From Pseudosulfitobacter koreensis (GTDB lineage: Bacteria > Pseudomonadota > Alphaproteobacteria > Rhodobacterales > Rhodobacteraceae): 64,000 bases of DNA. Positions 1 to 64,000 of this stretch are shown piece after piece. Made by a program: the position numbers and the translations under genes. Each line of letters opens with the position of its first letter. Position 1 is the first letter of the stretch. A model generated the notes under the pieces. It searched no databases, was not told where the DNA came from, and saw only the letters and a program-made list of their open reading frames with translations. The DNA lies in contig NZ_JANKJG010000003.1 in NCBI RefSeq assembly GCF_024733015.1, positions 124,001 through 188,000 of the forward strand, in the 5' to 3' direction.

Positions 1-162
1 CTTTTCCTTGGCGGAGTGATATTCGGCGTTTTCCGACAGATCGCCATGCTCGCGGGCCTCGGCGATAGCCTTGATGATGGCGGGGCGCTCGACGGACTTC
101 AGGTGCTTGAGTTCGGTCTCGAGGGCGAGGTGACCCTTGCGGGTCATCGGGATCTTTTCCAT
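1..162 (-). CDS. greA: Transcription elongation factor GreA (N-terminal part, cut by window edge)
   Basis: GreA rescues backtracked RNA polymerase by stimulating transcript cleavage in the secondary channel. The 54 visible residues begin [18 protein letters not shown] and include the family signature [13 protein letters not shown], so they form the start of the N-terminal coiled coil whose acidic tip reaches the polymerase active site. The remaining ~100 residues lie beyond base 1. The ATG at 162 is chosen because the family normally begins two to three residues before this conserved P-M-T region. A copy of a dispersed hairpin repeat lies upstream at 291-360. Confidence 0.93.
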
Positions 163-290
163 AGGTCACGTCCAGCAGATTAGGGCGGCCAAGATGGCCG
201 CCGGTCAATGTTGCATGCTACCTGACCTATTGCGGCGGGGGATTGCAAGGGCCGCGCGCTTGGGCTTTGGGTTTATTCCCGCCGACGGGC

Positions 291-360
291 CGGGGTTTGG
301 GGGGCGCTGCCCCCAGCGCCTTGCGGCGCTTCCCCCGGAGTTTACCCGGCAAGATGAAGG
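291..360 (+). repeat. Dispersed intergenic hairpin repeat, copy 1 of 4
   Basis: Two adjacent perfect hairpins (GGGGGC/GCCCCC at 300-305/309-314; AGCGCC/GGCGCT at 315-320/325-330) are followed by a conserved tail, CCCCCGGAGTTTACC then GGCAAGATGAAGG. The same layout occurs at 30741, 36551 and 60309. The tail reaches within 3 bases of the stop codon of the VOC gene on the minus strand, so a transcript of that gene would run into the hairpins. A terminator or mRNA 3'-end stabiliser role is inference. Confidence 0.8.
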
Positions 361-363
361 GCG

Positions 364-744
364 TCAGCCGTATTGGACGACCTCGTATTCGATATTGTCG
401 TGATCGTGGAAGTAGAAGCGCCGGCCCGGTTCATAATCGGCGTGGTTGCCGGTCATGAAGCCATGCGCCTTGATGCGGGTTTCCAACGCGTCGAGATCGT
501 CAGTGGTGACGGCCAGATGGTTGAGCCCGCCGATCGTGGTGTAGCTTGAGCGTTGCGGTTTTTGCGAAGCCTTGGGCGCGTAAAGAGCGAGGTACTGCGC
601 ATCGGTGCCGACGTGGACGGTGTGCCCTTCGTCCTTGGCGGCACCTTGCCAACGGATGTGCCAGCCGAAGAGATCGCACATCCACGCAGCGGTGGCGGCG
701 GGATCGGAGACGGTAAAGTTGGCGTGTTCGAGGTGAGCGGTCAT
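364..744 (-). CDS. VOC superfamily (glyoxalase/bleomycin-resistance-like) protein
   Basis: This 126-residue, probably cytosolic protein has the two beta-alpha-beta-beta-beta modules of the vicinal oxygen chelate fold. The first starts at HLEHANFTVSDPAAT (residues 4-18), the second at GLNHLAVTTDDLDALE (about residue 73), and a terminal glutamate in FHDHDNIEYEVVQY fits the usual metal-ligand position. The substrate cannot be read from sequence. The ATG at 744 has an AAGGAAA ribosome site 7-8 bases upstream, whereas a start at 762 lacks one. It is divergent from soxR, and its promoter carries a SoxR-type box, so it is probably induced by redox-cycling compounds. A detoxification role is inferred from that context. 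Confidence 0.85.
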   Translation of the reverse strand: MTAHLEHANFTVSDPAATAAWMCDLFGWHIRWQGAAKDEGHTVHVGTDAQYLALYAPKASQKPQRSSYTTIGGLNHLAVTTDDLDALETRIKAHGFMTGNHADYEPGRRFYFHDHDNIEYEVVQYG

Positions 745-780
745 GGGAGATTTTCCTTTCAATACGGATGCTGCTTCTCT

Positions 781-811
781 AGCGTAATTGCTAAACCTAA
801 CTTTAGGTCAA
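781..811 (-). promoter_or_regulatory. SoxR box in a 19-bp-spaced promoter of the VOC gene
   Basis: On the minus strand a -35 TTGACC (806-811) and a -10 TACGCT (781-786) are separated by 19 bases, the overlong spacer typical of MerR-family activated promoters. The spacer contains CTAAA-N6-TTTAG, and the segment aligns closely with the E. coli soxS promoter, sharing ACCT-AAGTTA and AATTA. Because it lies between the divergent VOC and soxR genes, SoxR probably controls both. Confidence 0.7.
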
Positions 812-823
812 GGAATATTTGCC

Positions 824-1276
824 ATGGCAAAAGACGGCTTGAGCATCGGCGATCTGGCGGCGCGCACCGGGCTCGCGGTGTCGGCGATCCGCTATTACGA
901 GGCACAGGGGCTGATTGATCCCTGGCGCAATGCGGGCGGGCAGCGGCGGTTCTCGCGGGCGGATATCCGGCGGCTGTCGTTCGTGATGATCGCGCAGCAG
1001 TTCGGGTTCACCCTGCCGCAGATCCGCGCCGAGTTGGACCGGCTGCCCAAGGGGCGGGTGCCAACCAAGGCGGATTGGGCGCGCATCAGCACCGGATTTC
1101 GCGCCGCACTGGACGCGCGGATCGACACGCTGACCCGGATGCGCGACACGCTGGACAGTTGCATCGGCTGCGGGTGCCTGAGCCTGGAAAGTTGTGCGCT
1201 TTATAATCCCGGTGATCGTGCGGGTTTGAAAGGTGTTGGACCGCGCTATCTGATGGGGGATCGCCCTGGTGCCTGA
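824..1276 (+). CDS. soxR: Redox-sensitive transcriptional activator SoxR
   Basis: This 150-residue MerR-family regulator has an N-terminal winged helix (SIGDLAARTGLAVSAIRYYE, residues 7-26), a dimerisation helix, and the SoxR-defining [2Fe-2S] cysteines C113, C116, C118 and C124 in CIGCGCLSLESC. Oxidation of the cluster converts SoxR bound at an overlong promoter spacer into an activator. The ATG at 824 has AAGGA upstream; a frame start at 788 would fall within the operator. The only visible candidate target is the divergent VOC gene. There is no soxS nearby, as expected outside enterics, where SoxR acts directly on redox-stress and export genes. Confidence 0.95.
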   Translation: MAKDGLSIGDLAARTGLAVSAIRYYEAQGLIDPWRNAGGQRRFSRADIRRLSFVMIAQQFGFTLPQIRAELDRLPKGRVPTKADWARISTGFRAALDARIDTLTRMRDTLDSCIGCGCLSLESCALYNPGDRAGLKGVGPRYLMGDRPGA

Positions 1277-1437
1277 CCCATCTGCGGCCCTGATATGCAG
1301 TGCGAAAAACCGTCGCAGCCCGGCTGCCCTGACGCGGTGTTTCGATTGCATTGACGAGCAGCGTGGTTTAGCCAAGCGCGAACTATTATTGCGCAGTGCG
1401 ATGTCTGCACGCGCTTTTGTAAAAGGAGCCGCCGAGC

Positions 1438-3087
1438 ATGGCCGAGATTGAACGCGAAGCGATGGAATATGATGTGGTCATCGTCGGGGCCGGCCCTGCG
1501 GGTCTGTCGGCGGCGATCCGTCTCAAGCAGTTGGACCCCGATCTGAGCGTCGTTCTTCTGGAAAAGGGCTCGGAAGTCGGTGCGCACATCCTGTCGGGTG
1601 CGGTTCTGGACCCCTGCGGGCTGGACGCGCTGATCCCCGATTGGAAGGAAAAGGGCGCGCCTGTCACTGTCGAGGTCAAGGAAGACAATTTCCTGATGTT
1701 GGGCGAGGCGGGCCAAATTCGGATACCCAACTTCCCCATGCCGCCGCTGATGAACAACCACGGCAACTACATCGTGTCGATGGGCAACGTCTGCCGCTGG
1801 ATGGCCGAACAGGCCGAAGCGCTGGGTGTCGAGGTGTTCCCCGGCATGGCGTGTTCCGAGCTGGTCTATGGCGAGAACGGCGAAGTCAAAGGCGTCGTCG
1901 CCGGTGAGTTCGGCATTTCCGCCGACGGCACCAAGGGAGACAGCTATGAGCCGGGCATGGAATTGCACGGCAAATACGTGTTCCTGGGCGAAGGCGTGCG
2001 CGGATCGCTGTCGAAAGAGGTCATCGCGAAATACGATCTGCAGGCCGACAAGGAGCCGCAGAAATTCGGTCTCGGCATGAAAGAGATCTGGGAAATCGAC
2101 CCCGCCAAGCACAAGGAAGGCACCGTGACCCACACGATGGGCTGGCCCCTTGGCAGCAATGCGGGTGGCGGTTCGTTCATCTATCACCTTGACAACAATC
2201 AGGTTTACGTGGGCTTCGTGGTCCACCTGGGCTACAAGAACCCGCATGTGTTCCCCTACATGGAATTCCAGCGATTCAAGCATCACCCGATGGTCGCCGA
2301 GCTGCTGAAAGGTGGCAAGCGCGTCGCTTATGGTGCGCGTGCGATCACCGAGGGCGGCTATCAGTCGATGCCCAAGATGGTGGCGCCGGGCGTGGCGCTG
2401 CTGGGCTGTACCGTGGGCATGGTCAACGTGCCGCGCATCAAGGGCAACCACAACGCGATGCTGTCGGGCAAGGCGGCGGCCGAGGCCGCGTACGACGCGA
2501 TCAAGGCCGACCGTTCGGGCGACGAGCTGACCGCATACGAACATGACGTGCGCAACGGCCCGATCGGCACCGACCTGAAAAAAGTTCGCAACGTCAAGCC
2601 GTTGTGGTCGAAATACGGGCTGACAGCGTCGATGGCCATTGGTGGTTTCGACATGTGGTGCAACACATTGGGCTTTTCGCTGCTGGGCACGCTCAAGCAC
2701 GGCAAATCCGACGCCGAGGCGACGGAGCCTGCGGACAAGCACAAGGAAATCGCCTATCCCAAGCCCGACGGCAAGCTGTCGTTCGACCGGCTGACCAACG
2801 TGGCGTTCAGCTTTACCAACCACGAGGAAAGCCAGCCTGCGCACCTCAAGCTGGTGGACCCCGACATTCCGGTCAACCACAACCTGCCGATCTATGCGGG
2901 TCCGTCGGCGCGCTATTGCCCTGCGGGTGTCTATGAATTCGTGACGGAAGAGGGCAAGGACCCGCGCTTTGTAATCAACTTCCAGAACTGCGTGCACTGC
3001 AAGACCTGCGACATCAAGGACCCGCCGCAGAACATCAAGTGGACGACGCCGCAGGGTGGTGACGGGCCGAATTACCCCAACATGTAA
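1438..3087 (+). CDS. Electron transfer flavoprotein-ubiquinone oxidoreductase
   Basis: This 549-residue membrane-associated flavoprotein passes electrons from reduced ETF (fatty-acid, amino-acid and choline-type dehydrogenases) to ubiquinone. The N-terminal FAD dinucleotide fold is VVIVGAGPAGLSAA (13-26). The C-terminal ferredoxin-like region has CPAGVYEF and CVHCKTCDIKDP, the cysteines that ligate the [4Fe-4S] cluster, followed by the family ending GGDGPNYPNM. Length matches the family. A strong AAAGGAG site precedes ATG 1438. A rho-independent terminator follows, so the gene looks monocistronic. The ETF alpha and beta subunit genes are not in the window. Confidence 0.97.
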   Translation: MAEIEREAMEYDVVIVGAGPAGLSAAIRLKQLDPDLSVVLLEKGSEVGAHILSGAVLDPCGLDALIPDWKEKGAPVTVEVKEDNFLMLGEAGQIRIPNFPMPPLMNNHGNYIVSMGNVCRWMAEQAEALGVEVFPGMACSELVYGENGEVKGVVAGEFGISADGTKGDSYEPGMELHGKYVFLGEGVRGSLSKEVIAKYDLQADKEPQKFGLGMKEIWEIDPAKHKEGTVTHTMGWPLGSNAGGGSFIYHLDNNQVYVGFVVHLGYKNPHVFPYMEFQRFKHHPMVAELLKGGKRVAYGARAITEGGYQSMPKMVAPGVALLGCTVGMVNVPRIKGNHNAMLSGKAAAEAAYDAIKADRSGDELTAYEHDVRNGPIGTDLKKVRNVKPLWSKYGLTASMAIGGFDMWCNTLGFSLLGTLKHGKSDAEATEPADKHKEIAYPKPDGKLSFDRLTNVAFSFTNHEESQPAHLKLVDPDIPVNHNLPIYAGPSARYCPAGVYEFVTEEGKDPRFVINFQNCVHCKTCDIKDPPQNIKWTTPQGGDGPNYPNM

Positions 3088-3108
3088 GATCGCTGACAGC
3101 GGTTTGGA

Positions 3109-3135
3109 AAAGGCGGGCTTTGGGCCCGCCTTTTT
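3109..3135 (+). terminator. Rho-independent terminator after ETF-QO
   Basis: GGCGGGC (3112-3118) pairs perfectly with GCCCGCC (3124-3130) around a five-base loop and is followed by TTTTT. Confidence 0.9.
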
Positions 3136-3280
3136 GCATATGAGGGCAAGCGTGCCGTGTGAAACCGGCAAGATGCTGCGAAGCTCACAGCATTGTTCAC
3201 CATGAGTTCGGCAGGGCCATTGCGCCCGCCTGCAGACCTGTTAGCCTTTGTCGAAGTCTATTTTTAAGAGAGGCAGCCGC

Positions 3281-5023
3281 GTGATCCGCTCCATTTTGAA
3301 AAGCACAGTTTTGAAAACTACGGTTTTGAAAAGTACGGTGGCTACGGCCCTGATCTGGTCCCTGGCTAGCCCGCTTGCGGCAAGGGACGTGGCGGGGCCC
3401 TATCTGGCGGCGCGCCAGGCGTCTTACATGAACGATTTCGGCACGGCGGCGCGCTATTACGATATTGCGCTGCGGCAGGACGCCCAGAACGCCATCCTGA
3501 TGGAGGATGCGGTGCTGGCGCATCTGATGCTGGGCGACGTGGCGCAGGCATTGCCCATCGCGAACCGGATGACCGATCAGGGGCTGCGCAGCCAGGCGGC
3601 GCATATGGCGGTGATCGCCGACATGGCGCAACGCGAAGACTTTGCCGCACTGCTTGAACGCGACATGACGGATCAGGGCGTTGGCCCGCTGGTCGATGGC
3701 CTGCTGACGGCTTGGGCGCATCTGGGCGAGGGCGACATGGATGCGGCTCTTGCAGGCTTTGATACAGTGGCCAGTGAACAGGGCATGAAGGGCTTTGCGC
3801 TCTATCACAAGGCGATGGCGCTGGCGTTGCAGGGGGAATATGCCGCCGCCGAGGCGATCTTTGCGGGGGCCGACAGCGGCACCATGGTGCGCACCCGGCG
3901 CGGCGCGCTGGCGCGGGCGGAAGTCCTCAGCCAGCTGGGCCGCAACGCCGAAGCGGTCACCAGCCTGCAAGACGCATTCGGCGCCGGGACCGACCCCGAG
4001 CTTGAGCGTGTCATCACAGCGCTTGAGGCGGGCGAGACATTGCCGTTCACCCATGTGACATCGGCCCGTGACGGCATCGCCGAGGTATTCTATTCCATCG
4101 CGGGCGCGCTGCGCAGCGAGGCGTCGGCAGATTACACGCTGCTCTATGGCCGTCTGGCGCGCTATCTGCGCCCCGGCCACGTGGACGCCCTGCTGCTGAA
4201 CGCAGAGCTTCTGGAAGAGCTTGAGCAATACGATCTGGCCATCGCGGTCTACAAGGAAGTGCCCGCCGACGATCCGGCCTTTCACGCAGCCGAACTGGGC
4301 CGCGCTGCGGCACTGCGCCGCGCGGACAAGCCCGACGCCGCCATCGAGGTGCTGGAGCAACTGGCGCGCAAGTACCCCGACCTGCCCGTCGTGCATTCGA
4401 CGCTCGGCGATCTTCTGCGCCAGCAGGACCAGTACGCGTCCGCAATCGCCGCCTATGACCGCGCGCTGGAACTGACGCCCGAGGGCGCGCGCGCGCAGTG
4501 GTTCCTGCTCTATGCCCGCGCCATCGCCCATGAACGTCTGGATCAGTGGGAACAGGCCGAGGCCGATTTCCGCCAGGCGCTGGCGCTGAACCCCGGACAG
4601 CCGCAGGTGCTGAACTATTTGGGCTATTCCATGGTCGAACAGCAGGTCAATCTGGATGAGGCGCTGGACATGATCCAGCAGGCCGCCGCCGCAAATCCCG
4701 AAAGCGGCTATATCATCGACAGCCTGGGCTGGGTGCTCTACCGCCTTGGCCGCTATGAAGAGGCGGTTGTTCACATGGAACGCGCCGTGCAGCTGGAGGC
4801 CGTCGATCCTGTGGTGAACGACCATCTGGGCGACGTGCTCTGGGCCGTGGGCCGCAAGCGCGAGGCGCAGTTCCAATGGTCGCGCGCGCTGTCCTTCGTC
4901 GATCCCAAGGACACCGAAGGCGAGGCCGATCCGGCCCGCATCCGCCGCAAGCTTGAGGTGGGACTGGACAAGGTTCTGGCCGAAGAGGGTGCCGAACCCC
5001 TGACGGTCACGGTCGACCGCTGA
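3281..5023 (+). CDS. Exported tetratricopeptide-repeat protein
   Basis: This ~580-residue protein has a Sec-type signal (basic N-terminus, hydrophobic ATALIWSLASPLA, probable cleavage near residue 34) followed by many TPR helices, for example AIAAYDRALELTPEGARAQW, QAEADFRQALALNPGQPQVL and YEEAVVHMERAVQLEAVDPV. Such proteins are periplasmic or outer-membrane-facing scaffolds; the partner is unknown. I prefer the GTG at 3281 because GAGAGG lies just upstream; a TTG at 3248 in frame has no such site. The signal N-region is built from three copies of a 15-bp repeat. It lies 10 bp before ispE in the same direction, so the two are probably co-transcribed. Confidence 0.85.
   Translation: MIRSILKSTVLKTTVLKSTVATALIWSLASPLAARDVAGPYLAARQASYMNDFGTAARYYDIALRQDAQNAILMEDAVLAHLMLGDVAQALPIANRMTDQGLRSQAAHMAVIADMAQREDFAALLERDMTDQGVGPLVDGLLTAWAHLGEGDMDAALAGFDTVASEQGMKGFALYHKAMALALQGEYAAAEAIFAGADSGTMVRTRRGALARAEVLSQLGRNAEAVTSLQDAFGAGTDPELERVITALEAGETLPFTHVTSARDGIAEVFYSIAGALRSEASADYTLLYGRLARYLRPGHVDALLLNAELLEELEQYDLAIAVYKEVPADDPAFHAAELGRAAALRRADKPDAAIEVLEQLARKYPDLPVVHSTLGDLLRQQDQYASAIAAYDRALELTPEGARAQWFLLYARAIAHERLDQWEQAEADFRQALALNPGQPQVLNYLGYSMVEQQVNLDEALDMIQQAAAANPESGYIIDSLGWVLYRLGRYEEAVVHMERAVQLEAVDPVVNDHLGDVLWAVGRKREAQFQWSRALSFVDPKDTEGEADPARIRRKLEVGLDKVLAEEGAEPLTVTVDR
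3294..3338 (+). repeat. 15-bp tandem repeat (x3) inside a signal-peptide coding region
   Basis: Three in-register 15-bp units of the form TTTTGAAAA-N6 start at 3294, 3309 and 3324. They encode Leu-Lys-Ser/Thr-Thr-Val three times. Copy number could change by slippage in whole five-residue steps without a frameshift. Confidence 0.9.
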
Positions 5024-5033
5024 GCCTGCGCCG

Positions 5034-5927
5034 ATGCCTGACCCGAGGGTGACTGACCCTATGGTGACTGGCCTGCGGGTCTTTGCGCCTGCCAAGATCA
5101 ACCTGACCCTGAATGTGACGGGGCAGCGGGATGATGGCTATCATCTGCTCGACTCGCTGGTGGTGTTTGCCGACGTGGGCGACGTGGTGCATCTGCGCGC
5201 CGCCGACGCATGGTCGTTGCAGGTGGATGGCCCAGAGGCGGCAAGCGTGCCTGCGGGCGACGACAACCTTGTGCTGCGGGTGGCGCGCCTGTTTGCGCCG
5301 GGCGCCGCGCTGACCTTGACCAAGGAATTGCCAGTCGCTTCTGGCATTGGCGGCGGATCGGCCGATGCCGCAGCGGTCTGGCGGGGCTTGGGTGTGATGA
5401 CGGGGCAGGGTCGTGATGGCGTGGATCTGCTGGCGCTGGGGGCGGATATTCCGGTCTGCGTTTCTTCGCAAGCGGCGCGGATGCAGGGCGTTGGTGATGT
5501 CATAACCCCCGTAGGGGGCCTGCCGGATCTGCATGTAGTGCTGGCCAACCCGCGCGTCGCGGTTTCGACGCCGCACATATTCAGGACCCTTGCGCACAAG
5601 GACAACGCGCCGATGCCTGCCATCTTGCCCACCTTCACCGATGCCGCCGACCTGTGCGCATGGCTGGCGACGCAGCGCAATGACCTGCAAGCCGCAGCTG
5701 AGAGCATCGCCCCGCAGATCGCCCTGACACGTCAGGCGATGGCGGCATTGCCGGGTTGCATGCTGGCGCGCATGTCGGGGTCGGGGGCCACGTGTTTCGG
5801 CGTGTTCAAAAGCGCCACGGCAGCGACGCAGGCCGCGCAACGGCTGGCACATGCACAGCCCGGTTGGTGGGTGCGCGCAGGCCGCCTGGGCTCGATGCAG
5901 GATGCAGCCAGACCGCAAGCGCTCTAG
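5034..5927 (+). CDS. ispE: 4-diphosphocytidyl-2-C-methyl-D-erythritol kinase
   Basis: IspE phosphorylates CDP-methylerythritol in the non-mevalonate (MEP) isoprenoid pathway. The 297-residue GHMP kinase shows the N-terminal APAKINLTL motif (residues 18-26) with the conserved lysine, and the glycine-rich ATP loop PVASGIGGGSADAAA. Length is typical. The start could be ATG 5034 or ATG 5061 (beginning MVTGLRVFAPAKINL), the latter preceded by GAGGG at longer spacing; neither ribosome site is strong. The gene converges with a polyprenyl diphosphate synthase that uses products of the same pathway, and the two stop codons share one CTAG. Confidence 0.95.
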   Translation: MPDPRVTDPMVTGLRVFAPAKINLTLNVTGQRDDGYHLLDSLVVFADVGDVVHLRAADAWSLQVDGPEAASVPAGDDNLVLRVARLFAPGAALTLTKELPVASGIGGGSADAAAVWRGLGVMTGQGRDGVDLLALGADIPVCVSSQAARMQGVGDVITPVGGLPDLHVVLANPRVAVSTPHIFRTLAHKDNAPMPAILPTFTDAADLCAWLATQRNDLQAAAESIAPQIALTRQAMAALPGCMLARMSGSGATCFGVFKSATAATQAAQRLAHAQPGWWVRAGRLGSMQDAARPQAL

Positions 5928-6925
5928 CTGATCCGGTCCACCACATAGTCGGCCAGATCGACCAGCATATCCTTGATGTCGTGATCGGGCAGGGGGGCCA
6001 GCGCTACCTTGGCGCGGTCAGCCCAGCCAATCGCATCGGCACGGGTCTGCGCCAGCGCGTCATGCGTGTTCAGCAGCGCCAGCGCATGCTCCAGATCGCC
6101 CTCGTCCTGCTTGCCCTTTTCGATGGTCCGCTCCCAGAAAGCCCGCTCGTCCGCCGATGCCTTGGCCACCGCCTTGATCACCGGCAGGGTCAGCTTGCGC
6201 TCGCGGAAATCGTCACCGATGTTCTTGCCGGTGGCCTCGGGCTGTCCCTGATAGTCCAGCAGATCATCGACGATCTGGAAGGCCACGCCCAACGCATCGC
6301 CATAATCATAAAGCGCGCGCACTTTTGCGTTATCTGCCCCCGCGATCACGCCGCCGACTTCCATCGCCGCCGAAAACAGCGCCGCGGTCTTGCCGCGCAC
6401 GACCTGCAGATAGACGGCCTCGTCCGTGGCCAGATCCTGTGCCGCGGTCAGTTGCAGCACCTCGCCCTCGGCAATTGTCGCGGCCGCGTTGGACAGGATG
6501 CGCATCACCTCCATCGAGCCGCATTCGGTCATCAATTGGAACGAGCGCGCAAACAGGTAATCGCCCACCAGAACGCTCGACGTATTGTCCCACAACAGGT
6601 TCGCCGTGGGGCGTCCGCGCCGTTGTGCGCTTTCGTCCACCACATCGTCGTGCAGTAGCGTGGCGGTGTGAATGAACTCGACCGTGGCGGCCAGATGCAC
6701 GTGGTAAGGCCCTGTATATCCACACAAATGCGCTGAGGCGAGGGTCAGCATCGGGCGCAGTCGCTTGCCACCCGCGCCGACCAGGTGCGCCGTCACTTCG
6801 GGAATGCGCGGGGCGTGTTCCGATGCCATCTTGGTGCGGATCAGCGTGTTGACCGCGTCCATGTCATCGGCCAGCCGCGCGGCCAGCCTGTCATGTGGTT
6901 TCACCGTGTTTTCGCTGCTGTCCAT
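5924..6925 (-). CDS. Long-chain all-trans polyprenyl (octa-/decaprenyl-type) diphosphate synthase
   Basis: This 333-residue enzyme condenses farnesyl diphosphate with isopentenyl diphosphate to make the ubiquinone side chain. Both aspartate-rich motifs are present: LLHDDVVDES and VDDLLDYQG. KRLRP and GKNIGDDFRERKLTLPV are further family signatures. Small residues (T, A, T) just before the first DDxxD are typical of long-chain enzymes. The ATG at 6925 is preceded by a GGGGG stretch. Roseobacters generally make Q-10, so decaprenyl is likely, but the chain length is inference. A DUF2007 gene starts 57 bp away on the other strand. Confidence 0.93.
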   Translation of the reverse strand: MDSSENTVKPHDRLAARLADDMDAVNTLIRTKMASEHAPRIPEVTAHLVGAGGKRLRPMLTLASAHLCGYTGPYHVHLAATVEFIHTATLLHDDVVDESAQRRGRPTANLLWDNTSSVLVGDYLFARSFQLMTECGSMEVMRILSNAAATIAEGEVLQLTAAQDLATDEAVYLQVVRGKTAALFSAAMEVGGVIAGADNAKVRALYDYGDALGVAFQIVDDLLDYQGQPEATGKNIGDDFRERKLTLPVIKAVAKASADERAFWERTIEKGKQDEGDLEHALALLNTHDALAQTRADAIGWADRAKVALAPLPDHDIKDMLVDLADYVVDRIS

Positions 6926-6982
6926 CTGTTGCCCCCGATGACCTCTCGACAACGAGGCCCGCCTGCTCTTACATCCGTGCGC

Positions 6983-7198
6983 ATGAAGGAACTTTTGCGC
7001 AGCAACGACCCGACGATCATCGCGTTTGCCTCGGCCCTACTGTCGGGCGAGGATATAGACTGCTTTGAATTGGACGTAAACATGAGCGTGCTCGAAGGGG
7101 GCATCGGTATCTTTCCGCGCCGCCTCATGGTGCGGCTTGACGATCACGACGCCGCGACACGGGTGATGCGTGACAACGAAATCCCGCTGGGACAGTGA
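6983..7198 (+). CDS. DUF2007 small protein
   Basis: This 71-residue cytosolic protein (MKELLRSNDPTIIAFASALL to NEIPLGQ) matches the DUF2007 'putative signal-transducing protein' family, ACT-like small domains of unknown function. It has a core of two conserved stretches, VNMSVLEGGIG and RRLMVRLDDHDAA. Its stop overlaps the GTG start of the methyltransferase by four bases (GTGA), which indicates translational coupling. No function can be assigned. Confidence 0.8.
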   Translation: MKELLRSNDPTIIAFASALLSGEDIDCFELDVNMSVLEGGIGIFPRRLMVRLDDHDAATRVMRDNEIPLGQ

Positions 7199-7932
7199 GC
7201 GACGGCCCCGAGCTGAGCCACGACGCTTTTTTAGGCGGCAAGGTGATGTTGTGGCAGCCGCGTGTGGGCTATCGCTCGGGTCTTGACCCCGTCTTGCTGG
7301 CCGCCAGCGTGCCCGCAAAGGCCGGACAATCGGTGCTGGATCTTGGCTGCGGGGCGGGCGCTGCGGCATTGTGCCTGGGTGCGCGGGTGCCGGGGCTGAT
7401 CCTGCACGGGGTCGAACGCCAGCCCTATTACGCCGATCTTGCCGCGCGCAACGGGCTGGATGTGACCTGCGCCGATATCACCGCGCTGCCGATGCCGCTG
7501 AAAGAGCGCAGCTTTGATCACGTGATCGCCAACCCGCCGTTTTTTGATCGCGCCGCTGGTCGCCCCTCGCCCTATTCGGGCCGCGAGGGGGCATTGGGCG
7601 AAGACACCGCGCTGGAGGCCTGGGTGCAGATCGCGGCCAAGCGGCTGCGGTATCGCGGCCTGGCCCATTTCGTGCACCGAATGGCGCGATTGCCCGATCT
7701 GTTGGCAGGGATTCGCCCCGTCCTGGGCAGCGTCGAGGTGCAGCCCTTCTCGGCGCGGCCCGGACGTGCCCCGGAATTGTGCATAATCCGCGCAAGAAAG
7801 GGCGGACGTGCGGAATTTCGCCTGCATTTTCCACGCCTTCTGCACCGCGGCGAAGCCCATTTGCGGGATGCTGAAAGCTACACACCTGAAATAAAAGCGG
7901 TTCTGCGGGATGGTGCAGCGCTGGAATTTTAA
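7195..7932 (+). CDS. tRNA1(Val)-type adenine-N6 methyltransferase (TrmN6/YfiC-like)
   Basis: This 245-residue class I SAM methyltransferase has motif I VLDLGCGAGAAALCL (about residues 44-58), acidic motif II HGVERQ, and the N6-adenine signature NPPFF (about 114-118) that stacks on the target base. The leading part VMLWQPRVGYRSGLDPVLLAA is typical of the YfiC/TrmN6 group that methylates A37 of tRNA-Val. The substrate is inferred from family resemblance. It starts with GTG overlapping the DUF2007 stop. Its TAA stop lies inside a CtrA-like site. Confidence 0.85.
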   Translation: MSDGPELSHDAFLGGKVMLWQPRVGYRSGLDPVLLAASVPAKAGQSVLDLGCGAGAAALCLGARVPGLILHGVERQPYYADLAARNGLDVTCADITALPMPLKERSFDHVIANPPFFDRAAGRPSPYSGREGALGEDTALEAWVQIAAKRLRYRGLAHFVHRMARLPDLLAGIRPVLGSVEVQPFSARPGRAPELCIIRARKGGRAEFRLHFPRLLHRGEAHLRDAESYTPEIKAVLRDGAALEF

Positions 7933-7943
7933 CCGTTGATTAA
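7929..7943. promoter_or_regulatory. CtrA-like site TTAA-N7-TTAA
   Basis: TTAA at 7929-7932 and TTAA at 7940-7943 are separated by exactly seven bases, and the first reads TTAACC. This is the full consensus for the alphaproteobacterial cell-cycle/motility regulator CtrA. It lies 90 bp before the YdcH-like gene. It was found by eye, and short AT motifs can arise by chance. Confidence 0.45.
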
Positions 7944-8032
7944 AAGTTGCCACGCTTATGATGCGTCTGCAGCGTGACAGAATTGTAAAATCGTGGTCTG
8001 CTGTAAGTGTACTTGAACGAATGGAGGACTGC

Positions 8033-8197
8033 ATGAGCCTGAGCGCACATCTCAACGAGTTGAAGAAAAAGCACGAAACCCTGAGTGACACGGTGGAAAA
8101 GGAACTTCGCGCACCGGGGGCGGACACCTTGAAGGTGGCCGAGCTGAAACGACAGAAACTCCGTCTTAAAGAACAAATTACACGCTTGTCATCCTGA
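8033..8197 (+). CDS. YdcH family (DUF465) small coiled-coil protein
   Basis: This 54-residue protein, MSLSAHLNELKKKHETLSD onward, is a single helical hairpin with the family ending LKRQKLRLKEQI. A consensus GGAGG lies 7 bases before the ATG. The biochemical role of the family is unknown. A paralogue sits at 53575-53799. The stop codon overlaps the 3' end of the convergent exporter gene by 9 bp. Confidence 0.85.
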   Translation: MSLSAHLNELKKKHETLSDTVEKELRAPGADTLKVAELKRQKLRLKEQITRLSS

Positions 8198-9064
8198 CAG
8201 GCCTTGGCCAAAGCTGGCGCGCGCCGCGATGACGGCGCCGCCGGTGACCAAAAGTGCGGCGGCAGCCAGCGACCAGCTGGCCTCCGTCACTCCGGCGAGC
8301 ACCAGAACCAACGTGGACAGCAACGGTGCCGCATAGGACGCGGTGCCAAGCAACTGAATGTCGCCGCGTTTCACGCCGATGTCCCAGACGTAGAACGCCA
8401 GCCCCACCGGGCCGAGGCCAAGCGCGATCGTGCTGGCCCAGCCCGTTGTGTCCACAGGCCACTGCGTCGTTTCAAATGCCAGATGCAACGGCACGGACAA
8501 AACCGCGCTGGCAATGCAGAACACCGCAACGCTGTCGGTCGGCACGGCGCCGAACCCGCGCGAGCCGACGGAATACCCCGACCAGAACAGCGCGCAGATC
8601 AGCGCCAGCCCGTATCCGGGCAGGTGCGCAGCCTGAAACCCGGTGCTGCCGCCCGAAATGATCAGCGCAGCGCCCAGAAACCCGGTGATCGCCCCGACGA
8701 TATGCCCGGCGCGCAGCCGCTCTCCGGGCAGCAAGCCCGAAAAGACCACGATCAGCAGCGGCCAGAGATAGGCGATCAGCCCCGCTTCGGCGGCGGGGGC
8801 CAGACGCAGCGCCGAAAAATACAGCGCGTGATAGCCAAGCAGTCCTGCGGTGCCGAAGACATAGACCCGCAGCGGCACGCCGCGCAGGCGGTGCAGTCCG
8901 CCGGTCGATGCGCTCCAGACCAGCCCAAGACCGCCGCCGATGCCAAAGCAGATCGCGTTCAACTGCAAGGGCGGCACGGGGGCCGACCCGACCGTGAACA
9001 GCGCCAGCAGCGCCCAAAGCAGCACCGCGACAAAGCCGATGACAGTGGCCCGCAACGTCGTCAT
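8189..9064 (-). CDS. EamA/DMT-superfamily exporter (YddG-like)
   Basis: This 291-residue integral membrane protein has about ten hydrophobic segments in two EamA repeats, including GFVAVLLWALLALFTVG and LLGYHALYFSALRLAPAAEAGLIAYLWPLLIVVFSGLLPGE (split here by a loop). The latter resembles the aromatic amino-acid exporter YddG group. The substrate is not determinable. Its ATG overlaps the stop of the upstream lysR gene by four bases (ATGA), so regulator and exporter are co-translated. Confidence 0.85.
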   Translation of the reverse strand: MTTLRATVIGFVAVLLWALLALFTVGSAPVPPLQLNAICFGIGGGLGLVWSASTGGLHRLRGVPLRVYVFGTAGLLGYHALYFSALRLAPAAEAGLIAYLWPLLIVVFSGLLPGERLRAGHIVGAITGFLGAALIISGGSTGFQAAHLPGYGLALICALFWSGYSVGSRGFGAVPTDSVAVFCIASAVLSVPLHLAFETTQWPVDTTGWASTIALGLGPVGLAFYVWDIGVKRGDIQLLGTASYAAPLLSTLVLVLAGVTEASWSLAAAALLVTGGAVIAARASFGQGLSG

Positions 9065-10005
9065 TGCGCATACTCCGACACCGACAGGATGCGCATGGCG
9101 GCGGTGATGTGGGCCGTCTTTTCGATCTCGGCAAGAACCCAGTCCCTGAAGGCCACGACCTGCGGCCGGTTCTCGGACCCCAGCGGACACAGAAACCGGA
9201 ACCGTGCCTGTGTCCCCAGCGCGATCTTGAACGGCGCGACCAGCCGTCCGTCGGCCAGGTCCTTGAGCACCAGCGCGCGGCGGCCCAATGCCACGCCGAC
9301 GCCCGCCAGTGCCGCATCAACCGCATGGTCGGCTTGGGAAAAGCGTGGCCCGTGATTGGGGACATGGTCGATGCCCATCGCGCGAAACCACGCGGCCCAG
9401 TCGCAGGGCGGGTCCAGAAAATCGACGCTTTCGTCTGAAATCAGACTGGCCCGCGTCAGGCTTTCGGGCGTCGGATATTGCGCGGCAAGCGCTGGCGTCA
9501 TCACCGGGCACATCCATTCACCAGCCAGCGGCAGCGCATAAAGGCCCGGATCAGGCCCGTATCCGAACCGGATCGCCACATCTATCGCATCGCGGGCAAA
9601 GTCCATCATCTTGAGCGAGGCGGAAAATCGCAATTCGACTTCGGGGTGCGATTGGGCAAACTCATAAAGACGCGGTGCCAGCCATTTGGCGGTGAATGCA
9701 GGGCCCGCCGTCACAGTCAGCGTCACATTGTCTTGCAAGCGCGCGGCCGCGCGCCATGCGGCGGCCAGCGTCTGAAACCCATCCTGCGCACCGGGTGCCA
9801 GTGCGCGCCCTGCCTCTGTCAGCTCGACCGCGCGGTTCAGACGGCGAAACAGCGGCGCGCCCAGATGCGTCTCAAGCGATTTGATCTGAAAGCTCAGCGC
9901 GGCCGGGGTGACGTGCAATTCCTCTGCCGCTTTGGCGAAGGACATATGACGCGCCGCCGCATCAAAGGCGCGCAAAGCGGTCAGAGGTGGCAGGCGGTCT
10001 GGCAT
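9061..10005 (-). CDS. LysR-family transcriptional regulator (GcvA-like)
   Basis: This 314-residue protein has the N-terminal winged HTH (LTALRAFDAAARHMSFAKAA, then TPAALSFQIKSLE) and a LysR substrate-binding domain with GcvA-type features such as TVTAGPAFTAKWLAPRL. It sits upstream of, and translationally coupled to, a DMT exporter. This arrangement suggests local control of efflux, though LysR proteins usually regulate a divergent target, which here is the 39-residue gene at 10127. The effector is unknown. Confidence 0.9.
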   Translation of the reverse strand: MPDRLPPLTALRAFDAAARHMSFAKAAEELHVTPAALSFQIKSLETHLGAPLFRRLNRAVELTEAGRALAPGAQDGFQTLAAAWRAAARLQDNVTLTVTAGPAFTAKWLAPRLYEFAQSHPEVELRFSASLKMMDFARDAIDVAIRFGYGPDPGLYALPLAGEWMCPVMTPALAAQYPTPESLTRASLISDESVDFLDPPCDWAAWFRAMGIDHVPNHGPRFSQADHAVDAALAGVGVALGRRALVLKDLADGRLVAPFKIALGTQARFRFLCPLGSENRPQVVAFRDWVLAEIEKTAHITAAMRILSVSEYAQ

Positions 10006-10126
10006 ATCGGATCAATTATTCTTAACTGAAGTGGTCAAAACTCTCGTTTGCAGGAAGGTGCGCACAAGTTCATGTTGAGTGCAAGAAAAACGCCCCACTC
10101 ACGTATCACATTGCAGGAGCCCTCAG

Positions 10127-10246
10127 ATGTTCGAAGCCACCACAAACCCCGCCGCCCGCACCGCCTATGGATCGGCCCATGCCGCGCGGGGGCAGTTCAT
10201 CCACGATGCCCTGGCGTGGATTTTCGGAACAAAGTCGCGCCGCTGA
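10127..10246 (+). CDS. Small 39-residue protein of unknown function
   Basis: The frame MFEATTNPAARTAYGSAHAA to FGTKSRR has a clear CAGGAG ribosome site (ending 7 bases before ATG) and its own perfect rho-independent terminator 31 bp after the stop, which argues for a real gene. The second half (FIHDALAWIFG) could form a short amphipathic or hydrophobic helix, and the end is basic. It is divergent from the lysR gene by 121 bp and could be its target. I do not recognise a named family. Confidence 0.65.
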   Translation: MFEATTNPAARTAYGSAHAARGQFIHDALAWIFGTKSRR

Positions 10247-10277
10247 GGCGAAGGCAGCTAAACGTCTGCAGACATGA

Positions 10278-10310
10278 AAACGGCGCGCCTTTCCGGGCGC
10301 GCCGCTTTTT
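10278..10310 (+). terminator. Strong rho-independent terminator
   Basis: A 9-bp perfect stem, CGGCGCGCC (10281-10289) with GGCGCGCCG (10296-10304), has a six-base loop, an A-rich left flank and CTTTTT on the right. It ends the 39-residue gene, and may also stop phbB transcription from the other side (AAAA flank). Confidence 0.9.
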
Positions 10311-10327
10311 CGTAAGAGGTTGTTCTG

Positions 10328-11050
10328 TCAGACGAAAAATTGTGCGCCGTTGGCCGAGATGGTCGACCCGTTGATAAACCCTGAATCATCCGAGGCCAGG
10401 AACACCACGCAGCGCGCAATCTCTTCGGGTTCGCCCAGTCGACCCGTGGGGATCTGCGCAATGATCGAATCGCGCACTTTCTCCGGCACGGCCATGACCA
10501 TGTCGGTGCCGATATAGCCGGGGCAGATCGCGTTGGCGGTGATGCCCGCGCGCGCGCCCTCTTGCGCCAGCGATTTGACGATGCCCAGATCGCCCGCCTT
10601 GGTCGCGGCATAGTTCACTTGTGCGAACTGACCTTTTTGCCCGTTGATCGAGCTGATGACGATCACGCGGCCAAACTTGCGTTCGCGCATGCCCGGCCAG
10701 ACGGGGTGCACAGTGTTGAAAACGCCGGTCAGGTTGGTGTCGACGACCTGATGCCATTGCTCGGGCGTCATCTTGTGGAACGGCGCGTCGCGCGTGATGC
10801 CGGCATTGGCGACCACCACGTCGACTGGGCCCAGGTCGGCCTCGACCTGCGCGATGCCCAACTTGCTTTCGTCATAGTCGGCGACGTTCCATTTGTAGGT
10901 CTTGATGCCGGTCTCATCGGTGAATTTCGCGGCGGCTTCGTCGTTGCCTGCGTAGGTTGCAGCGACGCTGTAACCTGCGTCTTTCAGCGCCTGCGAAATT
11001 GCGGCTCCGATGCCGCGCGATCCTCCGGTAACAAGTGCAACTCTGGCCAT
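10328..11050 (-). CDS. phbB: Acetoacetyl-CoA reductase
   Basis: PhbB reduces acetoacetyl-CoA to (R)-3-hydroxybutyryl-CoA with NADPH, the second step of polyhydroxybutyrate synthesis. The 240-residue short-chain dehydrogenase has the nucleotide loop TGGSRGIG (residues 8-15), NAGIT, the catalytic serine in VISSINGQKG and the YxxxK pair in NYAATKAG. The family ending FINGSTISANGAQFFV is intact. A GGAGGAG site precedes the ATG. It lies downstream of phbA but is separated by 330 bp containing a hairpin and a palindrome, so it may have its own promoter. Confidence 0.96.
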   Translation of the reverse strand: MARVALVTGGSRGIGAAISQALKDAGYSVAATYAGNDEAAAKFTDETGIKTYKWNVADYDESKLGIAQVEADLGPVDVVVANAGITRDAPFHKMTPEQWHQVVDTNLTGVFNTVHPVWPGMRERKFGRVIVISSINGQKGQFAQVNYAATKAGDLGIVKSLAQEGARAGITANAICPGYIGTDMVMAVPEKVRDSIIAQIPTGRLGEPEEIARCVVFLASDDSGFINGSTISANGAQFFV

Positions 11051-11128
11051 GGTTCTTTCTCCTCCTGGTGGTCTTTATTCTATTATTGCGTGTGTCAGCC
11101 TGAAACGTCCATGCGTTTGGCGCGTCTG

Positions 11129-11144
11129 TGACAGAGTTCTGTCA
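11129..11144. promoter_or_regulatory. Palindromic operator candidate upstream of phbB
   Basis: TGACAGA and TCTGTCA are perfect 7-base inverted arms around two central bases. On the minus strand the first arm plus the preceding T makes TTGACA, about 80-95 bp before the phbB ATG, so a bound repressor would block that -35 element. The binding protein is unknown. Confidence 0.45.
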
Positions 11145-11301
11145 AACGCAGCATTGCATGGATCGTGACGGTACAAGGGGAATTTTGCGTGATGTGCGGA
11201 TGCTGTCCCTCGAAAGACGCATCGGGGTCACGCCGTGAACGGTGCGCTTGGCGATCTGATCGGTGGGCGCTGTTCTTGACATGCGGGTGACCTTCAAACT
11301 C

Positions 11302-11322
11302 CGCGGCGCAATATGCGCCGCG
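11302..11322 (-). terminator. Hairpin after phbA (attenuator or processing site)
   Basis: CGCGGCGCA and TGCGCCGCG form a perfect 9-bp stem with a three-base loop, 58 bp after the phbA stop. No U-tract follows on the minus strand, so it may attenuate or protect the phbA mRNA rather than terminate fully. Confidence 0.5.
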
Positions 11323-11380
11323 AAATCTTGTTACCCATTCCGAAGAGCCTCCGCAACTATATTGCGTGGCCTTTTTGGAT

Positions 11381-12556
11381 TTACGGACGCTCGACACACA
11401 TGGCAACGCCCATGCCGCCGCCGATGCACAGTGTGGCAAGGCCTTTCTTGGCGCCGCGGCGCTTCATCTCGAAAACCAGCGTGTTCAGAATTCGCGCGCC
11501 GGATGCTCCAATGGGGTGACCGATGGCAATCGCGCCGCCGTTGACGTTCACGATCGACGGGTCCCAGCCCATGTCCTTGTTCACGGCACAGGCCTGCGCA
11601 GCAAAGGCTTCGTTGGCTTCGACCAGATCCAGGTCTTCGGGCTTCCAGCCAGCTTTTTCCAGCGCCTTGCGCGAGGCAAAGATCGGACCCGCGCCCATGA
11701 TTTTCGGGTCAAGGCCGACGGTGGCGTAAGAGACGATTCGCGCCAGCGGCTCGATCCCGCGCTTTTCGGCGTTGTCGGCGGTCATCAGCAGCGCGCCGGC
11801 GGCCCCGTCGTTCAGTCCCGATGCGTTCGCGGCGGTGACCGATCCGTCCTTGGTGAAGGCGGGGCGCAGCTTTTGCATCGCTTCCATTGTTGCGCCGTGA
11901 CGGATGTATTCATCGCTGTCGACCACGGTGTCGCCGCGCCGGCCCTTGACGATGAAGGAGATGATTTCGTCCTGGAACTTGCCCGCCTTTTGCGCAGCTT
12001 CGGCCTTGTTTTGCGAAGCGACGGCGAATTCATCCTGCTGGTCGCGGTTGATCTGCCATTTTTCGGCGACGTTCTCGGCGGTTTGTCCCATGTGATAGCC
12101 GTTGAAGGCATCCCACAGACCGTCGCGGATCATGGTGTCGATATATTGCATGTCGCCCATCTTGTGACCCATGCGCAGGTTGGCGGCATGGGGGCTCATC
12201 GACATGTTTTCTTGTCCGCCGGCGGCGACGATGCTGGCATCGCCCAGTTGGATATGCTGAGCGGCCAGCGCGATGGCGCGCAGGCCCGAGCCGCACACCT
12301 GGTTGATGCTCCACGCGGCGCTTTCAATCGGCAGGCCTGCGTTGATGTGGGCCTGACGGGCGGGGTTCTGCCCTTGGGCGGCGGTCAGGACCTGACCCAG
12401 AATGGTCTCGCTGACCTCGAATTTATCGATGCCCGCGCGTTCGACGATCGCCTCGAGTACAGCGGCGCCCAGATCATGCGCGGGGGTGCTGGCAAAAGAG
12501 CCGGTAAAGCTGCCGACAGCGGTACGCGCGGCAGAGGCGATGACGACGTTGGTCAT
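11381..12556 (-). CDS. phbA: Acetyl-CoA C-acetyltransferase (beta-ketothiolase)
   Basis: PhbA condenses two acetyl-CoA to acetoacetyl-CoA, feeding PHB synthesis. The 391-residue thiolase shows the nucleophilic cysteine in [10 protein letters not shown], the histidine motif [11 protein letters not shown], and the C-terminal cysteine in [14 protein letters not shown] 12556 is chosen for a GAGGA site 8 bases upstream; an ATG three codons earlier is possible. A 13-bp tandem repeat lies about 100 bp upstream. The PHB synthase, depolymerase and PhaR genes are not in the window. Confidence 0.96.
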
Positions 12557-12659
12557 GGAATACATCCTCTTGTTGTTTGCCAAAGGACGCGTGGTCAGAC
12601 CGGGCGACATGCCGCGTCCGGGCCCTTCGGCTCAGGGAAATGGATAGACCATTCGATCC

Positions 12660-12685
12660 GTCGTCACAATGTGTCGTCACGATGT
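12660..12685. repeat. 13-bp tandem direct repeat upstream of phbA
   Basis: GTCGTCACAATGT (12660-12672) is followed directly by GTCGTCACGATGT (12673-12685), with one mismatch. A 13-bp period is a little over one helical turn, which would suit a direct-repeat binding regulator of phbA. This role is inference. Confidence 0.6.
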
Positions 12686-12730
12686 ATGGACCCGCCGCAG
12701 CCCAGACATGACTTGCAGGGTCCGGCCCCA

Positions 12731-13570
12731 TCATCCTGCCGCAATTGCCGCGGCAGGTGTTCTCCACGCGGGGCGGGTGGTTGGCGCGCCGTGCAGATAC
12801 CCCTGCTGGCAATCCACGCCCAGGCTGGCCAGCATATCGGAATCGGCCTTGGTCTCGACGAATTCGGCCACTGTCATCATGTCGAAATGCTGCGCGATCG
12901 ACACCATCGAGCGCACCAGCGCCTGATTGTCGCGGTCGACCGCGATCCCCGAGACGAACTGGCCGTCGATCTTCAGCACGTCAAAGAAGAAGTCCTTGAA
13001 ATAGCGCAGCGCGGTCTGGCCCGAACCAAAGTCATCCAGTGCAAAGCAGATGCCCCGCATCTGCCAGCGGTCCATGAAATCGACAACCAGTTCGGGCACC
13101 GTCATCGCCGACCCTTCGGTGATTTCGAGAATCAGCCGTTCGGCCAGCGTCGGGTCGCGGCTCAGCCAGCGTTGCAAGGTCTGGGTCCACTTGCTGAACC
13201 CGATGGACCGTGCGGACATGTTGATGGACAGCCGCAGGGTCGGGACCTCGTACAAGGCGCGCATCCCCATCTGCAGGGCAAGAACGTCGATCTCGCGCCC
13301 CAATTCGGTCGCTTCGACCACATCCATGAATTCGCGGGCCGGGATCACGCGACCCGTCTCGTCGGTGACCCGCATCAGCCCCTCGTAAAAGCCGACGCGG
13401 CCGGGGTCGCGCGACAGCACGATGGGCTGAAACGCCAGCAGGGTCTGCTTGTGCCGGATCGCCTTGGCCACCATGTCCAGAACCCCCTTGTCCCGGCTGT
13501 TCAGAGCGAAGTTCAGCGGGTTTTCCATGCCGGGTGGTATGTCCGCGATGCGCCGTTTCTTGAGGTTCAC
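12731..13570 (-). CDS. Stand-alone EAL-domain c-di-GMP phosphodiesterase
   Basis: This 279-residue cytosolic protein is almost entirely EAL domain. All residues needed for metal binding and hydrolysis of cyclic di-GMP appear: E63 (EGL in place of EAL), N117 in INMSAR, E149/E152 in LEITE, D179-D180 in LDDFGSG, K200 in LKIDG, E236 in AEFVE and Q255-Q256 before GYL. It is therefore probably active. No sensor, GGDEF or membrane segment is attached. The start is GTG 13570 with GGAGA upstream. It is divergent from tag. Confidence 0.9.
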   Translation of the reverse strand: MNLKKRRIADIPPGMENPLNFALNSRDKGVLDMVAKAIRHKQTLLAFQPIVLSRDPGRVGFYEGLMRVTDETGRVIPAREFMDVVEATELGREIDVLALQMGMRALYEVPTLRLSINMSARSIGFSKWTQTLQRWLSRDPTLAERLILEITEGSAMTVPELVVDFMDRWQMRGICFALDDFGSGQTALRYFKDFFFDVLKIDGQFVSGIAVDRDNQALVRSMVSIAQHFDMMTVAEFVETKADSDMLASLGVDCQQGYLHGAPTTRPAWRTPAAAIAAG

Positions 13571-13671
13571 AAGACATCTCCGTACCTTGAGGGATCGGGT
13601 TACACTTTGCCGTCTTATTCTCTAAGAATGGATTAATGTTCCTATTTTAGTCTTATTTGCGGATACGCCCG

Positions 13672-14292
13672 ATGAGCGGTCAGATTGCGGAAGAAGACGG
13701 CCTTTGCCGCTGCGATTGGGCCGGGCCCGAACCGATCTATCGCGCCTATCACGACACTGAATGGGGCGTGCCGGAATACAACAGCCGGGCCCTGTGGGAA
13801 AAGCTGATCCTGGATGGATTTCAGGCCGGTCTGTCCTGGCTTACCATTCTGAAAAAGCGCGAAAACTTCCGCGCGGCCTTCGACGGGTTCGACCCGCGCA
13901 CCATCGCCGGATGGGGCTCGGATGAGGTTGATCGGCTGGTGCAGGACACGGGTATCATCCGCCACCGCGGCAAGATCGAGGCGGCCATTTCCAACGCCCG
14001 CGCGTGGTGCCGGATCGAGGACCGTGAAGGCTTTGACATCTACATGTGGCGCTATGTCGATTTCGCCCCCTTGCAGCCCGCATATGCATCTCAGACGCTG
14101 GTGCCGCCCAGCACCGACCTCAGCACCCGAATCTCCAAGGACATGAAGAAGGACGGCTTCAAGTTCTGCGGCCCCACCATCGTCTATGCATGGATGGAGG
14201 CTTGCGGGTTGGTCAACGACCACCTGACCACCTGCCACCGTCACGCGGCAGTGGCGCAGATGGGCACGCACACCCCGTGGAATGGCCGTTGA
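13672..14292 (+). CDS. tag: DNA-3-methyladenine glycosylase I
   Basis: Tag removes 3-methyladenine from alkylated DNA in base-excision repair. The 206-residue protein shows the family motifs CxCDWAGPEPIYRAYHDTEWG, LILDGFQAGLSW and KFCGPTIVYAWMEACGLVNDH. The zinc-type ligands are C11 or C13 near the N-terminus and the late histidine/cysteine group NDHLTTCHRH. The start is the ATG at 13672; an in-frame TTG 15 bases earlier has no better site. Its stop codon overlaps the -35 element of the rpsD promoter. Confidence 0.95.
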   Translation: MSGQIAEEDGLCRCDWAGPEPIYRAYHDTEWGVPEYNSRALWEKLILDGFQAGLSWLTILKKRENFRAAFDGFDPRTIAGWGSDEVDRLVQDTGIIRHRGKIEAAISNARAWCRIEDREGFDIYMWRYVDFAPLQPAYASQTLVPPSTDLSTRISKDMKKDGFKFCGPTIVYAWMEACGLVNDHLTTCHRHAAVAQMGTHTPWNGR

Positions 14293-14316
14293 CACTGCCC
14301 CACCTGGGCGTATAAG
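14289..14316 (+). promoter_or_regulatory. Sigma-70 promoter of rpsD
   Basis: A perfect -35 TTGACA (14289-14294) is 16 bases from TATAAG (14311-14316). The -35 overlaps the tag stop codon. The predicted transcript has a leader of about 90 nt before the rpsD GTG. Confidence 0.85.
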
Positions 14317-14416
14317 CGCCCCTTCATTGGTGTTGGTGGGCCCTGCAAGGGGAGGCCTGTCGGGTCGTGGACCAGAGGACAACGCCCTTTATGAACCTAT
14401 ATAAAGGAGACCAGCC

Positions 14417-15037
14417 GTGACCAAACGCACGTCTGCCAAGTACAAAATCGACCGCCGCATGGGCGAAAACATCTGGGGCCGCGCGAAATCGCCGGTCAAC
14501 CGTCGTGAATATGGCCCCGGTCAGCACGGCCAGCGACGCAAGGGCAAACTGTCGGACTTCGGTCTGCAGCTGCGCGCCAAGCAGAAGCTGAAAGGCTACT
14601 ACGGCGACCTGACCGAGAAGCAATTCCGCCGCATCTATGCCGAAGCCGAGCGTGTCAAAGGCGACACCGGTGAAAACTTGATCGGCCTGCTCGAGCGTCG
14701 CCTCGATGCCGTCGTCTACCGCGCGAAATTCGTGGCGACCGTGTTCGCGGCCCGTCAGTTCGTTAACCACGGCCACGTCCGTGTGAACGGCAAGAAAGTG
14801 AACATTCCTTCGTATCGCGTCAAAGAAGGCGACGTGATCGAAGTGCGTGACCGCTCCAAGCAGATGGCCGCCATCCTGGAAGCCACACAGCTGCCCGAGC
14901 GTGACGTGCCCGACTACATGGACGTCGACCACTCGAAACTGTCCGCCACATTCGTGCGCACGCCCGCCTTTGGCGACGTGCCGTACCCGGTGATGATGGA
15001 ACCGAACCTCGTGGTCGAATTCTACGCCAAGAACTGA
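14417..15037 (+). CDS. rpsD: 30S ribosomal protein S4
   Basis: S4 nucleates assembly of the 30S body by binding 16S rRNA. The 206-residue protein begins [20 protein letters not shown] and contains the S4 RNA-binding domain ([40 protein letters not shown]). It is the alphaproteobacterial form without the zinc cysteines. GTG start with AAAGGAGA upstream. It is monocistronic between a strong promoter and a terminator. In enterics S4 represses its own operon; the ~100-nt leader leaves room for that, but I see no known leader motif. Confidence 0.98.
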
Positions 15038-15064
15038 TCGCTTCGATCCGTTCTGCAAATTCCG

Positions 15065-15094
15065 AAAGGCCGCGCCATCTGCGCGGCCTTTTTG
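15065..15094 (+). terminator. Rho-independent terminator after rpsD
   Basis: AAAGGCCGCGC (15065-15075) pairs perfectly with GCGCGGCCTTT (15081-15091) around a five-base loop, and the U-tract continues to 15093. Confidence 0.92.
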
Positions 15095-15108
15095 CGTTTC
15101 AAGCTGCC

Positions 15109-16542
15109 TTATGCGACTTGGGATACATATTCTGCGGCCTTCTCCAGATCCTGCCGGAACAGCGCGGTGTACGTCTCTCGCGCGTCCTCGTCCGGCAGGC
15201 GCAACAGATACGACGGGTGTACGGTCGCCAATACCGGCCCGTGCGCCGTTTCTTCGATCTGTCCGCGCCGCTTCAAGATGCCTTCCTTCGTGCCGGTCAG
15301 CGCCAGCAACGCCGTGCCGCCCATCGCCACGATCAGCTTGGGCTTGACCAGCGCCACCTCGGCCTCCAGCCACCATTTGCAATGCATCACTTCGGACTTA
15401 TGCGCAGGCTCGTGCATCCGCCGCTTGCCGCGCTGCTGGAATTTGAAATGTTTGACCGCATTGGTGACATAGGCTTGATCACGCGCCAGCCCCGCCTGCG
15501 CTGCTATCCGGTCGAACATCTGCCCCGCCGGTCCGACAAAGGGACGGCCCACCCGATCCTCGGTGTCGCCGGGCTGTTCACCGACCACCATCAGCGCCGC
15601 ATCGCGCGGCCCCTCGCCGGGGACCGCTTGCGTGGCAGGACCACACAGCGCGCAGCGGGTGCACGCCCTGATCTGCGTATGCACGCTGTCCAGACTGTCG
15701 CGGGTTGCCACGGCGCGCATATCGGCAAGGCCCGCGCTGATCCGTTCGGCGCGCAGGGGCGGCAGGGTCGGGGCCGCCGCTTGCATCTCGCGCGCGCGTG
15801 CTTCGGCATTGGCCAGCAGTTGGGGGATATGCCGAGTTTCGGGCATGTTCTTCCAGTATTTCTTCGGCATCTCCGAGGTCATTGCCTGCACCTTCACCCG
15901 CGCGGGGTTGAAAATATTACAGAAATAGGTTCCCCACAGCTCCTCCGTCGCATCCTCGGGCAGGTCGGGGCGCGCGTTACCGGGCGCAAAGCTAAGGTTT
16001 CCATCGCGGAAATGCGCGGTCACGTCCGGCGTGACGATCACCCAGTCCATGTCGCCGAACCTGCGGGCAAAGAATTGCGCGGTGGGCTCGACCGTGTGGT
16101 GTGTCGGCTCGAACCAGGCGGCAAAGCGGCGGCGCGGTCCATCAGCGGCCAGATCGCGAAACCGCACGAATGCCTTCATCTTGTGCGCGCAGCGGTTCAC
16201 GTTTTTCTCCATCGCGCGCAAGTGCGCCAGCTGCGCATCGCCCCGATCCTGCATCAGCGCGGGCCGGTCGCGCAGCCGCCACAAAAACGCATAAAGCCGC
16301 GCAAAACGGTCATCACCACTGTGCCAGGCGACCCGATTGGCCATGTCCACAAAGGATTTCGGCACTCTCGCCGTCGCGGGTGCGCTGATTTCAGGCGGCG
16401 GCGCGGCAAACAGATCGACCTGTGCCGGATCGTCGAAGGACCACAGCACATCCTCGGGCCGGGTGCCTCCGGCCAGCAGCCCGCGCGCGGCCTCGCGCCA
16501 GGCCTGCGCCGTGTTGATGCGGGGCAGGGCAACGGTGCGCAT
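15109..16542 (-). CDS. DUF4130 - UdgX-type uracil-DNA glycosylase fusion
   Basis: This 477-residue fusion has an N-terminal DUF4130 region (roughly residues 80-250) and a C-terminal family-4-like uracil-DNA glycosylase (about 285-477). The latter has GEQPGDTEDRVGRPFVGPAG, an iron-sulfur cysteine pair in CTRCALC, KHFKFQQRGKRRMH and VHPSYLLR. The KRRxH loop (373-377) defines UdgX, whose histidine (H377 here) forms a covalent bond with the sugar left after uracil removal. QVDLF at 41-45 resembles a beta-clamp binding peptide. Its ATG overlaps the radical SAM stop (TGATG), so the two are co-translated. Both probably act on DNA under SOS control. Confidence 0.9.
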   Translation of the reverse strand: MRTVALPRINTAQAWREAARGLLAGGTRPEDVLWSFDDPAQVDLFAAPPPEISAPATARVPKSFVDMANRVAWHSGDDRFARLYAFLWRLRDRPALMQDRGDAQLAHLRAMEKNVNRCAHKMKAFVRFRDLAADGPRRRFAAWFEPTHHTVEPTAQFFARRFGDMDWVIVTPDVTAHFRDGNLSFAPGNARPDLPEDATEELWGTYFCNIFNPARVKVQAMTSEMPKKYWKNMPETRHIPQLLANAEARAREMQAAAPTLPPLRAERISAGLADMRAVATRDSLDSVHTQIRACTRCALCGPATQAVPGEGPRDAALMVVGEQPGDTEDRVGRPFVGPAGQMFDRIAAQAGLARDQAYVTNAVKHFKFQQRGKRRMHEPAHKSEVMHCKWWLEAEVALVKPKLIVAMGGTALLALTGTKEGILKRRGQIEETAHGPVLATVHPSYLLRLPDEDARETYTALFRQDLEKAAEYVSQVA

Positions 16543-17774
16543 CAAAACAGGCTCAACTGCTCGGGCGGTGGCGCGAACCGCGCCCGCAGATCGGCGGTAT
16601 CGACCAGCTTCCCCGGCGACCAGTCACGCAAGCTGATGAAAGGCCGCGCTTTTTTCAACAGCGCCCCCATGCGTTGCAGGTCGGCATAGCGCAGCCCGCG
16701 CTGCCGCCGGGTGCCCAGAATGCGGTTCACCGTCTTGACCCCGAAACCGGGCACGCGCAGCAGCATCTCGCGCGGCGCGCTTTGCACGTCGACCGGAAAC
16801 AGACCCCGGTGCGCGATGGCCCATGCCAGTTTCGGGTCCATCTCAAGATCGAGATTGCCCGCGTTCGTCACGCTCGTGATCTCGTCCACGGAAAAGCCGT
16901 AGAAGCGCAGCAGCCAGTCCGCCTGATAGAGCCGATGTTCGCGCACCAGCGGCGGCTGCACCAGCGGCAATTTGGCGCTGCTGTCGGGGATCGGCGAAAA
17001 GGCGGAATAATACACCCGCTTCAGCCCGAAACTGCCATAAAGGCTGTTGGCCTGCCCCAGAATGGTCGCGTCGTTCGACCCGTCCGCGCCCACGATCATC
17101 TGGGTGGATTGCCCTGCAGGCGCGAACTTTGGCGGGCGCTTGCCGGTGTGCGATCGGTCTTTCGATGCAGCGCGCCCCGCCTTGACGTCGTTCATCGCCG
17201 CGCGGATCGTCGCAGGGTTCTTTTCGGGTGCATAGGCGGCCACGGCGGCCTCGGTCGGAAGCTCCACATTGATCGACAGACGATCGGCATAAAGCCCCGC
17301 CTGAGCGATCAGTTCAGGTGCGGCATCGGGGATCGTCTTGAGGTGAATATAGCCGCGAAAATTCTCGCGGGTGCGCAGCAGGCGCGCGATCTGTACCATG
17401 TCCTCCATTGTCTTGTCGGGCGATTGAATGATGCCAGAAGACAGGAAAAGTCCTTCGATATAGTTACGACGGTAGAATTCGATGGTCAGCGACACGACCT
17501 CTTCGGGCGTGAAACGCGCGCGGGTGGTGTTCGAGGACACCCGGTTGACGCAATAAGCGCAGTCATAGATGCAGAAATTTGTCATCAAAATCTTGAGCAG
17601 GCTGATGCAGCGCCCGTCAGGCGTATAGGCGTGGCAAATGCCCGAGCCTTCGTTCGAACCGAGGCCCGAGCCATCGCGGCTGCCGCGCTTGGTGCCTCCG
17701 GACGACGCGCAAGAGGCATCGTATCGGGCCGCATCCGAGAGAATCGCAAGTTTTTCCGAAAGTGTTTTAACCAT
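16542..17774 (-). CDS. Putative DNA modification/repair radical SAM protein
   Basis: This 410-residue protein has the radical SAM cluster motif C68-x3-C72-x2-C75 (NFCIYDCAYC), then a TIM-barrel-like region. A helix-hairpin-helix DNA-binding segment follows (MLLRVPGFGVKTVNRIL, about 337-353), and the C-terminus is QLSLF (406-410). The family is known to accompany the UDG/DUF4130 protein, but its reaction is not established. The terminal pentapeptide equals the consensus by which polymerases and repair proteins bind the DnaN sliding clamp. The start ATG 17774 lacks a clear ribosome site; a promoter and LexA box abut it, so a leaderless mRNA is possible. Confidence 0.9.
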   Translation of the reverse strand: MVKTLSEKLAILSDAARYDASCASSGGTKRGSRDGSGLGSNEGSGICHAYTPDGRCISLLKILMTNFCIYDCAYCVNRVSSNTTRARFTPEEVVSLTIEFYRRNYIEGLFLSSGIIQSPDKTMEDMVQIARLLRTRENFRGYIHLKTIPDAAPELIAQAGLYADRLSINVELPTEAAVAAYAPEKNPATIRAAMNDVKAGRAASKDRSHTGKRPPKFAPAGQSTQMIVGADGSNDATILGQANSLYGSFGLKRVYYSAFSPIPDSSAKLPLVQPPLVREHRLYQADWLLRFYGFSVDEITSVTNAGNLDLEMDPKLAWAIAHRGLFPVDVQSAPREMLLRVPGFGVKTVNRILGTRRQRGLRYADLQRMGALLKKARPFISLRDWSPGKLVDTADLRARFAPPPEQLSLF

Positions 17775-17776
17775 AT

Positions 17777-17809
17777 GTTCACTTTATGTTCCCTATGCTG
17801 AGGGCGCAA
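17777..17809 (-). promoter_or_regulatory. LexA (SOS) box overlapping the radical SAM/UdgX promoter
   Basis: GTTC (17777-17780) and GTTC (17788-17791) are separated by exactly seven bases, which is the alphaproteobacterial LexA box. On the minus strand, TTGCGC (17804-17809) lies 17 bases before TAAAGT (17781-17786), so the box covers the predicted -10. The start codon is 2 bp further. LexA binding here would block transcription until DNA damage. Confidence 0.72.
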
Positions 17810-17916
17810 CAGAAAGGAGACGAAGCAACAGTCGGGGCGGCAATATTCCGCATGGACAAAAGGGCATGGCGCAGGCGCGATTGCCCCGTTAGAACATGCG
17901 GCGAAGGAGCCAACCC

Positions 17917-19008
17917 ATGACCCAAGCCATCGCACCACAGCCCGGCATCATGTCGATCGACCCATATGTCGGGGGCACCAGCCACGTTGTGGGCATCGAA
18001 AACGCGGTAAAGCTGTCATCGAACGAAAACCCGCTGGGTCCGTCCGACAAGGCGATGGAGGCGTTTCGCCGTGCATCCCACCAGCTGCACCGCTATCCCT
18101 CCACCGATCACGCGTCGCTGCGCGCGGCCTTGGCGCAGGTGCATGGGGTGGATGCGGAGCGGATCATCTGCGGGAACGGCTCGGACGAGATCATCGCATT
18201 CCTCTGTCAGGCCTATGCCGGACCGGGCACCGAGGTGGTGCACACTGTCCACGGTTTCGGCATGTATTCGATCTGCGCCAGGGCGGTGGGTGCGACGCCG
18301 GTTGAAGTGCTGGAAGCCGACCGCGTGACCGACATCGACGCGCTGCTGGCAGCCTGCAACAAGAAGACGCGGCTGGTGTTCATCGCCAACCCCAACAACC
18401 CGACCGGCACGATGATATCAGACGCCGAGATTGCACGTCTGGCAGAAGGTCTGCCCAAACAGGCGCTGCTGGTGCTGGACGGGGCCTATGCCGACTATGT
18501 CGAAGGGTACGATGGCGGTGCCGCACTGGTCGACAGCCGCCAGAACGTCGTGATGACGCGCACGTTCTCCAAGCTTTACGGCCTTGGCGGTCTGCGCATT
18601 GGTTGGGGATACGGGCCCGAGCACGTGATCGACGTGCTGAACCGCGTCCGCGGACCGTTCAACGTGAGCCAGGCGGCGCTCGACACGGCCGAGGCCGCAG
18701 TGCGCGACGTGGCCTATGCCGATCATTGCCGCAGCGAAAACGCCCGCTGCCGCACCATTCTGGCCGAAGGGTTGGCCGCATTGGGCGTGCCGTCGGACGT
18801 CAGCCACGCCAACTTCGTGCTGGCCCGTTTCGGCAGCGCTGACGAGGCGAACGCTTGCGACGCATGGCTGCAATCGCAGGGGCTGATCGTGCGCAAGGTC
18901 GCAGGTTACAAGCTGCCCGCAGCCCTGCGTGTCACCGTGGGCGACGAAAGCGCGTGCCGCCGGGTCGTCCATGCCGTCCGCCAGTTCAAGGAAGGCAAAA
19001 GCGCATGA
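17917..19008 (+). CDS. hisC: Histidinol-phosphate aminotransferase
   Basis: This 363-residue fold-type I PLP enzyme transaminates imidazole-acetol phosphate in histidine synthesis; members next to tyrA often also act on aromatic 2-oxo acids. Visible motifs are [28 protein letters not shown] and the PLP lysine in [20 protein letters not shown] (K about 217). ATG 17917 has GAAGGAG 8 bases upstream. Its stop overlaps tyrA (ATGA). Given the pairing with prephenate dehydrogenase, a role in tyrosine/phenylalanine synthesis is plausible as well. Confidence 0.93.
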
Positions 19009-19940
19009 CCGCGCCTGCTCCCGTCTACAACCGCATCGCGCTGATCGGTCTGGGGCTGATCGCCTCGTCGATGTATTGGGCGATACGACGTGGCGGTCTG
19101 GCGGGCGAAGTCACCGGCTATGCGCGCAGCGAGGAGACGCGAGACACCGCGCGGCGCATCGGCCTGACCGACCGCGTCTGCGAGAGTGCCGCCGAGGCGG
19201 TGGAAGGTGCCGATCTGGTGGTGCTGGCCGTGCCCGTGGGCGCGATGGCCTCTGTCACCGCCGAGATCGCGCCGCATCTGGCCAAAGGGACAACCGTCAC
19301 CGATGTCGGTTCGGTCAAGCGCGACGTGATCAACAACGTCGGCCCCTTGCTCCCCGAGGGCGTGCAGTTCATCCCCGGTCACCCGCTGGCGGGCACCGAA
19401 CATTCGGGGCCGGAATCGGGCTTTGCGACGCTCTTCGACAACCGCTGGTGCCTGCTGGTCCCTGTCGAGGGCACCGACCCCGCAGCCACCGCGCAATTGC
19501 GCGCGCTGTGGGAGGGGATGGGCGCAAACGTCGAGGAAATGGACGCCGACCACCACGATCTGGTGCTGGCCGTCACATCCCATACGCCGCACCTGATCGC
19601 CTATACGATGGTCGGTGTGGCCGACGATCTGGGCCGCGTCACCGATGGCGAGGTCATCAAGTATTCTGCCGCCGGTTTCCGCGATTTCACCCGTATTGCG
19701 GCCTCCGATCCGACCATGTGGCGCGACGTGTTCCTGACCAACAAGGACGCGACGTTGGAAATTCTGGGCCGTTTCACCGAAGAGCTTTTCGCCCTGCAAC
19801 GCGCCATCCGCACTGGCGACGGCGATCATCTGTTCGACTATTTCACCCGTACCCGCGCGATCCGGCGCGGTATCATCGACGCAGGGCAAGACACCGACGC
19901 ACCGGATTTTGGCCGTTCCGCCCGCAAGGAGACGACATGA
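19005..19940 (+). CDS. tyrA: Prephenate/arogenate dehydrogenase
   Basis: This 311-residue NAD(P)-dependent dehydrogenase of tyrosine synthesis has a Rossmann motif [21 protein letters not shown] (split: loop GLGLIA, residues 14-19), [17 protein letters not shown] with the catalytic histidine, and a C-terminal helical dimerisation domain ([17 protein letters not shown]). The usual third glycine of GxGxxG is alanine, as is common in this family. No ACT domain is present. It is translationally coupled to hisC before it and to the extensin-like gene after it, with four-base overlaps on both sides. Confidence 0.94.
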
Positions 19941-20731
19941 GGGCGGCATGCGCCCTTGTCGCCGCAGTTTGCCTAGCCACCGCTGCGGCAGCGACCGCGC
20001 CGCAAAAATCCCTGCGTCCTGTCACGCGCGAAAATGCCGTAGTCTCACAGGCTGCAATTGCGCTGCCAAGTTTGTCCGTTCCTGAAGCCTCGCAAAACGC
20101 CGCTCAACTGGCATCGGCGACATCCACCGGCCAAATGGCGGTGCTGCGCCCCTTCGTCCGGCCAAAGGCGCTTGAACAAAAGGCGATGGCCCGAAAACGC
20201 AAGCGTGCCCAAGGCTCGGTTTGCGGTGATGTCGCACTTCAGGGCACTTATGTCGGCCCGGTCCCCGGCCCGCACGGAGCCTGCGGCATCGACGATGCTG
20301 TCCGGCTGCGATCGGTGTCGGGCATTGTCCTCAGCCAGCAGGCGGTGATGGATTGCACCACGGCCAAAGCGCTGAAAACATGGACAGACCGCAGCGCAAA
20401 ACCCGCGATGAAGCGTTTGGGCGGGCTGGCTGCCTTTCGCGTGGCTGCGCATTACACCTGTCGCACCCGCAACAATCAGCCCGGCGCGCGGGTGTCCGAA
20501 CACGGCAAGGGGCGCGCCATCGACATTTCGGGGTTCCAGTTGAAGAACGGTCAGGTGATCAGCGTTCTGGAAGGGTGGAACGCCCCCCGCCACGGTGACG
20601 CGCTGCGCAAGATGCACGCGGGTGCCTGTGGGCCGTTCGGGACGGTGCTTGGCCCGGATGCAGACAGGCATCACCGCGACCACTTTCATTTCGACACCGC
20701 GCGCTATCGCAGCGGGTCCTACTGCCGGTAG
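19937..20731 (+). CDS. Extensin-like C-terminal domain exported protein
   Basis: This 264-residue protein has an N-terminal signal sequence ([19 protein letters not shown]), a ~70-residue basic linker, and an extensin-like C-terminal domain with paired cysteines and the metal-peptidase-like signatures SEHGKGRAIDISGF and HRDHFHFDTARY. This D/H arrangement resembles D-Ala-D-Ala carboxypeptidase/VanY-type folds, so a periplasmic peptidoglycan function is plausible but unproven. It overlaps tyrA by ATGA. Other envelope genes lie downstream (motor pair, M23 peptidase). Confidence 0.88.
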   Translation: MRAACALVAAVCLATAAAATAPQKSLRPVTRENAVVSQAAIALPSLSVPEASQNAAQLASATSTGQMAVLRPFVRPKALEQKAMARKRKRAQGSVCGDVALQGTYVGPVPGPHGACGIDDAVRLRSVSGIVLSQQAVMDCTTAKALKTWTDRSAKPAMKRLGGLAAFRVAAHYTCRTRNNQPGARVSEHGKGRAIDISGFQLKNGQVISVLEGWNAPRHGDALRKMHAGACGPFGTVLGPDADRHHRDHFHFDTARYRSGSYCR

Positions 20732-20812
20732 CCCCCCGCTTCGCCCCTTTCAAAATCAGCGCAAATCAGATTTACCCCTTTTCCGAAGCGGCAAGAGAAG
20801 GAGCGGCGCAGA

Positions 20813-21343
20813 ATGACGATGTGGGTGTTCGGATACGGCAGCTTGCTGTGGAATCCGGGGTTTCCGGTCGCCGACCGCGTCGTCGCGCGGCTCAAGGGTT
20901 ATCAGCGGTCGTTCTGCATGCGCTCGATCCATCACCGTGGCTCGGTTGAGGAGCCGGGGCTGGTGCTGGCGCTGGACGCGGTGCCGCCCGCTTCGTGCGA
21001 GGGGATCGCGATGGCCGTGGCCGAGGGCGCGGAAGAGACCACGCTGGACTACCTGCGTGCCCGCGAGCTGATCTCGTCCGCCTATTACGAGGCGACCGTG
21101 CCCCTGCAACTGGTGGACGGGCGCGTCGTGGATGCGGTCGCCTACATCATCGACGCCGAACACGACCAGTATTGCGGCGGTCTGCCGCTGGAAGAACAGG
21201 CGCAGATCATCGCCAGGGCCGTGGGCGGACGCGGCCCGAACACGGAATATCTGTTCAACACCACCGACCATTTGAACGAGATTGGGCTACAGGACGCCGA
21301 TCTGGACTGGCTTGCGGCGCGTGTGCGGGCAATCTGTGCATAA
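20813..21343 (+). CDS. ChaC-type gamma-glutamylcyclotransferase
   Basis: This 176-residue cytosolic enzyme degrades glutathione to 5-oxoproline and Cys-Gly. The family signature MWVFGYGSLLWNPGFPVADR (residues 3-22) forms the substrate-binding YGSL loop, and the conserved glutamate lies in SAYYEATVPLQL. The C-terminus GPNTEYLFNTTDHLNEIGLQD is typical. A GAGAAGGAG site precedes the ATG by about 10 bases. Confidence 0.93.
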   Translation: MTMWVFGYGSLLWNPGFPVADRVVARLKGYQRSFCMRSIHHRGSVEEPGLVLALDAVPPASCEGIAMAVAEGAEETTLDYLRARELISSAYYEATVPLQLVDGRVVDAVAYIIDAEHDQYCGGLPLEEQAQIIARAVGGRGPNTEYLFNTTDHLNEIGLQDADLDWLAARVRAICA

Positions 21344-21415
21344 TCCCTTGGCCTTGATCGCAATAGTTCGTTATTGTCGCCGCAGAGCAGAATGATAGGG
21401 CAAGGACCCGGGCGC

Positions 21416-22630
21416 ATGTCGCAACTGGACCGCGAAGCGCGGCCACAATTTTCCCAACCGGTGCGGCAGATCGCGCTGATGCTGATGGTGATCGCGCTGA
21501 GCGCTGCGCTGGTGGTCGTCGCGGCGCCCAGCGTGCTGCCTGTGTTCGAGGCGAACCCCTATCTGAACGGGTTCATCTTCTTTGTCTTCGTGATCGGCGT
21601 GGTGGCCTGTTTTTGGCAGGTCTCGCAACTGATCGGGTCGGTGCGCTGGATCGAAAGCTTTGCCGCCGAAACGCTGGAAGGCGACACCAAGGCGCCGCAG
21701 CTTCTGGCGCCGCTGGCGTCCCTGCTGCGCACGCGCGGCGCGCGGATGCAGGTGTCGGCCACCTCGACGCGCTCTATTCTCGACTCGGTGGCCACCCGCA
21801 TCGACGAGGCGCGCGAAATCACGCGCTATATCGTCAACCTGCTGATTTTCCTTGGCCTTCTAGGCACGTTCTACGGTCTGGCGACCACCGTTCCCGCATT
21901 GGTCGACACGATCCGCAGTCTCGCACCACAGGATGGCGATGCGGGCGTGGACGTGTTCGGCCGTTTGATGGACGGTCTGGACTCGCAACTGAGCGGCATG
22001 GGCGTGGCCTTCGGCTCCTCGCTGCTGGGGCTGGCGGGATCGCTGATCGTCGGTTTGCTGGAACTCTTCGCTGGGCACGGGCAAAACCGGTTCTACCGCG
22101 AGCTTGAGGAATGGCTCAGCTCGATCACCCGCGTCAGCTTCGCCTCGGGCGACGAGGCGGGCGGCGATGCGCCGGTGATGGCGGGCGTGATCGACCATCT
22201 GGCGGAACAGATGGAATCGCTGCAGCAGATGTTCACGCAGTCCGACATCTCGCGAAGCGTTGTGGATGAAAAACTGGGCACGCTGGCCGATGCGATTTCG
22301 GACATGACCCGGCAGATGCAGCGCGGCGACCCCGAGCATTCGGCGCTGGAACGTGTCGCGGCGGGGCAGGAACGGCTGATCGCCCATTTCGAGGCGCAAG
22401 GCGGCGGCGACGGGATCGACGCCGAAAGCCGGATGCGCCTGCGGTCGATCGACGTGCAGATGCTGCGTATCCTCGAAGAGATTTCCGCGGGCCGACAGGA
22501 AAGCCTGGCCGAATTGCGCACCGATATCGCCGGTCTGACCGATGCATTGCTGCAATCGCGCGGCGCAGGGCGCGGCAATCGCGGGCGAGGGTCGCAACTG
22601 GGCACAAGTGACATCAAAGGGGACGGCTGA
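21416..22630 (+). CDS. MotA/TolQ/ExbB-like proton-channel protein (stator part of a motor pair)
   Basis: This 404-residue inner-membrane protein has four predicted membrane helices (about 18-37, 50-73, 137-161, 192-220). The last two match the pore helices of MotA/TolQ/ExbB (LLIFLGLLGTFYGLATTVPAL and GMGVAFGSSLLGLAGSLIVG). The four-helix layout is MotA-like rather than TolQ-like. A cytoplasmic tail (about 220-404) is rich in coiled-coil sequence. It overlaps the downstream OmpA-like gene (TGATG), so the two are expected to form one complex. It is not beside flagellar, tol or exb genes. The cargo is unknown. Confidence 0.88.
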   Translation: MSQLDREARPQFSQPVRQIALMLMVIALSAALVVVAAPSVLPVFEANPYLNGFIFFVFVIGVVACFWQVSQLIGSVRWIESFAAETLEGDTKAPQLLAPLASLLRTRGARMQVSATSTRSILDSVATRIDEAREITRYIVNLLIFLGLLGTFYGLATTVPALVDTIRSLAPQDGDAGVDVFGRLMDGLDSQLSGMGVAFGSSLLGLAGSLIVGLLELFAGHGQNRFYRELEEWLSSITRVSFASGDEAGGDAPVMAGVIDHLAEQMESLQQMFTQSDISRSVVDEKLGTLADAISDMTRQMQRGDPEHSALERVAAGQERLIAHFEAQGGGDGIDAESRMRLRSIDVQMLRILEEISAGRQESLAELRTDIAGLTDALLQSRGAGRGNRGRGSQLGTSDIKGDG

Positions 22631-24693
22631 TGGCCCTGTCGCGGCGCACCGGTTCGCGATTTCAAGGGTCGATCTGGCCCGGTTTCGTCGACGCGATGAC
22701 CGGGCTGCTGCTGGTTCTGATGTTCGTGCTGACCATCTTCATGGTGGTGCAATTCGTGCTGCGCGAAACCATTTCCGGTCAGGAAAGTGAGCTTGATCAA
22801 CTGGCAGGCGAGGTTGCAGCCCTCGCGCAGGCACTGGGGCTTGAGGAACAGCGCAGCACCCAGCTGGATGCGCGGCTGTCTGCCCTGTCGGCCACGCTCA
22901 GCGATGCGCAGCAGGTGGTGTCGGAGCAGGCGGCGCGGATCGCGTCTCTGACCCAACAACGTGACGCACAGGCCGGTGAGCTGGCCGCGGCGCAGACCCG
23001 CATCACCAGCTTCGAGGCGCAGGTTGCCGCATTGTTGTCCGACCGCGATCAGGCGCAGGCCCAAGTGGCCGATTTGCAGGCCGAACAAACGCGGCTCTTG
23101 TCCGAGCAGGAGGCGCTGAACCTTGCCTTGGCTCAGGCGCGTGACGAGATTGATGCGGGGGCCGAGGCCGCGCGTCTGGCCGCGTCGCGCCGCGAGGCGC
23201 TGGATGCGCTGGTGGCCGATCTGCGCGCCAGAAACGCCGACGCCGAGGGGCAATTGGCCGCCCTTGATACGCAACTGGACGAAGCGCAATCAGCCCTGAG
23301 CGAAGAAGAGGCCGCACGCCTCGCCGAGGCTGAGGCCGCCAGATTGCTGCGCGAAAGGCTTGAAAACGCCGATGCGGAACTGACCTCGATGACCCTCGCG
23401 CTTGAGGCGCAGCGCAAGGAGGCGGAGGAAACGCTGACCCTGCTGGCCGCCGCACGGGCCGCCGAGGCGGATCTCGACACGCAACTGGTCGCGGCCTTGT
23501 TGCAGATCGAATCGCTGCAGGGACAGGCTGCGAATGCCGACAGCACGGTCGAGGAGCTGGCCAGCGAGCGGCTGGCCCTGGCCGCCGAAAAACAAACACT
23601 CGAGGATCAGCTTTCAGCGCTTCAGGGTGAACTGGACGTGGCCGAGGCGACCATCGACGCAGGCAGCGCCGAAACCGAGGATCTGCGCGCCCGACTGGCC
23701 GCGGCTTTGGCGGAGGTCAAGACGCAGACGGCAGCCGCAGCCGAGGCGCAGACGCAGACCGCCGACCTGCGCACCCAGTTGCAGGCGGCCCTTGCGGCCA
23801 GGCTGGCCGCCGAAGCCGACGCCGAGAACCTGAACGCGGACGCAGCGCAGGTGCGTGCGCAATTGGCCGCAGCACTGGCGGCGAAACTGGCCGCCGAAGA
23901 GGCCATCGACGAGACCATGACCGATGCGGAACGCCGCGCAGCCTTGCTTCAGACCGCCCGCGAAAAGCTGTCGGAAGAGCAGGAAAAGACCGCTGCCGCC
24001 CAGCGTCAGACCGAGGTTCTGAACCAGCAGGTCGCGGCGCTGCGCTCGCAATTGTCGCAATTGCAGGCGCTGCTGGACGACGCCAAGTCGCGCGACGAGG
24101 CGGCGCAGGTCGAACTGCTGTCGCTGGGTCAGGACCTGAACACCGCCCTGGCCCGTGTCGCGGCAGAGGAACGCCGCCGCCGCGTGCTGGAGGAACAGGA
24201 ACGCAAGCGGCTGGAAGCGGCAGCGCAGGATCTGGAAAAATATCGCTCGGAGTTCTTTGGCCGTCTGCGCGACGTGCTCGGCAATCAGGAAGGCGTGCGG
24301 ATCGAGGGTGACCGTTTTGTATTCTCGTCCGAAGTGCTGTTCCCGCCCGGCGCTGCCGAAATTTCGGCTGACGGCCAGCGCGAGATTGCCAAGATTGCCA
24401 CCATCCTGCGCAGCGTGGTCAGCGACATCCCCCCCGAGATCGATTGGGTGATCCGCGTGGACGGGCACACCGACGATGTGCCGTTGTCGGGCCTGGGCGA
24501 GTTTGCCGACAACTGGGAACTCAGCCAGGCCCGCGCTCTGTCCGTGGTCAAATATATGGTGAATTTTCTGGGCATTCCGCCCGACCGTCTGTCGGCCAAC
24601 GGGTTCGGTCAGTATCAGCCCGTGGACACAGCCGACACCGAAGAGGCGCGCGCGCAGAACCGGCGGATCGAGTTGAAGTTTACCGAGAAGTAG
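22630..24693 (+). CDS. OmpA/MotB-like protein with very long periplasmic coiled coil
   Basis: This 687-residue protein has a single N-terminal membrane helix (about 16-45) containing FVDAMTGLLLVLMFVL. D21 sits where MotB/ZorB-type proteins carry the proton-binding aspartate. Residues ~50-550 are an alanine/glutamate/glutamine-rich coiled coil long enough to span a considerable periplasmic distance. The OmpA-like peptidoglycan-binding domain follows (about 555-687; VDGHTDDVPL, NWELSQARA, NRRIELKF). It is coupled to the MotA-like gene. By analogy with MotB the pair should use ion flow to move or rotate the tethered rod; this is inference. Confidence 0.88.
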   Translation: MALSRRTGSRFQGSIWPGFVDAMTGLLLVLMFVLTIFMVVQFVLRETISGQESELDQLAGEVAALAQALGLEEQRSTQLDARLSALSATLSDAQQVVSEQAARIASLTQQRDAQAGELAAAQTRITSFEAQVAALLSDRDQAQAQVADLQAEQTRLLSEQEALNLALAQARDEIDAGAEAARLAASRREALDALVADLRARNADAEGQLAALDTQLDEAQSALSEEEAARLAEAEAARLLRERLENADAELTSMTLALEAQRKEAEETLTLLAAARAAEADLDTQLVAALLQIESLQGQAANADSTVEELASERLALAAEKQTLEDQLSALQGELDVAEATIDAGSAETEDLRARLAAALAEVKTQTAAAAEAQTQTADLRTQLQAALAARLAAEADAENLNADAAQVRAQLAAALAAKLAAEEAIDETMTDAERRAALLQTAREKLSEEQEKTAAAQRQTEVLNQQVAALRSQLSQLQALLDDAKSRDEAAQVELLSLGQDLNTALARVAAEERRRRVLEEQERKRLEAAAQDLEKYRSEFFGRLRDVLGNQEGVRIEGDRFVFSSEVLFPPGAAEISADGQREIAKIATILRSVVSDIPPEIDWVIRVDGHTDDVPLSGLGEFADNWELSQARALSVVKYMVNFLGIPPDRLSANGFGQYQPVDTADTEEARAQNRRIELKFTEK

Positions 24694-24727
24694 TCGGCAT
24701 TGCGTCGCAGCGCCGCCCGGTGATTGC

Positions 24728-25699
24728 CTATTCCAGCGTGATACTGGCCGCGCGGCGATCAATCTCGTGGCCTTCGCGCATCAGGATGACGGTGCCGGAA
24801 TAGGCACCCGCAGGCCATGCCGTCGCCCGCAGACGTTTGCCGACAGCGCGGAAAAACTGCGCCTGCTGCTTCTCCAGTATTTCTGTCTGATCGACAACCA
24901 CGCCGTCCGGCCCGGTTAGGACCAGCCGCATCTCGTCGTCTGTCTGGCCACCGAACGCATAGCCGTACACCACCAGCGCAGGCGCATCCAAAGGCAGAGA
25001 TGGTTCCGCCGCGCGCCCCGATTTCACATCTGCATAGGCGGGAATACCGTCCGAAAACCCGACATCGAGAATGCCGCCTGCCCGGTAGGTTGGCGGATCT
25101 TGCCACATGGTGTCAGGGTCGGGCGTGCCGCATTGAAGCTGCCCGTCCGGATCGAATGGGTCGATTACCGCCCCTTTATGGCGCAGGCTAAGGTGCACAT
25201 GGGGAAATTGCGCGCGCCCGCTGATGCCAACCTGACCCAGCACATGCCCACGGTCCACGACGTCGCCCGATTGCACGCGGACGCTGCCCTGTCTTAGATG
25301 GCAGTACTGTGTTTCCCAGCCATCGCCATGGTCGATGACCACGCCGTTGCCGCAATCGCGTCCTTCGAGGTCTTGCGCATTGGCGTCGGAATAGATGCGG
25401 TCGGCCATTCCGTCGCGCACGCCTTTGACGGTGCCGGGGGCGCTGGCCAGCACATTCACGCCGACCTGCATCTGTTGCAGGGTGCGCAGGGCGAAATCGG
25501 TGCCTTTGTGCCCATCGTAGCTGAGCGGGGCGCAGCGGTAGTCATACGCCTCTGCGCCGGGGTCATGATCGACGTATTGCTGGATAAAGCAGTCGCGCCC
25601 CAGATCGCAGTCAATCGGGGGCGCTAAAACAGGTTCGCCCGCCGCAGGCATCCCTGCGACGAGCGTAAGTGTCAGTGCGGCACAGGCCGCGCGGATCAT
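24728..25699 (-). CDS. M23-family peptidase (LytM-like), exported
   Basis: This 323-residue protein has a signal peptide (cleavage near AAGEP) and an M23 domain. The zinc ligands are in GHKGTDFAL (first H and D) and PHVHLSLRH (second HxH), and GVVIDHGDGW is also typical. The C-terminal ~100 residues form a separate beta-rich region (ALVVYGYAFGGQTDDEMRLVL). It probably cleaves peptidoglycan cross-bridges in the periplasm, or regulates amidases if inactive; the ligands look intact. Its ATG overlaps the clpA stop (ATGA). It converges on the motor genes. Confidence 0.9.
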   Translation of the reverse strand: MIRAACAALTLTLVAGMPAAGEPVLAPPIDCDLGRDCFIQQYVDHDPGAEAYDYRCAPLSYDGHKGTDFALRTLQQMQVGVNVLASAPGTVKGVRDGMADRIYSDANAQDLEGRDCGNGVVIDHGDGWETQYCHLRQGSVRVQSGDVVDRGHVLGQVGISGRAQFPHVHLSLRHKGAVIDPFDPDGQLQCGTPDPDTMWQDPPTYRAGGILDVGFSDGIPAYADVKSGRAAEPSLPLDAPALVVYGYAFGGQTDDEMRLVLTGPDGVVVDQTEILEKQQAQFFRAVGKRLRATAWPAGAYSGTVILMREGHEIDRRAASITLE

Positions 25700-28017
25700 T
25701 CTGCCGTCAGAAGCGGCGGCTTGTTGCCCGAAATCCGACGGTTGTCCGGTCCCTCGACCTTGAGGTCGAGCACACCGTTCTTCATGCCGACCTTGACCAC
25801 GCCACCTTTTGCCAGCTTGCCAAAGAGCAGTTCTTCGGCCAGCGGTTTCTTGATGTATTCCTGGATCACGCGGCCCAGCGGACGCGCGCCCATCTTGCTG
25901 TCATAGCCCTTGTCGGCCAGCCATTCGGCGGCAGGTCGGGTCAGTTCGATGGTCACGCCACGGTCCATCAGCTGTGCTTCCAGTTGCAGCACGAACTTTT
26001 CGACGACCTGCATGATCACCGTTTTCGGCAGCGGCGCAAAGCTGATCACCGCGTCCAGACGGTTGCGGAACTCCGGCGTGAACGTCCGCTCGATTGCGGC
26101 TGTGTCCTCGCCCTCGCGGCGGTCACGGCCGAAGCCGATTGCCTCTTTGGCCTGTTCCGCCGCACCGGCGTTCGAGGTCATGATCAGCACCACGTTGCGG
26201 AAATCCACCGTGCGCCCGTTGTGGTCGGTCAGGCGGCCATGATCCATGACCTGCAACAGGATGTTGTAGACATCCGGGTGCGCCTTTTCCATCTCGTCCA
26301 GCAGCAGAACGCAGTGCGGATGCTGGTCGATGCCATCGGTCAGCAGACCGCCCTGGTCGAACCCGACATAGCCGGGAGGGGCCCCGATCAGACGGCTGAC
26401 CGCGTGTTTCTCCATGTATTCCGACATGTCGAAGCGCAAGAGTTCCACGCCCAGCGTATCCGCCAGCTGCTTGGCCACCTCGGTCTTGCCTACGCCGGTC
26501 GGACCCGCGAACAGGTAGTTGCCGATGGGTTTTTCCGGCTCGCGCAGACCTGCGCGCGACAGTTTGATCGCTGACGACAGGGCCTCGATTGCATTGTCTT
26601 GCCCGAACACCACGCGCTTCAGCGAGTTTTCGAGGTCTTTCAGAACCTCGGCGTCGTCCTTCGACACGTTCTTTGGCGGAATGCGGGCAATCTTGGCCAC
26701 GACGGCCTCGATTTCCTTGGTCCCGATGGTCTTGCGTCGCTTGTTGGCGACCACCAGATGCTGCGCGGCACCCGCCTCGTCGATGACGTCGATGGCGCTG
26801 TCGGGCAGCTTGCGGTCGTTGATGTACCGGCTGGCCAGTTCCACCGAAGTCTTGATCGCGTCCGAGGTGTAGCGCACCGAGTGGTGCTCTTCGAAATACG
26901 GCTTCAAGCCGCGCAGGATCTTCACCGCGTCCTCGACCGAGGGTTCGCTGACGTCGATCTTCTGGAACCGGCGCGACAGCGCGCGGTCCTTTTCGAAGTG
27001 CTGGCGGAATTCCTTGTAGGTGGTCGAACCCATGGTGCGCAACTTGCCCCCCTGAAGCGCAGGCTTCAGCAGGTTAGACGCGTCCATCGCACCGCCCGAC
27101 GTGGCACCGGCACCGATCACGGTGTGGATCTCGTCGATGAACAGCACCGCATCCTTGTGCGCTTCCAATTCGGTCACGACGGCTTTCAGGCGTTCCTCGA
27201 AGTCGCCACGATAGCGGGTGCCTGCCAGCAGCGCGCCCATGTCCAGCGAATAGATCGTGGTCTTCGACAGAACCTCGGGGGTTTCGCCAGACACGATCTT
27301 GCGCGCCAGCCCTTCGGCGATGGCGGTCTTGCCCACGCCGGGGTCGCCCACCAGCAGTGGGTTGTTCTTGCGCCGACGGCACAGAACCTGAATGCAGCGT
27401 TCCACTTCCGAATCGCGACCGATCAGCGGGTCGATATCACCCTCGCGCGACTTGGCGTTCAGATCGACGCAGTATTTCTCCAGTGCCGAATCTTTTTTCT
27501 CGCCATCGGTGACGCCTTGCGGCTCGTCCTCGTGCTCCGGCGCGCCGGATACGGGGCGCGGATCACCGAATGCGGGGTCTTTCGCGACGCCGTGTGCGAT
27601 GAAGTTGACCGCGTCATAGCGGGTCATGTCCTGCTCCTGCAGGAAATAGGCCGCATTGCTTTCGCGTTCGGCAAAGATGGCGACCAGCACGTTGGCACCG
27701 GTCACTTCGGTGCGGCCCGAAGATTGCACATGAATCGCCGCGCGTTGAATCACGCGCTGGAAGGCCGCCGTGGGCACAGCCTCGCTGCCGTCGATGTCCG
27801 TCACCAGGTTCGACAGATCTTCGTCGACGAATTCGTTCAGCGTGGTGCGCAATTCGTCCACATCGACGCTGCACGCCTGCATCACGCGCTTGGCGTCCGG
27901 TTCTTCAACCAGTGCCAGCAGCAGATGCTCCAGCGTTGCAAATTCGTGGCGACGCTCGTTCGCCAGCGCCAGCGCGGAATGGATTGCTTTTTCCAATGTC
28001 GTCGAGAATGAAGGCAC
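25696..28017 (-). CDS. clpA: ATP-dependent Clp protease ATP-binding subunit ClpA
   Basis: ClpA is a double AAA+ unfoldase that feeds N-degron and other substrates to ClpP. The 773-residue protein has the Clp N-domain ([20 protein letters not shown]), D1 Walker [15 protein letters not shown] with VLFIDEIH, and D2 Walker [15 protein letters not shown] with [14 protein letters not shown]. The IGF/IGL-type ClpP-contact loop is represented by [11 protein letters not shown]. The GTG at 28017 is preceded by a perfect AAGGAG; an upstream in-frame start at 28053 lacks this. clpS is not adjacent. The last four bases start an M23 peptidase gene. Confidence 0.96.
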
Positions 28018-28196
28018 GCTCGTGCTCCTTCTGATCTGGGTCAGTGCGGACATATTCGCGTCCCGCTGCCGACCATGGCCTCATACTGTTAGAGTTTGGT
28101 TGATCGGCAGCAGGCTTCAAGGGTTTTCTTTCGCAAACCAGTCACAAAAGTGACAATTCGTAAAGAAATGCTGGCGATTGTTGCGGATGGGATGCG

Positions 28197-28964
28197 TCAG
28201 AACCTGTCGCGGCGGGCGCGGATTTCGGTAAAGACGTCCAGTGGCGTTGCGTCTGTCATGTCCAGCGTGCGGGCAATGGCAGGGTCAGAGGCGCGCAGAA
28301 AGGGGTTCGTGTCCATTTCCACCTGAAGCATGGAGGGCACGGTGGGCATTCCAGAGGCGCGTTTGTCCGAAATGTCCTTGCTACGGGATATAAGTGCGGG
28401 ATTGTCGGGATCAACCGTCAGCGCGAATTTTGCGTTGGTCGCGGTGTACTCGTGGCCCGAACACACGGTGGTGTCGCCGGGCAGGGCGGCCAGCTGGGTC
28501 AGGCTTTCGAACATCTGCGCGGGCGTGCCCTCGAACAGACGACCACACCCCAATGCCATCAGGCTGTCTGCGGTGAACAGCAGTTTCGATGCGGGCGCGT
28601 GAAAGGCGATGTGCCCGACGGTGTGGCCGCTGACGTCGATTACCTCGAACGGCTCGCCGCCCACGGTAAAGCTGTCGCCCTCAGTCACCTCCAGATCCAG
28701 CGGCGGCAACCGCCCCGCGTCCGCCGCGGCACCTATGACCTTGGCCGGATGATCGGCCAGCAGATCGTCCAGACCATCGACATGGTCCCAATGGTGGTGT
28801 GTCAGCAGCACATGGGACAGCGTCCAGCCCCGCGATTCCAGCGCCGCCTTGATCGGTCCCGCCTCGGGCACGTCGACCACCGCCGTCTCGCCGCTCGGCG
28901 CATCGTGGACCAGAAAAGCATAGTTGTCTTCCAGGCAGGGCACGGTGACGAGTTCAAGAGGCAT
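28197..28964 (-). CDS. gloB: Hydroxyacylglutathione hydrolase (glyoxalase II)
   Basis: GloB hydrolyses S-lactoylglutathione in methylglyoxal detoxification. The 255-residue metallo-beta-lactamase-fold enzyme has THHHWDHVDG (dinuclear metal ligands), SGHTVGHI, FTADSLMALGCGRLFEG and CSGHEYT, with the glyoxalase-II C-terminal domain. I choose ATG 28964 (MPLELVTV) because AAGGAA lies at proper spacing; another ATG six bases upstream is too close to it. It is divergent from a methyltransferase gene, an arrangement that puts both promoters in 68 bp. Confidence 0.95.
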   Translation of the reverse strand: MPLELVTVPCLEDNYAFLVHDAPSGETAVVDVPEAGPIKAALESRGWTLSHVLLTHHHWDHVDGLDDLLADHPAKVIGAAADAGRLPPLDLEVTEGDSFTVGGEPFEVIDVSGHTVGHIAFHAPASKLLFTADSLMALGCGRLFEGTPAQMFESLTQLAALPGDTTVCSGHEYTATNAKFALTVDPDNPALISRSKDISDKRASGMPTVPSMLQVEMDTNPFLRASDPAIARTLDMTDATPLDVFTEIRARRDRF

Positions 28965-29032
28965 GGTCATTTCCTTCACGGTTGATAGGATCGGATCAAA
29001 CGCCAGCTTGGCCGATCCTTTGAAGGGCTGCA

Positions 29033-29773
29033 ATGCACCTCGACGTACAGGACTTGCGCAATTTCTATTATCGCAGCGCGCTGGGGCGTGCCGCGCAGAA
29101 ATCCCTGCGCGGGCGGATGCTGCAACTGTGGCCCGAGGCCAAGGGGCAGACCGTGGCAGGCTATGGGTTCGCCGTGCCGCTGCTGCGCCCCTATCTGCGC
29201 GACGCGCGCCGGGTCATGGCGCTGATGCCGGGGCCGCAAGGCGTGATGCCCTGGCCTGCGGGGCAGCCAAACGTCTCTGCGCTGATCGAAGAAACGCATT
29301 GGCCGATTGAGACAGGCCACGTGGACAAGCTGGTGGTGCTGCACGGGCTGGAAACCTCGGACCGGCCGCAAGACCTGCTGGAGGAATGCTGGCGAGTGCT
29401 GGGGCCGGGGGGCAAGGCGCTGTTCATCGTGCCCAACCGCGCCGGCATGTGGTCGCGGCGCGACCGCACGCCGTTCGGGTACGGGCGTCCCTATTCTGCG
29501 TCCCAGCTTGAGACGCAGTTGCGCAAACACCAGTTCCTGCCCGAACGCCATGTCGGCGCGCTCTACCAGTTTCCATCGGGCAAGCGGGTGTGGATGAAAT
29601 CCGCAGGCATGTTCGAGGGAGTTGGCCGCTCGATGCCCGGCATGTTCGCCGGTGGGGCGTTCATGGTCGAAGCGTCCAAGCTGGTCTATCCGCCAAAGGG
29701 CACGACCAGCCGCGTGCGCAAGCGCGTGGGCGTTCTGGACGGATTGACCGAACCCAGCGCCAAGCCGGTCTAG
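29033..29773 (+). CDS. Class I SAM-dependent methyltransferase-like protein
   Basis: This 246-residue protein has a methyltransferase_11-type core: a degenerate motif [15 protein letters not shown] (about 43-56), [37 protein letters not shown] as motifs IV-V (split by loops), and a C-terminal basic extension. The motif I lacks the usual DxGxG acidic start, so activity is uncertain. The substrate is unknown. It is divergent from gloB; the shared intergenic region hints at a common stress context, but that is inference. Confidence 0.75.
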
Positions 29774-29889
29774 CAGCCTCGCGAAAAACCGCCTGCAACC
29801 GCTCCCATTCGACGCGGCGTCATTCCCACTGAGGCGCGCAATGGTCTAGGCTGCGCCCGAACCGAATGCTCGTCTGGGAGGAGAGACCG

Positions 29890-30720
29890 ATGAAAGACGC
29901 CGCCACCGCCATGCCCGCCGCCATGGACATCAAGGACATGCCCGACCCCACAGAGATGCCCTCGCTCAAGGGCAAGGTCTCGGACGAGGAATGGGCCCTG
30001 CGCTGCCAGCTTGCCGCCACCTACCGGCTCTGCGCGATGCACGGCTGGACCGATCTTGTGTTCACCCATATCTCCGCCCGGCTGCCGGACGAGGACGGGG
30101 CCGAGCGGTTTCTGATCAACCCCTACGGCGTGATGTTCGACGAGATGACCGCCTCGGCGCTGGTCAAGATCGACCTCGATGGCAACATCTGTCAGGACAC
30201 GCCCTACAATATCAATCCGGCGGGCTTCACCATCCATTCGGCGATCCACGCGGCACGGCACGATGCGGGCTGCGTGATCCACGTGCATACGCCATACGGC
30301 GTCGCGGTGTCGGTGCAGAGCGGCGGACTGCGCCGCTATACCCAGTTCTCGATGATCGTGAACAACGATCTGGCCTATCACGACTATGAGGGCATCGCGC
30401 TGGAACTGGATGAGCGGGAGCGCATCGTCAATGACCTTGGGGACAAGTCGCTGCTGATGCTGCGCAACCACGGCACCCTGACCTTGGGGCCGAACTGCGC
30501 GATTGCTTTCCTGCGGATGTATTTTCTGGAAAACGCCTGCAAGACGCAGATCTTTGCGCAGGCAGCAGGGACCGAGAACCTGCACGAGGAAGATCAGGCG
30601 ATGGCCGACACCGTTCAGGCGCAGGCCGGTCGCGCGTTTACGCCGGGCTATGGCGACAACCTGATCTGGCCGGGGCTGATGCGCAAGCTCAAGCGGACCA
30701 ATCCGGGGTATGACCACTAG
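29890..30720 (+). CDS. Class II aldolase/adducin-family protein
   Basis: This 276-residue protein has the class II aldolase fold: LAATYRLCAMHGWTDLVFTHISARLP, zinc histidines in VIHVHTPYGVAVS and a third in LRNHGTLTLG. Family members include fuculose-phosphate aldolase and ribulose-phosphate epimerase relatives, but this subgroup, longer at both ends, is generally uncharacterised. A GGGAGGAGAG site precedes the ATG. It is followed by a copy of the dispersed hairpin repeat, which may serve as its terminator. Confidence 0.88.
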   Translation: MKDAATAMPAAMDIKDMPDPTEMPSLKGKVSDEEWALRCQLAATYRLCAMHGWTDLVFTHISARLPDEDGAERFLINPYGVMFDEMTASALVKIDLDGNICQDTPYNINPAGFTIHSAIHAARHDAGCVIHVHTPYGVAVSVQSGGLRRYTQFSMIVNNDLAYHDYEGIALELDERERIVNDLGDKSLLMLRNHGTLTLGPNCAIAFLRMYFLENACKTQIFAQAAGTENLHEEDQAMADTVQAQAGRAFTPGYGDNLIWPGLMRKLKRTNPGYDH

Positions 30721-30740
30721 GCCGTGTGGCAGACGGCAGG

Positions 30741-30803
30741 CGGGCAGGGGGCCAGCCCCCCGGCCTGCGGCCGTCCCCCGGAGTTTTCCGGGCAAGATGA
30801 AGG
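30741..30803 (+). repeat. Dispersed intergenic hairpin repeat, copy 2 of 4
   Basis: GGGGGC/GCCCCC (30747-30752/30755-30760) and CGGCC/GGCCG (30761-30765/30769-30773) hairpins are followed by TCCCCCGGAGTTTTCC and GGCAAGATGAAGG. Here the element follows the stop of the plus-strand aldolase-family gene by 20 bp. Confidence 0.8.
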
Positions 30804-31111
30804 CCGGATCCATGCTGCGTTGAGCTTGGGTAAATTCGGTGTGATTGCCTCGGAATCGCTCAGATGAGGGCTTCGGGCGCGTGCAGATTTTAACATTTTC
30901 GGCGGCGCAAAGCGTCGCAGTTGGGGTAAGGTGCTGAAATTGAACAATAACAGCCTTTTGGCTCCGGTGCTGTCCACAGTTGCGGGGTACGCGGGGGTCT
31001 GATACATCCCCCCTGATTTCAGCGGATTGATGCCCATCAGCCCGCGCCAACTCCCTCGTTCTATCGGCGTGTCTGCGTCGAAGGTCGGGGCCAGACATTG
31101 GAAGGGTGGAC
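30804..31111 (+). other. Leader/promoter region of the F1-ATPase operon
   Basis: About 300 bp without a gene precede atpH. It must hold the operon promoter, but no clear -35/-10 pair is visible; TTGAAC at 30940 has no good -10 partner. A short GGGGG/CCCCC hairpin lies at 30993-31012. An open frame on the minus strand through this region looks spurious. Confidence 0.5.
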
Positions 31112-31672
31112 GTGTCCGAACCAGCTTCGATCTCCACAGGCATCGCCAAACGCTATGCGACTGCCGTTTACGATTTGGCAAAAGAAGCCAATTCCGTGCA
31201 AGCCATTGAGACCGACATCACCGCCCTGCAAGACGCGATGGCACAGTCGGACGACTTCAATGCGATGATCCATTCGCCGATCTACACCCGCGACCAGCAA
31301 GCTGCCGCGGTGCAGGCATTGGCCAAGAAGATGAACCTGTCGGACGTGATGTCCAACACGCTGGCCCTGATGGCGCAAAAGCGCCGTCTGTTCGTGCTGC
31401 CGCAGCTGGTACAGACCCTGCGCGAGGTGATCGCCGCCGACAAGGGCGAAATGACCGCCGATGTCACCTCTGCCAAGACGCTGACCAAGGCGCAGACCGA
31501 CAAGCTGGCCAAGACGCTGACCGCGTCGATGGGCAATACCGTGACTATTAATGCGACCGTGGATGAAAGCCTCATCGGCGGTCTTGTCGTCAAAGTGGGC
31601 TCGAAGATGATCGACACGTCGATCCGCTCCAAGCTCAATTCCCTCCAGAACGTAATGAAAGAGGTCGGATAA
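31112..31672 (+). CDS. atpH: F1-ATPase subunit delta
   Basis: Subunit delta joins the F1 head to the peripheral stalk of ATP synthase. The 186-residue protein shows the OSCP/delta pattern: ISTGIAKRYATAVYDLAKE at the N-terminus and VDESLIGGLVVKVGSKMIDTSIRSKL near the C-terminus. I choose the GTG at 31112, giving MSEPASISTG, with GAAGGG upstream; GTG 31106 would add two residues. It is first of a five-gene F1 operon. In alphaproteobacteria the F0 genes lie elsewhere, as here. Confidence 0.96.
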   Translation: MSEPASISTGIAKRYATAVYDLAKEANSVQAIETDITALQDAMAQSDDFNAMIHSPIYTRDQQAAAVQALAKKMNLSDVMSNTLALMAQKRRLFVLPQLVQTLREVIAADKGEMTADVTSAKTLTKAQTDKLAKTLTASMGNTVTINATVDESLIGGLVVKVGSKMIDTSIRSKLNSLQNVMKEVG

Positions 31673-33211
31673 ATGGGTATCCAAGCAGCAGAAATTTCTG
31701 CGATCCTGAAAGACCAGATCAAGAATTTTGGTCAAGAAGCAGAAGTCGCCGAAGTCGGCCGCGTTCTGAGCGTCGGTGACGGTATCGCCCGCGTCTACGG
31801 TCTGGACAATGTTCAGGCCGGCGAGATGGTCGAATTCCCCGGCGGCATCCAGGGCATGGCCCTGAACCTCGAAAGCGACAACGTCGGCGTCGTGATCTTC
31901 GGCTCCGACCGCGACATCAAGGAAGGTGACGTCGTCAAACGCACCAACTCGATCGTGGACGTGCCCGTGGGCGACGAACTGCTGGGCCGCGTTCTGGACG
32001 GTCTGGGCAACCCGATCGACGGCAAGGGCCCGCTGAACGCCACAGAGCGTCGCGTGGCCGACGTCAAGGCACCGGGCATCATCCCGCGTAAATCGGTGCA
32101 CGAGCCGATGGCAACCGGCCTGAAATCGGTCGACGCGATGATCCCGATCGGCCGTGGCCAGCGCGAGCTGATCATCGGTGACCGTCAGACCGGCAAGACC
32201 GCCGTGGCCCTGGACGCGATCCTGAACCAGAAATCCTACAACGACGCCGCGGGCGACGATGAAGGCAAGAAGCTCTATTGCATCTATGTCGCCATCGGCC
32301 AGAAGCGTTCGACCGTTGCCCAGCTGGTGAAAAAGCTCGAAGAGAGCGGCGCCATCGAATACACCACCGTGGTTGCAGCCACCGCGTCGGACCCCGCGCC
32401 GATGCAGTACCTGGCGCCCTACACCGCGACAGCCATGGCGGAATTCTACCGCGACAACGGCCGTCACGCGCTGATCATCTACGATGACCTTTCCAAACAG
32501 GCGGTTTCCTATCGCCAGATGTCGCTGCTGCTGCGCCGCCCGCCCGGCCGCGAAGCCTATCCCGGCGACGTTTTCTATCTGCACTCGCGCCTGCTGGAGC
32601 GTTCGGCCAAGCTGAACGAAGACAACGGCTCGGGCTCGCTGACGGCGCTGCCGATCATCGAAACCCAAGGCGGTGACGTGTCCGCGTTCATCCCGACCAA
32701 CGTGATCTCGATCACCGACGGCCAGATCTTCCTGGAAACCGAACTGTTCTACCAGGGCATCCGCCCCGCCGTGAACACCGGTCTGTCGGTCTCGCGGGTT
32801 GGCTCGTCGGCGCAAACCAGCGCGATGTCCAGCGTTGCGGGCCCCGTGAAACTGTCGCTCGCCCAGTACCGCGAGATGGCGGCCTTTGCCCAGTTCGGCT
32901 CCGACCTCGACGCCTCGACCCAGCGTTTGCTGAACCGTGGTGCGCGTCTGACCGAGCTGATGAAACAGCCGCAGTATTCGCCCCTGACCAACGCCGAAAT
33001 CGTCTGCGTCATCTTTGCAGGCACCAACGGCTACCTCGACAAGGTCGCGATCAAGGACGTTGGCCGCTGGGAAACGGGCATGCTCAAGCACATGCGCACC
33101 AACCAGAAAGATGTCCTGGATTGGATCACCAACGAAGATCCCAAGATCAAGGGCGATGCCGCAGACAAGCTGCGTGCAGCTCTGGACACCTTCGCAACTG
33201 ACTTCGCTTAA
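31673..33211 (+). CDS. atpA: F1-ATPase subunit alpha
   Basis: This 512-residue non-catalytic nucleotide-binding subunit of the alpha3-beta3 hexamer has Walker [16 protein letters not shown] (about residues 169-183), the signature [17 protein letters not shown], and family-typical ends ([19 protein letters not shown]). The start codon follows the atpH stop with no spacer, consistent with translational coupling. Confidence 0.98.
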
Positions 33212-33225
33212 GGAGAGATAAGGCA

Positions 33226-35554
<2,329 letters not shown>

Positions 35555-35623
35555 ATCCCAATCACCGATCCCGGATGGCACATGCTGCCGTCCGGGTGAC
35601 GTGCCTGACCTTAGGGGAACACA

Positions 35624-36058
35624 ATGGCAGATATGCAATTCGATCTGGTTTCGCCCGAGCGCAGCCTTGCTTCGCACGCCGCGACCTCGGTTTCGATCCC
35701 CGGCGCAGATGGGGATCTGACCGTCATGGCTGGCCACACGCCGACCATCACGACGCTGCGTCCCGGACTGGTTCGGGTCGAGGCGGACGGAAAGTCGGCT
35801 GATTACGTGGTTACCGGCGGCTTTGTCGAGATCAACGGCGACAGTGTCACCGTTCTGGCCGAACGCGCGCTGGCGCGGGGCGACATGACGCAAGAGCGGC
35901 TCGACGAGATGTACACAGAAGCCGAAAATATGTACAAGACGGCCAAGGAAAACTGGCAAAACGAGCCGGGCCCGGTCGATGACGCCGCCAAACTTTTGGG
36001 CGATATGGTCGCCATGGGCAGCGAAATCGGTCTGAGCACCAAACAGCCGAACCTGTAA
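35624..36058 (+). CDS. atpC: F1-ATPase subunit epsilon
   Basis: This 144-residue protein is subunit epsilon. It has the N-terminal beta barrel ([40 protein letters not shown]) and the short two-helix C-terminal part that contacts gamma and can inhibit ATP hydrolysis. GGGGAA lies before the ATG. It is the last F1 gene; a terminator follows. Confidence 0.96.
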
Positions 36059-36078
36059 GATACCTCCAAATCATTGAA

Positions 36079-36117
36079 AAGGCCTCGCAAAATCTTGCGG
36101 GGCCTTATTGCTTTTTT
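36079..36117 (+). terminator. Rho-independent terminator of the F1-ATPase operon
   Basis: AAGGCCTCGCAA (36079-36090) pairs with TTGCGGGGCCTT (36095-36106), 12 bp with one G-T wobble and a four-base loop. A T-tract follows at 36112-36117. Confidence 0.9.
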
Positions 36118-36158
36118 GCCCTATTGTTGTGCATTCTGCGCACCTGTCATGTTTCGGT

Positions 36159-36180
36159 CATAATCCGGGCATGATCCGGG
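36159..36180 (+). repeat. 11-bp tandem repeat before the lectin gene
   Basis: CATAATCCGGG (36159-36169) is directly followed by CATGATCCGGG (36170-36180), one mismatch, ending 16 bases before the lectin ATG. CATAAT within it resembles a -10 element. It may be an operator or a chance duplication. Confidence 0.5.
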
Positions 36181-36196
36181 CGGACAAGGCAAGCTG

Positions 36197-36547
36197 ATGA
36201 AAAAACTGCGAAATTACATGATCGGCATCGAACAGGGCGACCCTGTGCTGTTCTCGGACTTCGAGGACGGCGGCGAGATGTGGACCGGGCGCGGCCAGCG
36301 CGAGAGGCGGCGGCGGATTTCGTTTCAGGAACCGTTTCGCAGCCCGCCTTCGGTTCAGGCGTCAATCAGCCTGTGGGACATGGACGCGACCACCGTGATC
36401 CGGGCAGACATCTCGACCGAAACAGTGACCCCGGACGGCTTTGATCTGGTGTTTCGCACCTGGGGCGACACCCGCGTGGCGCGTGTGCGGGTCAGCTGGA
36501 CCGCGATCGGAGAGATGGCGGACGCCGAAGACTGGGAGCTGTACTGA
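36197..36547 (+). CDS. H-type lectin domain protein
   Basis: This 116-residue protein has no signal peptide. After ~35 residues it has the H-type lectin pattern: RISFQEPFRSPPSVQASISLWDMD, then VTPDGFDLVFRTWGDTRVARVRVSWTAIG (split by one turn). This domain in Helix pomatia agglutinin and discoidins binds N-acetylgalactosamine; the bacterial versions are mostly uncharacterised. It has no apparent partner: it stands alone after the F1-ATPase terminator and before a convergent prs. The ligand and location are unknown; without an export signal it would stay in the cytosol unless secreted by a non-classical route. Confidence 0.85.
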   Translation: MKKLRNYMIGIEQGDPVLFSDFEDGGEMWTGRGQRERRRRISFQEPFRSPPSVQASISLWDMDATTVIRADISTETVTPDGFDLVFRTWGDTRVARVRVSWTAIGEMADAEDWELY

Positions 36548-36550
36548 AAC

Positions 36551-36612
36551 CGGGCAGGGGCTCTGCCCCCGCGCCTTTGGCGCGTCCCCGGAGTTTATTC
36601 GGCAAGATGAAG
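36551..36612 (+). repeat. Dispersed intergenic hairpin repeat, copy 3 of 4
   Basis: GGGGC/GCCCC (36557-36561/36565-36569) and GCGCC/GGCGC (36571-36575/36579-36583) hairpins are followed by TCCCCGGAGTTTATT and GGCAAGATGAAG. It lies between the convergent lectin and prs genes, where a bidirectional terminator would be expected. Confidence 0.8.
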
Positions 36613-36627
36613 CATCGGGAGGCGCGT

Positions 36628-37647
36628 TTATTCGGCGGCGTACATGCCGTCGTAGATCGGGCCCAGCGTGTCCTGCTCGAACAGCGAGCTGACCGAGGTG
36701 CCGTTCCAGATGTTCAGGATCGCCTGCGCAAAGATCGGCGCGGTGGGCACCACGCGAATGTTCGGCGCATCGAGGATCGCCTTCGTGGGCGCGATTGTGT
36801 CGGTGATCACCAGCGATTTCATCACCGAGTTGGTCACACGCTCGACTGCGGGGCCGCTCATCACGCCGTGGGTGATATAGCTGTGGACCTCTTTGGCACC
36901 GTTTTCCAGCAGCACCTCGGCGGCCTTGCACAGGGTGCCGGCAGTGTCGCACATGTCATCGACGATCAGGGCGATCTTGCCCTCGACGCTGCCGATCACT
37001 GTCATTTCCGCAATCTCGCCGGGTTTTTCGCGGCGTTTGTCCACGATGGACAGGGGCGCGTTCAGACGCTTGGCCAGTTCGCGGGCGCGGGCCACGCCGC
37101 CCACGTCGGGCGAGACGATCATCAGCTCGTCCGTGCGGCCGCGAAACTGGTTGGCGATGTCCAGCGCGAAGATCGGCGAGGCGTAGAGGTTGTCGACGGG
37201 AATGTCGAAGAACCCCTGGATCTGCGCCGCGTGCAGGTCCATCGTCAGAACCCGTTCCACACCAGCGCTGACCAGCATGTTTGCCACCAGTTTCGAGCTG
37301 ATTGGCGTGCGCGCCTTGGTCCGGCGGTCCTGGCGGGCATAGCCGAAATAGGGAATCACGGCAGTGATGCGGGCCGCCGACGAGCGGCGCAGCGCGTCGC
37401 ACATGATCAGCAATTCCATCAGGTTGTCGTTGGCCGGGTTCGAAGTGGGCTGGATGATATACATGTCTTCGCCACGGACGTTCTCGAAGACCTCGACGAA
37501 AATCTCGCCATCGTTGAACCGCTCGACGCGGGCATCGACCAGCCCCATTTTCTTGCCGCGGTGCATCGACATCCGGCGGGCGATGGCCTGTGCAAGCGGC
37601 TGGTTGGCGTTTCCTGCGATCAGCTTGGGTTCCTGAACGTGTGGCAT
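36628..37647 (-). CDS. prs: Ribose-phosphate pyrophosphokinase
   Basis: Prs makes 5-phosphoribosyl 1-diphosphate from ribose 5-phosphate and ATP for purine, pyrimidine, histidine, tryptophan and NAD synthesis. The 339-residue protein shows [20 protein letters not shown], the ATP-site loop [32 protein letters not shown] and the PRPP loop [13 protein letters not shown] (here [14 protein letters not shown]). ATG 37647 gives [15 protein letters not shown], a typical roseobacter start. Confidence 0.97.
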
Positions 37648-37752
37648 GTCTGTGGCCCCCCAAGGCGCTTGTGACAGAATCGTGACGTTGACACCGCTTA
37701 GCATGGCCTTAACGTCCGGCAAAGCGGGACACCCCCCCAACCGGAGAATAAC

Positions 37753-38352
37753 ATGCACCAGATCGATTATTTTTTTTCCGTCCTGTCGCCATACACTTAT
37801 TTGGCAGGCACGCGGCTGGAAGAGATCGCGGCGCGGCACGGCGCCACCATCAACTACAAGCCCACGGACGTTGTGGCCCTGTTCGGTCGCACCGGGGGCA
37901 CGCCGCCCAAGGACCGGCATCCCAGCCGCCAGGAATACCGCGCGCAGGAGCTGGTGCGTCAGGCCAAGAAGCTGGACATGCCGTTCAACCTGAAGCCTGC
38001 GCATTGGCCCACCAACGGCGCGCCTGCGTCCTATGCGATCATCGCGGCGATCCATGCGGGGGGCGGCGATCTGGGCAAGCTGGTGCATGCCTTTCTGCGT
38101 GCGGTCTGGGCCGAGGACAAGGACATCGCCGATGACGCGGTCGTGCGCGCCTGCCTGGAAGAGGCGGGCTTTTCCCCGTCGCTGGCCGACAGCGGGCTGT
38201 TGCAAGGGGCAGAGACCTATGGTGCCAACCTCGAAGAGGCTGCGAACCGGGGCGTCTTCGGCGCGCCCTTCTACATTGCCGAGGGCGACAACCGCTTTTG
38301 GGGGCAGGACCGTCTGGACGATCTGGACCTGCATCTTGCGGGCAAGCTCTGA
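37753..38352 (+). CDS. 2-hydroxychromene-2-carboxylate isomerase family protein (DsbA/kappa-GST fold)
   Basis: This 199-residue protein has the thioredoxin-fold DsbA-like layout of HCCA isomerases and kappa-class GSTs: [16 protein letters not shown] at the N-terminus with serine instead of a CxxC, and [25 protein letters not shown] at the C-terminus. Characterised members isomerise a naphthalene-degradation intermediate with glutathione. No aromatic-degradation genes are nearby, so the substrate here is open. An alpha/beta hydrolase gene follows within 2 bp. Confidence 0.87.
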
Positions 38353-38354
38353 GG

Positions 38355-39149
38355 ATGGACTATCATTCGCGGCAATACGGCAGCGGTGGGCGGCAGGTGC
38401 TGGCGATCCATTGCACGCTGGCGCATTCCGGTGCCTGGCGCGGCATGGCTGATGCCATGGGTACCATGATGGACGACGGGCTGACGATCAACGCCTACGA
38501 TATGCCAAGCCACGGCAAATCCCCTGACTGGAATGGCGAGGGCGATCTGCACGATCTGGTGACGGCGTGGGGCCATGACATGCTGTCGGAACCGATGGAC
38601 GTGATCGGCCACAGCTTTGGCGCGACGGTCGCCTTGCGGCTGGCGGCAGAGGCGCCCGAGCGGGTGCGCAGCCTGACGCTGATCGAGCCTGTGGCCTTTG
38701 CCTTCGTCGCGGCGGATGATCCCGGCAAGGTCGAGGAATACCGCCTGCGCAATCTGGATTTCGATGCGGCGATGCAGGCAGGCGACCGGATGGAGGCGGC
38801 GCGGGCCTTCAACCGGGGCTGGGGGAACGGTACACCCTGGGACGAGATCCCCGAGCAAACGCGGCAATACATGGCGGACCGCATTCATTTTGTCGCGGGA
38901 TCAGCCCCCGCCGTGCAGCGCGACAGCATCGGGTTGCTGAAACCCGGTGTGCTGGACGTGATCAAATGCCCGGTGCTTCTGATGGAGGGGGACGCATCCG
39001 ATGGCACCATCGCGGCAGCCAATGCGGCCATCGCGCGGCGTATCCCGCAGGCGCAGCGCGTGGTGCTGGAGGGGGCGGGGCACATGGCCCCGATCACCCA
39101 TCCCGAACGGGTGGCAAGCCACATCCAGCAGTTTCTGGACGCCGTCTGA
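38355..39149 (+). CDS. Alpha/beta hydrolase
   Basis: This 264-residue cytosolic protein of the alpha/beta-hydrolase fold has the nucleophile elbow [12 protein letters not shown], an oxyanion region after [12 protein letters not shown], and a C-terminal [14 protein letters not shown] carrying the catalytic histidine. The acid is probably in [10 protein letters not shown]. Substrate unknown. Its ATG at 38355 follows the preceding stop by 2 bp, so it is co-transcribed with the HCCA-isomerase-like gene. Confidence 0.88.
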
Positions 39150-39153
39150 AGCG

Positions 39154-40191
39154 TCAGAGATAGCCGAGAAACTGGTCGATCTGCGCGTCCGAGATCGACC
39201 AGTCGCAGACCAGACGCGCGGCCAGCATCTCGTCGGGGTCGTCGCCTTCCACCTCTCCCTCCCAGACATAGTATTTCGCACCCGCAGCGTGCAGCCGCTT
39301 GTGCGCGGCGCGGGGGAAGGCGGCAAAGATCATGTTGGCGTCGGGCTGGTGCAGGAATTCCGCGCCCTTGTCGCGCAGGCCGGCGGCCAGACGCTGCGCG
39401 TTGGCATTGGCGGCGGCTGCGGTTTCCATCCATAATTCGCCGTCCAGATAGGCGGCCATCTGTGACGACAGATAACGGTGTTTCGAGAACAGATGCGCCC
39501 CGCGCTTGCGGCGCAATTCGAACTCCCACGCCTTGTCGGGGTCGAACATGACGACCGCTTCGACGCCCATGCATCCGTTCTTGGTGCCGCCGAAGCTGAC
39601 GATGTCGACGCCTGATTTCCATGTCATCTCGGCGGCGGTGCAGTCCAGCGCCGCGACGGCGTTGGCAAAGCGTGCGCCGTCCAGATGGACGGGCAGGTCG
39701 AAGTCCTTGGCAACCGCAGTCAGGGCGCGCAATTCGTCCAGCGTGTAGACCTCTCCGCGCTCGGTCACTTGCGTGATGCTGACCGGGCCGCGTTGCGGGC
39801 CATGCACGCCGCGCTTTTCTTCATCGGAAATGGCGGCGTGCAGCGTCTTGGGTGTCATCTTGTCGCCGCCGGGCACCAGCGTCAGCTTGGCCCCGCCCGC
39901 GTAGAATTCGGGCGCGTTGCATTCGTCCTGGTGGATGTGGGCGACGTTGCTGCAAAAGATCGTGTCGAAGGGCTGCGTATAGCAGGCCAGCGCCAGCGCA
40001 TTGGCGGCGGTGCCGGTGGCCACAAGGTAGACTTCGGCCTCGGGCGCCTCGAAGGTGCGGCGGATCGCCTGGCGGACCTCGCTCATCACCGGATCGTTGC
40101 CATAGGGCATGGCGTGGCCCGCGTTGTCTTGAACGATGCGGTTCATGATCTGCGGGTGAACGGGGCCGGCGTTGTCAGAGGCGAAAAACAT
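39154..40191 (-). CDS. Low-specificity L-threonine aldolase family enzyme
   Basis: This 345-residue PLP-dependent enzyme cleaves L-threonine/allo-threonine to glycine and acetaldehyde. It has the N-terminal SDNAGPVHPQIM, YGNDPV, HIHQDECNAPEF, VHLDGARFANA with the PLP aspartate and the PLP lysine in VSFGGTKNG. A related beta-eliminating lyase is possible, since family members differ in specificity. It is the last of a tight minus-strand series, ribF-ycgN-this gene, following the YcgN stop directly. Confidence 0.9.
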   Translation of the reverse strand: MFFASDNAGPVHPQIMNRIVQDNAGHAMPYGNDPVMSEVRQAIRRTFEAPEAEVYLVATGTAANALALACYTQPFDTIFCSNVAHIHQDECNAPEFYAGGAKLTLVPGGDKMTPKTLHAAISDEEKRGVHGPQRGPVSITQVTERGEVYTLDELRALTAVAKDFDLPVHLDGARFANAVAALDCTAAEMTWKSGVDIVSFGGTKNGCMGVEAVVMFDPDKAWEFELRRKRGAHLFSKHRYLSSQMAAYLDGELWMETAAAANANAQRLAAGLRDKGAEFLHQPDANMIFAAFPRAAHKRLHAAGAKYYVWEGEVEGDDPDEMLAARLVCDWSISDAQIDQFLGYL

Positions 40192-40650
40192 CTATGTGGG
40201 TTCCTCTATGATGTAGTCTTCCCAATCTTCGTCGGGCACGTCGAATTCGCTGACCGTCATATTCTGTACGCTTACGCCCGCATCATGTACAGATTGTGCG
40301 GTGCCTGTCAGCAGCGGGTGCCACTCGGGCAGCGATTTGCCTTCCCACAGCAGACGGTAGGCGCAGGTCTGCGGCATCCAGTAGGCGTGGGTGTCCAGGT
40401 TCGACGGCTTCAGCACGATGCAGTCCGGCACGAACTGGTGGCGGTTCTCGTAATGCGCGCAGCGGCAGGTGGCATCGTCCAGCAGGCGGCAGGCGACGCG
40501 GGTCAGGGCGACGTCGCCGGTGTCTTCGTCTTCCAGCTTGTTCAGGCAGCATTTGCCGCAGCCGTCACATAGCGCTTCCCATTCGGGGGCGGTCATCTGG
40601 TCGAGCTTTTTGCGTTCCCAGAACCTCGTGCCCATTTTCGCGCCGCTCAT
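40192..40650 (-). CDS. YcgN-type cysteine-cluster protein (UPF0260)
   Basis: This 152-residue protein has the family cysteine cluster CDGCGKCC (C28, C31, C34, C35) plus later cysteines in VACRLLDDATCRCAHYENR and PQTCAYRLL, eight or more in total. This suggests metal or Fe-S binding, though the function is unknown. The start overlaps the ribF stop by four bases (ATGA), and its stop abuts the threonine-aldolase ATG, so all three are one transcriptional unit. Confidence 0.88.
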   Translation of the reverse strand: MSGAKMGTRFWERKKLDQMTAPEWEALCDGCGKCCLNKLEDEDTGDVALTRVACRLLDDATCRCAHYENRHQFVPDCIVLKPSNLDTHAYWMPQTCAYRLLWEGKSLPEWHPLLTGTAQSVHDAGVSVQNMTVSEFDVPDEDWEDYIIEEPT

Positions 40651-41579
40651 AGCGCCGCCAGAATGCTGCGGGCGCGGGTGCAGTCGGCATCCATCTGTGT
40701 GATCAGCGCATCGAGGCTGTCGAATTTCTCTTCGCCGCGCAGGTGGTCGACCAGGGCGACAGAGACATGTGTGCCATAGAGATCGCCGGAGAAGTCGAAG
40801 ATGAACGTCTCCAAGTTGGCGCGGTTTTCGCCAAACATGGGTCGCACGCCCAGCGATGCGGCACCTTGGTAACGGCCCTTGTGCGGCCCTTCCAGAACGT
40901 CGACCAGCACAGCGTAGACGCCGAAGGCGGGCGGGTGCAGCCCGTCGATGGACATGTTGGCGGTGGGATAGCCCAGTTCGCGACCACGCTGTTCGCCGCC
41001 GATCACGGGGCCCTCGATCCGGTGCCAGTGGCCCAGCATCGCGGCGGCGTCACGGGGGCGGGCCTCGGACAGGGCCGTGCGGATGGCGGTGGACGACACG
41101 GTGGCATCGCTGGTTTCCAGAAGGGGGGCCACGGTCACGCCAAACCCCATGTCCGCGCCGAAGGCCTGCATGTCCTGTGCCGTGCCTGCGCGGCCCTTGC
41201 CAAAGCAGAAATCGGCGCCAACGACCACGTGTTGCAGTCCCAGACCCTCGGCGATCACCGAACGGGCAAAGGCCTCGGGCGTCAGGCTGGCCAGTTGCGC
41301 ATTGAAGTTCAGCTGATACAGACGCTCGACCCCGAGCTTGGCCAGTTGCGACGCGCGCGCCTCGGGGCCCATCAGGCGGAAGGGCGGGGCGTCCGGGGCA
41401 AAGAACTCGCGCGGGTGCGGCTCGAACGTGAGCACCCCCAAGGGGGCGTCGGGCGCGGCGGCGCGGGCCAGGTCGATCACCGACTGGTGGCCCAGATGCA
41501 CGCCGTCAAAGTTTCCGATGGCGACAGAGGCTCCGCGATCCGCAGCCTCGACGTATTGATAATCTCGTATGATCCGCAT
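40647..41579 (-). CDS. ribF: Bifunctional riboflavin kinase/FAD synthetase
   Basis: RibF converts riboflavin to FMN and FMN to FAD. The 310-residue protein has the N-terminal nucleotidyltransferase motif IGNFDGVHLGHQ (about 22-33) and VGADFCFGKGRAG. The C-terminal kinase domain shows GRELGYPTANM and GVYAVLVDV, plus NLETFIFDFSGDLYG. ATG 41579 is preferred; an in-frame TTG two codons upstream is unlikely. Confidence 0.96.
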   Translation of the reverse strand: MRIIRDYQYVEAADRGASVAIGNFDGVHLGHQSVIDLARAAAPDAPLGVLTFEPHPREFFAPDAPPFRLMGPEARASQLAKLGVERLYQLNFNAQLASLTPEAFARSVIAEGLGLQHVVVGADFCFGKGRAGTAQDMQAFGADMGFGVTVAPLLETSDATVSSTAIRTALSEARPRDAAAMLGHWHRIEGPVIGGEQRGRELGYPTANMSIDGLHPPAFGVYAVLVDVLEGPHKGRYQGAASLGVRPMFGENRANLETFIFDFSGDLYGTHVSVALVDHLRGEEKFDSLDALITQMDADCTRARSILAAL

Positions 41580-41662
41580 GGCCAATGCCTAGCCGTGCCC
41601 ATTGCCAGAGGCAAGATGCGCGCGGTGGTTTCGCGCGGCAATTGCCCGCGCGCAGAAGGCAA

Positions 41663-42106
41663 TCAGTCGAATTTACGCGACGGCGCCAGCACCGAGGCCT
41701 CGCCGACCAGCACCTTCTTGCCGTCGACGCTGCAATGGCAATCCAGCCGGACGCGCCGTTTGGCGATGTCGATGTCGATCACCTTGACCTCGGCATAGAC
41801 CATGTCGCCGGGGCGCACGGGGGCCAGAAACTTGAGGCTCTGGCCCATGTAGACGGTGCCGTGACCGGGCAGCTGTTCACCGATGACGGCAGAGATCAGG
41901 CCGGCGGTCAGCATGCCGTGGGCAATGCGCCCCTCGAAGATGGTGTCGCGGGCATAATCATCGTCCAGATGCACCGGATTGCGATCGGTGCTGACCTGGG
42001 CGAACATCTCGATGTCCTCGTCCGTCACCACCTTGCGCAGGTGACGGGTCATGCCCATTTCGATGTCTTCGATGCAGATCGTTCCGCGTGGCAGGTTGTC
42101 CAACAT
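41663..42106 (-). CDS. MaoC-family (R)-specific enoyl-CoA hydratase-like protein
   Basis: This 147-residue single hotdog-fold protein carries the hydratase motif DRNPVHLDDDYARDTIFEGRIAHGM, with the catalytic Asp and His. Single-domain MaoC/PhaJ proteins hydrate trans-2-enoyl-CoA to (R)-3-hydroxyacyl-CoA, which could supply PHA monomers; phbA and phbB are elsewhere in the window. Substrate range is inference. A CCGGAGC site lies before the ATG. Confidence 0.9.
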   Translation of the reverse strand: MLDNLPRGTICIEDIEMGMTRHLRKVVTDEDIEMFAQVSTDRNPVHLDDDYARDTIFEGRIAHGMLTAGLISAVIGEQLPGHGTVYMGQSLKFLAPVRPGDMVYAEVKVIDIDIAKRRVRLDCHCSVDGKKVLVGEASVLAPSRKFD

Positions 42107-42194
42107 TCCCGGCTCCGGTTATTTTCTGACGTAGGTTCGTAGCATTTAGCAATATAATTACTTTGCACACGCAGAAATGCCAAGGGGAAAGTTA

Positions 42195-43067
42195 TCAGCG
42201 CAAAAAGCCGATGGTATAGGTGGGATTGACCATTTCACCGTCCAGATAGGTCTGCAGCGCGTCTGCGTCGGGCTGGGTGACGGTCTTGGTCTCTTCCGCC
42301 GCCAGTCCGCCCGAGATGAACAGAGAATCGATTTCCTCGCCCTGTGCGCCCAAGATGTCGGTCAGGACACCGTCGCCGATGGCCAGAATCGACGAGGTAT
42401 CGACGGTGCGGCCAATCTCGTTCAGGCGCAGGCGCGCCAGATCGTAGATCGGTGGATGCGGCTTGCCGGTATAGAGGCTTTCGCCGCCCATCTCGGTATA
42501 AAGTTTCGCCACCGCGCCGGCGCACCATTCGCGCACATCGCCACGGTCCACGATGATATCGGGATTGGCGCAGAGCAGTTTCAGGCTCTTTTGCTTGGCA
42601 TAGAGCAGTTGCGGGCGCAGGTCGGCGACATCTGCCATGGGATCGAACGGGCCGGTGCACACGATGCCTTCGGCCTCTTCCAGAGGAACGATCTGAATGT
42701 CGACCGGATCGTCGACCACGCCAATGGGGTCGAAAAAGTTGCTGTCGCGCGCTTCGCCGATAAAGAACACCTTCTTGCCGACGGCACCGCGATACATCGC
42801 CGTGCGCGCGCTGTCGCCCGAGGTGGCGATGGTGTCCCATGCGTCGTCGGGAATGCCGAAGCCCGCGATTTGCGCCGTCACGCTGGCGCGTGGGCGCGGG
42901 GCGTTGGTGACCAGAACCACGGTGCCGCCACGGCTGCGATAGGCCTGCAAGGCGGCGATGGCATCGGGGAACGCATCGACGCCATTGTGAACGCAACCCC
43001 ACAGATCAACGAAGAGCGCATCGTAGCGGTCGGAAACATCGGAAAGGGCGGAAATGATCTGGGTCAT
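42195..43067 (-). CDS. TIGR01459-family HAD hydrolase
   Basis: This 290-residue class IIA HAD phosphatase has motif I ALFVDLWGCVHNG (nucleophile Asp followed by LWG, the hallmark of this subfamily), motif II VLVTNAPRP, and motif III/IV GKPHPPIYD plus AIGDGVLTDILGA. Substrate unknown. ATG 43067 has AAGGAC upstream; an apparent extension to 43148 has no such site and no conservation expected. It stands alone after the ppaC terminator. Confidence 0.92.
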   Translation of the reverse strand: MTQIISALSDVSDRYDALFVDLWGCVHNGVDAFPDAIAALQAYRSRGGTVVLVTNAPRPRASVTAQIAGFGIPDDAWDTIATSGDSARTAMYRGAVGKKVFFIGEARDSNFFDPIGVVDDPVDIQIVPLEEAEGIVCTGPFDPMADVADLRPQLLYAKQKSLKLLCANPDIIVDRGDVREWCAGAVAKLYTEMGGESLYTGKPHPPIYDLARLRLNEIGRTVDTSSILAIGDGVLTDILGAQGEEIDSLFISGGLAAEETKTVTQPDADALQTYLDGEMVNPTYTIGFLR

Positions 43068-43162
43068 TGGGCGGTCCTTTTTCTGGGGTCCCTTAGGCTT
43101 CGAGCATGAAACGCACGCAGGGTGCAAGGGCGGGGTGATCTGGCACATTAGGTAGGGTCATG

Positions 43163-43185
43163 AAAAAGGCGGGCAAATGCCCGCC
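43163..43185 (-). terminator. Rho-independent terminator after the Mn-pyrophosphatase gene
   Basis: Read on the minus strand, GGCGGGCA and TGCCCGCC form an 8-bp stem followed by TTTTTC, about 30 bp past the ppaC stop at 43217. Confidence 0.88.
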
Positions 43186-43216
43186 TGTCTGTCTCGTTTA
43201 TGTCCGACCTTCAGCC

Positions 43217-44137
43217 TTAGACCTTGAGGTTCGGAATGATCTGCTTTTTGCGGCTCATCACGCCGGGCAGCACCACGGTGTTGCCGGTCACGGTCACGCC
43301 AAAGCTTTTCTCGGCCAAGGTTTTCACCAGATCGTTGGGCACGAGCAGTGTCGCCTCTTCGTTCAGGATGTCCACGACGAAGAGCAGCACCTGATCGGCA
43401 CCGTCTTCGGCGGCCACGGCTGTCATCGAGGTCATCAGGCTGTCCTTGCGGTCCAGGATGATCTTGGGCGCCGTGGTTTCCAGAACGCTGACGCGAAACT
43501 CCTTGCCGTCGACGGTGTATTCCTTGCTGTCCATGCGCAGCAGTTCCGCGTCGGAAAATGACGAAACGTCGGATTTGGCTTCGAACATTTCCGAGGCATA
43601 GGCGGGAATGTCGATGCCCAGCTGCTCGGCCAGATCATAGGCGATGGCCTTGTCTTCCTGCGTGGTGGTCGGGCTGCGGAATTCCAGCGTGTCGGACAGG
43701 ATGCACGACAGCATCGCGCCTTTGATGTCATCGGGCATCTGCGCGAGGTGCTTGCCGATCATTTTCCACATGATCGTCGCTGTGCAGGCGACAGGCTCCA
43801 TCACGATCTGGATCGGACCTGCCGTTTCCAGGCCGCCGACCAGCTTGTGGTGGTCGATGATCGTCTGGATATCGCAGTTGTTGATGTTGGCGGGCAGTTC
43901 GGCCGGGTTGTTGGTGTCGACGATGACCACGGGCGTGCCGTCGGCCACTTCGCTGATGATCTCGGGCTTGTCGAGGTTCCAGCGCTTGAGCATGAAGGCC
44001 GCTTCGGTGTTCGGCTCGCCCAGCAGCATGGGCCTGGCGTCGATGCCGTGGACGGTTTTCAGATACCACGCCCAGATGATCGGGCTGCCGGTGCTGTCGG
44101 TGTCGGGGGATTTGTGGCCGAAAACGAGGGTTGTCAT
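43217..44137 (-). CDS. ppaC: Manganese-dependent (family II) inorganic pyrophosphatase
   Basis: This 306-residue DHH-family enzyme hydrolyses pyrophosphate. Metal ligands are seen in GHKSPDTDS (H and two D), VDTNN and IDHHKLVGG, and the C-terminal DHHA2 lid ends in PGVMSRKKQIIPNL with the RKK phosphate-binding motif. ATG 44137 (MTTLVFGHKSPDTD) is the family start. Family II enzymes are common in Firmicutes and less so in proteobacteria, though roseobacters have them. Confidence 0.96.
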   Translation of the reverse strand: MTTLVFGHKSPDTDSTGSPIIWAWYLKTVHGIDARPMLLGEPNTEAAFMLKRWNLDKPEIISEVADGTPVVIVDTNNPAELPANINNCDIQTIIDHHKLVGGLETAGPIQIVMEPVACTATIMWKMIGKHLAQMPDDIKGAMLSCILSDTLEFRSPTTTQEDKAIAYDLAEQLGIDIPAYASEMFEAKSDVSSFSDAELLRMDSKEYTVDGKEFRVSVLETTAPKIILDRKDSLMTSMTAVAAEDGADQVLLFVVDILNEEATLLVPNDLVKTLAEKSFGVTVTGNTVVLPGVMSRKKQIIPNLKV

Positions 44138-44234
44138 GAACGCGTCCTGATATTGCATGCGGTTTTGCGGGCCTTATAGGGGGGCGGTTGCGCATTGTCA
44201 CCTGCGGTATTTCAGGCTTTTGGCGGCTCTTGGG

Positions 44235-44588
44235 TCACAGCCCCAGAGCGGTGCGGGTCTTGCGGGCCAGCTTGGCCGCGATCATGTCGTAGGATGCGTC
44301 GATGTGCTGGGCCAGTTCGGTATCATTCAGCCCCGGCGTGCCGTGGTTCTGTATCCATTTCAGCCCGCGCGATGCCAGATAGGGCGCGGGGCGCAGGCCC
44401 GGCATGTCGCTCAGGATTTCGAACGCGAGGTCGGTCACCTTGAACTTGAACGCCGGGGCGGCGTCGGACCAGCCGCAGATGGCAAAGACCTTGCCGCCCA
44501 CTTTCCACACGTCGGCATTGCCCCATTGCACCACATGGGTGGCGGCAGGTTTGGCGGCGCAATATGCGTTGAAGTCCTCGCGGGTCAT
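44235..44588 (-). CDS. MmcQ/YjbR-family DNA-binding-like protein
   Basis: This 117-residue protein matches the YjbR/CyaY-like fold: GNADVWKVGGKVFAICGW, FKVTDLAFEILSDMPGLRPAPYLASRGLKW (in two blocks) and a helical end. Family members bind DNA in vitro; the role is unclear. It is divergent from the DUF2161 gene by 52 bp. Confidence 0.85.
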   Translation of the reverse strand: MTREDFNAYCAAKPAATHVVQWGNADVWKVGGKVFAICGWSDAAPAFKFKVTDLAFEILSDMPGLRPAPYLASRGLKWIQNHGTPGLNDTELAQHIDASYDMIAAKLARKTRTALGL

Positions 44589-44640
44589 GACGCACGATAG
44601 CGGCTTGGGGCCCTGCGGGAAATGGTGTTAATTGAGCGCC

Positions 44641-45318
44641 ATGAACCCTGCGCGTGAAACCGATCTATATCCGCCCGTCAAAGCCTTTCTCGAAGCGCAG
44701 GGCTACGTGGTGAAGGCTGAGGTGGGGGCCGCGGATGTGGTCGCGGTGCGCGGTGGCGAGCCGCCCGTGGTGGTCGAGCTGAAATTGGGGTTTTCGCTGA
44801 CGCTGGTGCATCAATGCGTGGCGCGGATGGCGGTTTCGGACGATGTCTACATGGCCGTGGCACGCGGGCAGGGCAAGCGGTTTGCAAGGTCGCTCAAGGA
44901 GATGACGGTGCTGGCGCGGCGGCTGGGGCTGGGGCTGTTGACGGTGCGCATCAGCGACGGGCTGGTCGAGGTGCATTGCGATCCGGGGCCCTATGCGCCG
45001 CGCAAGTCGAAGAAACGCGAGGGGCGGTTGCTGCGCGAGTTCGCGCGGCGGCAGGGCGATCCGAATGATGGCGGGCAGACACGGGTGGGGCTGGTCACGG
45101 CCTACCGGCAGGATGCGGTGAAACTGGCGCTGTACCTCTACGAGGCGGGCGCGTGCAAGGGCGCGGATGTGGCGCGCGAAACCGGAGTGAGCCGTGCCAC
45201 GACGATGATGCGCGACGATCACTACGGCTGGTTCGAGAAGGTGGACAAGGGCATCTACGGGTTGACGCCGAAGGGTGCCGAAGCCGTGACGGCGGCAGGT
45301 GTTGCGCTGGGAAGTTAG
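44641..45318 (+). CDS. DUF2161 putative PD-(D/E)XK phosphodiesterase with C-terminal winged helix
   Basis: This 225-residue cytosolic protein has an N-terminal nuclease-like core. AADVVAVRGGEPPVVVELKLG supplies D, then E-x-K, in the spacing of the PD-(D/E)XK fold; a preceding E in ETDLYPPVKAFLE could complete the site. The C-terminal part (about 150-225) looks like a winged helix (YEAGACKGADVARETGVSRATTMMRDD, then IYGLTPKGAEAV). The activity has not been established. It converges on the TraB/GumN gene with an 8-bp gap; CGCCAGC/GCTGGCG at 45321-45341 can form a hairpin there. Confidence 0.82.
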   Translation: MNPARETDLYPPVKAFLEAQGYVVKAEVGAADVVAVRGGEPPVVVELKLGFSLTLVHQCVARMAVSDDVYMAVARGQGKRFARSLKEMTVLARRLGLGLLTVRISDGLVEVHCDPGPYAPRKSKKREGRLLREFARRQGDPNDGGQTRVGLVTAYRQDAVKLALYLYEAGACKGADVARETGVSRATTMMRDDHYGWFEKVDKGIYGLTPKGAEAVTAAGVALGS

Positions 45319-45326
45319 CGCGCCAG

Positions 45327-46310
45327 CTAGAACGGCTGGCGTCGCAGCGCGTAGCCTTCATCGGCCAGCATGTTGAGCAACCCGTCGGTGCCGCCCAGAT
45401 GGCCCGCGCCGACGGCGACGACGGTGACGCCTTGGGCAGCCGTGATCCTTGGCAGCCAGTTGGCATTACGTTGATTGAGCAATGTGTCGACCATGTTATC
45501 GAACACGGCGTCGAATTCGGCCTTAGGCATGTCGACCAGATCCTGCGTGACCACGCGGTTCAGCGGCATGATCGCGCCATGCGCTTCATCGAAGTATTGC
45601 GCGACCAGAGTGGCGGTCATTTCTTCGGCCTGCGGCGCGGGTATCACGCCCAAGCGCAGCAGTGCGACCTGATGCTCCAGCGTGTCCTGTCCCATCAGCG
45701 TGAACAGCGTATCGAAGGGTTCAAGCGCCTCTGCGGGGACGTCGTTTTCCGTCGCGATCTGCAACAGCGCCTTGTCCAGACCGTGCTGACCGTCCTGCAT
45801 GGTCGCAAGGACGCACGGCGGCATCGCCAGCACCATCGCAAGATACCACGGCTGGAATTTCGCGGCCATGAAGGGCGGTATGCCCCGCTTGGACGCGGCA
45901 TCGGCCAGTTCGGCCCAGTCTTCGGGCGGCATCAGTTCGATCAGCGTGGGGCCAGAGGTCAGCGAGATCAGTTCGGGGCGTGTCGCCATCGCCTCATTCA
46001 ACTGCGCCTCCTCGGCCTCGGTCGCTTCGGCCAGCAGCAGGTCGGCGGATGCGATCACCGGAGCCAGCCGCGCGGCAATCGGGGTCAGGCGCGGATCAGA
46101 CAGGTGAAGCGTGCCGATCAGATGAATCGTCTGCGCCCCCTTGTGTGCGACCCAATGGTTCCCATCTGGGTAGGGCATGTCCTGCAGTTCGGTGGCCAAT
46201 TCCGCCGATTGCCGCGCGCTGAGCGTGGCGCGCAGATCGGTGCCGTTGCAGGCGGCGAAAGCCATCTGCGGAAGCAGCAGGGCAAGCGAGAAAGCAAGGG
46301 TGCGCAGCAT
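45327..46310 (-). CDS. TraB/GumN-family exported protein
   Basis: This 327-residue protein has a signal peptide (MLRTLAFSLALLLPQMAFA, residues 1-19) and the TraB/GumN pattern: LIGTLHLSDPR (the GTxH motif) and, near the end, VVAVGAGHLGGTDGLLNML. The fold is related to erythromycin-esterase/Tiki-type metalloproteases, with the GTxH and GxGH histidines as likely metal ligands. It is probably periplasmic. The family was named for conjugation or pheromone-shutdown proteins, but no such genes are here. An AAAGG site precedes the ATG. Confidence 0.88.
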   Translation of the reverse strand: MLRTLAFSLALLLPQMAFAACNGTDLRATLSARQSAELATELQDMPYPDGNHWVAHKGAQTIHLIGTLHLSDPRLTPIAARLAPVIASADLLLAEATEAEEAQLNEAMATRPELISLTSGPTLIELMPPEDWAELADAASKRGIPPFMAAKFQPWYLAMVLAMPPCVLATMQDGQHGLDKALLQIATENDVPAEALEPFDTLFTLMGQDTLEHQVALLRLGVIPAPQAEEMTATLVAQYFDEAHGAIMPLNRVVTQDLVDMPKAEFDAVFDNMVDTLLNQRNANWLPRITAAQGVTVVAVGAGHLGGTDGLLNMLADEGYALRRQPF

Positions 46311-46414
46311 CGTGATGGCCTTTTGGTCATTGCGTTCCCCACGGTATGCGCAGGCGCGCAGAACGCAAGGCGGAAGGCGCGCGAAAGCCCCGCAAATTTT
46401 CACGATCACACCTG

Positions 46415-46443
46415 TTGACAGGTCCGTCGGACCCGCCTAGCTA
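46415..46443 (+). promoter_or_regulatory. Probable groESL promoter
   Basis: A perfect -35 TTGACA (46415-46420) is 17 bases from TAGCTA (46438-46443), a weak -10. The CIRCE operator starts 8 bases later, where it would cover the transcription start. Confidence 0.5.
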
Positions 46444-46450
46444 TGCGGCG

Positions 46451-46477
46451 TTATCACTCGGGCGAGCCGAGTGCTAA
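46451..46477. promoter_or_regulatory. CIRCE operator (HrcA binding site)
   Basis: TTATCACTC (46451-46459), a nine-base spacer, and GAGTGCTAA (46469-46477) match CIRCE, TTAGCACTC-N9-GAGTGCTAA, with a single change (T for G) in the left arm. It indicates HrcA repression of groESL. Confidence 0.93.
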
Positions 46478-46536
46478 CACAGGGTGCCAAAGGTACCCTG
46501 AAAGGGAGTAACTTTGAGCCTTAAGGAGCTGCAAAG

Positions 46537-46824
46537 ATGGCATTGAAACCGCTTCATGACCGCGTGCTGGTTCGCCGCACGGAAAGCGAAGAGAAAACTG
46601 CTGGCGGGTTGATTATTCCCGATAGTGCGAAAGAAAAGCCCTCGGAAGGCGAAGTCGTTTCGGTTGGCGCAGGCGCGCGCAAAGATAACGGCGAGCTGAT
46701 CGAGATGGCCGTCAAGCCAGGCGACAAGATTCTGTTCGGCAAATGGTCGGGCACCGAAGTCACCGTCGCAGGCGAAGAACTGCTGATGATGAAAGAATCC
46801 GACATCATGGGGATCATCGAGTAA
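46537..46824 (+). CDS. groES: Co-chaperonin GroES
   Basis: This 95-residue lid subunit of the GroEL chamber includes [12 protein letters not shown] at the N-terminus, the mobile loop [20 protein letters not shown] and [16 protein letters not shown]. Regulated by CIRCE upstream. groEL follows after 54 bp. Confidence 0.98.
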
Positions 46825-46851
46825 GCGCAACGCCTGCTCTGACCCACTTGA

Positions 46852-48528
<1,677 letters not shown>

Positions 48529-48563
48529 TCTGCCGTTCCTCACCGAACGCTTTGATCTATAAG

Positions 48564-48593
48564 AAGGGGCTGCCTGCGGGCGGCCCCTTTTTT
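48564..48593 (+). terminator. Rho-independent terminator of groESL
   Basis: AAGGGGCTGCC (48564-48574) pairs with GGCGGCCCCTT (48579-48589), 11 bp with one wobble and a TGCG loop, followed by T residues to 48593. Confidence 0.92.
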
Positions 48594-48619
48594 ATTCGCC
48601 ACGCAGGAGTGCCAAACCC

Positions 48620-49111
48620 ATGATGATCGGACCGGATTTCTCGCGCGAATTGCGCCGGGGCGAAGAAGATGAGGTCGACGCCCTGCTGCGAGCCGCTTTC
48701 GATGGCACGGGCGAGGCGGATCTGGTGAAGGCGCTGCGCAAGGATGGCGCGATTGCGGGCGAAAGCGTGGCCACATGGGACGGTCGCATCGCGGGCTATT
48801 ACGCGCTGTCGCATATGGTGGCACCCAAGGGCTGGCTGTGCCTGGCGCCTGTCGCTGTCGCGCCTGACCGCCAGCGCAGCGGCTTGGGGCGGCGGATGAT
48901 GGGTGTGCTGGCCGAATGGGCGCGTCTGAGCCAAACCTGTGTCGTGGTGCTGGGGCAGGTCGAGTTCTACGAAAAGGCCGGGTTTTCGCAGGCACGGGCG
49001 CAGGGCCTGACGTCGCCCTATTCATTGGAGCACATGATGATCGCGGGGCCGGGGGCGGATGTGCCAAAGGTGGCGCTTAAATATCCAAAAGCCTTTGCGA
49101 AACTGGGCTGA
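48620..49111 (+). CDS. GNAT-family N-acetyltransferase (YhbS-like)
   Basis: This 163-residue protein has the GNAT fold: GYYALSHMVAP, LCLAPVAVAPDRQRSGLGRRMM with the acetyl-CoA R/Q-x-x-G-x-G loop, and VVVLGQVEFYEKAGFSQA. The acceptor is unknown. An exporter gene begins 4 bp after its stop, so they are probably co-transcribed. Confidence 0.88.
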   Translation: MMIGPDFSRELRRGEEDEVDALLRAAFDGTGEADLVKALRKDGAIAGESVATWDGRIAGYYALSHMVAPKGWLCLAPVAVAPDRQRSGLGRRMMGVLAEWARLSQTCVVVLGQVEFYEKAGFSQARAQGLTSPYSLEHMMIAGPGADVPKVALKYPKAFAKLG

Positions 49112-49115
49112 TCCA

Positions 49116-49964
49116 ATGAAGCTGCCCCTTCTGACCGCGCTGACGATGGTGGCCTTTGCCGCCAATTCCGTACTGAACCGTGCCGCTGTCGGCAGCGGCA
49201 GCATTGATCCCGCCAGCTTTGCGCTGATCCGGGTGATTTCGGGTGTGGTGATCCTGTGCGTGGTGCTGGCTGTGCGGGGCACGCCATTGCCGCTGCTCCG
49301 CCGTGCACGGGTGCCGGGGGCCCTGTCACTCGCGGTCTATATGGCGGGGTTTTCGCTGTCTTACGTGGTGCTGGACGCAGGGCTGGGCGCGCTGATCCTG
49401 TTTGGGGTGGTGCAGATCACCATGTTCGGTTGGGGGGCCGCACGCGGCTCTGCACCCACGCGCAGGCAGATGGCGGGGGCAGGCACCGCCTTTGCCGGAT
49501 TGATGCTGGTGCTGTGGCCTGGACCGGGCAGCCAGACCGATCCACTTGGTGCCTTGCTGATGGTGGCGGCGGGGCTGGGCTGGGCCATTTACACGATTTC
49601 GGGTAGATCTGAGCCTGACCCGCTGCCAGCGACGGCGGCGAATTTCGTGTTGTGCCTGCCGGTGCTGGCGGTGTTTCTTGTCAATCCGGACATGTTCGCG
49701 CGCCCCTTTGGCATCGCACTGGCGGTGGTGTCGGGAGCGGTGACCTCGGGACTGGGCTATGCGCTGTGGTACGCGGTGCTGCCGCGTCTGGCGCAGGCGA
49801 CGGCGGCGGTGGTGCAATTGAGCGTGCCGATCATCGCGATCATCGCGGGCGCTGTTTTGCTGGGCGAGCCGATCAGCGCGCTGATGGTGGTCGCCGCAGC
49901 ACTGGTGTTGGGCGGCATCGCATGGGCCGTCACCGCGCCCAGGCACGCAAAGCCCGGCACATAG
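49116..49964 (+). CDS. EamA/DMT-family transporter
   Basis: This 282-residue integral membrane protein has about ten helices in two EamA repeats (LTALTMVAFAANSVLNRAAVG; LGYALWYAVLPRLAQATAAV, VQLSVPIIAIIAGAVLLGE). The PIIAIIAGAVLLGE segment is diagnostic. Substrate unknown; a metabolite efflux role is typical. ATG 49116 is chosen; an extension into the GNAT gene is not supported. Confidence 0.87.
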   Translation: MKLPLLTALTMVAFAANSVLNRAAVGSGSIDPASFALIRVISGVVILCVVLAVRGTPLPLLRRARVPGALSLAVYMAGFSLSYVVLDAGLGALILFGVVQITMFGWGAARGSAPTRRQMAGAGTAFAGLMLVLWPGPGSQTDPLGALLMVAAGLGWAIYTISGRSEPDPLPATAANFVLCLPVLAVFLVNPDMFARPFGIALAVVSGAVTSGLGYALWYAVLPRLAQATAAVVQLSVPIIAIIAGAVLLGEPISALMVVAAALVLGGIAWAVTAPRHAKPGT

Positions 49965-50032
49965 GCGGGTTTCCGTCAGCTATTCCGCGTTCACCATTTC
50001 ATCTGCTGCGCCAAGGCACTATCTGACACCCC

Positions 50033-50824
50033 ATGAGAGTCCTGATGTTGATCCTGTCGCTTCTGGCGATGCTGGCCGCGCCCGTGCGCGCCGATTGCGT
50101 GATCCTGTTGCACGGGCTTGCGCGGACTGAAACGTCCTTTGCCCTGATGGAGGCGGCGCTGGAAGCCGATGGGTTTCAGGTGGTCCGCCCCGGTTATCCC
50201 TCGACCGAAGCGCGTGTCGGGCCGCTGGCCGAGAGGGCGATGCCCGCAGCCTTGGCCGAATGCGGCGATCAGCGGGTCGATATCGTGACCCACTCGATGG
50301 GCGGCATCTTGGTGCGCGAATGGCTGCGCGATCACGATGTGCCGCAACTGGGGCGCGTCGTGATGCTGGCGCCGCCCAACCAGGGCAGCGAAGTGGTCGA
50401 CAAGCTGGGTGATCTTGCGGCCTTCGACTGGCTGAACGGACCTGCGGGCATGCAGATGGGCACCGGACCCGACAGCCTGCCGCGCAGCCTGCCGCCGGTG
50501 GATTTTCCGCTGGGCGTGATTGCTGGCAGCCAGTCGCTGAACGCCTATTTCTCGACGTTGCTGCCGGGGCCGGACGACGGCAAGGTCAGCGTGGCCTCGA
50601 CCCGCGTCGAAGGCATGACCGCGCATATCGTGCTGCCGGTGACGCACACGTTCATCATGAACAACCCGCGCGTGATTTCGCAGACGCTGCATTTCCTGCG
50701 CACGGGCACCTTCGAGAAAGACCTGACATGGCTTGATGCCGTGCTGGAACAACTGGACTGCCCCGGCGGCGACTGCGTGGCGCGCGGCGGGTTTTGGGGA
50801 TCGTCTCGCAATGCTGACAATTGA
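50033..50824 (+). CDS. Exported alpha/beta hydrolase (lipase/esterase-like)
   Basis: This 263-residue protein has a signal peptide ([20 protein letters not shown], residues 1-20) and begins the fold at [15 protein letters not shown]. The nucleophile elbow is [14 protein letters not shown], and [11 protein letters not shown] carries the catalytic histidine. It resembles triacylglycerol-lipase-type (DUF676-like) esterases. Its end overlaps the phnM start by 14 bp. It is probably periplasmic. Confidence 0.88.
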
Positions 50825-51950
50825 TATCACCGGCGCGGACGTGCTGGGAGACTGTGGCTTTCACCGCGACGGGCTGAGCCTGAGCGGCGGCCTAATTGCA
50901 GATGCGCCCGTAGGGCGCACCGTCGATCTGACCGGGTTTCGCGTGTTGCCGGGGATCGTCGATGTGCACGGCGACGGGTTCGAGCGGCATCTGGCCCCGC
51001 GGCGCGGCGCGATGAAACAGATGGCCGAGGGGCTGATCGCCGCCGAGGCGGAGTTGGCCGCCAACGGCATCACCACCGGCATTCTGGCGCAGTTCGTCAG
51101 CTGGGAGGGCGGCCTGCGCGGTATGGACTTTGCCGATCAGGTCTTTGCCGCGATCCGCGATACCGCAGGCGGGCTGGTGACGGACCTGCGCCCGCAACTG
51201 CGGTTCGAGACGCATCTGCTGGATGATTACGCCGGACTGCCCGACAAGATCGCGGAATGGGGCGTGAACTACGTGGTTTTCAATGACCATCTGCCGCACG
51301 CGCGTCTGGCCGAGGGACGCAAGCCGCCGCGGCTGGTGGGGCAGGCGCTGAAAGCGCAGCGCAATCCAGAGGTGCATTTCCAGATGCTACTGGACCTGCA
51401 CGCGCGCCGCGCCGAGGTTCCAGCGGCGCTCGACACACTTTGCGCCAGACTGGCGGAGATGGGCGTGCAAATGGGCAGCCATGATGATCAGTCCGCCGAG
51501 GCCCGCGCGGCGTGGCGTGCGCGCGGGGTGAAAGTGTCGGAGTTTCCCGAAACGCTGGAGGCGGCAGAGGCCGCATGTGCGGCGGGCGATGTGGTGATCC
51601 TCGGCGCGCCCAATCTGGTGCGCGGCGGATCGCACAAGGGCAATGTGTCGGCGCTGGACGTGGTGTCGATGGGCATGGCCGATGCGGTGGCGTCGGATTA
51701 CCACTATCCCAGCCCGCGCCGCGCAGCGCTGATGCTGGCGCGGTCGGGGGTGATGGATTTTGTTGCCGCCTGGGCGCTGGTGTCCGCAGGGCCCGCGCGG
51801 GCGCTGGGACTTGATGATCGCGGCGCATTACGGCCCGGCAAACGCGCCGATCTGGTGGTGCTGGACGCTGCCGACCGCGTCGCCATGACCGTGGTTGCTG
51901 GGCGGGTCAGCTATCTGTCGGGCGACATCGCGGCACGTCTGGTTGCCTGA
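50811..51950 (+). CDS. phnM: Alpha-D-ribose 1-methylphosphonate 5-triphosphate diphosphatase (PhnM-like amidohydrolase)
   Basis: PhnM removes pyrophosphate from the phosphonylated ribose intermediate in the C-P lyase pathway. The 379-residue amidohydrolase shows [17 protein letters not shown] (metal His-x-Asp), [37 protein letters not shown] and SDYHYPSP, all typical of PhnM. No other phn gene is present, so either the rest is elsewhere or this copy has another diphosphatase role. It overlaps the lipase gene by 14 bp, and converges with purK with 3 bp between. Confidence 0.9.
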
Positions 51951-51953
51951 ACC

Positions 51954-53021
51954 TCAGCGGATGATGCGGTTGACGTGGCCCATCTTGCGGCCCGGTTTCA
52001 CCTCGGCCTTGCCATAGAGATGCAGCGCCGTGTCGCGGGTCGCGGCCAGTTCGGGCACACGGTCCATGTCGTCGCCGATCAGGTTTTCCATCACCACGTC
52101 GCTGTGCCGCTGCCCGTCGCCCAAGGGCCAGCCCGCAACCGCGCGGATGTGCTGTTCGAACTGGTCCACGGCACAGCCGTTCTGGGTCCAGTGGCCTGAA
52201 TTGTGCACACGCGGCGCGATCTCGTTGACGATCAGCCCCGATGGCGTCACGAACAGCTCGACCCCCATCACACCGACATAATCCAGCGCGTTCAGAATGC
52301 GCGCGGCCAGCAGCACCGCATCGGTGCGCAGGCTTGCGGAGAGGCGGGCGGGGACGGTGGTGGTGTGCAGGATGCCAGCCCGGTGGACGTTTTCGCCCGG
52401 ATCGTAGCAGGCTACATCGCCCGACGCACTGCGCGTGGCGATCACCGACACCTCTATCGAAAAATCCACGAACCCTTCCAGCAGCGCAGGCGCGCCCGCC
52501 ATGTCTGCGATGGCTTGGGCGGCGTCTTCGGGCGAGGTCAGCCGCGCCTGTCCCTTGCCGTCATAGCCGAAACGGCGGGTCTTCAGGATTGACGGCGTGC
52601 CGATGGTGTCCAGTGCGGCGGTCAGTGCGGCGGCATCGGGAATGTCGGCATAAGGTGCCGTTTGCAGGCCCAGACCGGTCAGGAAATTCTTTTCGGTCAG
52701 GCGGTCCTGACTGATGCGCAGCGCCTCGCGGTTGGGGTGGATCGGCGTGATCGCCTCGAGAATGTCGAGCGCTTCGGTGGGGATGTTTTCGAACTCATAG
52801 GTGATGACATCGACCGACTGCGCGAATGCGGTCAGCGCAGCGACATCGTCGTAGGCCGCCGTGGTGCAGGCATGGGCCACATCGGCGGCGGGCGGGTTGG
52901 CGCCGGGCTCGAAGATGTGGGTCCTGAACCCCAGACGGGCGGCGGCGACCGACAGCATGCGACCCAACTGGCCGCCACCGAGAATGCCGATTGTGGCGCC
53001 TGTGGGCAAAGGATCAGTCAT
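51954..53021 (-). CDS. purK: 5-(carboxyamino)imidazole ribonucleotide synthase
   Basis: PurK uses ATP and bicarbonate to convert AIR to N5-CAIR in purine synthesis. The 355-residue ATP-grasp protein has [56 protein letters not shown] and [14 protein letters not shown]. Its start overlaps the purE end by 8 bp. Confidence 0.97.
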
Positions 53022-53508
53022 CGCTGGGTTCTTCCGGGATAGAGGCCGACAGATCGGCGCGCCACTGGTCCAGCCTTGCGGCCAGTGCTGGGTCGTTCAG
53101 CGCAAGGATACCCGCCGCCATCAGCCCTGCGTTCGCAGCGCCCGCCGCACCGATGGCCATGGTCGCCACGGGAAAGCCGCGCGGCATCTGCAGGATGGAA
53201 TAGAGCGAATCGACACCCGAGAGCGCCTTGGTCAGGACCGGCACGCCGATCACCGGCACGCGGGTTTTGGACGCCATCATGCCGGGCAGATGCGCGGCAC
53301 CGCCGGCACCGGCGATGATCACCTGCAATCCGCGATCCACGGCAGTCTTGCCATAGTCCCACAGCCGGTCGGGCGTGCGGTGTGCGGACACGATGCGCGT
53401 TTCATACACGATGCCCAGATCATCCAGCATCTGCGCCGCTTCTCGCATGGTGGGCCAATCGGACTGGCTGCCCATGATAATCCCGACTTGGGGGGAGTGG
53501 TCCGTCAT
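53014..53508 (-). CDS. purE: 5-(carboxyamino)imidazole ribonucleotide mutase
   Basis: PurE moves the carboxyl group of N5-CAIR to give CAIR. The 164-residue protein has [26 protein letters not shown] and [15 protein letters not shown] with the catalytic His, and [17 protein letters not shown]. It heads the purEK unit, with a recognisable promoter upstream. Confidence 0.97.
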
Positions 53509-53543
53509 CCTGTGGCCTCGCGCAATTGCAGTTCGGTCTGCGA

Positions 53544-53571
53544 CTTATACGGGCCTGATCCGGCGGGGCAA
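53544..53571 (-). promoter_or_regulatory. Probable purEK promoter
   Basis: On the minus strand TTGCCC (53566-53571) is 16 bases from TATAAG (53544-53549). The predicted leader is about 30 nt. TATAAG matches the rpsD -10 in this window. Confidence 0.65.
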
Positions 53572-53574
53572 GGC

Positions 53575-53799
53575 TCAGGCGATGATGTCGGGTGTCAGAC
53601 GGTCCTCGAGCGTGGCAATCAGGTCCTTGAGACGCAGTTTACGCTTTTTCAGCCGTTGCAGTGTCAGCGGGTCGGACGTGCCGCGCTCGTTCATGGCGGC
53701 AATCGCCTCGTCCAGATCGCGATGTTCGCGCCGGAACACTTCCAACTCGACGCGCAGCACGTCGTCGTTCTTCATCGAAAGGTCTGAGGGCGCATTCAT
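53575..53799 (-). CDS. YdcH family (DUF465) protein
   Basis: This 74-residue protein is predicted to be helical, with the YdcH pattern VFRREHRDLDEAIAAMNE and LKKRKLRLKDLIATLED. A paralogue of 54 residues is at 8033. The ATG at 53799 is preferred; MKNDDV at 53775 is possible, and neither ribosome site is strong. Function unknown. Ends just upstream of the purE promoter. Confidence 0.82.
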   Translation of the reverse strand: MNAPSDLSMKNDDVLRVELEVFRREHRDLDEAIAAMNERGTSDPLTLQRLKKRKLRLKDLIATLEDRLTPDIIA

Positions 53800-53945
53800 G
53801 AACGTTGATTCTCGCGGGCTGAGGAACTTCATACATAGGCGAGGACGGCCTCTGCGCATAGAGTTTGTAGGCGTGGATGGGCGGCACGAGTGCGATAATT
53901 GCGATGCTTTTTTGACAAAGCGGCGTGCTCTTGAAGGGTCCACCT

Positions 53946-53974
53946 CTTGTCTGGGGGCGGAATTCTTCCCATAT
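53946..53974 (+). promoter_or_regulatory. RpoH (heat-shock sigma factor) type promoter of hsp20
   Basis: CTTGTC (53946-53951) followed by CCCATAT (53968-53974) fits the sigma-32 pattern CTTGAA / CCCATnT, with about 15 bases between the extended elements. It lies 68 bp before the Hsp20 ATG. The assignment is by eye. Confidence 0.6.
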
Positions 53975-54041
53975 TCCAGTCAAGCGGTTGCCATCAGGGG
54001 CCGTAAATGACTGTCGCTTGATCTGATAAGGACGTGTCGCA

Positions 54042-54455
54042 ATGACGAAAATGACTCTTGGCTCGCACCCGCATATGTTGGGGTTCGAGCAGTTGGAACG
54101 CCTGCTGGAACGCACGGCGAAATCCGGCAACGAAGGCTATCCGCCTTTCAACATCGAACAGACTTCCGATTTTTCCTATCGCATCACGCTTGCGGTGGCC
54201 GGTTTTGCCGAGGACGATCTGCAAATCACCGTCGAGGACCGCACGCTGGTGATCCGTGGACGCCAGACCGATGATGGCGACGGGCGCGTGTTTTTGCATC
54301 GCGGCATCGCTGCGCGGCAATTTCAACGGACCTTTGTGCTGGCTGACAGCGTTGAGGTTGGAGAGGCGATTATCGAAAACGGGCTGCTGCATGTCGATCT
54401 GACACGGGCCAAACCTGAAACAGTCGTTCAGACCATCAGCATTCGGAAAGGGTAA
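54042..54455 (+). CDS. Hsp20-family small heat-shock protein
   Basis: This 137-residue alpha-crystallin-domain chaperone starts with GFEQLERLLERTA, continues with YPPFNIEQTSDFSYRITLAVAGFAEDDL (an IbpA-like beginning of the crystallin fold) and ends with GLLHVDLTRAKPE. Holdase for unfolded proteins. A DUF1150 gene follows after 5 bp, as is usual in this family of bacteria. Confidence 0.95.
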   Translation: MTKMTLGSHPHMLGFEQLERLLERTAKSGNEGYPPFNIEQTSDFSYRITLAVAGFAEDDLQITVEDRTLVIRGRQTDDGDGRVFLHRGIAARQFQRTFVLADSVEVGEAIIENGLLHVDLTRAKPETVVQTISIRKG

Positions 54456-54460
54456 CCCAC

Positions 54461-54682
54461 ATGGAAACGCCATTTGATTCAGAACCCAAAAGCAACATCG
54501 TCTATGTGAAAACCATCGACGTGAGCGATCTGCCCCGGGATGTGCAGGAACAGGCCGAGGGGCTGGACCAGCTTTATGCCGTGCACGACGCCCAAGGCAC
54601 GCAGATTGCATTGGTCGCGGACCGCAAGATGGCCTTTGTGCTGGCGCGGCAAAACGACCTGGCACCGCAAGCGGTGCATTGA
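54461..54682 (+). CDS. DUF1150 small protein
   Basis: This 73-residue protein has the DUF1150 pattern: IVYVKTIDVSDLPRDVQ, GLDQLYAVHDAQGTQIALV and ADRKMAFVLARQNDLAPQAVH. Function unknown. Its position directly after hsp20 suggests a role in protein quality control. Both are probably on one heat-inducible mRNA. Confidence 0.88.
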   Translation: METPFDSEPKSNIVYVKTIDVSDLPRDVQEQAEGLDQLYAVHDAQGTQIALVADRKMAFVLARQNDLAPQAVH

Positions 54683-54856
54683 ACGACGCGGCTGTCGGCT
54701 CCCTATGGGGCTGGCAGCCTTCGACTTCGAGATGCGCGAGATCGTGCACTTGACGCACGTAAGCGTCTTTCTGACACTCCTCCACAAGACTAAGATGCGA
54801 TTTGAGGCAGCGTTCCGGCGCTGTCGCAAGCACACCACGATCTTGGCAGGGGCGAT

Positions 54857-55732
54857 ATGACTTACGATTTTGACTGGGTGGACGCGTTCACCGACCGCGC
54901 GTTTGGCGGCAACGGTTGCGCGGTTGTGCATCAGGGCGCGGACCTGAGCGACGAGACCTGCATGGCCTACGTGCGCGAGACATCCTTGGTGGAGTGCACG
55001 TTCACCGGGCCATCGGACGTGGCCGACGTGCGCGTGCGCTACTACCTGGCCAGCCGAGAGATCCCCTTTGCGGGTCATCCCACGATTGCGACGGTGGCGG
55101 CGATGCGGTCGCGTGGGTTGATCGAAGACGGGTCGCTGGTGCTGGAAACCGGCGCGGGGCCGGTGCCCGTGACCGTGCAGGGCAGCCGCGTGACGATGAC
55201 GCAAGTGGCGCCAGAGTTCGGCGCGCTGGTCGATCCGGCGTTGGTTTCAGCGGTTGGCAACCTGACGGCAGATGACATCATCAGCCCGCCGCAACTGGTC
55301 AGCACCGGCCTGCCGTTCGTGATTGCCGTCCTGAAGGATCGCACCGCGCTGGAGCGGGTGCGGCTGAACCCCAAGGCGCTGACCGATCTGGCCGTCTCGC
55401 TGGGCGCAGGCACCGATATGATGGAGCCGTTCTGGTGCACGCTGGACGGTTTCACCGAAGCGGGCGACACCGCCGCGCGGCTGTTACTTGCCCCGCCCAG
55501 TCCGCCCGAGGACCCGTTCACAGGGTCCGCGACGGGTGCGATGGCGGCGTACCTGTGGGCGCATGGGTTGATTGACACGCCTGACTTCACCGCCGAACAG
55601 GGACACGGCATGGGCCGTCCCGGTCAGGCGCAGGTGCGTGTTCTGGGGCCGCGTGACGCCATCACCGGCGTCGAGGTTGCGGGCGACGGGTTCGTGCTGA
55701 TGTCGGGCACTGTGAACCTGCCACATGACTGA
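54857..55732 (+). CDS. PhzF-family isomerase
   Basis: This 291-residue protein has the diaminopimelate-epimerase-like fold of PhzF. It begins YDFDWVDAFTDRAFGGNGCAVV, followed by ETSLVECTFTGP with the catalytic glutamate and PFAGHPTIATV, and ends near DPFTGSATGAMAAYL and GRPGQAQVRV. PhzF itself isomerises a phenazine precursor, but family members without a phz cluster, as here, have unknown substrates. It overlaps the GT10 gene by 8 bp. Confidence 0.93.
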   Translation: MTYDFDWVDAFTDRAFGGNGCAVVHQGADLSDETCMAYVRETSLVECTFTGPSDVADVRVRYYLASREIPFAGHPTIATVAAMRSRGLIEDGSLVLETGAGPVPVTVQGSRVTMTQVAPEFGALVDPALVSAVGNLTADDIISPPQLVSTGLPFVIAVLKDRTALERVRLNPKALTDLAVSLGAGTDMMEPFWCTLDGFTEAGDTAARLLLAPPSPPEDPFTGSATGAMAAYLWAHGLIDTPDFTAEQGHGMGRPGQAQVRVLGPRDAITGVEVAGDGFVLMSGTVNLPHD

Positions 55733-56570
55733 GCGCGCAATTGCCGTTCTGCCCTATGGCAACGGCATCGGCAGACGCGTGGCCGATCTGCCGCTGAACA
55801 TGCTGCACTGGCCCGTGGGCCGCCCCACACGGCTGAGCAGTGGCACGGTGGCGGACCTGAGCGCGCAGGATCACCTGCTGGTCTATCCCAAGACGTCGAT
55901 GCACCTGCGCCCCTTTGGCGTGGCCGCACAGGTCAGTGTGATGGTGGTAGAGCCGCGCGCGATCCATGAGTGCCACCTGCGGATCTTGCGTTGGACGCAT
56001 CGGCGCTATCACCGGATATTCACTCATGACCCCACGCTGTTGCGCAGCGCGCCGAATGCGCGGTTTCTGACGGCTGCGCGCACATGGGTGCCCGACTGGG
56101 ACGGGCTGGACCTGACCAAGACCGCCGATGTGTCGCTGATCGCCTCGAACCGGCGCGATCTGGAAGGCCACAAGCTGCGTCACGAAGTGGCCGAAGCCAC
56201 GACGGGCGTGGCGCTGATGGGACGCGGCTATGCGCCGTTCGAACACAAGCACGAAGGGCTGGCGCCGTTTCGGTTTTCGGTGGTGATCGAGAACATGCGT
56301 GCGGGAGGGTACTTCAGCGAACAGCTGGTCGATGCGCTGCTGTGTGAAACGGTGCCGATCTACTGGGGCGCGCCGAACGTGGCCGAGTATTTTGACACCG
56401 ATGCGATGATCGTGTGCACCAGCAGGGGCGAAATTCTGGACGCCATCGCCCGCGCCGACGCTGATCTTTACGACGCCATGCGCCCTGCGTTGCTGCGCGC
56501 CAAGGCGCAGGCGGTGGGCTATTCGGATTATGAACAGGCCGCAGCGCGGATGCTGCGCGACGGGGTCTGA
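55725..56570 (+). CDS. GT10-like (alpha-1,3-fucosyltransferase fold) glycosyltransferase
   Basis: This 281-residue cytosolic or peripheral protein has the GT10 donor-site signature: FSVVIENMRAGGYFSEQLVD followed by ALLCETVPIYWGAPNVAEYF, preceded by SLIASNRRDLEGHKLRHEV and MGRGYAPF. No membrane anchor. Known bacterial GT10 enzymes decorate lipopolysaccharide with fucose; neither donor nor acceptor can be read here, and no sugar-nucleotide genes are near. Its ATG lies inside phzF, so the two are translationally linked. Confidence 0.85.
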   Translation: MTERAIAVLPYGNGIGRRVADLPLNMLHWPVGRPTRLSSGTVADLSAQDHLLVYPKTSMHLRPFGVAAQVSVMVVEPRAIHECHLRILRWTHRRYHRIFTHDPTLLRSAPNARFLTAARTWVPDWDGLDLTKTADVSLIASNRRDLEGHKLRHEVAEATTGVALMGRGYAPFEHKHEGLAPFRFSVVIENMRAGGYFSEQLVDALLCETVPIYWGAPNVAEYFDTDAMIVCTSRGEILDAIARADADLYDAMRPALLRAKAQAVGYSDYEQAAARMLRDGV

Positions 56571-56590
56571 TCGCAGTTGCTGGCCCACAC

Positions 56591-56622
56591 AAAAAGGCCC
56601 CGCCGGTGACGGCGGAGCCTTC
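56591..56622 (-). terminator. Rho-independent terminator after the sulfate-activation gene
   Basis: Read on the minus strand, AAGGCTCCGCC and GGCGGGGCCTT form a stem with one mismatch and a six-base loop, followed by TTTT. It lies 20 bp past the stop at 56642. Confidence 0.8.
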
Positions 56623-56641
56623 GTGCCGGATCAGACGCGCC

Positions 56642-58360
56642 TTATTCGGCGGCGATCAGGCCCATGCTTTCGAGCTTCAGCAGAACCTGGTGGGCGCAGT
56701 TGTCCACTTCGATATTCTCGGTCTGGAGGCGGATTTCGGGATCTTCGGGCACATCGTAAGGGTCGGAGATGCCGGTGAATTCCTTGATCTTGCCTTCGCG
56801 CGCCAGTTTATACAGGCCCTTGCGGTCACGGCGTTCGCATTCCTCGATCGTGGTGGCGACGTGCACCTCGACGAAGGCACCAAAGGATTCGATGTCTTCG
56901 CGCACGGCACGGCGGGTGGTCGCATAGGGCGCGATGGGTGCGCAGATGGCGATGCCGCCGTTCTTGGTGATCTCGGACGCGACATAGCCGATGCGGCGGA
57001 TGTTAAGATCGCGGTGCTCTTTTGAGAAACCCAGCTCGGAGCTGAGGTTCTTGCGCACCAGATCACCGTCCAGCAGCGTCACGGGGCGGCCGCCCATTTC
57101 CATCAGCTTGACCATCAGCGCGTTGGCAATCGTGGATTTGCCCGAGCCGGAAAAGCCGGTGAAGAACACGGTAAAGCCCTGCTTGGAGCGCGGCGGCTTG
57201 GTGCGGCGCAACTCCTTGACCACTTCGGGGAAGGAGAACCATTCGGGGATTTCCAGCCCTTCCTGCAGACGGCGGCGCAGTTCGGTGCCCGAGATGTTCA
57301 GAATGGTCACGGCATCCTTGTCTTCGATCTCGTCCATGGCTTCGTATTGGGCGCGTTCCTGCACCCAGACCATGTGTTTGAAATCGACCATTTCGATGCC
57401 CATTTCTTCCTGATGCGTGCGGAACAGGTCCTGTGCGTCATAGGGGCCATAGAAATCCTCGCCCTTGGAATTCGAGCCGGGGCCTGCGTGGTCGCGGCCG
57501 ACGATGAAGTGCGTGCAGCCGTGGTTCTTGCGGATCAGACCGTGCCACACGGCCTCGCGGGGGCCCGCCATCCGCATGGCAAGGTTCAAGAGCGACATGG
57601 ACGTGGTGGCCGCCGGATATTTGTCCAGAACCGCCTCGTAGCAGCGCACGCGGGTAAAGTGATCGACGTCGCCCGGTTTGGTCAGGCCGACCACAGGGTG
57701 GATCAGCAGGTTGGCCTGCGCTTCGCGCGCGGCGCGGAACGTCAGTTCCTGGTGGGCGCGGTGCAGCGGGTTGCGGGTCTGGAAGGCCACGACCTTGCGC
57801 CAGCCCATCTTGCGGAAATAGCTGCGCAACTCGTTGGGCGTGTCGCGGCGGGCCCGGAAATCATAGTGGACGGGCTGCTGGATGCCGGTGATCGGACCGC
57901 CCAGATAGATCTTGCCTGCCTGATTGTGCAGGTAGTTCACGGCAGGGTGCTTGTCGTCGTCGGCGCCAAAGACCTTTTCGGCCTCGCGTGCCTTGTTCGG
58001 CTCCCAGCGGTCGGTGACGGTCATGGTCGCGAGAATCACGCCTTCCTGATCGCGCAGGGCGATGTCCTGGCCGATTTCCAGCTTTTCGGCAAAGGCTTCG
58101 CCGACGTCGAGCGTGATCGGCATCGGCCACAGGCTGCCATCGGCGAGGCGCATGTTCTCGACGACACCGTTGTAGTCTTCCTCGCCGAGGAAGCCCTTGA
58201 GCGGGTTAAATCCGCCGTTCATCAGCAATTCCAGATCGCAGATCTGGCGCGCCGTCAGGTCGTGGCTGACCAGCTGGGCCGCCTCGTGCTTGAGCTTTTG
58301 GGCGGAATCATAGGAAACGTAGAGTTCGGGAATGGGGGCGAGATTATTCGGCATCGGCAT
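56642..58360 (-). CDS. Bifunctional sulfate adenylyltransferase / adenylylsulfate kinase
   Basis: This 572-residue fusion activates sulfate. The N-terminal ATP sulfurylase (about 1-385) has FQTRNPLHRAHQELT and VGRDHAGPGSNS; the C-terminal APS kinase (about 390-572) has Walker A FFTGFSGSGKSTIANAL and LDGDLVRKNLSSELGFSKEHRD. It makes APS and then PAPS for assimilation or sulfation. The start may be ATG 58360 or ATG 58354; no strong ribosome site separates them. Roseobacters commonly have this fused form rather than CysDN. Confidence 0.95.
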   Translation of the reverse strand: MPMPNNLAPIPELYVSYDSAQKLKHEAAQLVSHDLTARQICDLELLMNGGFNPLKGFLGEEDYNGVVENMRLADGSLWPMPITLDVGEAFAEKLEIGQDIALRDQEGVILATMTVTDRWEPNKAREAEKVFGADDDKHPAVNYLHNQAGKIYLGGPITGIQQPVHYDFRARRDTPNELRSYFRKMGWRKVVAFQTRNPLHRAHQELTFRAAREAQANLLIHPVVGLTKPGDVDHFTRVRCYEAVLDKYPAATTSMSLLNLAMRMAGPREAVWHGLIRKNHGCTHFIVGRDHAGPGSNSKGEDFYGPYDAQDLFRTHQEEMGIEMVDFKHMVWVQERAQYEAMDEIEDKDAVTILNISGTELRRRLQEGLEIPEWFSFPEVVKELRRTKPPRSKQGFTVFFTGFSGSGKSTIANALMVKLMEMGGRPVTLLDGDLVRKNLSSELGFSKEHRDLNIRRIGYVASEITKNGGIAICAPIAPYATTRRAVREDIESFGAFVEVHVATTIEECERRDRKGLYKLAREGKIKEFTGISDPYDVPEDPEIRLQTENIEVDNCAHQVLLKLESMGLIAAE

Positions 58361-58575
58361 GAAGATTACTTTCGTTCAACGGGTGGAAATGACCCTGGGG
58401 GTGCGCTTGGATTGCGCAATAGCGGGCTGGTCGGGAGGCGTCCAGATAGAGTTCGTGCATGAGATCGGGTATGACGCAAATTCGGCACAAGTTCCCCTTT
58501 TGCGCGGCTTTTTTGGGTCATTTTGCCCAAAATTGACGTTTTTCGAGATCGCTGCAAACCGGGAATGCGTGGGCG

Positions 58576-60255
58576 TCATGGCTGTTCGCTGATGGGGCCA
58601 GTCAGCTGGGGTGCATCGGCGGCTCTGGGGACGGGCAGGGCGTCGATGGGTTCTTCGACGCCGCGCAGATCGAGTGCGACCAGCCCCTCGGGGCGCGCGA
58701 TGCCTGCGGCGTCCAGCACGGCGGCGCTGATCAGAAGTTCGACCTGCATCGCCTTGGTCTGCGCCTCCAGCCTGCTGGCCGCATTGACCGCATCCCCGAT
58801 CAGGGTGCGCGGTGCGTGGCCTGCGGCCCCGATTTCGCCCAGCACGACGTTGCCCAGATGCAGCCCGATGCCGATACCCACGGGCGGCGCGCCTTCGGCC
58901 TCGAGGCCTGCGTTGAACGCATCGAGCGCGCGCCCGATGCCTGCGGCGGCACTCAGGCCCGCCTGCGCCGAGGAGGCGGTGTCGCGCGTCTCGAACAGGG
59001 CAAGGAAACCGTCGCCCAGATATTTGTCGATCTTGCCGCCCGATGCTGTCACCGCAGGCACCACCGCGTCGAAGAACCGGTTCAGGAGGAACACCACGTC
59101 GTAAGGCAACTGCCCTGCGGTGCGCGCGGTAAAGCCGCGCATGTCCAGAAACAGGATGGCCAGCGGGCGCTCCTGACCCTGGCTGGCAGGGCCGCGCGAC
59201 AATTGCCCGCCGCTAGCAAAGACCCGGTGCACCGTCATCGGCTGGTCGGGTCTGAGCTGACAGGCCAGACGCGTGCCCGGAGCGGCGCCGACGGCTTGCA
59301 GGCTGCGCGCTTCGGCCTCCGAGGGTTGTGGCAGATCATGGGCGTTCCCCTCGATCTTCACGCGGCAGGTGGTGCAGCGCCCCTTGCCACCGCAAAGAGA
59401 CGTGTGGGGCACACCGGCCTCGCGCGACATCTCTAGCAGGGTCTGGCCCAGACGCGCGGTGATCGTGGGCCCGTCGGTATAGGTGATCCGCACGCTGGTA
59501 CGCCTTGCGTTCAGGCGCAGGGCAAGGTGGGCGGTCAGCGCCGTGCCCAGCACCGCGACGAACCCCCAGTAGAGCATCGCGTCGGTGCGGATCAGCCCGG
59601 CGAATGCCTCCGGGCCGGGAAAGTTGTAGGCGTCGAGCATGTCGAGCCGCGTGTCCTCGTCCTGCGCTGCCAGATGCAGGCGGCGGCTTTCGGTGACGAA
59701 CCCGGAGAGTGCAAAGGCCGGGACCAGCACGGCCAGCCCGGTCAGAAGATGCGTGTTGCGCCGCCACCACGTTCGCCCGCGCAGCCACAGGTGCAGGCCG
59801 ATACAGCCGTGCACCCAGACGATCAGCAGCAGCACGGTCTGGGTCAGCGCCGATGTGCTGCCCCAGATCAGGTACATGAGGTATCCCATCTGATCATCGA
59901 CGCCATAAACTTCGTGGGCGATGCGGGTGTAGGTGATGTGCGTCAGCAGCAGCAGGGGGATGGCAAAGCCGAAGGTGTATTGCACCGCCTCTGCACGGGC
60001 CATCCGCAGGCTGCGCCGCTCGATCAGGCGCATCAGCGCAAGACCCGCGTGCAGGATCAGGGCCGCATAGAGCAGCACCTCGCCCAGCGGGTTGCGGGTG
60101 ACGGTCTGGCGCAGGTCTTGGCCCGCCTCGAGCCAGTCGGGGGAGAAGAGCCCAAGCCCGATGTTCAGAAAGTGCAGTAAGGCATAGAGCATCAGCGCCA
60201 GCCCGCTGGCGATGCGGGCGCGGGTCGCCCAGTTGCCGCGCCAGAGGTCGGACAT
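58576..60255 (-). CDS. Membrane [2Fe-2S]-ferredoxin-linked class III adenylate/guanylate cyclase
   Basis: This 559-residue protein has three parts. Residues 1-250 hold six membrane helices with histidines H28, H69, H106, H149 and H155 placed inside or at their edges, resembling diheme cytochrome b/succinate-dehydrogenase anchors. Residues 255-340 are a plant-type ferredoxin with C288-x5-C294-x2-C297 and C332. Residues 363-540 are a class III cyclase domain with metal aspartates D371 (FLDMRGFTA) and D415 (KYLGDGFLA). It probably couples quinone or electron-transport redox state to cAMP. The nucleotide specificity is not certain. The gene stands alone. Confidence 0.85.
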   Translation of the reverse strand: MSDLWRGNWATRARIASGLALMLYALLHFLNIGLGLFSPDWLEAGQDLRQTVTRNPLGEVLLYAALILHAGLALMRLIERRSLRMARAEAVQYTFGFAIPLLLLTHITYTRIAHEVYGVDDQMGYLMYLIWGSTSALTQTVLLLIVWVHGCIGLHLWLRGRTWWRRNTHLLTGLAVLVPAFALSGFVTESRRLHLAAQDEDTRLDMLDAYNFPGPEAFAGLIRTDAMLYWGFVAVLGTALTAHLALRLNARRTSVRITYTDGPTITARLGQTLLEMSREAGVPHTSLCGGKGRCTTCRVKIEGNAHDLPQPSEAEARSLQAVGAAPGTRLACQLRPDQPMTVHRVFASGGQLSRGPASQGQERPLAILFLDMRGFTARTAGQLPYDVVFLLNRFFDAVVPAVTASGGKIDKYLGDGFLALFETRDTASSAQAGLSAAAGIGRALDAFNAGLEAEGAPPVGIGIGLHLGNVVLGEIGAAGHAPRTLIGDAVNAASRLEAQTKAMQVELLISAAVLDAAGIARPEGLVALDLRGVEEPIDALPVPRAADAPQLTGPISEQP

Positions 60256-60308
60256 GCACTGCTCCTTGATCTGGCGCAGAGTGGCCCGAGGGGGTGCCTG
60301 CGGTCAAC

Positions 60309-60373
60309 GGGGGAAGGGGGCCAGCCCCCCGGCCTCTGGCCTCCCCCCGAAGTTTACCTGGCAAGATGAAGGG
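60309..60373 (+). repeat. Dispersed intergenic hairpin repeat, copy 4 of 4
   Basis: GGGGGC/GCCCCC (60316-60321/60324-60329) and GGCC/GGCC (60331-60334/60338-60341) hairpins are followed by TCCCCCCGAAGTTTACC and GGCAAGATGAAGGGGGTCAG. The last bases run into the trxB stop codon (TCA at 60376), as copy 1 does with the VOC gene. Confidence 0.8.
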
Positions 60374-60375
60374 GG

Positions 60376-61383
60376 TCAGGCCCCTTCGGTGACTTCCGCG
60401 CCATAGCCGAGCGGGAGCGAAGTGTCTTTTTCCACATCCGTATCGGTGTTTTCCGCCAGCCAGCGTTCGGCCTCGAGCGCGGCCATGCAGCCCATGCCTG
60501 CGGAGGTCACCGCTTGGCGGTACTTGTGGTCCGTCAGGTCACCCGCAGCAAAGACGCCGGGGATCGAGGTTTCGGTGCTGTCGGGTTTGGTCACGACATA
60601 CCCGCCCATGTGGGTTTCAAGCACATCCTTGACCAACTCGTTTGAGGGCGCGTGGCCGATGGCGACGAACACGCCCTTGGCGGGGATATCGCTGACTTCG
60701 CCAGTGTTCACATTCTTGACCTTGACACCTTCGACGCCCAGCGGGCTGTCAGCGCCGTAGACCTCTTCCAGCTGGTGGAACCAGAGGGTTTCGATCTTGG
60801 GGTTTTTCATCAACCGGTCCTGCAGGATCTTTTCGGCGCGCAATTCGTCGCGGCGGTGGATCAGCGTGACCTTGGAGGCGAAGTTGGTCAGGAACAGCGC
60901 TTCTTCCACGGCGGTGTTGCCGCCGCCGATCACCACGATTTCCTGACCGCGATAGAAGAACCCGTCGCAGGTGGCGCAGGCCGAGACGCCGAAGCCCTTG
61001 AACTTTTCTTCCGACGGCATGCCGAGCCACTTGGCGCGCGCGCCCGTGGCCAGGATGATCGCATCGGCCACATAGACCGTGCCGCTGTCGGATTGCGCCA
61101 CAAAGGGACGTTTCGAGAAATCGACCGACGAGATGATGTCGCCGATGACCTCGCAGCCCATCGCCTTGGCGTGCGCTTCCATGCGGACCATCAGGTCGGG
61201 CCCTTGCACTTCGGTGTCGCCGGGCCAGTTTTCAACCTCGGTCGTGGTGGTCAGCTGGCCGCCGGGTTCGATGCCCTGGACCAGAATGGGTTCCAGCATG
61301 GCGCGGCTGGCGTAGATGCCTGCGGTATAGCCTGCGGGGCCCGATCCGATGATCAGTACCTTGGTCTTGCGTGTCTCGCCCAT
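60376..61383 (-). CDS. trxB: Thioredoxin-disulfide reductase
   Basis: TrxB reduces thioredoxin with NADPH. The 335-residue flavoprotein has an FAD loop VLIIGSGPAGYTAGIYASRA, the redox-active CATC in SACATCDGFFYRG, the NADPH loop VIGGGNTAVEEALFL with HRRDELRA, and the C-terminal FAD motif VFAAGDLTDHKYRQAVTSAG. ATG 61383 with AAGGGG upstream is chosen. It is divergent from an Lrp-family regulator. Confidence 0.97.
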   Translation of the reverse strand: MGETRKTKVLIIGSGPAGYTAGIYASRAMLEPILVQGIEPGGQLTTTTEVENWPGDTEVQGPDLMVRMEAHAKAMGCEVIGDIISSVDFSKRPFVAQSDSGTVYVADAIILATGARAKWLGMPSEEKFKGFGVSACATCDGFFYRGQEIVVIGGGNTAVEEALFLTNFASKVTLIHRRDELRAEKILQDRLMKNPKIETLWFHQLEEVYGADSPLGVEGVKVKNVNTGEVSDIPAKGVFVAIGHAPSNELVKDVLETHMGGYVVTKPDSTETSIPGVFAAGDLTDHKYRQAVTSAGMGCMAALEAERWLAENTDTDVEKDTSLPLGYGAEVTEGA

Positions 61384-61566
61384 GATGATCCCCTTCAGGT
61401 AGGTCTGTCGGCACGCCCGTCGGTCAGGGCGCGTCGGTGAATGGCGCAGTGTTCGATTGCCTTGATATAGACATCTGCGCTTGGTGATTGAACCCCGCAA
61501 TTGCAGGGCCGATATGCAGCGCTAACAGGGGCTGATTGGTGGCTTCAGTGCAAGATTCTTGCGTTG

Positions 61567-61587
61567 GTGCGAAACAATATTGCGCAC
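61567..61587. promoter_or_regulatory. Imperfect palindrome between trxB and the Lrp-family gene
   Basis: GTGCG at 61567 and CGCAC at 61587 are inverted arms flanking AAACAATATTG; 16 of 20 arm bases pair. The AT-rich centre and length resemble Lrp/AsnC sites. It lies 43 bp before the lrp ATG, suggesting autoregulation, and possibly control of trxB. Confidence 0.4.
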
Positions 61588-61629
61588 GACGCGGGCGGTG
61601 CTATAAGAACCGCAAAATCCGGGGGCGAA

Positions 61630-62130
61630 ATGGCGAATACGCGGCTTGATCCAATTGATCGCAAGATTCTCGCAGAACTACAGGCAGACGGGCGCATGAC
61701 CAACGTGGAGTTGGCCAAGCGCGTGGGCATCTCCGCGCCGCCCTGCCTGCGCCGTGTGCGCACGCTGGAGGAATCGGGATATATCCGCGGCTTCCATGCG
61801 GATGTGGACGCGCATGTGCTGGGCTTTGAGGTGCAGGTGTTCGCCATGGTCGGTCTGGCCAGCCAGGCGGAAAGCGATCTGAGTGTCTTTGAGGACCGCT
61901 GCCGCGCCTGGCCGCTGGTGCGCGAGTGCCACATGCTGAACGGCGAGGTCGACTTTATTCTCAAATGCGTGGCACCGGATCTGTCGAGCTTTCAGAGCTT
62001 TCTGACCGGCCAGCTGCTGTCCACGCCGAATGTCGCCAGCGTCAAGACATCGCTGGTGATCCGTCAGGCCAAGGACGAGGCGGGCGTGCCCTTCGACGTT
62101 CTGGAAGAGCGGTTGAAAAAGACTGCCTGA
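61630..62130 (+). CDS. Lrp/AsnC-family transcriptional regulator
   Basis: This 166-residue protein has the N-terminal HTH (LDPIDRKILAELQADGRMTN, then VELAKRVGISAPPCLRRVRTLEESGYIRG) and a C-terminal RAM/ACT-like effector domain (VRECHMLNGEVDFILKCVAPDL). Lrp-type proteins sense amino acids and oligomerise on DNA. Divergence from trxB suggests that gene or the regulator itself as targets. The ligand is unknown. Confidence 0.94.
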   Translation: MANTRLDPIDRKILAELQADGRMTNVELAKRVGISAPPCLRRVRTLEESGYIRGFHADVDAHVLGFEVQVFAMVGLASQAESDLSVFEDRCRAWPLVRECHMLNGEVDFILKCVAPDLSSFQSFLTGQLLSTPNVASVKTSLVIRQAKDEAGVPFDVLEERLKKTA

Positions 62131-62141
62131 TATCTGCGCGA

Positions 62142-62160
62142 CCCGCGCATGATGCGCGGG
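62142..62160. terminator. Hairpin between convergent lrp-family and Hint genes
   Basis: CCCGCGCA and TGCGCGGG form an 8-bp perfect stem with a TGA loop, 12 bases after the regulator's stop. There is no U-tract on either side, so termination strength is doubtful. Confidence 0.45.
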
Positions 62161-62170
62161 CCGACCCGTT

Positions 62171-62923
62171 TCAGGCCGCCTCTTCGGTGCCGTCCGGCGC
62201 GCGCAGATGCGCCAGCGCGCCAAAGTCGGTCACATGTGAAATCCGCGGGAACATCCCCAGAAACAGGTCCCGCACCGCGTGGCTGACCGAGCGTGTGCTT
62301 TGCGTGCCGGGGTGAAAGGTTTCCATCTGCAGGCCGCCTGCAAAGACCGTCGCATGGCGGGTCAGGCACAGGTGGAACAGGCGCACCTGCGTGGGCGGTG
62401 CCACTTCGATCACGTTGACGCCATCGACGAAATCGCGGGCGAGGGTCAGCATCTGCGCGCCGGAGACCTGATTTCCGCGCAGGTGGTGCGGGGTCTGCAG
62501 CAGGCGAGCCGATGGGCCGACGGTCAGAAAGCTTTCGGGGCGGCCGGGGCCGAAGGTGTCGGCCATGATGCGGATCAGGGGCGTGCGGCGGCCGGTGTCG
62601 GCGGGCACGAAACTGGTCGAGCCGATCCAGACGGCCTGTGCCGCCTCGCCGTCGCCGGTGCGCAGCCAGTCGCCCGGTTGCAGGTCTTCGATGGCGATGG
62701 GGCCATCGCGTCCTTCCAGCACCGTGCCGCGCGCAAAGGCGGAAAACGCCTGTTCGATCAGGGGCAGGGCCGGGGCCTTGACCTGGCTGACCAGACGGCT
62801 GCCATCGGCACGCAGCGCCGCAATCTCGTAGGTTCGGCTGGCGGGCAGGCTGACGCTCCGCGATATCGGGGCGGCATAGGTCTGGTGGCGCGAATGCCCG
62901 GAGGGGGCGGCAGAGATGGTCAT
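62171..62923 (-). CDS. Hint-domain protein lacking the catalytic cysteine
   Basis: This 250-residue protein has a Hint (hedgehog/intein) fold pattern from about residue 60: FARGTVLEGRDGPIAIEDLQPGDWLRTGDGEAAQAVWIGSTSF in blocks, then LTVGPSARLLQTPHHLRGN and FHLCLTRHATVFAGGLQMETFHPG. Canonical Hint domains start with Cys (or Ser) two residues before the A/P-x-G-T; here that position is A62, so self-splicing or cleavage is not expected. The N-terminal 50 residues are unique. Roseobacters often encode many Hint proteins of unknown role. A signal peptide is not evident. Confidence 0.82.
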   Translation of the reverse strand: MTISAAPSGHSRHQTYAAPISRSVSLPASRTYEIAALRADGSRLVSQVKAPALPLIEQAFSAFARGTVLEGRDGPIAIEDLQPGDWLRTGDGEAAQAVWIGSTSFVPADTGRRTPLIRIMADTFGPGRPESFLTVGPSARLLQTPHHLRGNQVSGAQMLTLARDFVDGVNVIEVAPPTQVRLFHLCLTRHATVFAGGLQMETFHPGTQSTRSVSHAVRDLFLGMFPRISHVTDFGALAHLRAPDGTEEAA

Positions 62924-63209
62924 GCGATTAACCCTAAGCTGGTCGGTCACATCTGATGTCGGCCCCCACCGACGACGACAGATGAACTGAGGTTCACGTG
63001 TCTGATGCACCTCTAATCGCCAATCCTGCCTCCGATTGTCAAAAAGCAGAAGACATTAATGCCCTGAAACGCATCAATCCGCCCAAACGGGGGCGGATTG
63101 TAGGACGGGCAGCGCGCCGCGCGCCACATTTGACATATTTCGCGGTGAACCCATGCGGGCCAGTGCCGCGAATGATTCGAAGCCCAGATAGGCCCCAGGT
63201 GGGCCGGGA

Positions 63210-63350
63210 TCAGGCCGCTTTGCGCGTCAGCTCGGCCTTGCGTTTCGCGATGAAGGCGGCGCGGCGTGCGCCACGGGCCCAAGGCATCACGGTCTTGTCG
63301 TCGGCTGCTGCTGCGACCACGGATTTGATGAAGCGTGTGTTGGTTTTCAT
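63210..63350 (-). CDS. Small basic 46-residue protein
   Basis: The frame MKTNTRFIKSVVAAAADDKT then VMPWARGARRAAFIAKRKAE, ending LTRKAA, has an AAAGGGC ribosome site 8-9 bases before the ATG and a composition rich in Lys, Arg and Ala (net strongly positive). The PWxRGARRxAFIAxR core resembles short conserved hypothetical proteins I have seen in Rhodobacteraceae, but no function is known. Nucleic-acid binding is possible by charge only. Confidence 0.7.
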   Translation of the reverse strand: MKTNTRFIKSVVAAAADDKTVMPWARGARRAAFIAKRKAELTRKAA

Positions 63351-63523
63351 GTCGGTGCCCTTTGCTCAGTCATCTCTGCGGCGTTTGGTGCCGCTGTTGA
63401 GATCATTTCTGACAGGGTTTTCGGGCGTGGTTGGGACCGGTTTCGGCCAATTTCAAGATAGATTAAGGCAAAATGTGTACAATAAAGGCAGCGCTGCCCT
63501 GATTGTTTCCTGTTTTATATGGT

Positions 63524-64000
63524 TCAGAGCCTGATCGCGGCGATCAATCGGCCATAATCTGCGGCGCGGTCGTGGACCGACCGGCGGTAGGAGAAGAATT
63601 GCGCCGGATCGGAATAGGTGCAGTGCCGCGTCCATTCGGCGGAGGCCACGCCACGGGCACGCAGGCGGTGCAGGCCATAGCCGGGCAGGTCATACATCAT
63701 CCGGTCGCCGGTGCCGTTGGCGAAGAACCGGGCGCTCGCGTCGTCCTCGGCGATGTGGGTCTCGAAGAACTCCGGCCCGACCTCGTAGGCGCGCTGGCTG
63801 ATCGAGGGGCCGATGACCGCGTGAATATTGTCCGCCGAGGCGCCCAAGGCTTCCATCGCATCGACTGTTGCCTCAAGCACACCGTCGAGCGTGCCGCGCC
63901 AGCCTGCGTGTGCGGCGCCGATCACCTTGGCCTCGTGGTCGGCAAAGAGCACCGGTTGGCAGTCGGCGGACAGCACCGACAGGGCCAGTCCCGGCGTGGC
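63524..64000 (-). CDS. pgeF: Peptidoglycan editing factor PgeF / YfiH multicopper-oxidase-like (C-terminal part, cut by window edge)
   Basis: The visible 158 residues cover the C-terminal part of the YfiH/LACC1 family: SADCQPVLFADHEAKVIGAAHAGWRGTLDGV, GPSISQRAYEVGPEFF and DLPGYGLHRLRARGV. The zinc-site cysteine (SADC) and histidine (AHAGWRG) are present. Family members act as purine nucleoside phosphorylase/adenosine deaminase or remove faulty L-Ser from muropeptide precursors. The N-terminus lies beyond base 64000, so length cannot be compared. Confidence 0.92.
   Translation of the reverse strand, partial: ATPGLALSVLSADCQPVLFADHEAKVIGAAHAGWRGTLDGVLEATVDAMEALGASADNIHAVIGPSISQRAYEVGPEFFETHIAEDDASARFFANGTGDRMMYDLPGYGLHRLRARGVASAEWTRHCTYSDPAQFFSYRRSVHDRAADYGRLIAAIRL

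Follow-up and report, generated by a model that had tools for sequence, protein, structure and literature searches.

The two overlapping genes at positions 15109 to 17774 of the Pseudosulfitobacter koreensis window (the whole 64-kb stretch of DNA that was analyzed) are an ordinary member of a known, uncharacterized bacterial DNA-damage pair, consisting of a radical-SAM enzyme and its partner. We think it fairly probable that the enzyme is induced in the SOS response, is tethered to the clamp, and processes lesions by a chemistry that we infer, with DUF4130 as the obligate partner and UdgX as an accessory. The UdgX domain looks like an optional add-on that is dispensable for the pair and is not its general target. 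The original prediction of an undescribed pathway holds for the chemistry only, because the pairing of TIGR03916 with TIGR03915 and the SOS regulation have already been published or entered in family databases.

Families and motifs of the two genes

Both genes lie on the minus strand. The radical-SAM enzyme (410 aa; 16542 to 17774) belongs to the TIGR03916 family, with 580.9 bits against a curated cut-off of 343.5 in the NCBIfam profile search, and Radical_SAM (PF04055) was the sole family reported by Pfam at E 0.001. Its gene meets that of the DUF4130-UdgX fusion protein (477 aa; 15109 to 16542) in a TGATG junction, in which one base belongs to both the TGA stop and the ATG start codon, as originally described. 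Residues 10 to 236 of the fusion protein (15835 to 16515) form the TIGR03915/DUF4130 domain, which accompanies the enzyme as its partner (198.6 bits versus a cut-off of 112.25; PF13566, 128.4 versus 27), and residues 239 to 468 (15139 to 15828) form the UdgX domain (TIGR03914, 305.5 bits versus 189.95, with PF03167 also matched). Judged from sequence, the family matches and motifs of both genes are far beyond chance.

The KRRxH loop and the GEQPGDxED motif predicted in the second gene were both present. Motif A is GEQPGDTED (residues 321 to 329; 15556 to 15582), the R-loop is KRRMH (373 to 377; 15412 to 15426), with His377 as the equivalent of the covalent His109, and motif B is HPSYLLR (442 to 448; 15199 to 15219). 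By its score above the cut-off, its R-loop His (66 of 67 fusion rows), and its GEQPG and HPS motifs, the UdgX-type domain is intact, which supports the earlier view of a two-gene DNA-damage cassette. In the AlphaFold2 model of the fusion protein (mean pLDDT, 92.2; the input alignments of both proteins had 72 rows each), this domain matched M. smegmatis UdgX 6l6s_A with a Z of 31.0, an rmsd of 1.5, and 44% identity over 199 aligned residues. With the full fusion as the query, the Foldseek and VIA lists were taken up by UDG chains, and most of the named BFVD rows were UDG or polymerases. In the DUF4130 domain, H120 (84/86) and E145 (83/86) vary in distant members but R127, F128, P146, F158, R161, and I169 do not (86/86), so a classical metallo-enzyme was rejected; the pattern would weakly favor binding over hydrolysis.

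Cysteines and fold of the radical-SAM enzyme

The predicted CX3CX2C cluster motif is present as Cys68-Cys72-Cys75 (17550 to 17573, minus strand) in 115 of 115 rows of an alignment across phyla; together with PF04055 and folds matching radical-SAM enzymes with a partial TIM barrel, it places the protein in the radical-SAM superfamily. Six cysteines are conserved, the other three forming a triad N-terminal to this motif (17607 to 17711, minus strand): Cys22 in 114/115 rows, Cys47, followed by His48, in 115/115, and Cys56 in 115/115. Their conservation suggests an auxiliary metal or Fe-S site. Residues 23 to 43 have a pLDDT under 50 in the AlphaFold2 model (mean, 85.0). The helix-hairpin-helix of the original prediction was found as an HhH-like segment, LLRVPGFGVKTVNRI (residues 338 to 352; 16719 to 16763, minus strand), which may contact DNA and keeps Gly343 and Gly345 in all 115 rows, but no such family was among those reported by Pfam at E 0.001.

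Lipoyl synthase LipA (Z, 18.1) and HydE (Z, about 17.6 to 18.1) lead the fold matches listed for the enzyme. In lipoyl synthase, three N-terminal Cys ligate a second, auxiliary [4Fe-4S] cluster, to which the triad may be comparable. Homology to LipA was rejected at the level of profiles, as hhalign gave no sequence relation. The NCBI name of TIGR03916 is a putative DNA modification/repair protein, and no reaction for the family was found in the searchable literature; its members extend beyond Pseudomonadota to Bacillota, Bacteroidota, and Fusobacteriota.

For DUF4130-linked radical-SAM proteins, a figure legend of 2013 (PMC3765255) suggested SplB-like repair or thymine modification. Either repair of a thymine photoproduct caused by UV or a modification of thymine would fit the radical-SAM family, the HhH-like segment, and the LexA-type boxes described below. 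However, the pair is also found in anaerobes of the gut or mouth without light exposure, namely Subdoligranulum (L111), Phocaeicola (L113), and Fusobacterium (L114). No SPL family was among the NCBIfam and Pfam families listed for the enzyme at E 0.001, and no SPL chain was among the 50 fold matches listed, led by LipA and HydE, an absence that is no exclusion. We regard an SplB-like or thymine-modifying function as unlikely.

LexA-type boxes upstream of the pair

A LexA (SOS) type box, GTTC-N7-GTTC, is located 2 bases before the start codon of the enzyme gene (17777 to 17791; GAACATAAAGTGAAC on the gene's strand). The exact type was found upstream in 99 of 110 loci: in 25 of 30 searched between -150 and +10 relative to the profile match and in 74 of 80 named loci searched between -150 and +20 relative to the picked start. 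Of 586 confirmed candidates, the best 80 make up the named loci, which are mostly Alphaproteobacteria and include several near-copies and the window's own copy (L001); they held 76 boxes in 13.6 kb of upstream sequence versus 21 in 696 kb elsewhere. Three further loci had CTGT-N8-ACAG boxes. Within these ranges, L002, L018, L095, and L108 had no exact box of either type, and L095 and L108 had no one-mismatch box either. For L111 to L114 and L117, LexA boxes are not claimed. The 64-kb window contains 2 boxes versus 1.66 expected, and its box would not stand out alone. In the same genome, lexA and recA have a GTTC-N7-GTTC type box like that of the enzyme. The location of the box at the promoter and its conservation across relatives, as in a LexA regulon, point to LexA repression of the operon.

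LexA control of such an operon was predicted in C. acetobutylicum, and up-regulation was published for desiccated Acinetobacter. The accessible text of PMC8565304 places a COG1573-COG4277 operon under SOS regulation, and the enzyme would be COG4277 by its pairing. The original prediction named neither this box, nor the clamp motif at the C terminus, nor the three extra invariant cysteines.

A C-terminal clamp motif

The enzyme ends with QLSLF (16545 to 16559, minus strand), which agrees with the beta-sliding-clamp-binding consensus QL[S/D]LF (PMC12309361), and Gln406 is kept in 115 of 115 rows. The broad motif was found in the last 25 residues of 101 of 115 rows, versus a mean of 3.5 in shuffles and 30 of 1735 sequence windows elsewhere, and the strict motif was found in 54 of 115 rows versus 0.16 when shuffled. 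The last block of the model, carrying QLSLF, has a pLDDT of 58. The enzyme has the QL[S/D]LF or QxxLF motif of a beta-clamp client in an accessible tail, and by this motif it is probably tethered to the replication clamp. In the DUF4130 protein, xxxLF was found in 72 of 79 named loci (best 80 of 586) but QxxLF was restricted to 6 of them, so a second clamp motif is not claimed; the window's own DUF4130 protein carries QVDLF.

The clamp motif and the tight pairing with a single protein partner, whose DUF4130 basic and aromatic residues are invariant, would also fit an enzyme that modifies an SOS or replication protein (the clamp, ImuB, or DUF4130 itself) and not DNA. However, the HhH-like segment and the UDG domain fused to the partner point to DNA, and a protein substrate seems improbable to us.

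Co-occurrence and dispensability of UdgX

Among 199 genomes from Pseudomonadota, the phylum of the host, the enzyme scored above the TIGR03916 cut-off in 38, of which 38 had DUF4130 (Fisher, 8e-39) and 28 had UdgX (Fisher, 3e-18). The co-occurrence, for which a survey was proposed with the original prediction, was far beyond chance for both partners, and the set sizes of 38, 40, 37, and 82 agree with the profile-search tallies. A Caulobacter vibrioides genome, used as a control, matched all three families. DUF4130 without the enzyme was found in 2 genomes (G174, where the match lies close to the start of a contig, and G185), and UdgX without the enzyme was found in 9, some of which are apparent deletion derivatives.

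The original prediction gave the enzyme the task of resolving, modifying, or sensing the covalent adduct of UdgX with DNA. The co-occurrence with UdgX, the DUF4130-UdgX fusion in 66 of 79 named loci (best 80 of 586), and the nearly invariant adduct-forming His are consistent with this role. However, 10 of the 38 enzyme genomes had no UdgX above the cut-off, and 13 of the 79 named loci (best 80 of 586) had a UdgX-less pair, in the sense that the window's UdgX gave no match of 60 bits or more in the same frame. No UdgX was found beside the pair in the 9-kb stretch of L111 (Bacillota, Subdoligranulum), L112 (Acinetobacter), L113 (Bacteroidota, Phocaeicola), L114 (Fusobacteriota, Fusobacterium), or the gut contig L117. 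In the L067 locus, the pair persists together with a degenerate UdgX in which the adduct-forming His is gone, and in L120 to L122 the enzyme was lost and UdgX retained. On a quick 115-row tree with long branches, whose outgroup does not form one side of a branch, the UdgX label needed 12 changes, 10 of them forced by starred branches, while DUF4130 stayed and was present in 114 of 115 rows, the contig ending in the remaining one. In this labeling, L016 and L098 were unlabeled (contig ends), and L010 was scored UdgX-positive with its UdgX in another frame. Because UdgX was repeatedly lost without loss of the pair, we reject a general role on UdgX adducts, which is very unlikely; the enzyme may act on the adduct only in UdgX-bearing lineages.

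A Gemmatirosa member (L115; 303.3 bits, below the 343.5 cut-off) is without Cys22, Cys47, and Cys56 and had no DUF4130 match in the stretch examined. It was the only DUF4130-less subfamily member found, the other searches returning the same 158 records, nothing, or the contigs L118 and L119, and a link between the cysteine triad and DUF4130 would have this one outgroup as its basis. The viral-collection contig L118 carries a full enzyme with a QLELF tail, and the 774 bases left before this contig ends gave no DUF4130 match; in L119 the enzyme breaks off after 125 residues, and the three N-terminal cysteines are present. Ten "phage" records were hit; of two examined, one adjoins glyS and glyQ and therefore looks like bacterial DNA, and the other has no annotation.

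Neighboring imuA, imuB, and dnaE2 genes

The order imuA-imuB-rSAM-DUF4130/UdgX-dnaE2 was found in some Sphingomonadales-type loci (L090, L105, L107, L109, and L110), and divergent imuAB lies beside the pair in L075, L011, L013, and L014. An imuA/imuB/dnaE2-type neighbor was present in the flank of 8 of 80 named loci (best 80 of 586), and most loci show none. Co-occurrence of the enzyme with DnaE2 was significant overall (P = 2e-8; 199 genomes) but not within the class (25/27 versus 28/36; P = 0.17), so this link was discarded and adjacency is the better evidence. No DnaE2 match above the cut-off was found in the P. koreensis genome (about 90% complete), and therefore the mutasome is not required. 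From 1812 flank ORFs, with flanks of up to about 4 kb, the clusters spanning at least 3 families were those of imuA/imuB, together with overlapping frames, and a single cluster that is LysR-like by eye. The latter, a common kind of neighbor, occurs at 6 loci of 5 families.

Proposed mechanism

The core of the operon would be two co-travelling proteins, the radical-SAM enzyme (TIGR03916) and DUF4130 (TIGR03915). LexA would repress the operon from the box abutting the start codon, and the enzyme would be made after damage. QLSLF on the beta clamp would hold the enzyme at replication or repair sites, near the ImuB and DnaE2 machinery where present. SAM-derived radical chemistry, aided by the putative Cys22/Cys47/Cys56 metal site, would act there on a replication-blocking DNA lesion, and H-atom abstraction reversing or unhooking the lesion would be the simplest chemistry. 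DUF4130 would present or recognize DNA. UdgX, fused to DUF4130 in many Pseudomonadota, would trap uracil at the same sites and would not be the general substrate of the enzyme.

A doubtful but conceivable extension is that the pair is the missing eraser of the mutasome, in which the clamp-tethered, auxiliary Fe-S enzyme with DUF4130 reverses or unhooks a base lesion before bypass by ImuB/DnaE2 or another SOS polymerase, and UdgX captures uncovered uracil. If true, this capture would keep the uracil from becoming a fixed mutation, and the pair would represent a radical-based, light-independent direct-reversal SOS pathway across several bacterial phyla. The clamp motif, the six cysteines, and the imuA-imuB-dnaE2 position lead from an "unknown radical-SAM protein" to specific tests, and the dispensability of UdgX shifts the focus from UdgX adducts to lesions bypassed by SOS polymerases.

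Comparison with known systems

The window departs in nothing from the NCBIfam trio of rSAM_link_UDG (TIGR03916), SAM_7_link_chp (TIGR03915), and UDG_fam_dom (TIGR03914), whose names tie the three families together and which all score above their curated cut-offs here, or from the COG4277-COG1573 operon. Three points are added here and were not found in the accessible text of the COG4277-COG1573 SOS literature: the clamp motif, the triad of cysteines, and the finding that UdgX is dispensable. Motif A, the R-loop, and motif B, as defined in the accessible text of PMC10359453, are common to the fusion protein and M. smegmatis UdgX. The solved UdgX chains have about 205 to 229 residues, whereas here a 477-aa fusion carries UdgX as its C-terminal domain; the words "fusion," "fused," and "operon" are absent from the accessible text of that UdgX paper, and "radical," "operon," and "domain" are absent from PMC10776899.

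The pair has LexA-type control in common with the ImuA-ImuB-DnaE2 mutasome and the same gene string in some Sphingomonadales-type loci. In contrast to the mutasome, the pair provides a presumed lesion-processing enzyme and not a polymerase, and most loci are without a mutasome neighbor in the flank. ImuB has its own clamp motif. With SplB, the enzyme shares radical-SAM membership, an SOS link, and a DNA-repair label, but SplB is COG1533, listed apart from COG4277 in the accessible text of PMC8565304. The enzyme differs from SplB in its six invariant cysteines, with the triad before CX3CX2C, and its closest folds among the matches listed are LipA and HydE.

The enzyme-DUF4130 pair and its optional UdgX domain

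The cassette comprises two minus-strand genes, encoding a 410-aa radical-SAM protein (16542-17774; TIGR03916, 580.9 bits) and a 477-aa DUF4130-UdgX fusion (15109-16542; TIGR03915, 198.6 bits; TIGR03914, 305.5 bits). The stop codon of the first and the start codon of the second have one base in common, which bears out the overlap noted beforehand. All three domains scored over their NCBIfam cut-offs, confirming the family assignments, and every sequence motif claimed beforehand was found in the two proteins. The UdgX domain matched the solved M. smegmatis UdgX (6l6s_A; Z 31.0, rmsd 1.5, 199 residues aligned). A tag-like gene (DNA-3-methyladenine glycosylase I; 13657-14292, plus strand) is located two genes from the cassette, with rpsD between. 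Its profile score was 224 bits, below the cut-off of 232.5, and tag formed no cluster among the recurrent flanking ORFs of 80 loci (the best 80 of 586 confirmed candidates).

Co-occurrence was examined in 199 genomes sampled from the Pseudomonadota, with presence defined as a profile score over the family cut-off. The enzyme was present in 38 genomes, DUF4130 in 40, and UdgX in 37. The enzyme and DUF4130 occurred together in 38 genomes, DUF4130 alone in 2, the enzyme alone in none, and neither in 159. For the enzyme and UdgX, the corresponding numbers were 28 with both, 9 with UdgX only, 10 with the enzyme only, and 152 with neither. The observation behind the original prediction was right, and the survey it proposed found UdgX in 28 of the 38 enzyme genomes. 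However, its inference that the radical-SAM enzyme resolves, modifies, or senses the lesion made by UdgX was mostly unsupported, given the 10 enzyme genomes without UdgX and the 9 UdgX genomes without the enzyme.

DUF4130 was downstream of the enzyme in 79 of the best 80 of 586 loci, at ≤100 bases in 77; the remaining locus, L098, is cut short by a contig edge. UdgX continued in the same frame in 66 of these 79 loci and not in 13. Among the sampled genomes, G024 is an exception to the tight spacing (about 0.6 kb between enzyme and DUF4130-UdgX), and in G193 the fusion lies about 3 kb downstream, not adjoining. Contig L118 also carries the enzyme, but the 774 bases that follow up to the contig end gave no DUF4130 match. 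The enzyme was also followed by DUF4130 in Bacillota, Acinetobacter, Bacteroidota, and Fusobacteriota loci (L111-L114) and in a gut contig (L117), and UdgX was not found beside the pair in the 9-kb stretch searched. TIGR03915 identified DUF4130 in L111, L113, L114, and L117; in L112, its identification comes from a weak match. The ORF after DUF4130 in the gut contig (6085-8466) resembles, by eye, a DinG/Rad3-type helicase. In a plasmid collection, 158 of 72,556 records matched the enzyme, led by Phaeobacter (58), Paracoccus (15), Azospirillum (11), and Leisingera (10).

Mapping the UdgX label onto a tree of 115 aligned enzyme sequences takes 12 changes, and starred branches force 10 of these. 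Locus L067 retains the pair with a degenerate fused UdgX, altered at the loop His, the motif-A Glu, and residues of motif B. In three genomes sharing one family code (L120-L122), which the tree places near Mesorhizobium via L016 and L019 of the same code, UdgX is intact behind a DUF4130 stump, recognized by profile in L120 and L122 and by eye in L121. Apparent internal deletions in L120 and L122 (genomes G071 and G051) removed most of DUF4130 along with the radical-SAM gene and spared UdgX, an apparent natural separation of function between UdgX and the pair. By eye, L122 apparently retains a few residues of the enzyme start and has a frame shift ahead of UdgX. A LexA-type box directly precedes the UdgX-containing frame of L120, 6 bases off. 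In locus L124, the enzyme is gone, UdgX is intact, and DUF4130 lacks, by eye, the conserved MPKKYW stretch. With losses running in either direction, the enzyme and DUF4130 behave as a single unit, separate from UdgX.

A LexA-type box and a C-terminal clamp motif

A LexA-type box, GAACATAAAGTGAAC, was read 2 bases before the enzyme start codon on the enzyme's strand, and lexA and recA of this genome have boxes of the same type. A single such box per 64 kb carries no weight alone; its recurrence across loci does. A second GTTC-N7-GTTC match (3195-3209; 1.66 per window expected by chance) falls within the end of a minus-strand ORF (3197-5101), and a plus-strand ORF (3248-5023) has it on its 5' side. 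We searched for exact GAAC-N7-GAAC or GTTC-N7-GTTC within 150 bases upstream of the enzyme. The box was present in 25 of 30 loci of a separate set that includes the window's own copy (26 boxes in 4.8 kb upstream versus 3 in 120 kb elsewhere) and in 74 of the best 80 of 586 (76 in 13.6 kb versus 21 in 696 kb), including 9 of the 13 loci without UdgX. Among the five remaining loci of the smaller set, three (L020, L023, and L029) have CTGT-N8-ACAG, the E. coli type of LexA box, and L002 and L018 have neither type upstream. Four of the six exceptions in the larger set have a single-mismatch box, and L095 and L108 not even that.

The enzyme ends in QLSLF. Excerpts of two articles give a consensus clamp-binding motif of QL[S/D]LF or QxxLF (PMC12309361) and describe such motifs as often C-terminal (PMC4549789). 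Gln406 is kept in 115 of 115 sequences, and the broad motif pattern occurred within the last 25 residues of 101, versus 3.5 on average after shuffling and 30 among 1735 windows elsewhere; 85 proteins end directly after it. Eleven sequences had no match in the last 45 residues; possible variants among them are the tails QLSLAL and QLGFGF. Judged by sequence, QLSLF is a candidate clamp-binding motif.

Proximity to imuA-imuB-dnaE2 in some loci

Several Sphingomonadales-type loci share the order imuA, imuB, enzyme, DUF4130-UdgX, dnaE2. The clearest case is L109 (imuA 1551-2444, imuB 2338-3930, enzyme end 5224, fusion end 6663, dnaE2 from 6653), and the same order was found in L110 by profiles and in L090, L105, and L107 by similarity to L109. 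The imuA profile scores were all below cut-off; imuB matched PF00817 over cut-off in L109, L110, and L075, and in L090 is a below-cut-off polymerase IV match only. dnaE2 scored 1111 bits in L109 and 1102 in L110 (cut-off 939). imuA-imuB is divergent from the enzyme in L075, L011, L013, and L014. Overall, imuA and imuB flanked 8 of the best 80 of 586 loci (up to about 4 kb), 6 of them also with dnaE2, and dnaE2 lay ≤5 kb from the enzyme or fusion in seven sampled genomes (G035, G111, G149, G128, G087, G146, and G185). Co-occurrence of the enzyme and DnaE2 within class was not significant (p = 0.17), and the window's genome had no DnaE2 match over cut-off. In G182 (L127), dnaE2 and a lone UdgX-type gene are convergent and about 55 bases apart; the motifs of this UdgX are altered (GEQPGLHED, loop TAKLH).

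Six conserved cysteines

The enzyme has exactly six cysteines (22, 47, 56, 68, 72, and 75), conserved in 114 to 115 of the 115 sequences, including the distant L111-L114 and L117. Three form CX3CX2C, preceded by Cys22, Cys47-His48, and Cys56. The single homologue without DUF4130 (L115, below cut-off, on a Gemmatirosa plasmid) lacks Cys22, Cys47, and Cys56, has a clamp-like QLSLW tail, and possibly represents a separate subfamily. We hypothesize that these three cysteines form a putative auxiliary cluster or metal site relevant when DUF4130 is the partner. Among the fold matches listed for the enzyme model, in which part of the N-terminal cysteine region is poorly modelled, lipoyl synthase led, tied with HydE. 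Lipoyl synthase has an N-terminal auxiliary cluster; no sequence relation between it and the enzyme was found.

Proposed role and relation to known systems

On our preferred reading, the enzyme would be SOS induced and clamp tethered, as its upstream box and tail suggest, and together with DUF4130 would process a replication-blocking lesion, probably by H-atom abstraction. UdgX would be an accessory acting on uracil at the same sites. A UV-only substrate is argued against because the pair occurs in gut and oral anaerobes. The most novel version of the proposed role, direct lesion reversal ahead of translesion synthesis, seems unlikely.

In the portions of the open-licence literature covered, we found neither a functional study of the TIGR03916 enzyme nor any reference to its clamp motif. 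The SOS link has precedents: extracts of PMC8565304 predict SOS regulation of a COG1573-COG4277 operon in Bacteroidetes, cite earlier reports of it in Verrucomicrobia and Alphaproteobacteria, and give the direct-repeat motif for the latter; we infer that the enzyme is COG4277. According to further extracts, LexA is predicted to target the operon CAC3343-CAC3344 in Clostridium acetobutylicum (PMC3828012), and the enzyme is up-regulated in a desiccated Acinetobacter (PMC13130816). A 2013 figure legend linked DUF4130 both to uracil glycosylases and to radical-SAM proteins resembling SplB, and suggested that it might modify thymines (PMC3765255). The NCBIfam names SAM_7_link_chp and rSAM_link_UDG already encode the linkage. 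The gene pair is a typical representative of an already known family pair, to which the present analysis adds a sharper, testable picture of where the pair acts and which parts go together.
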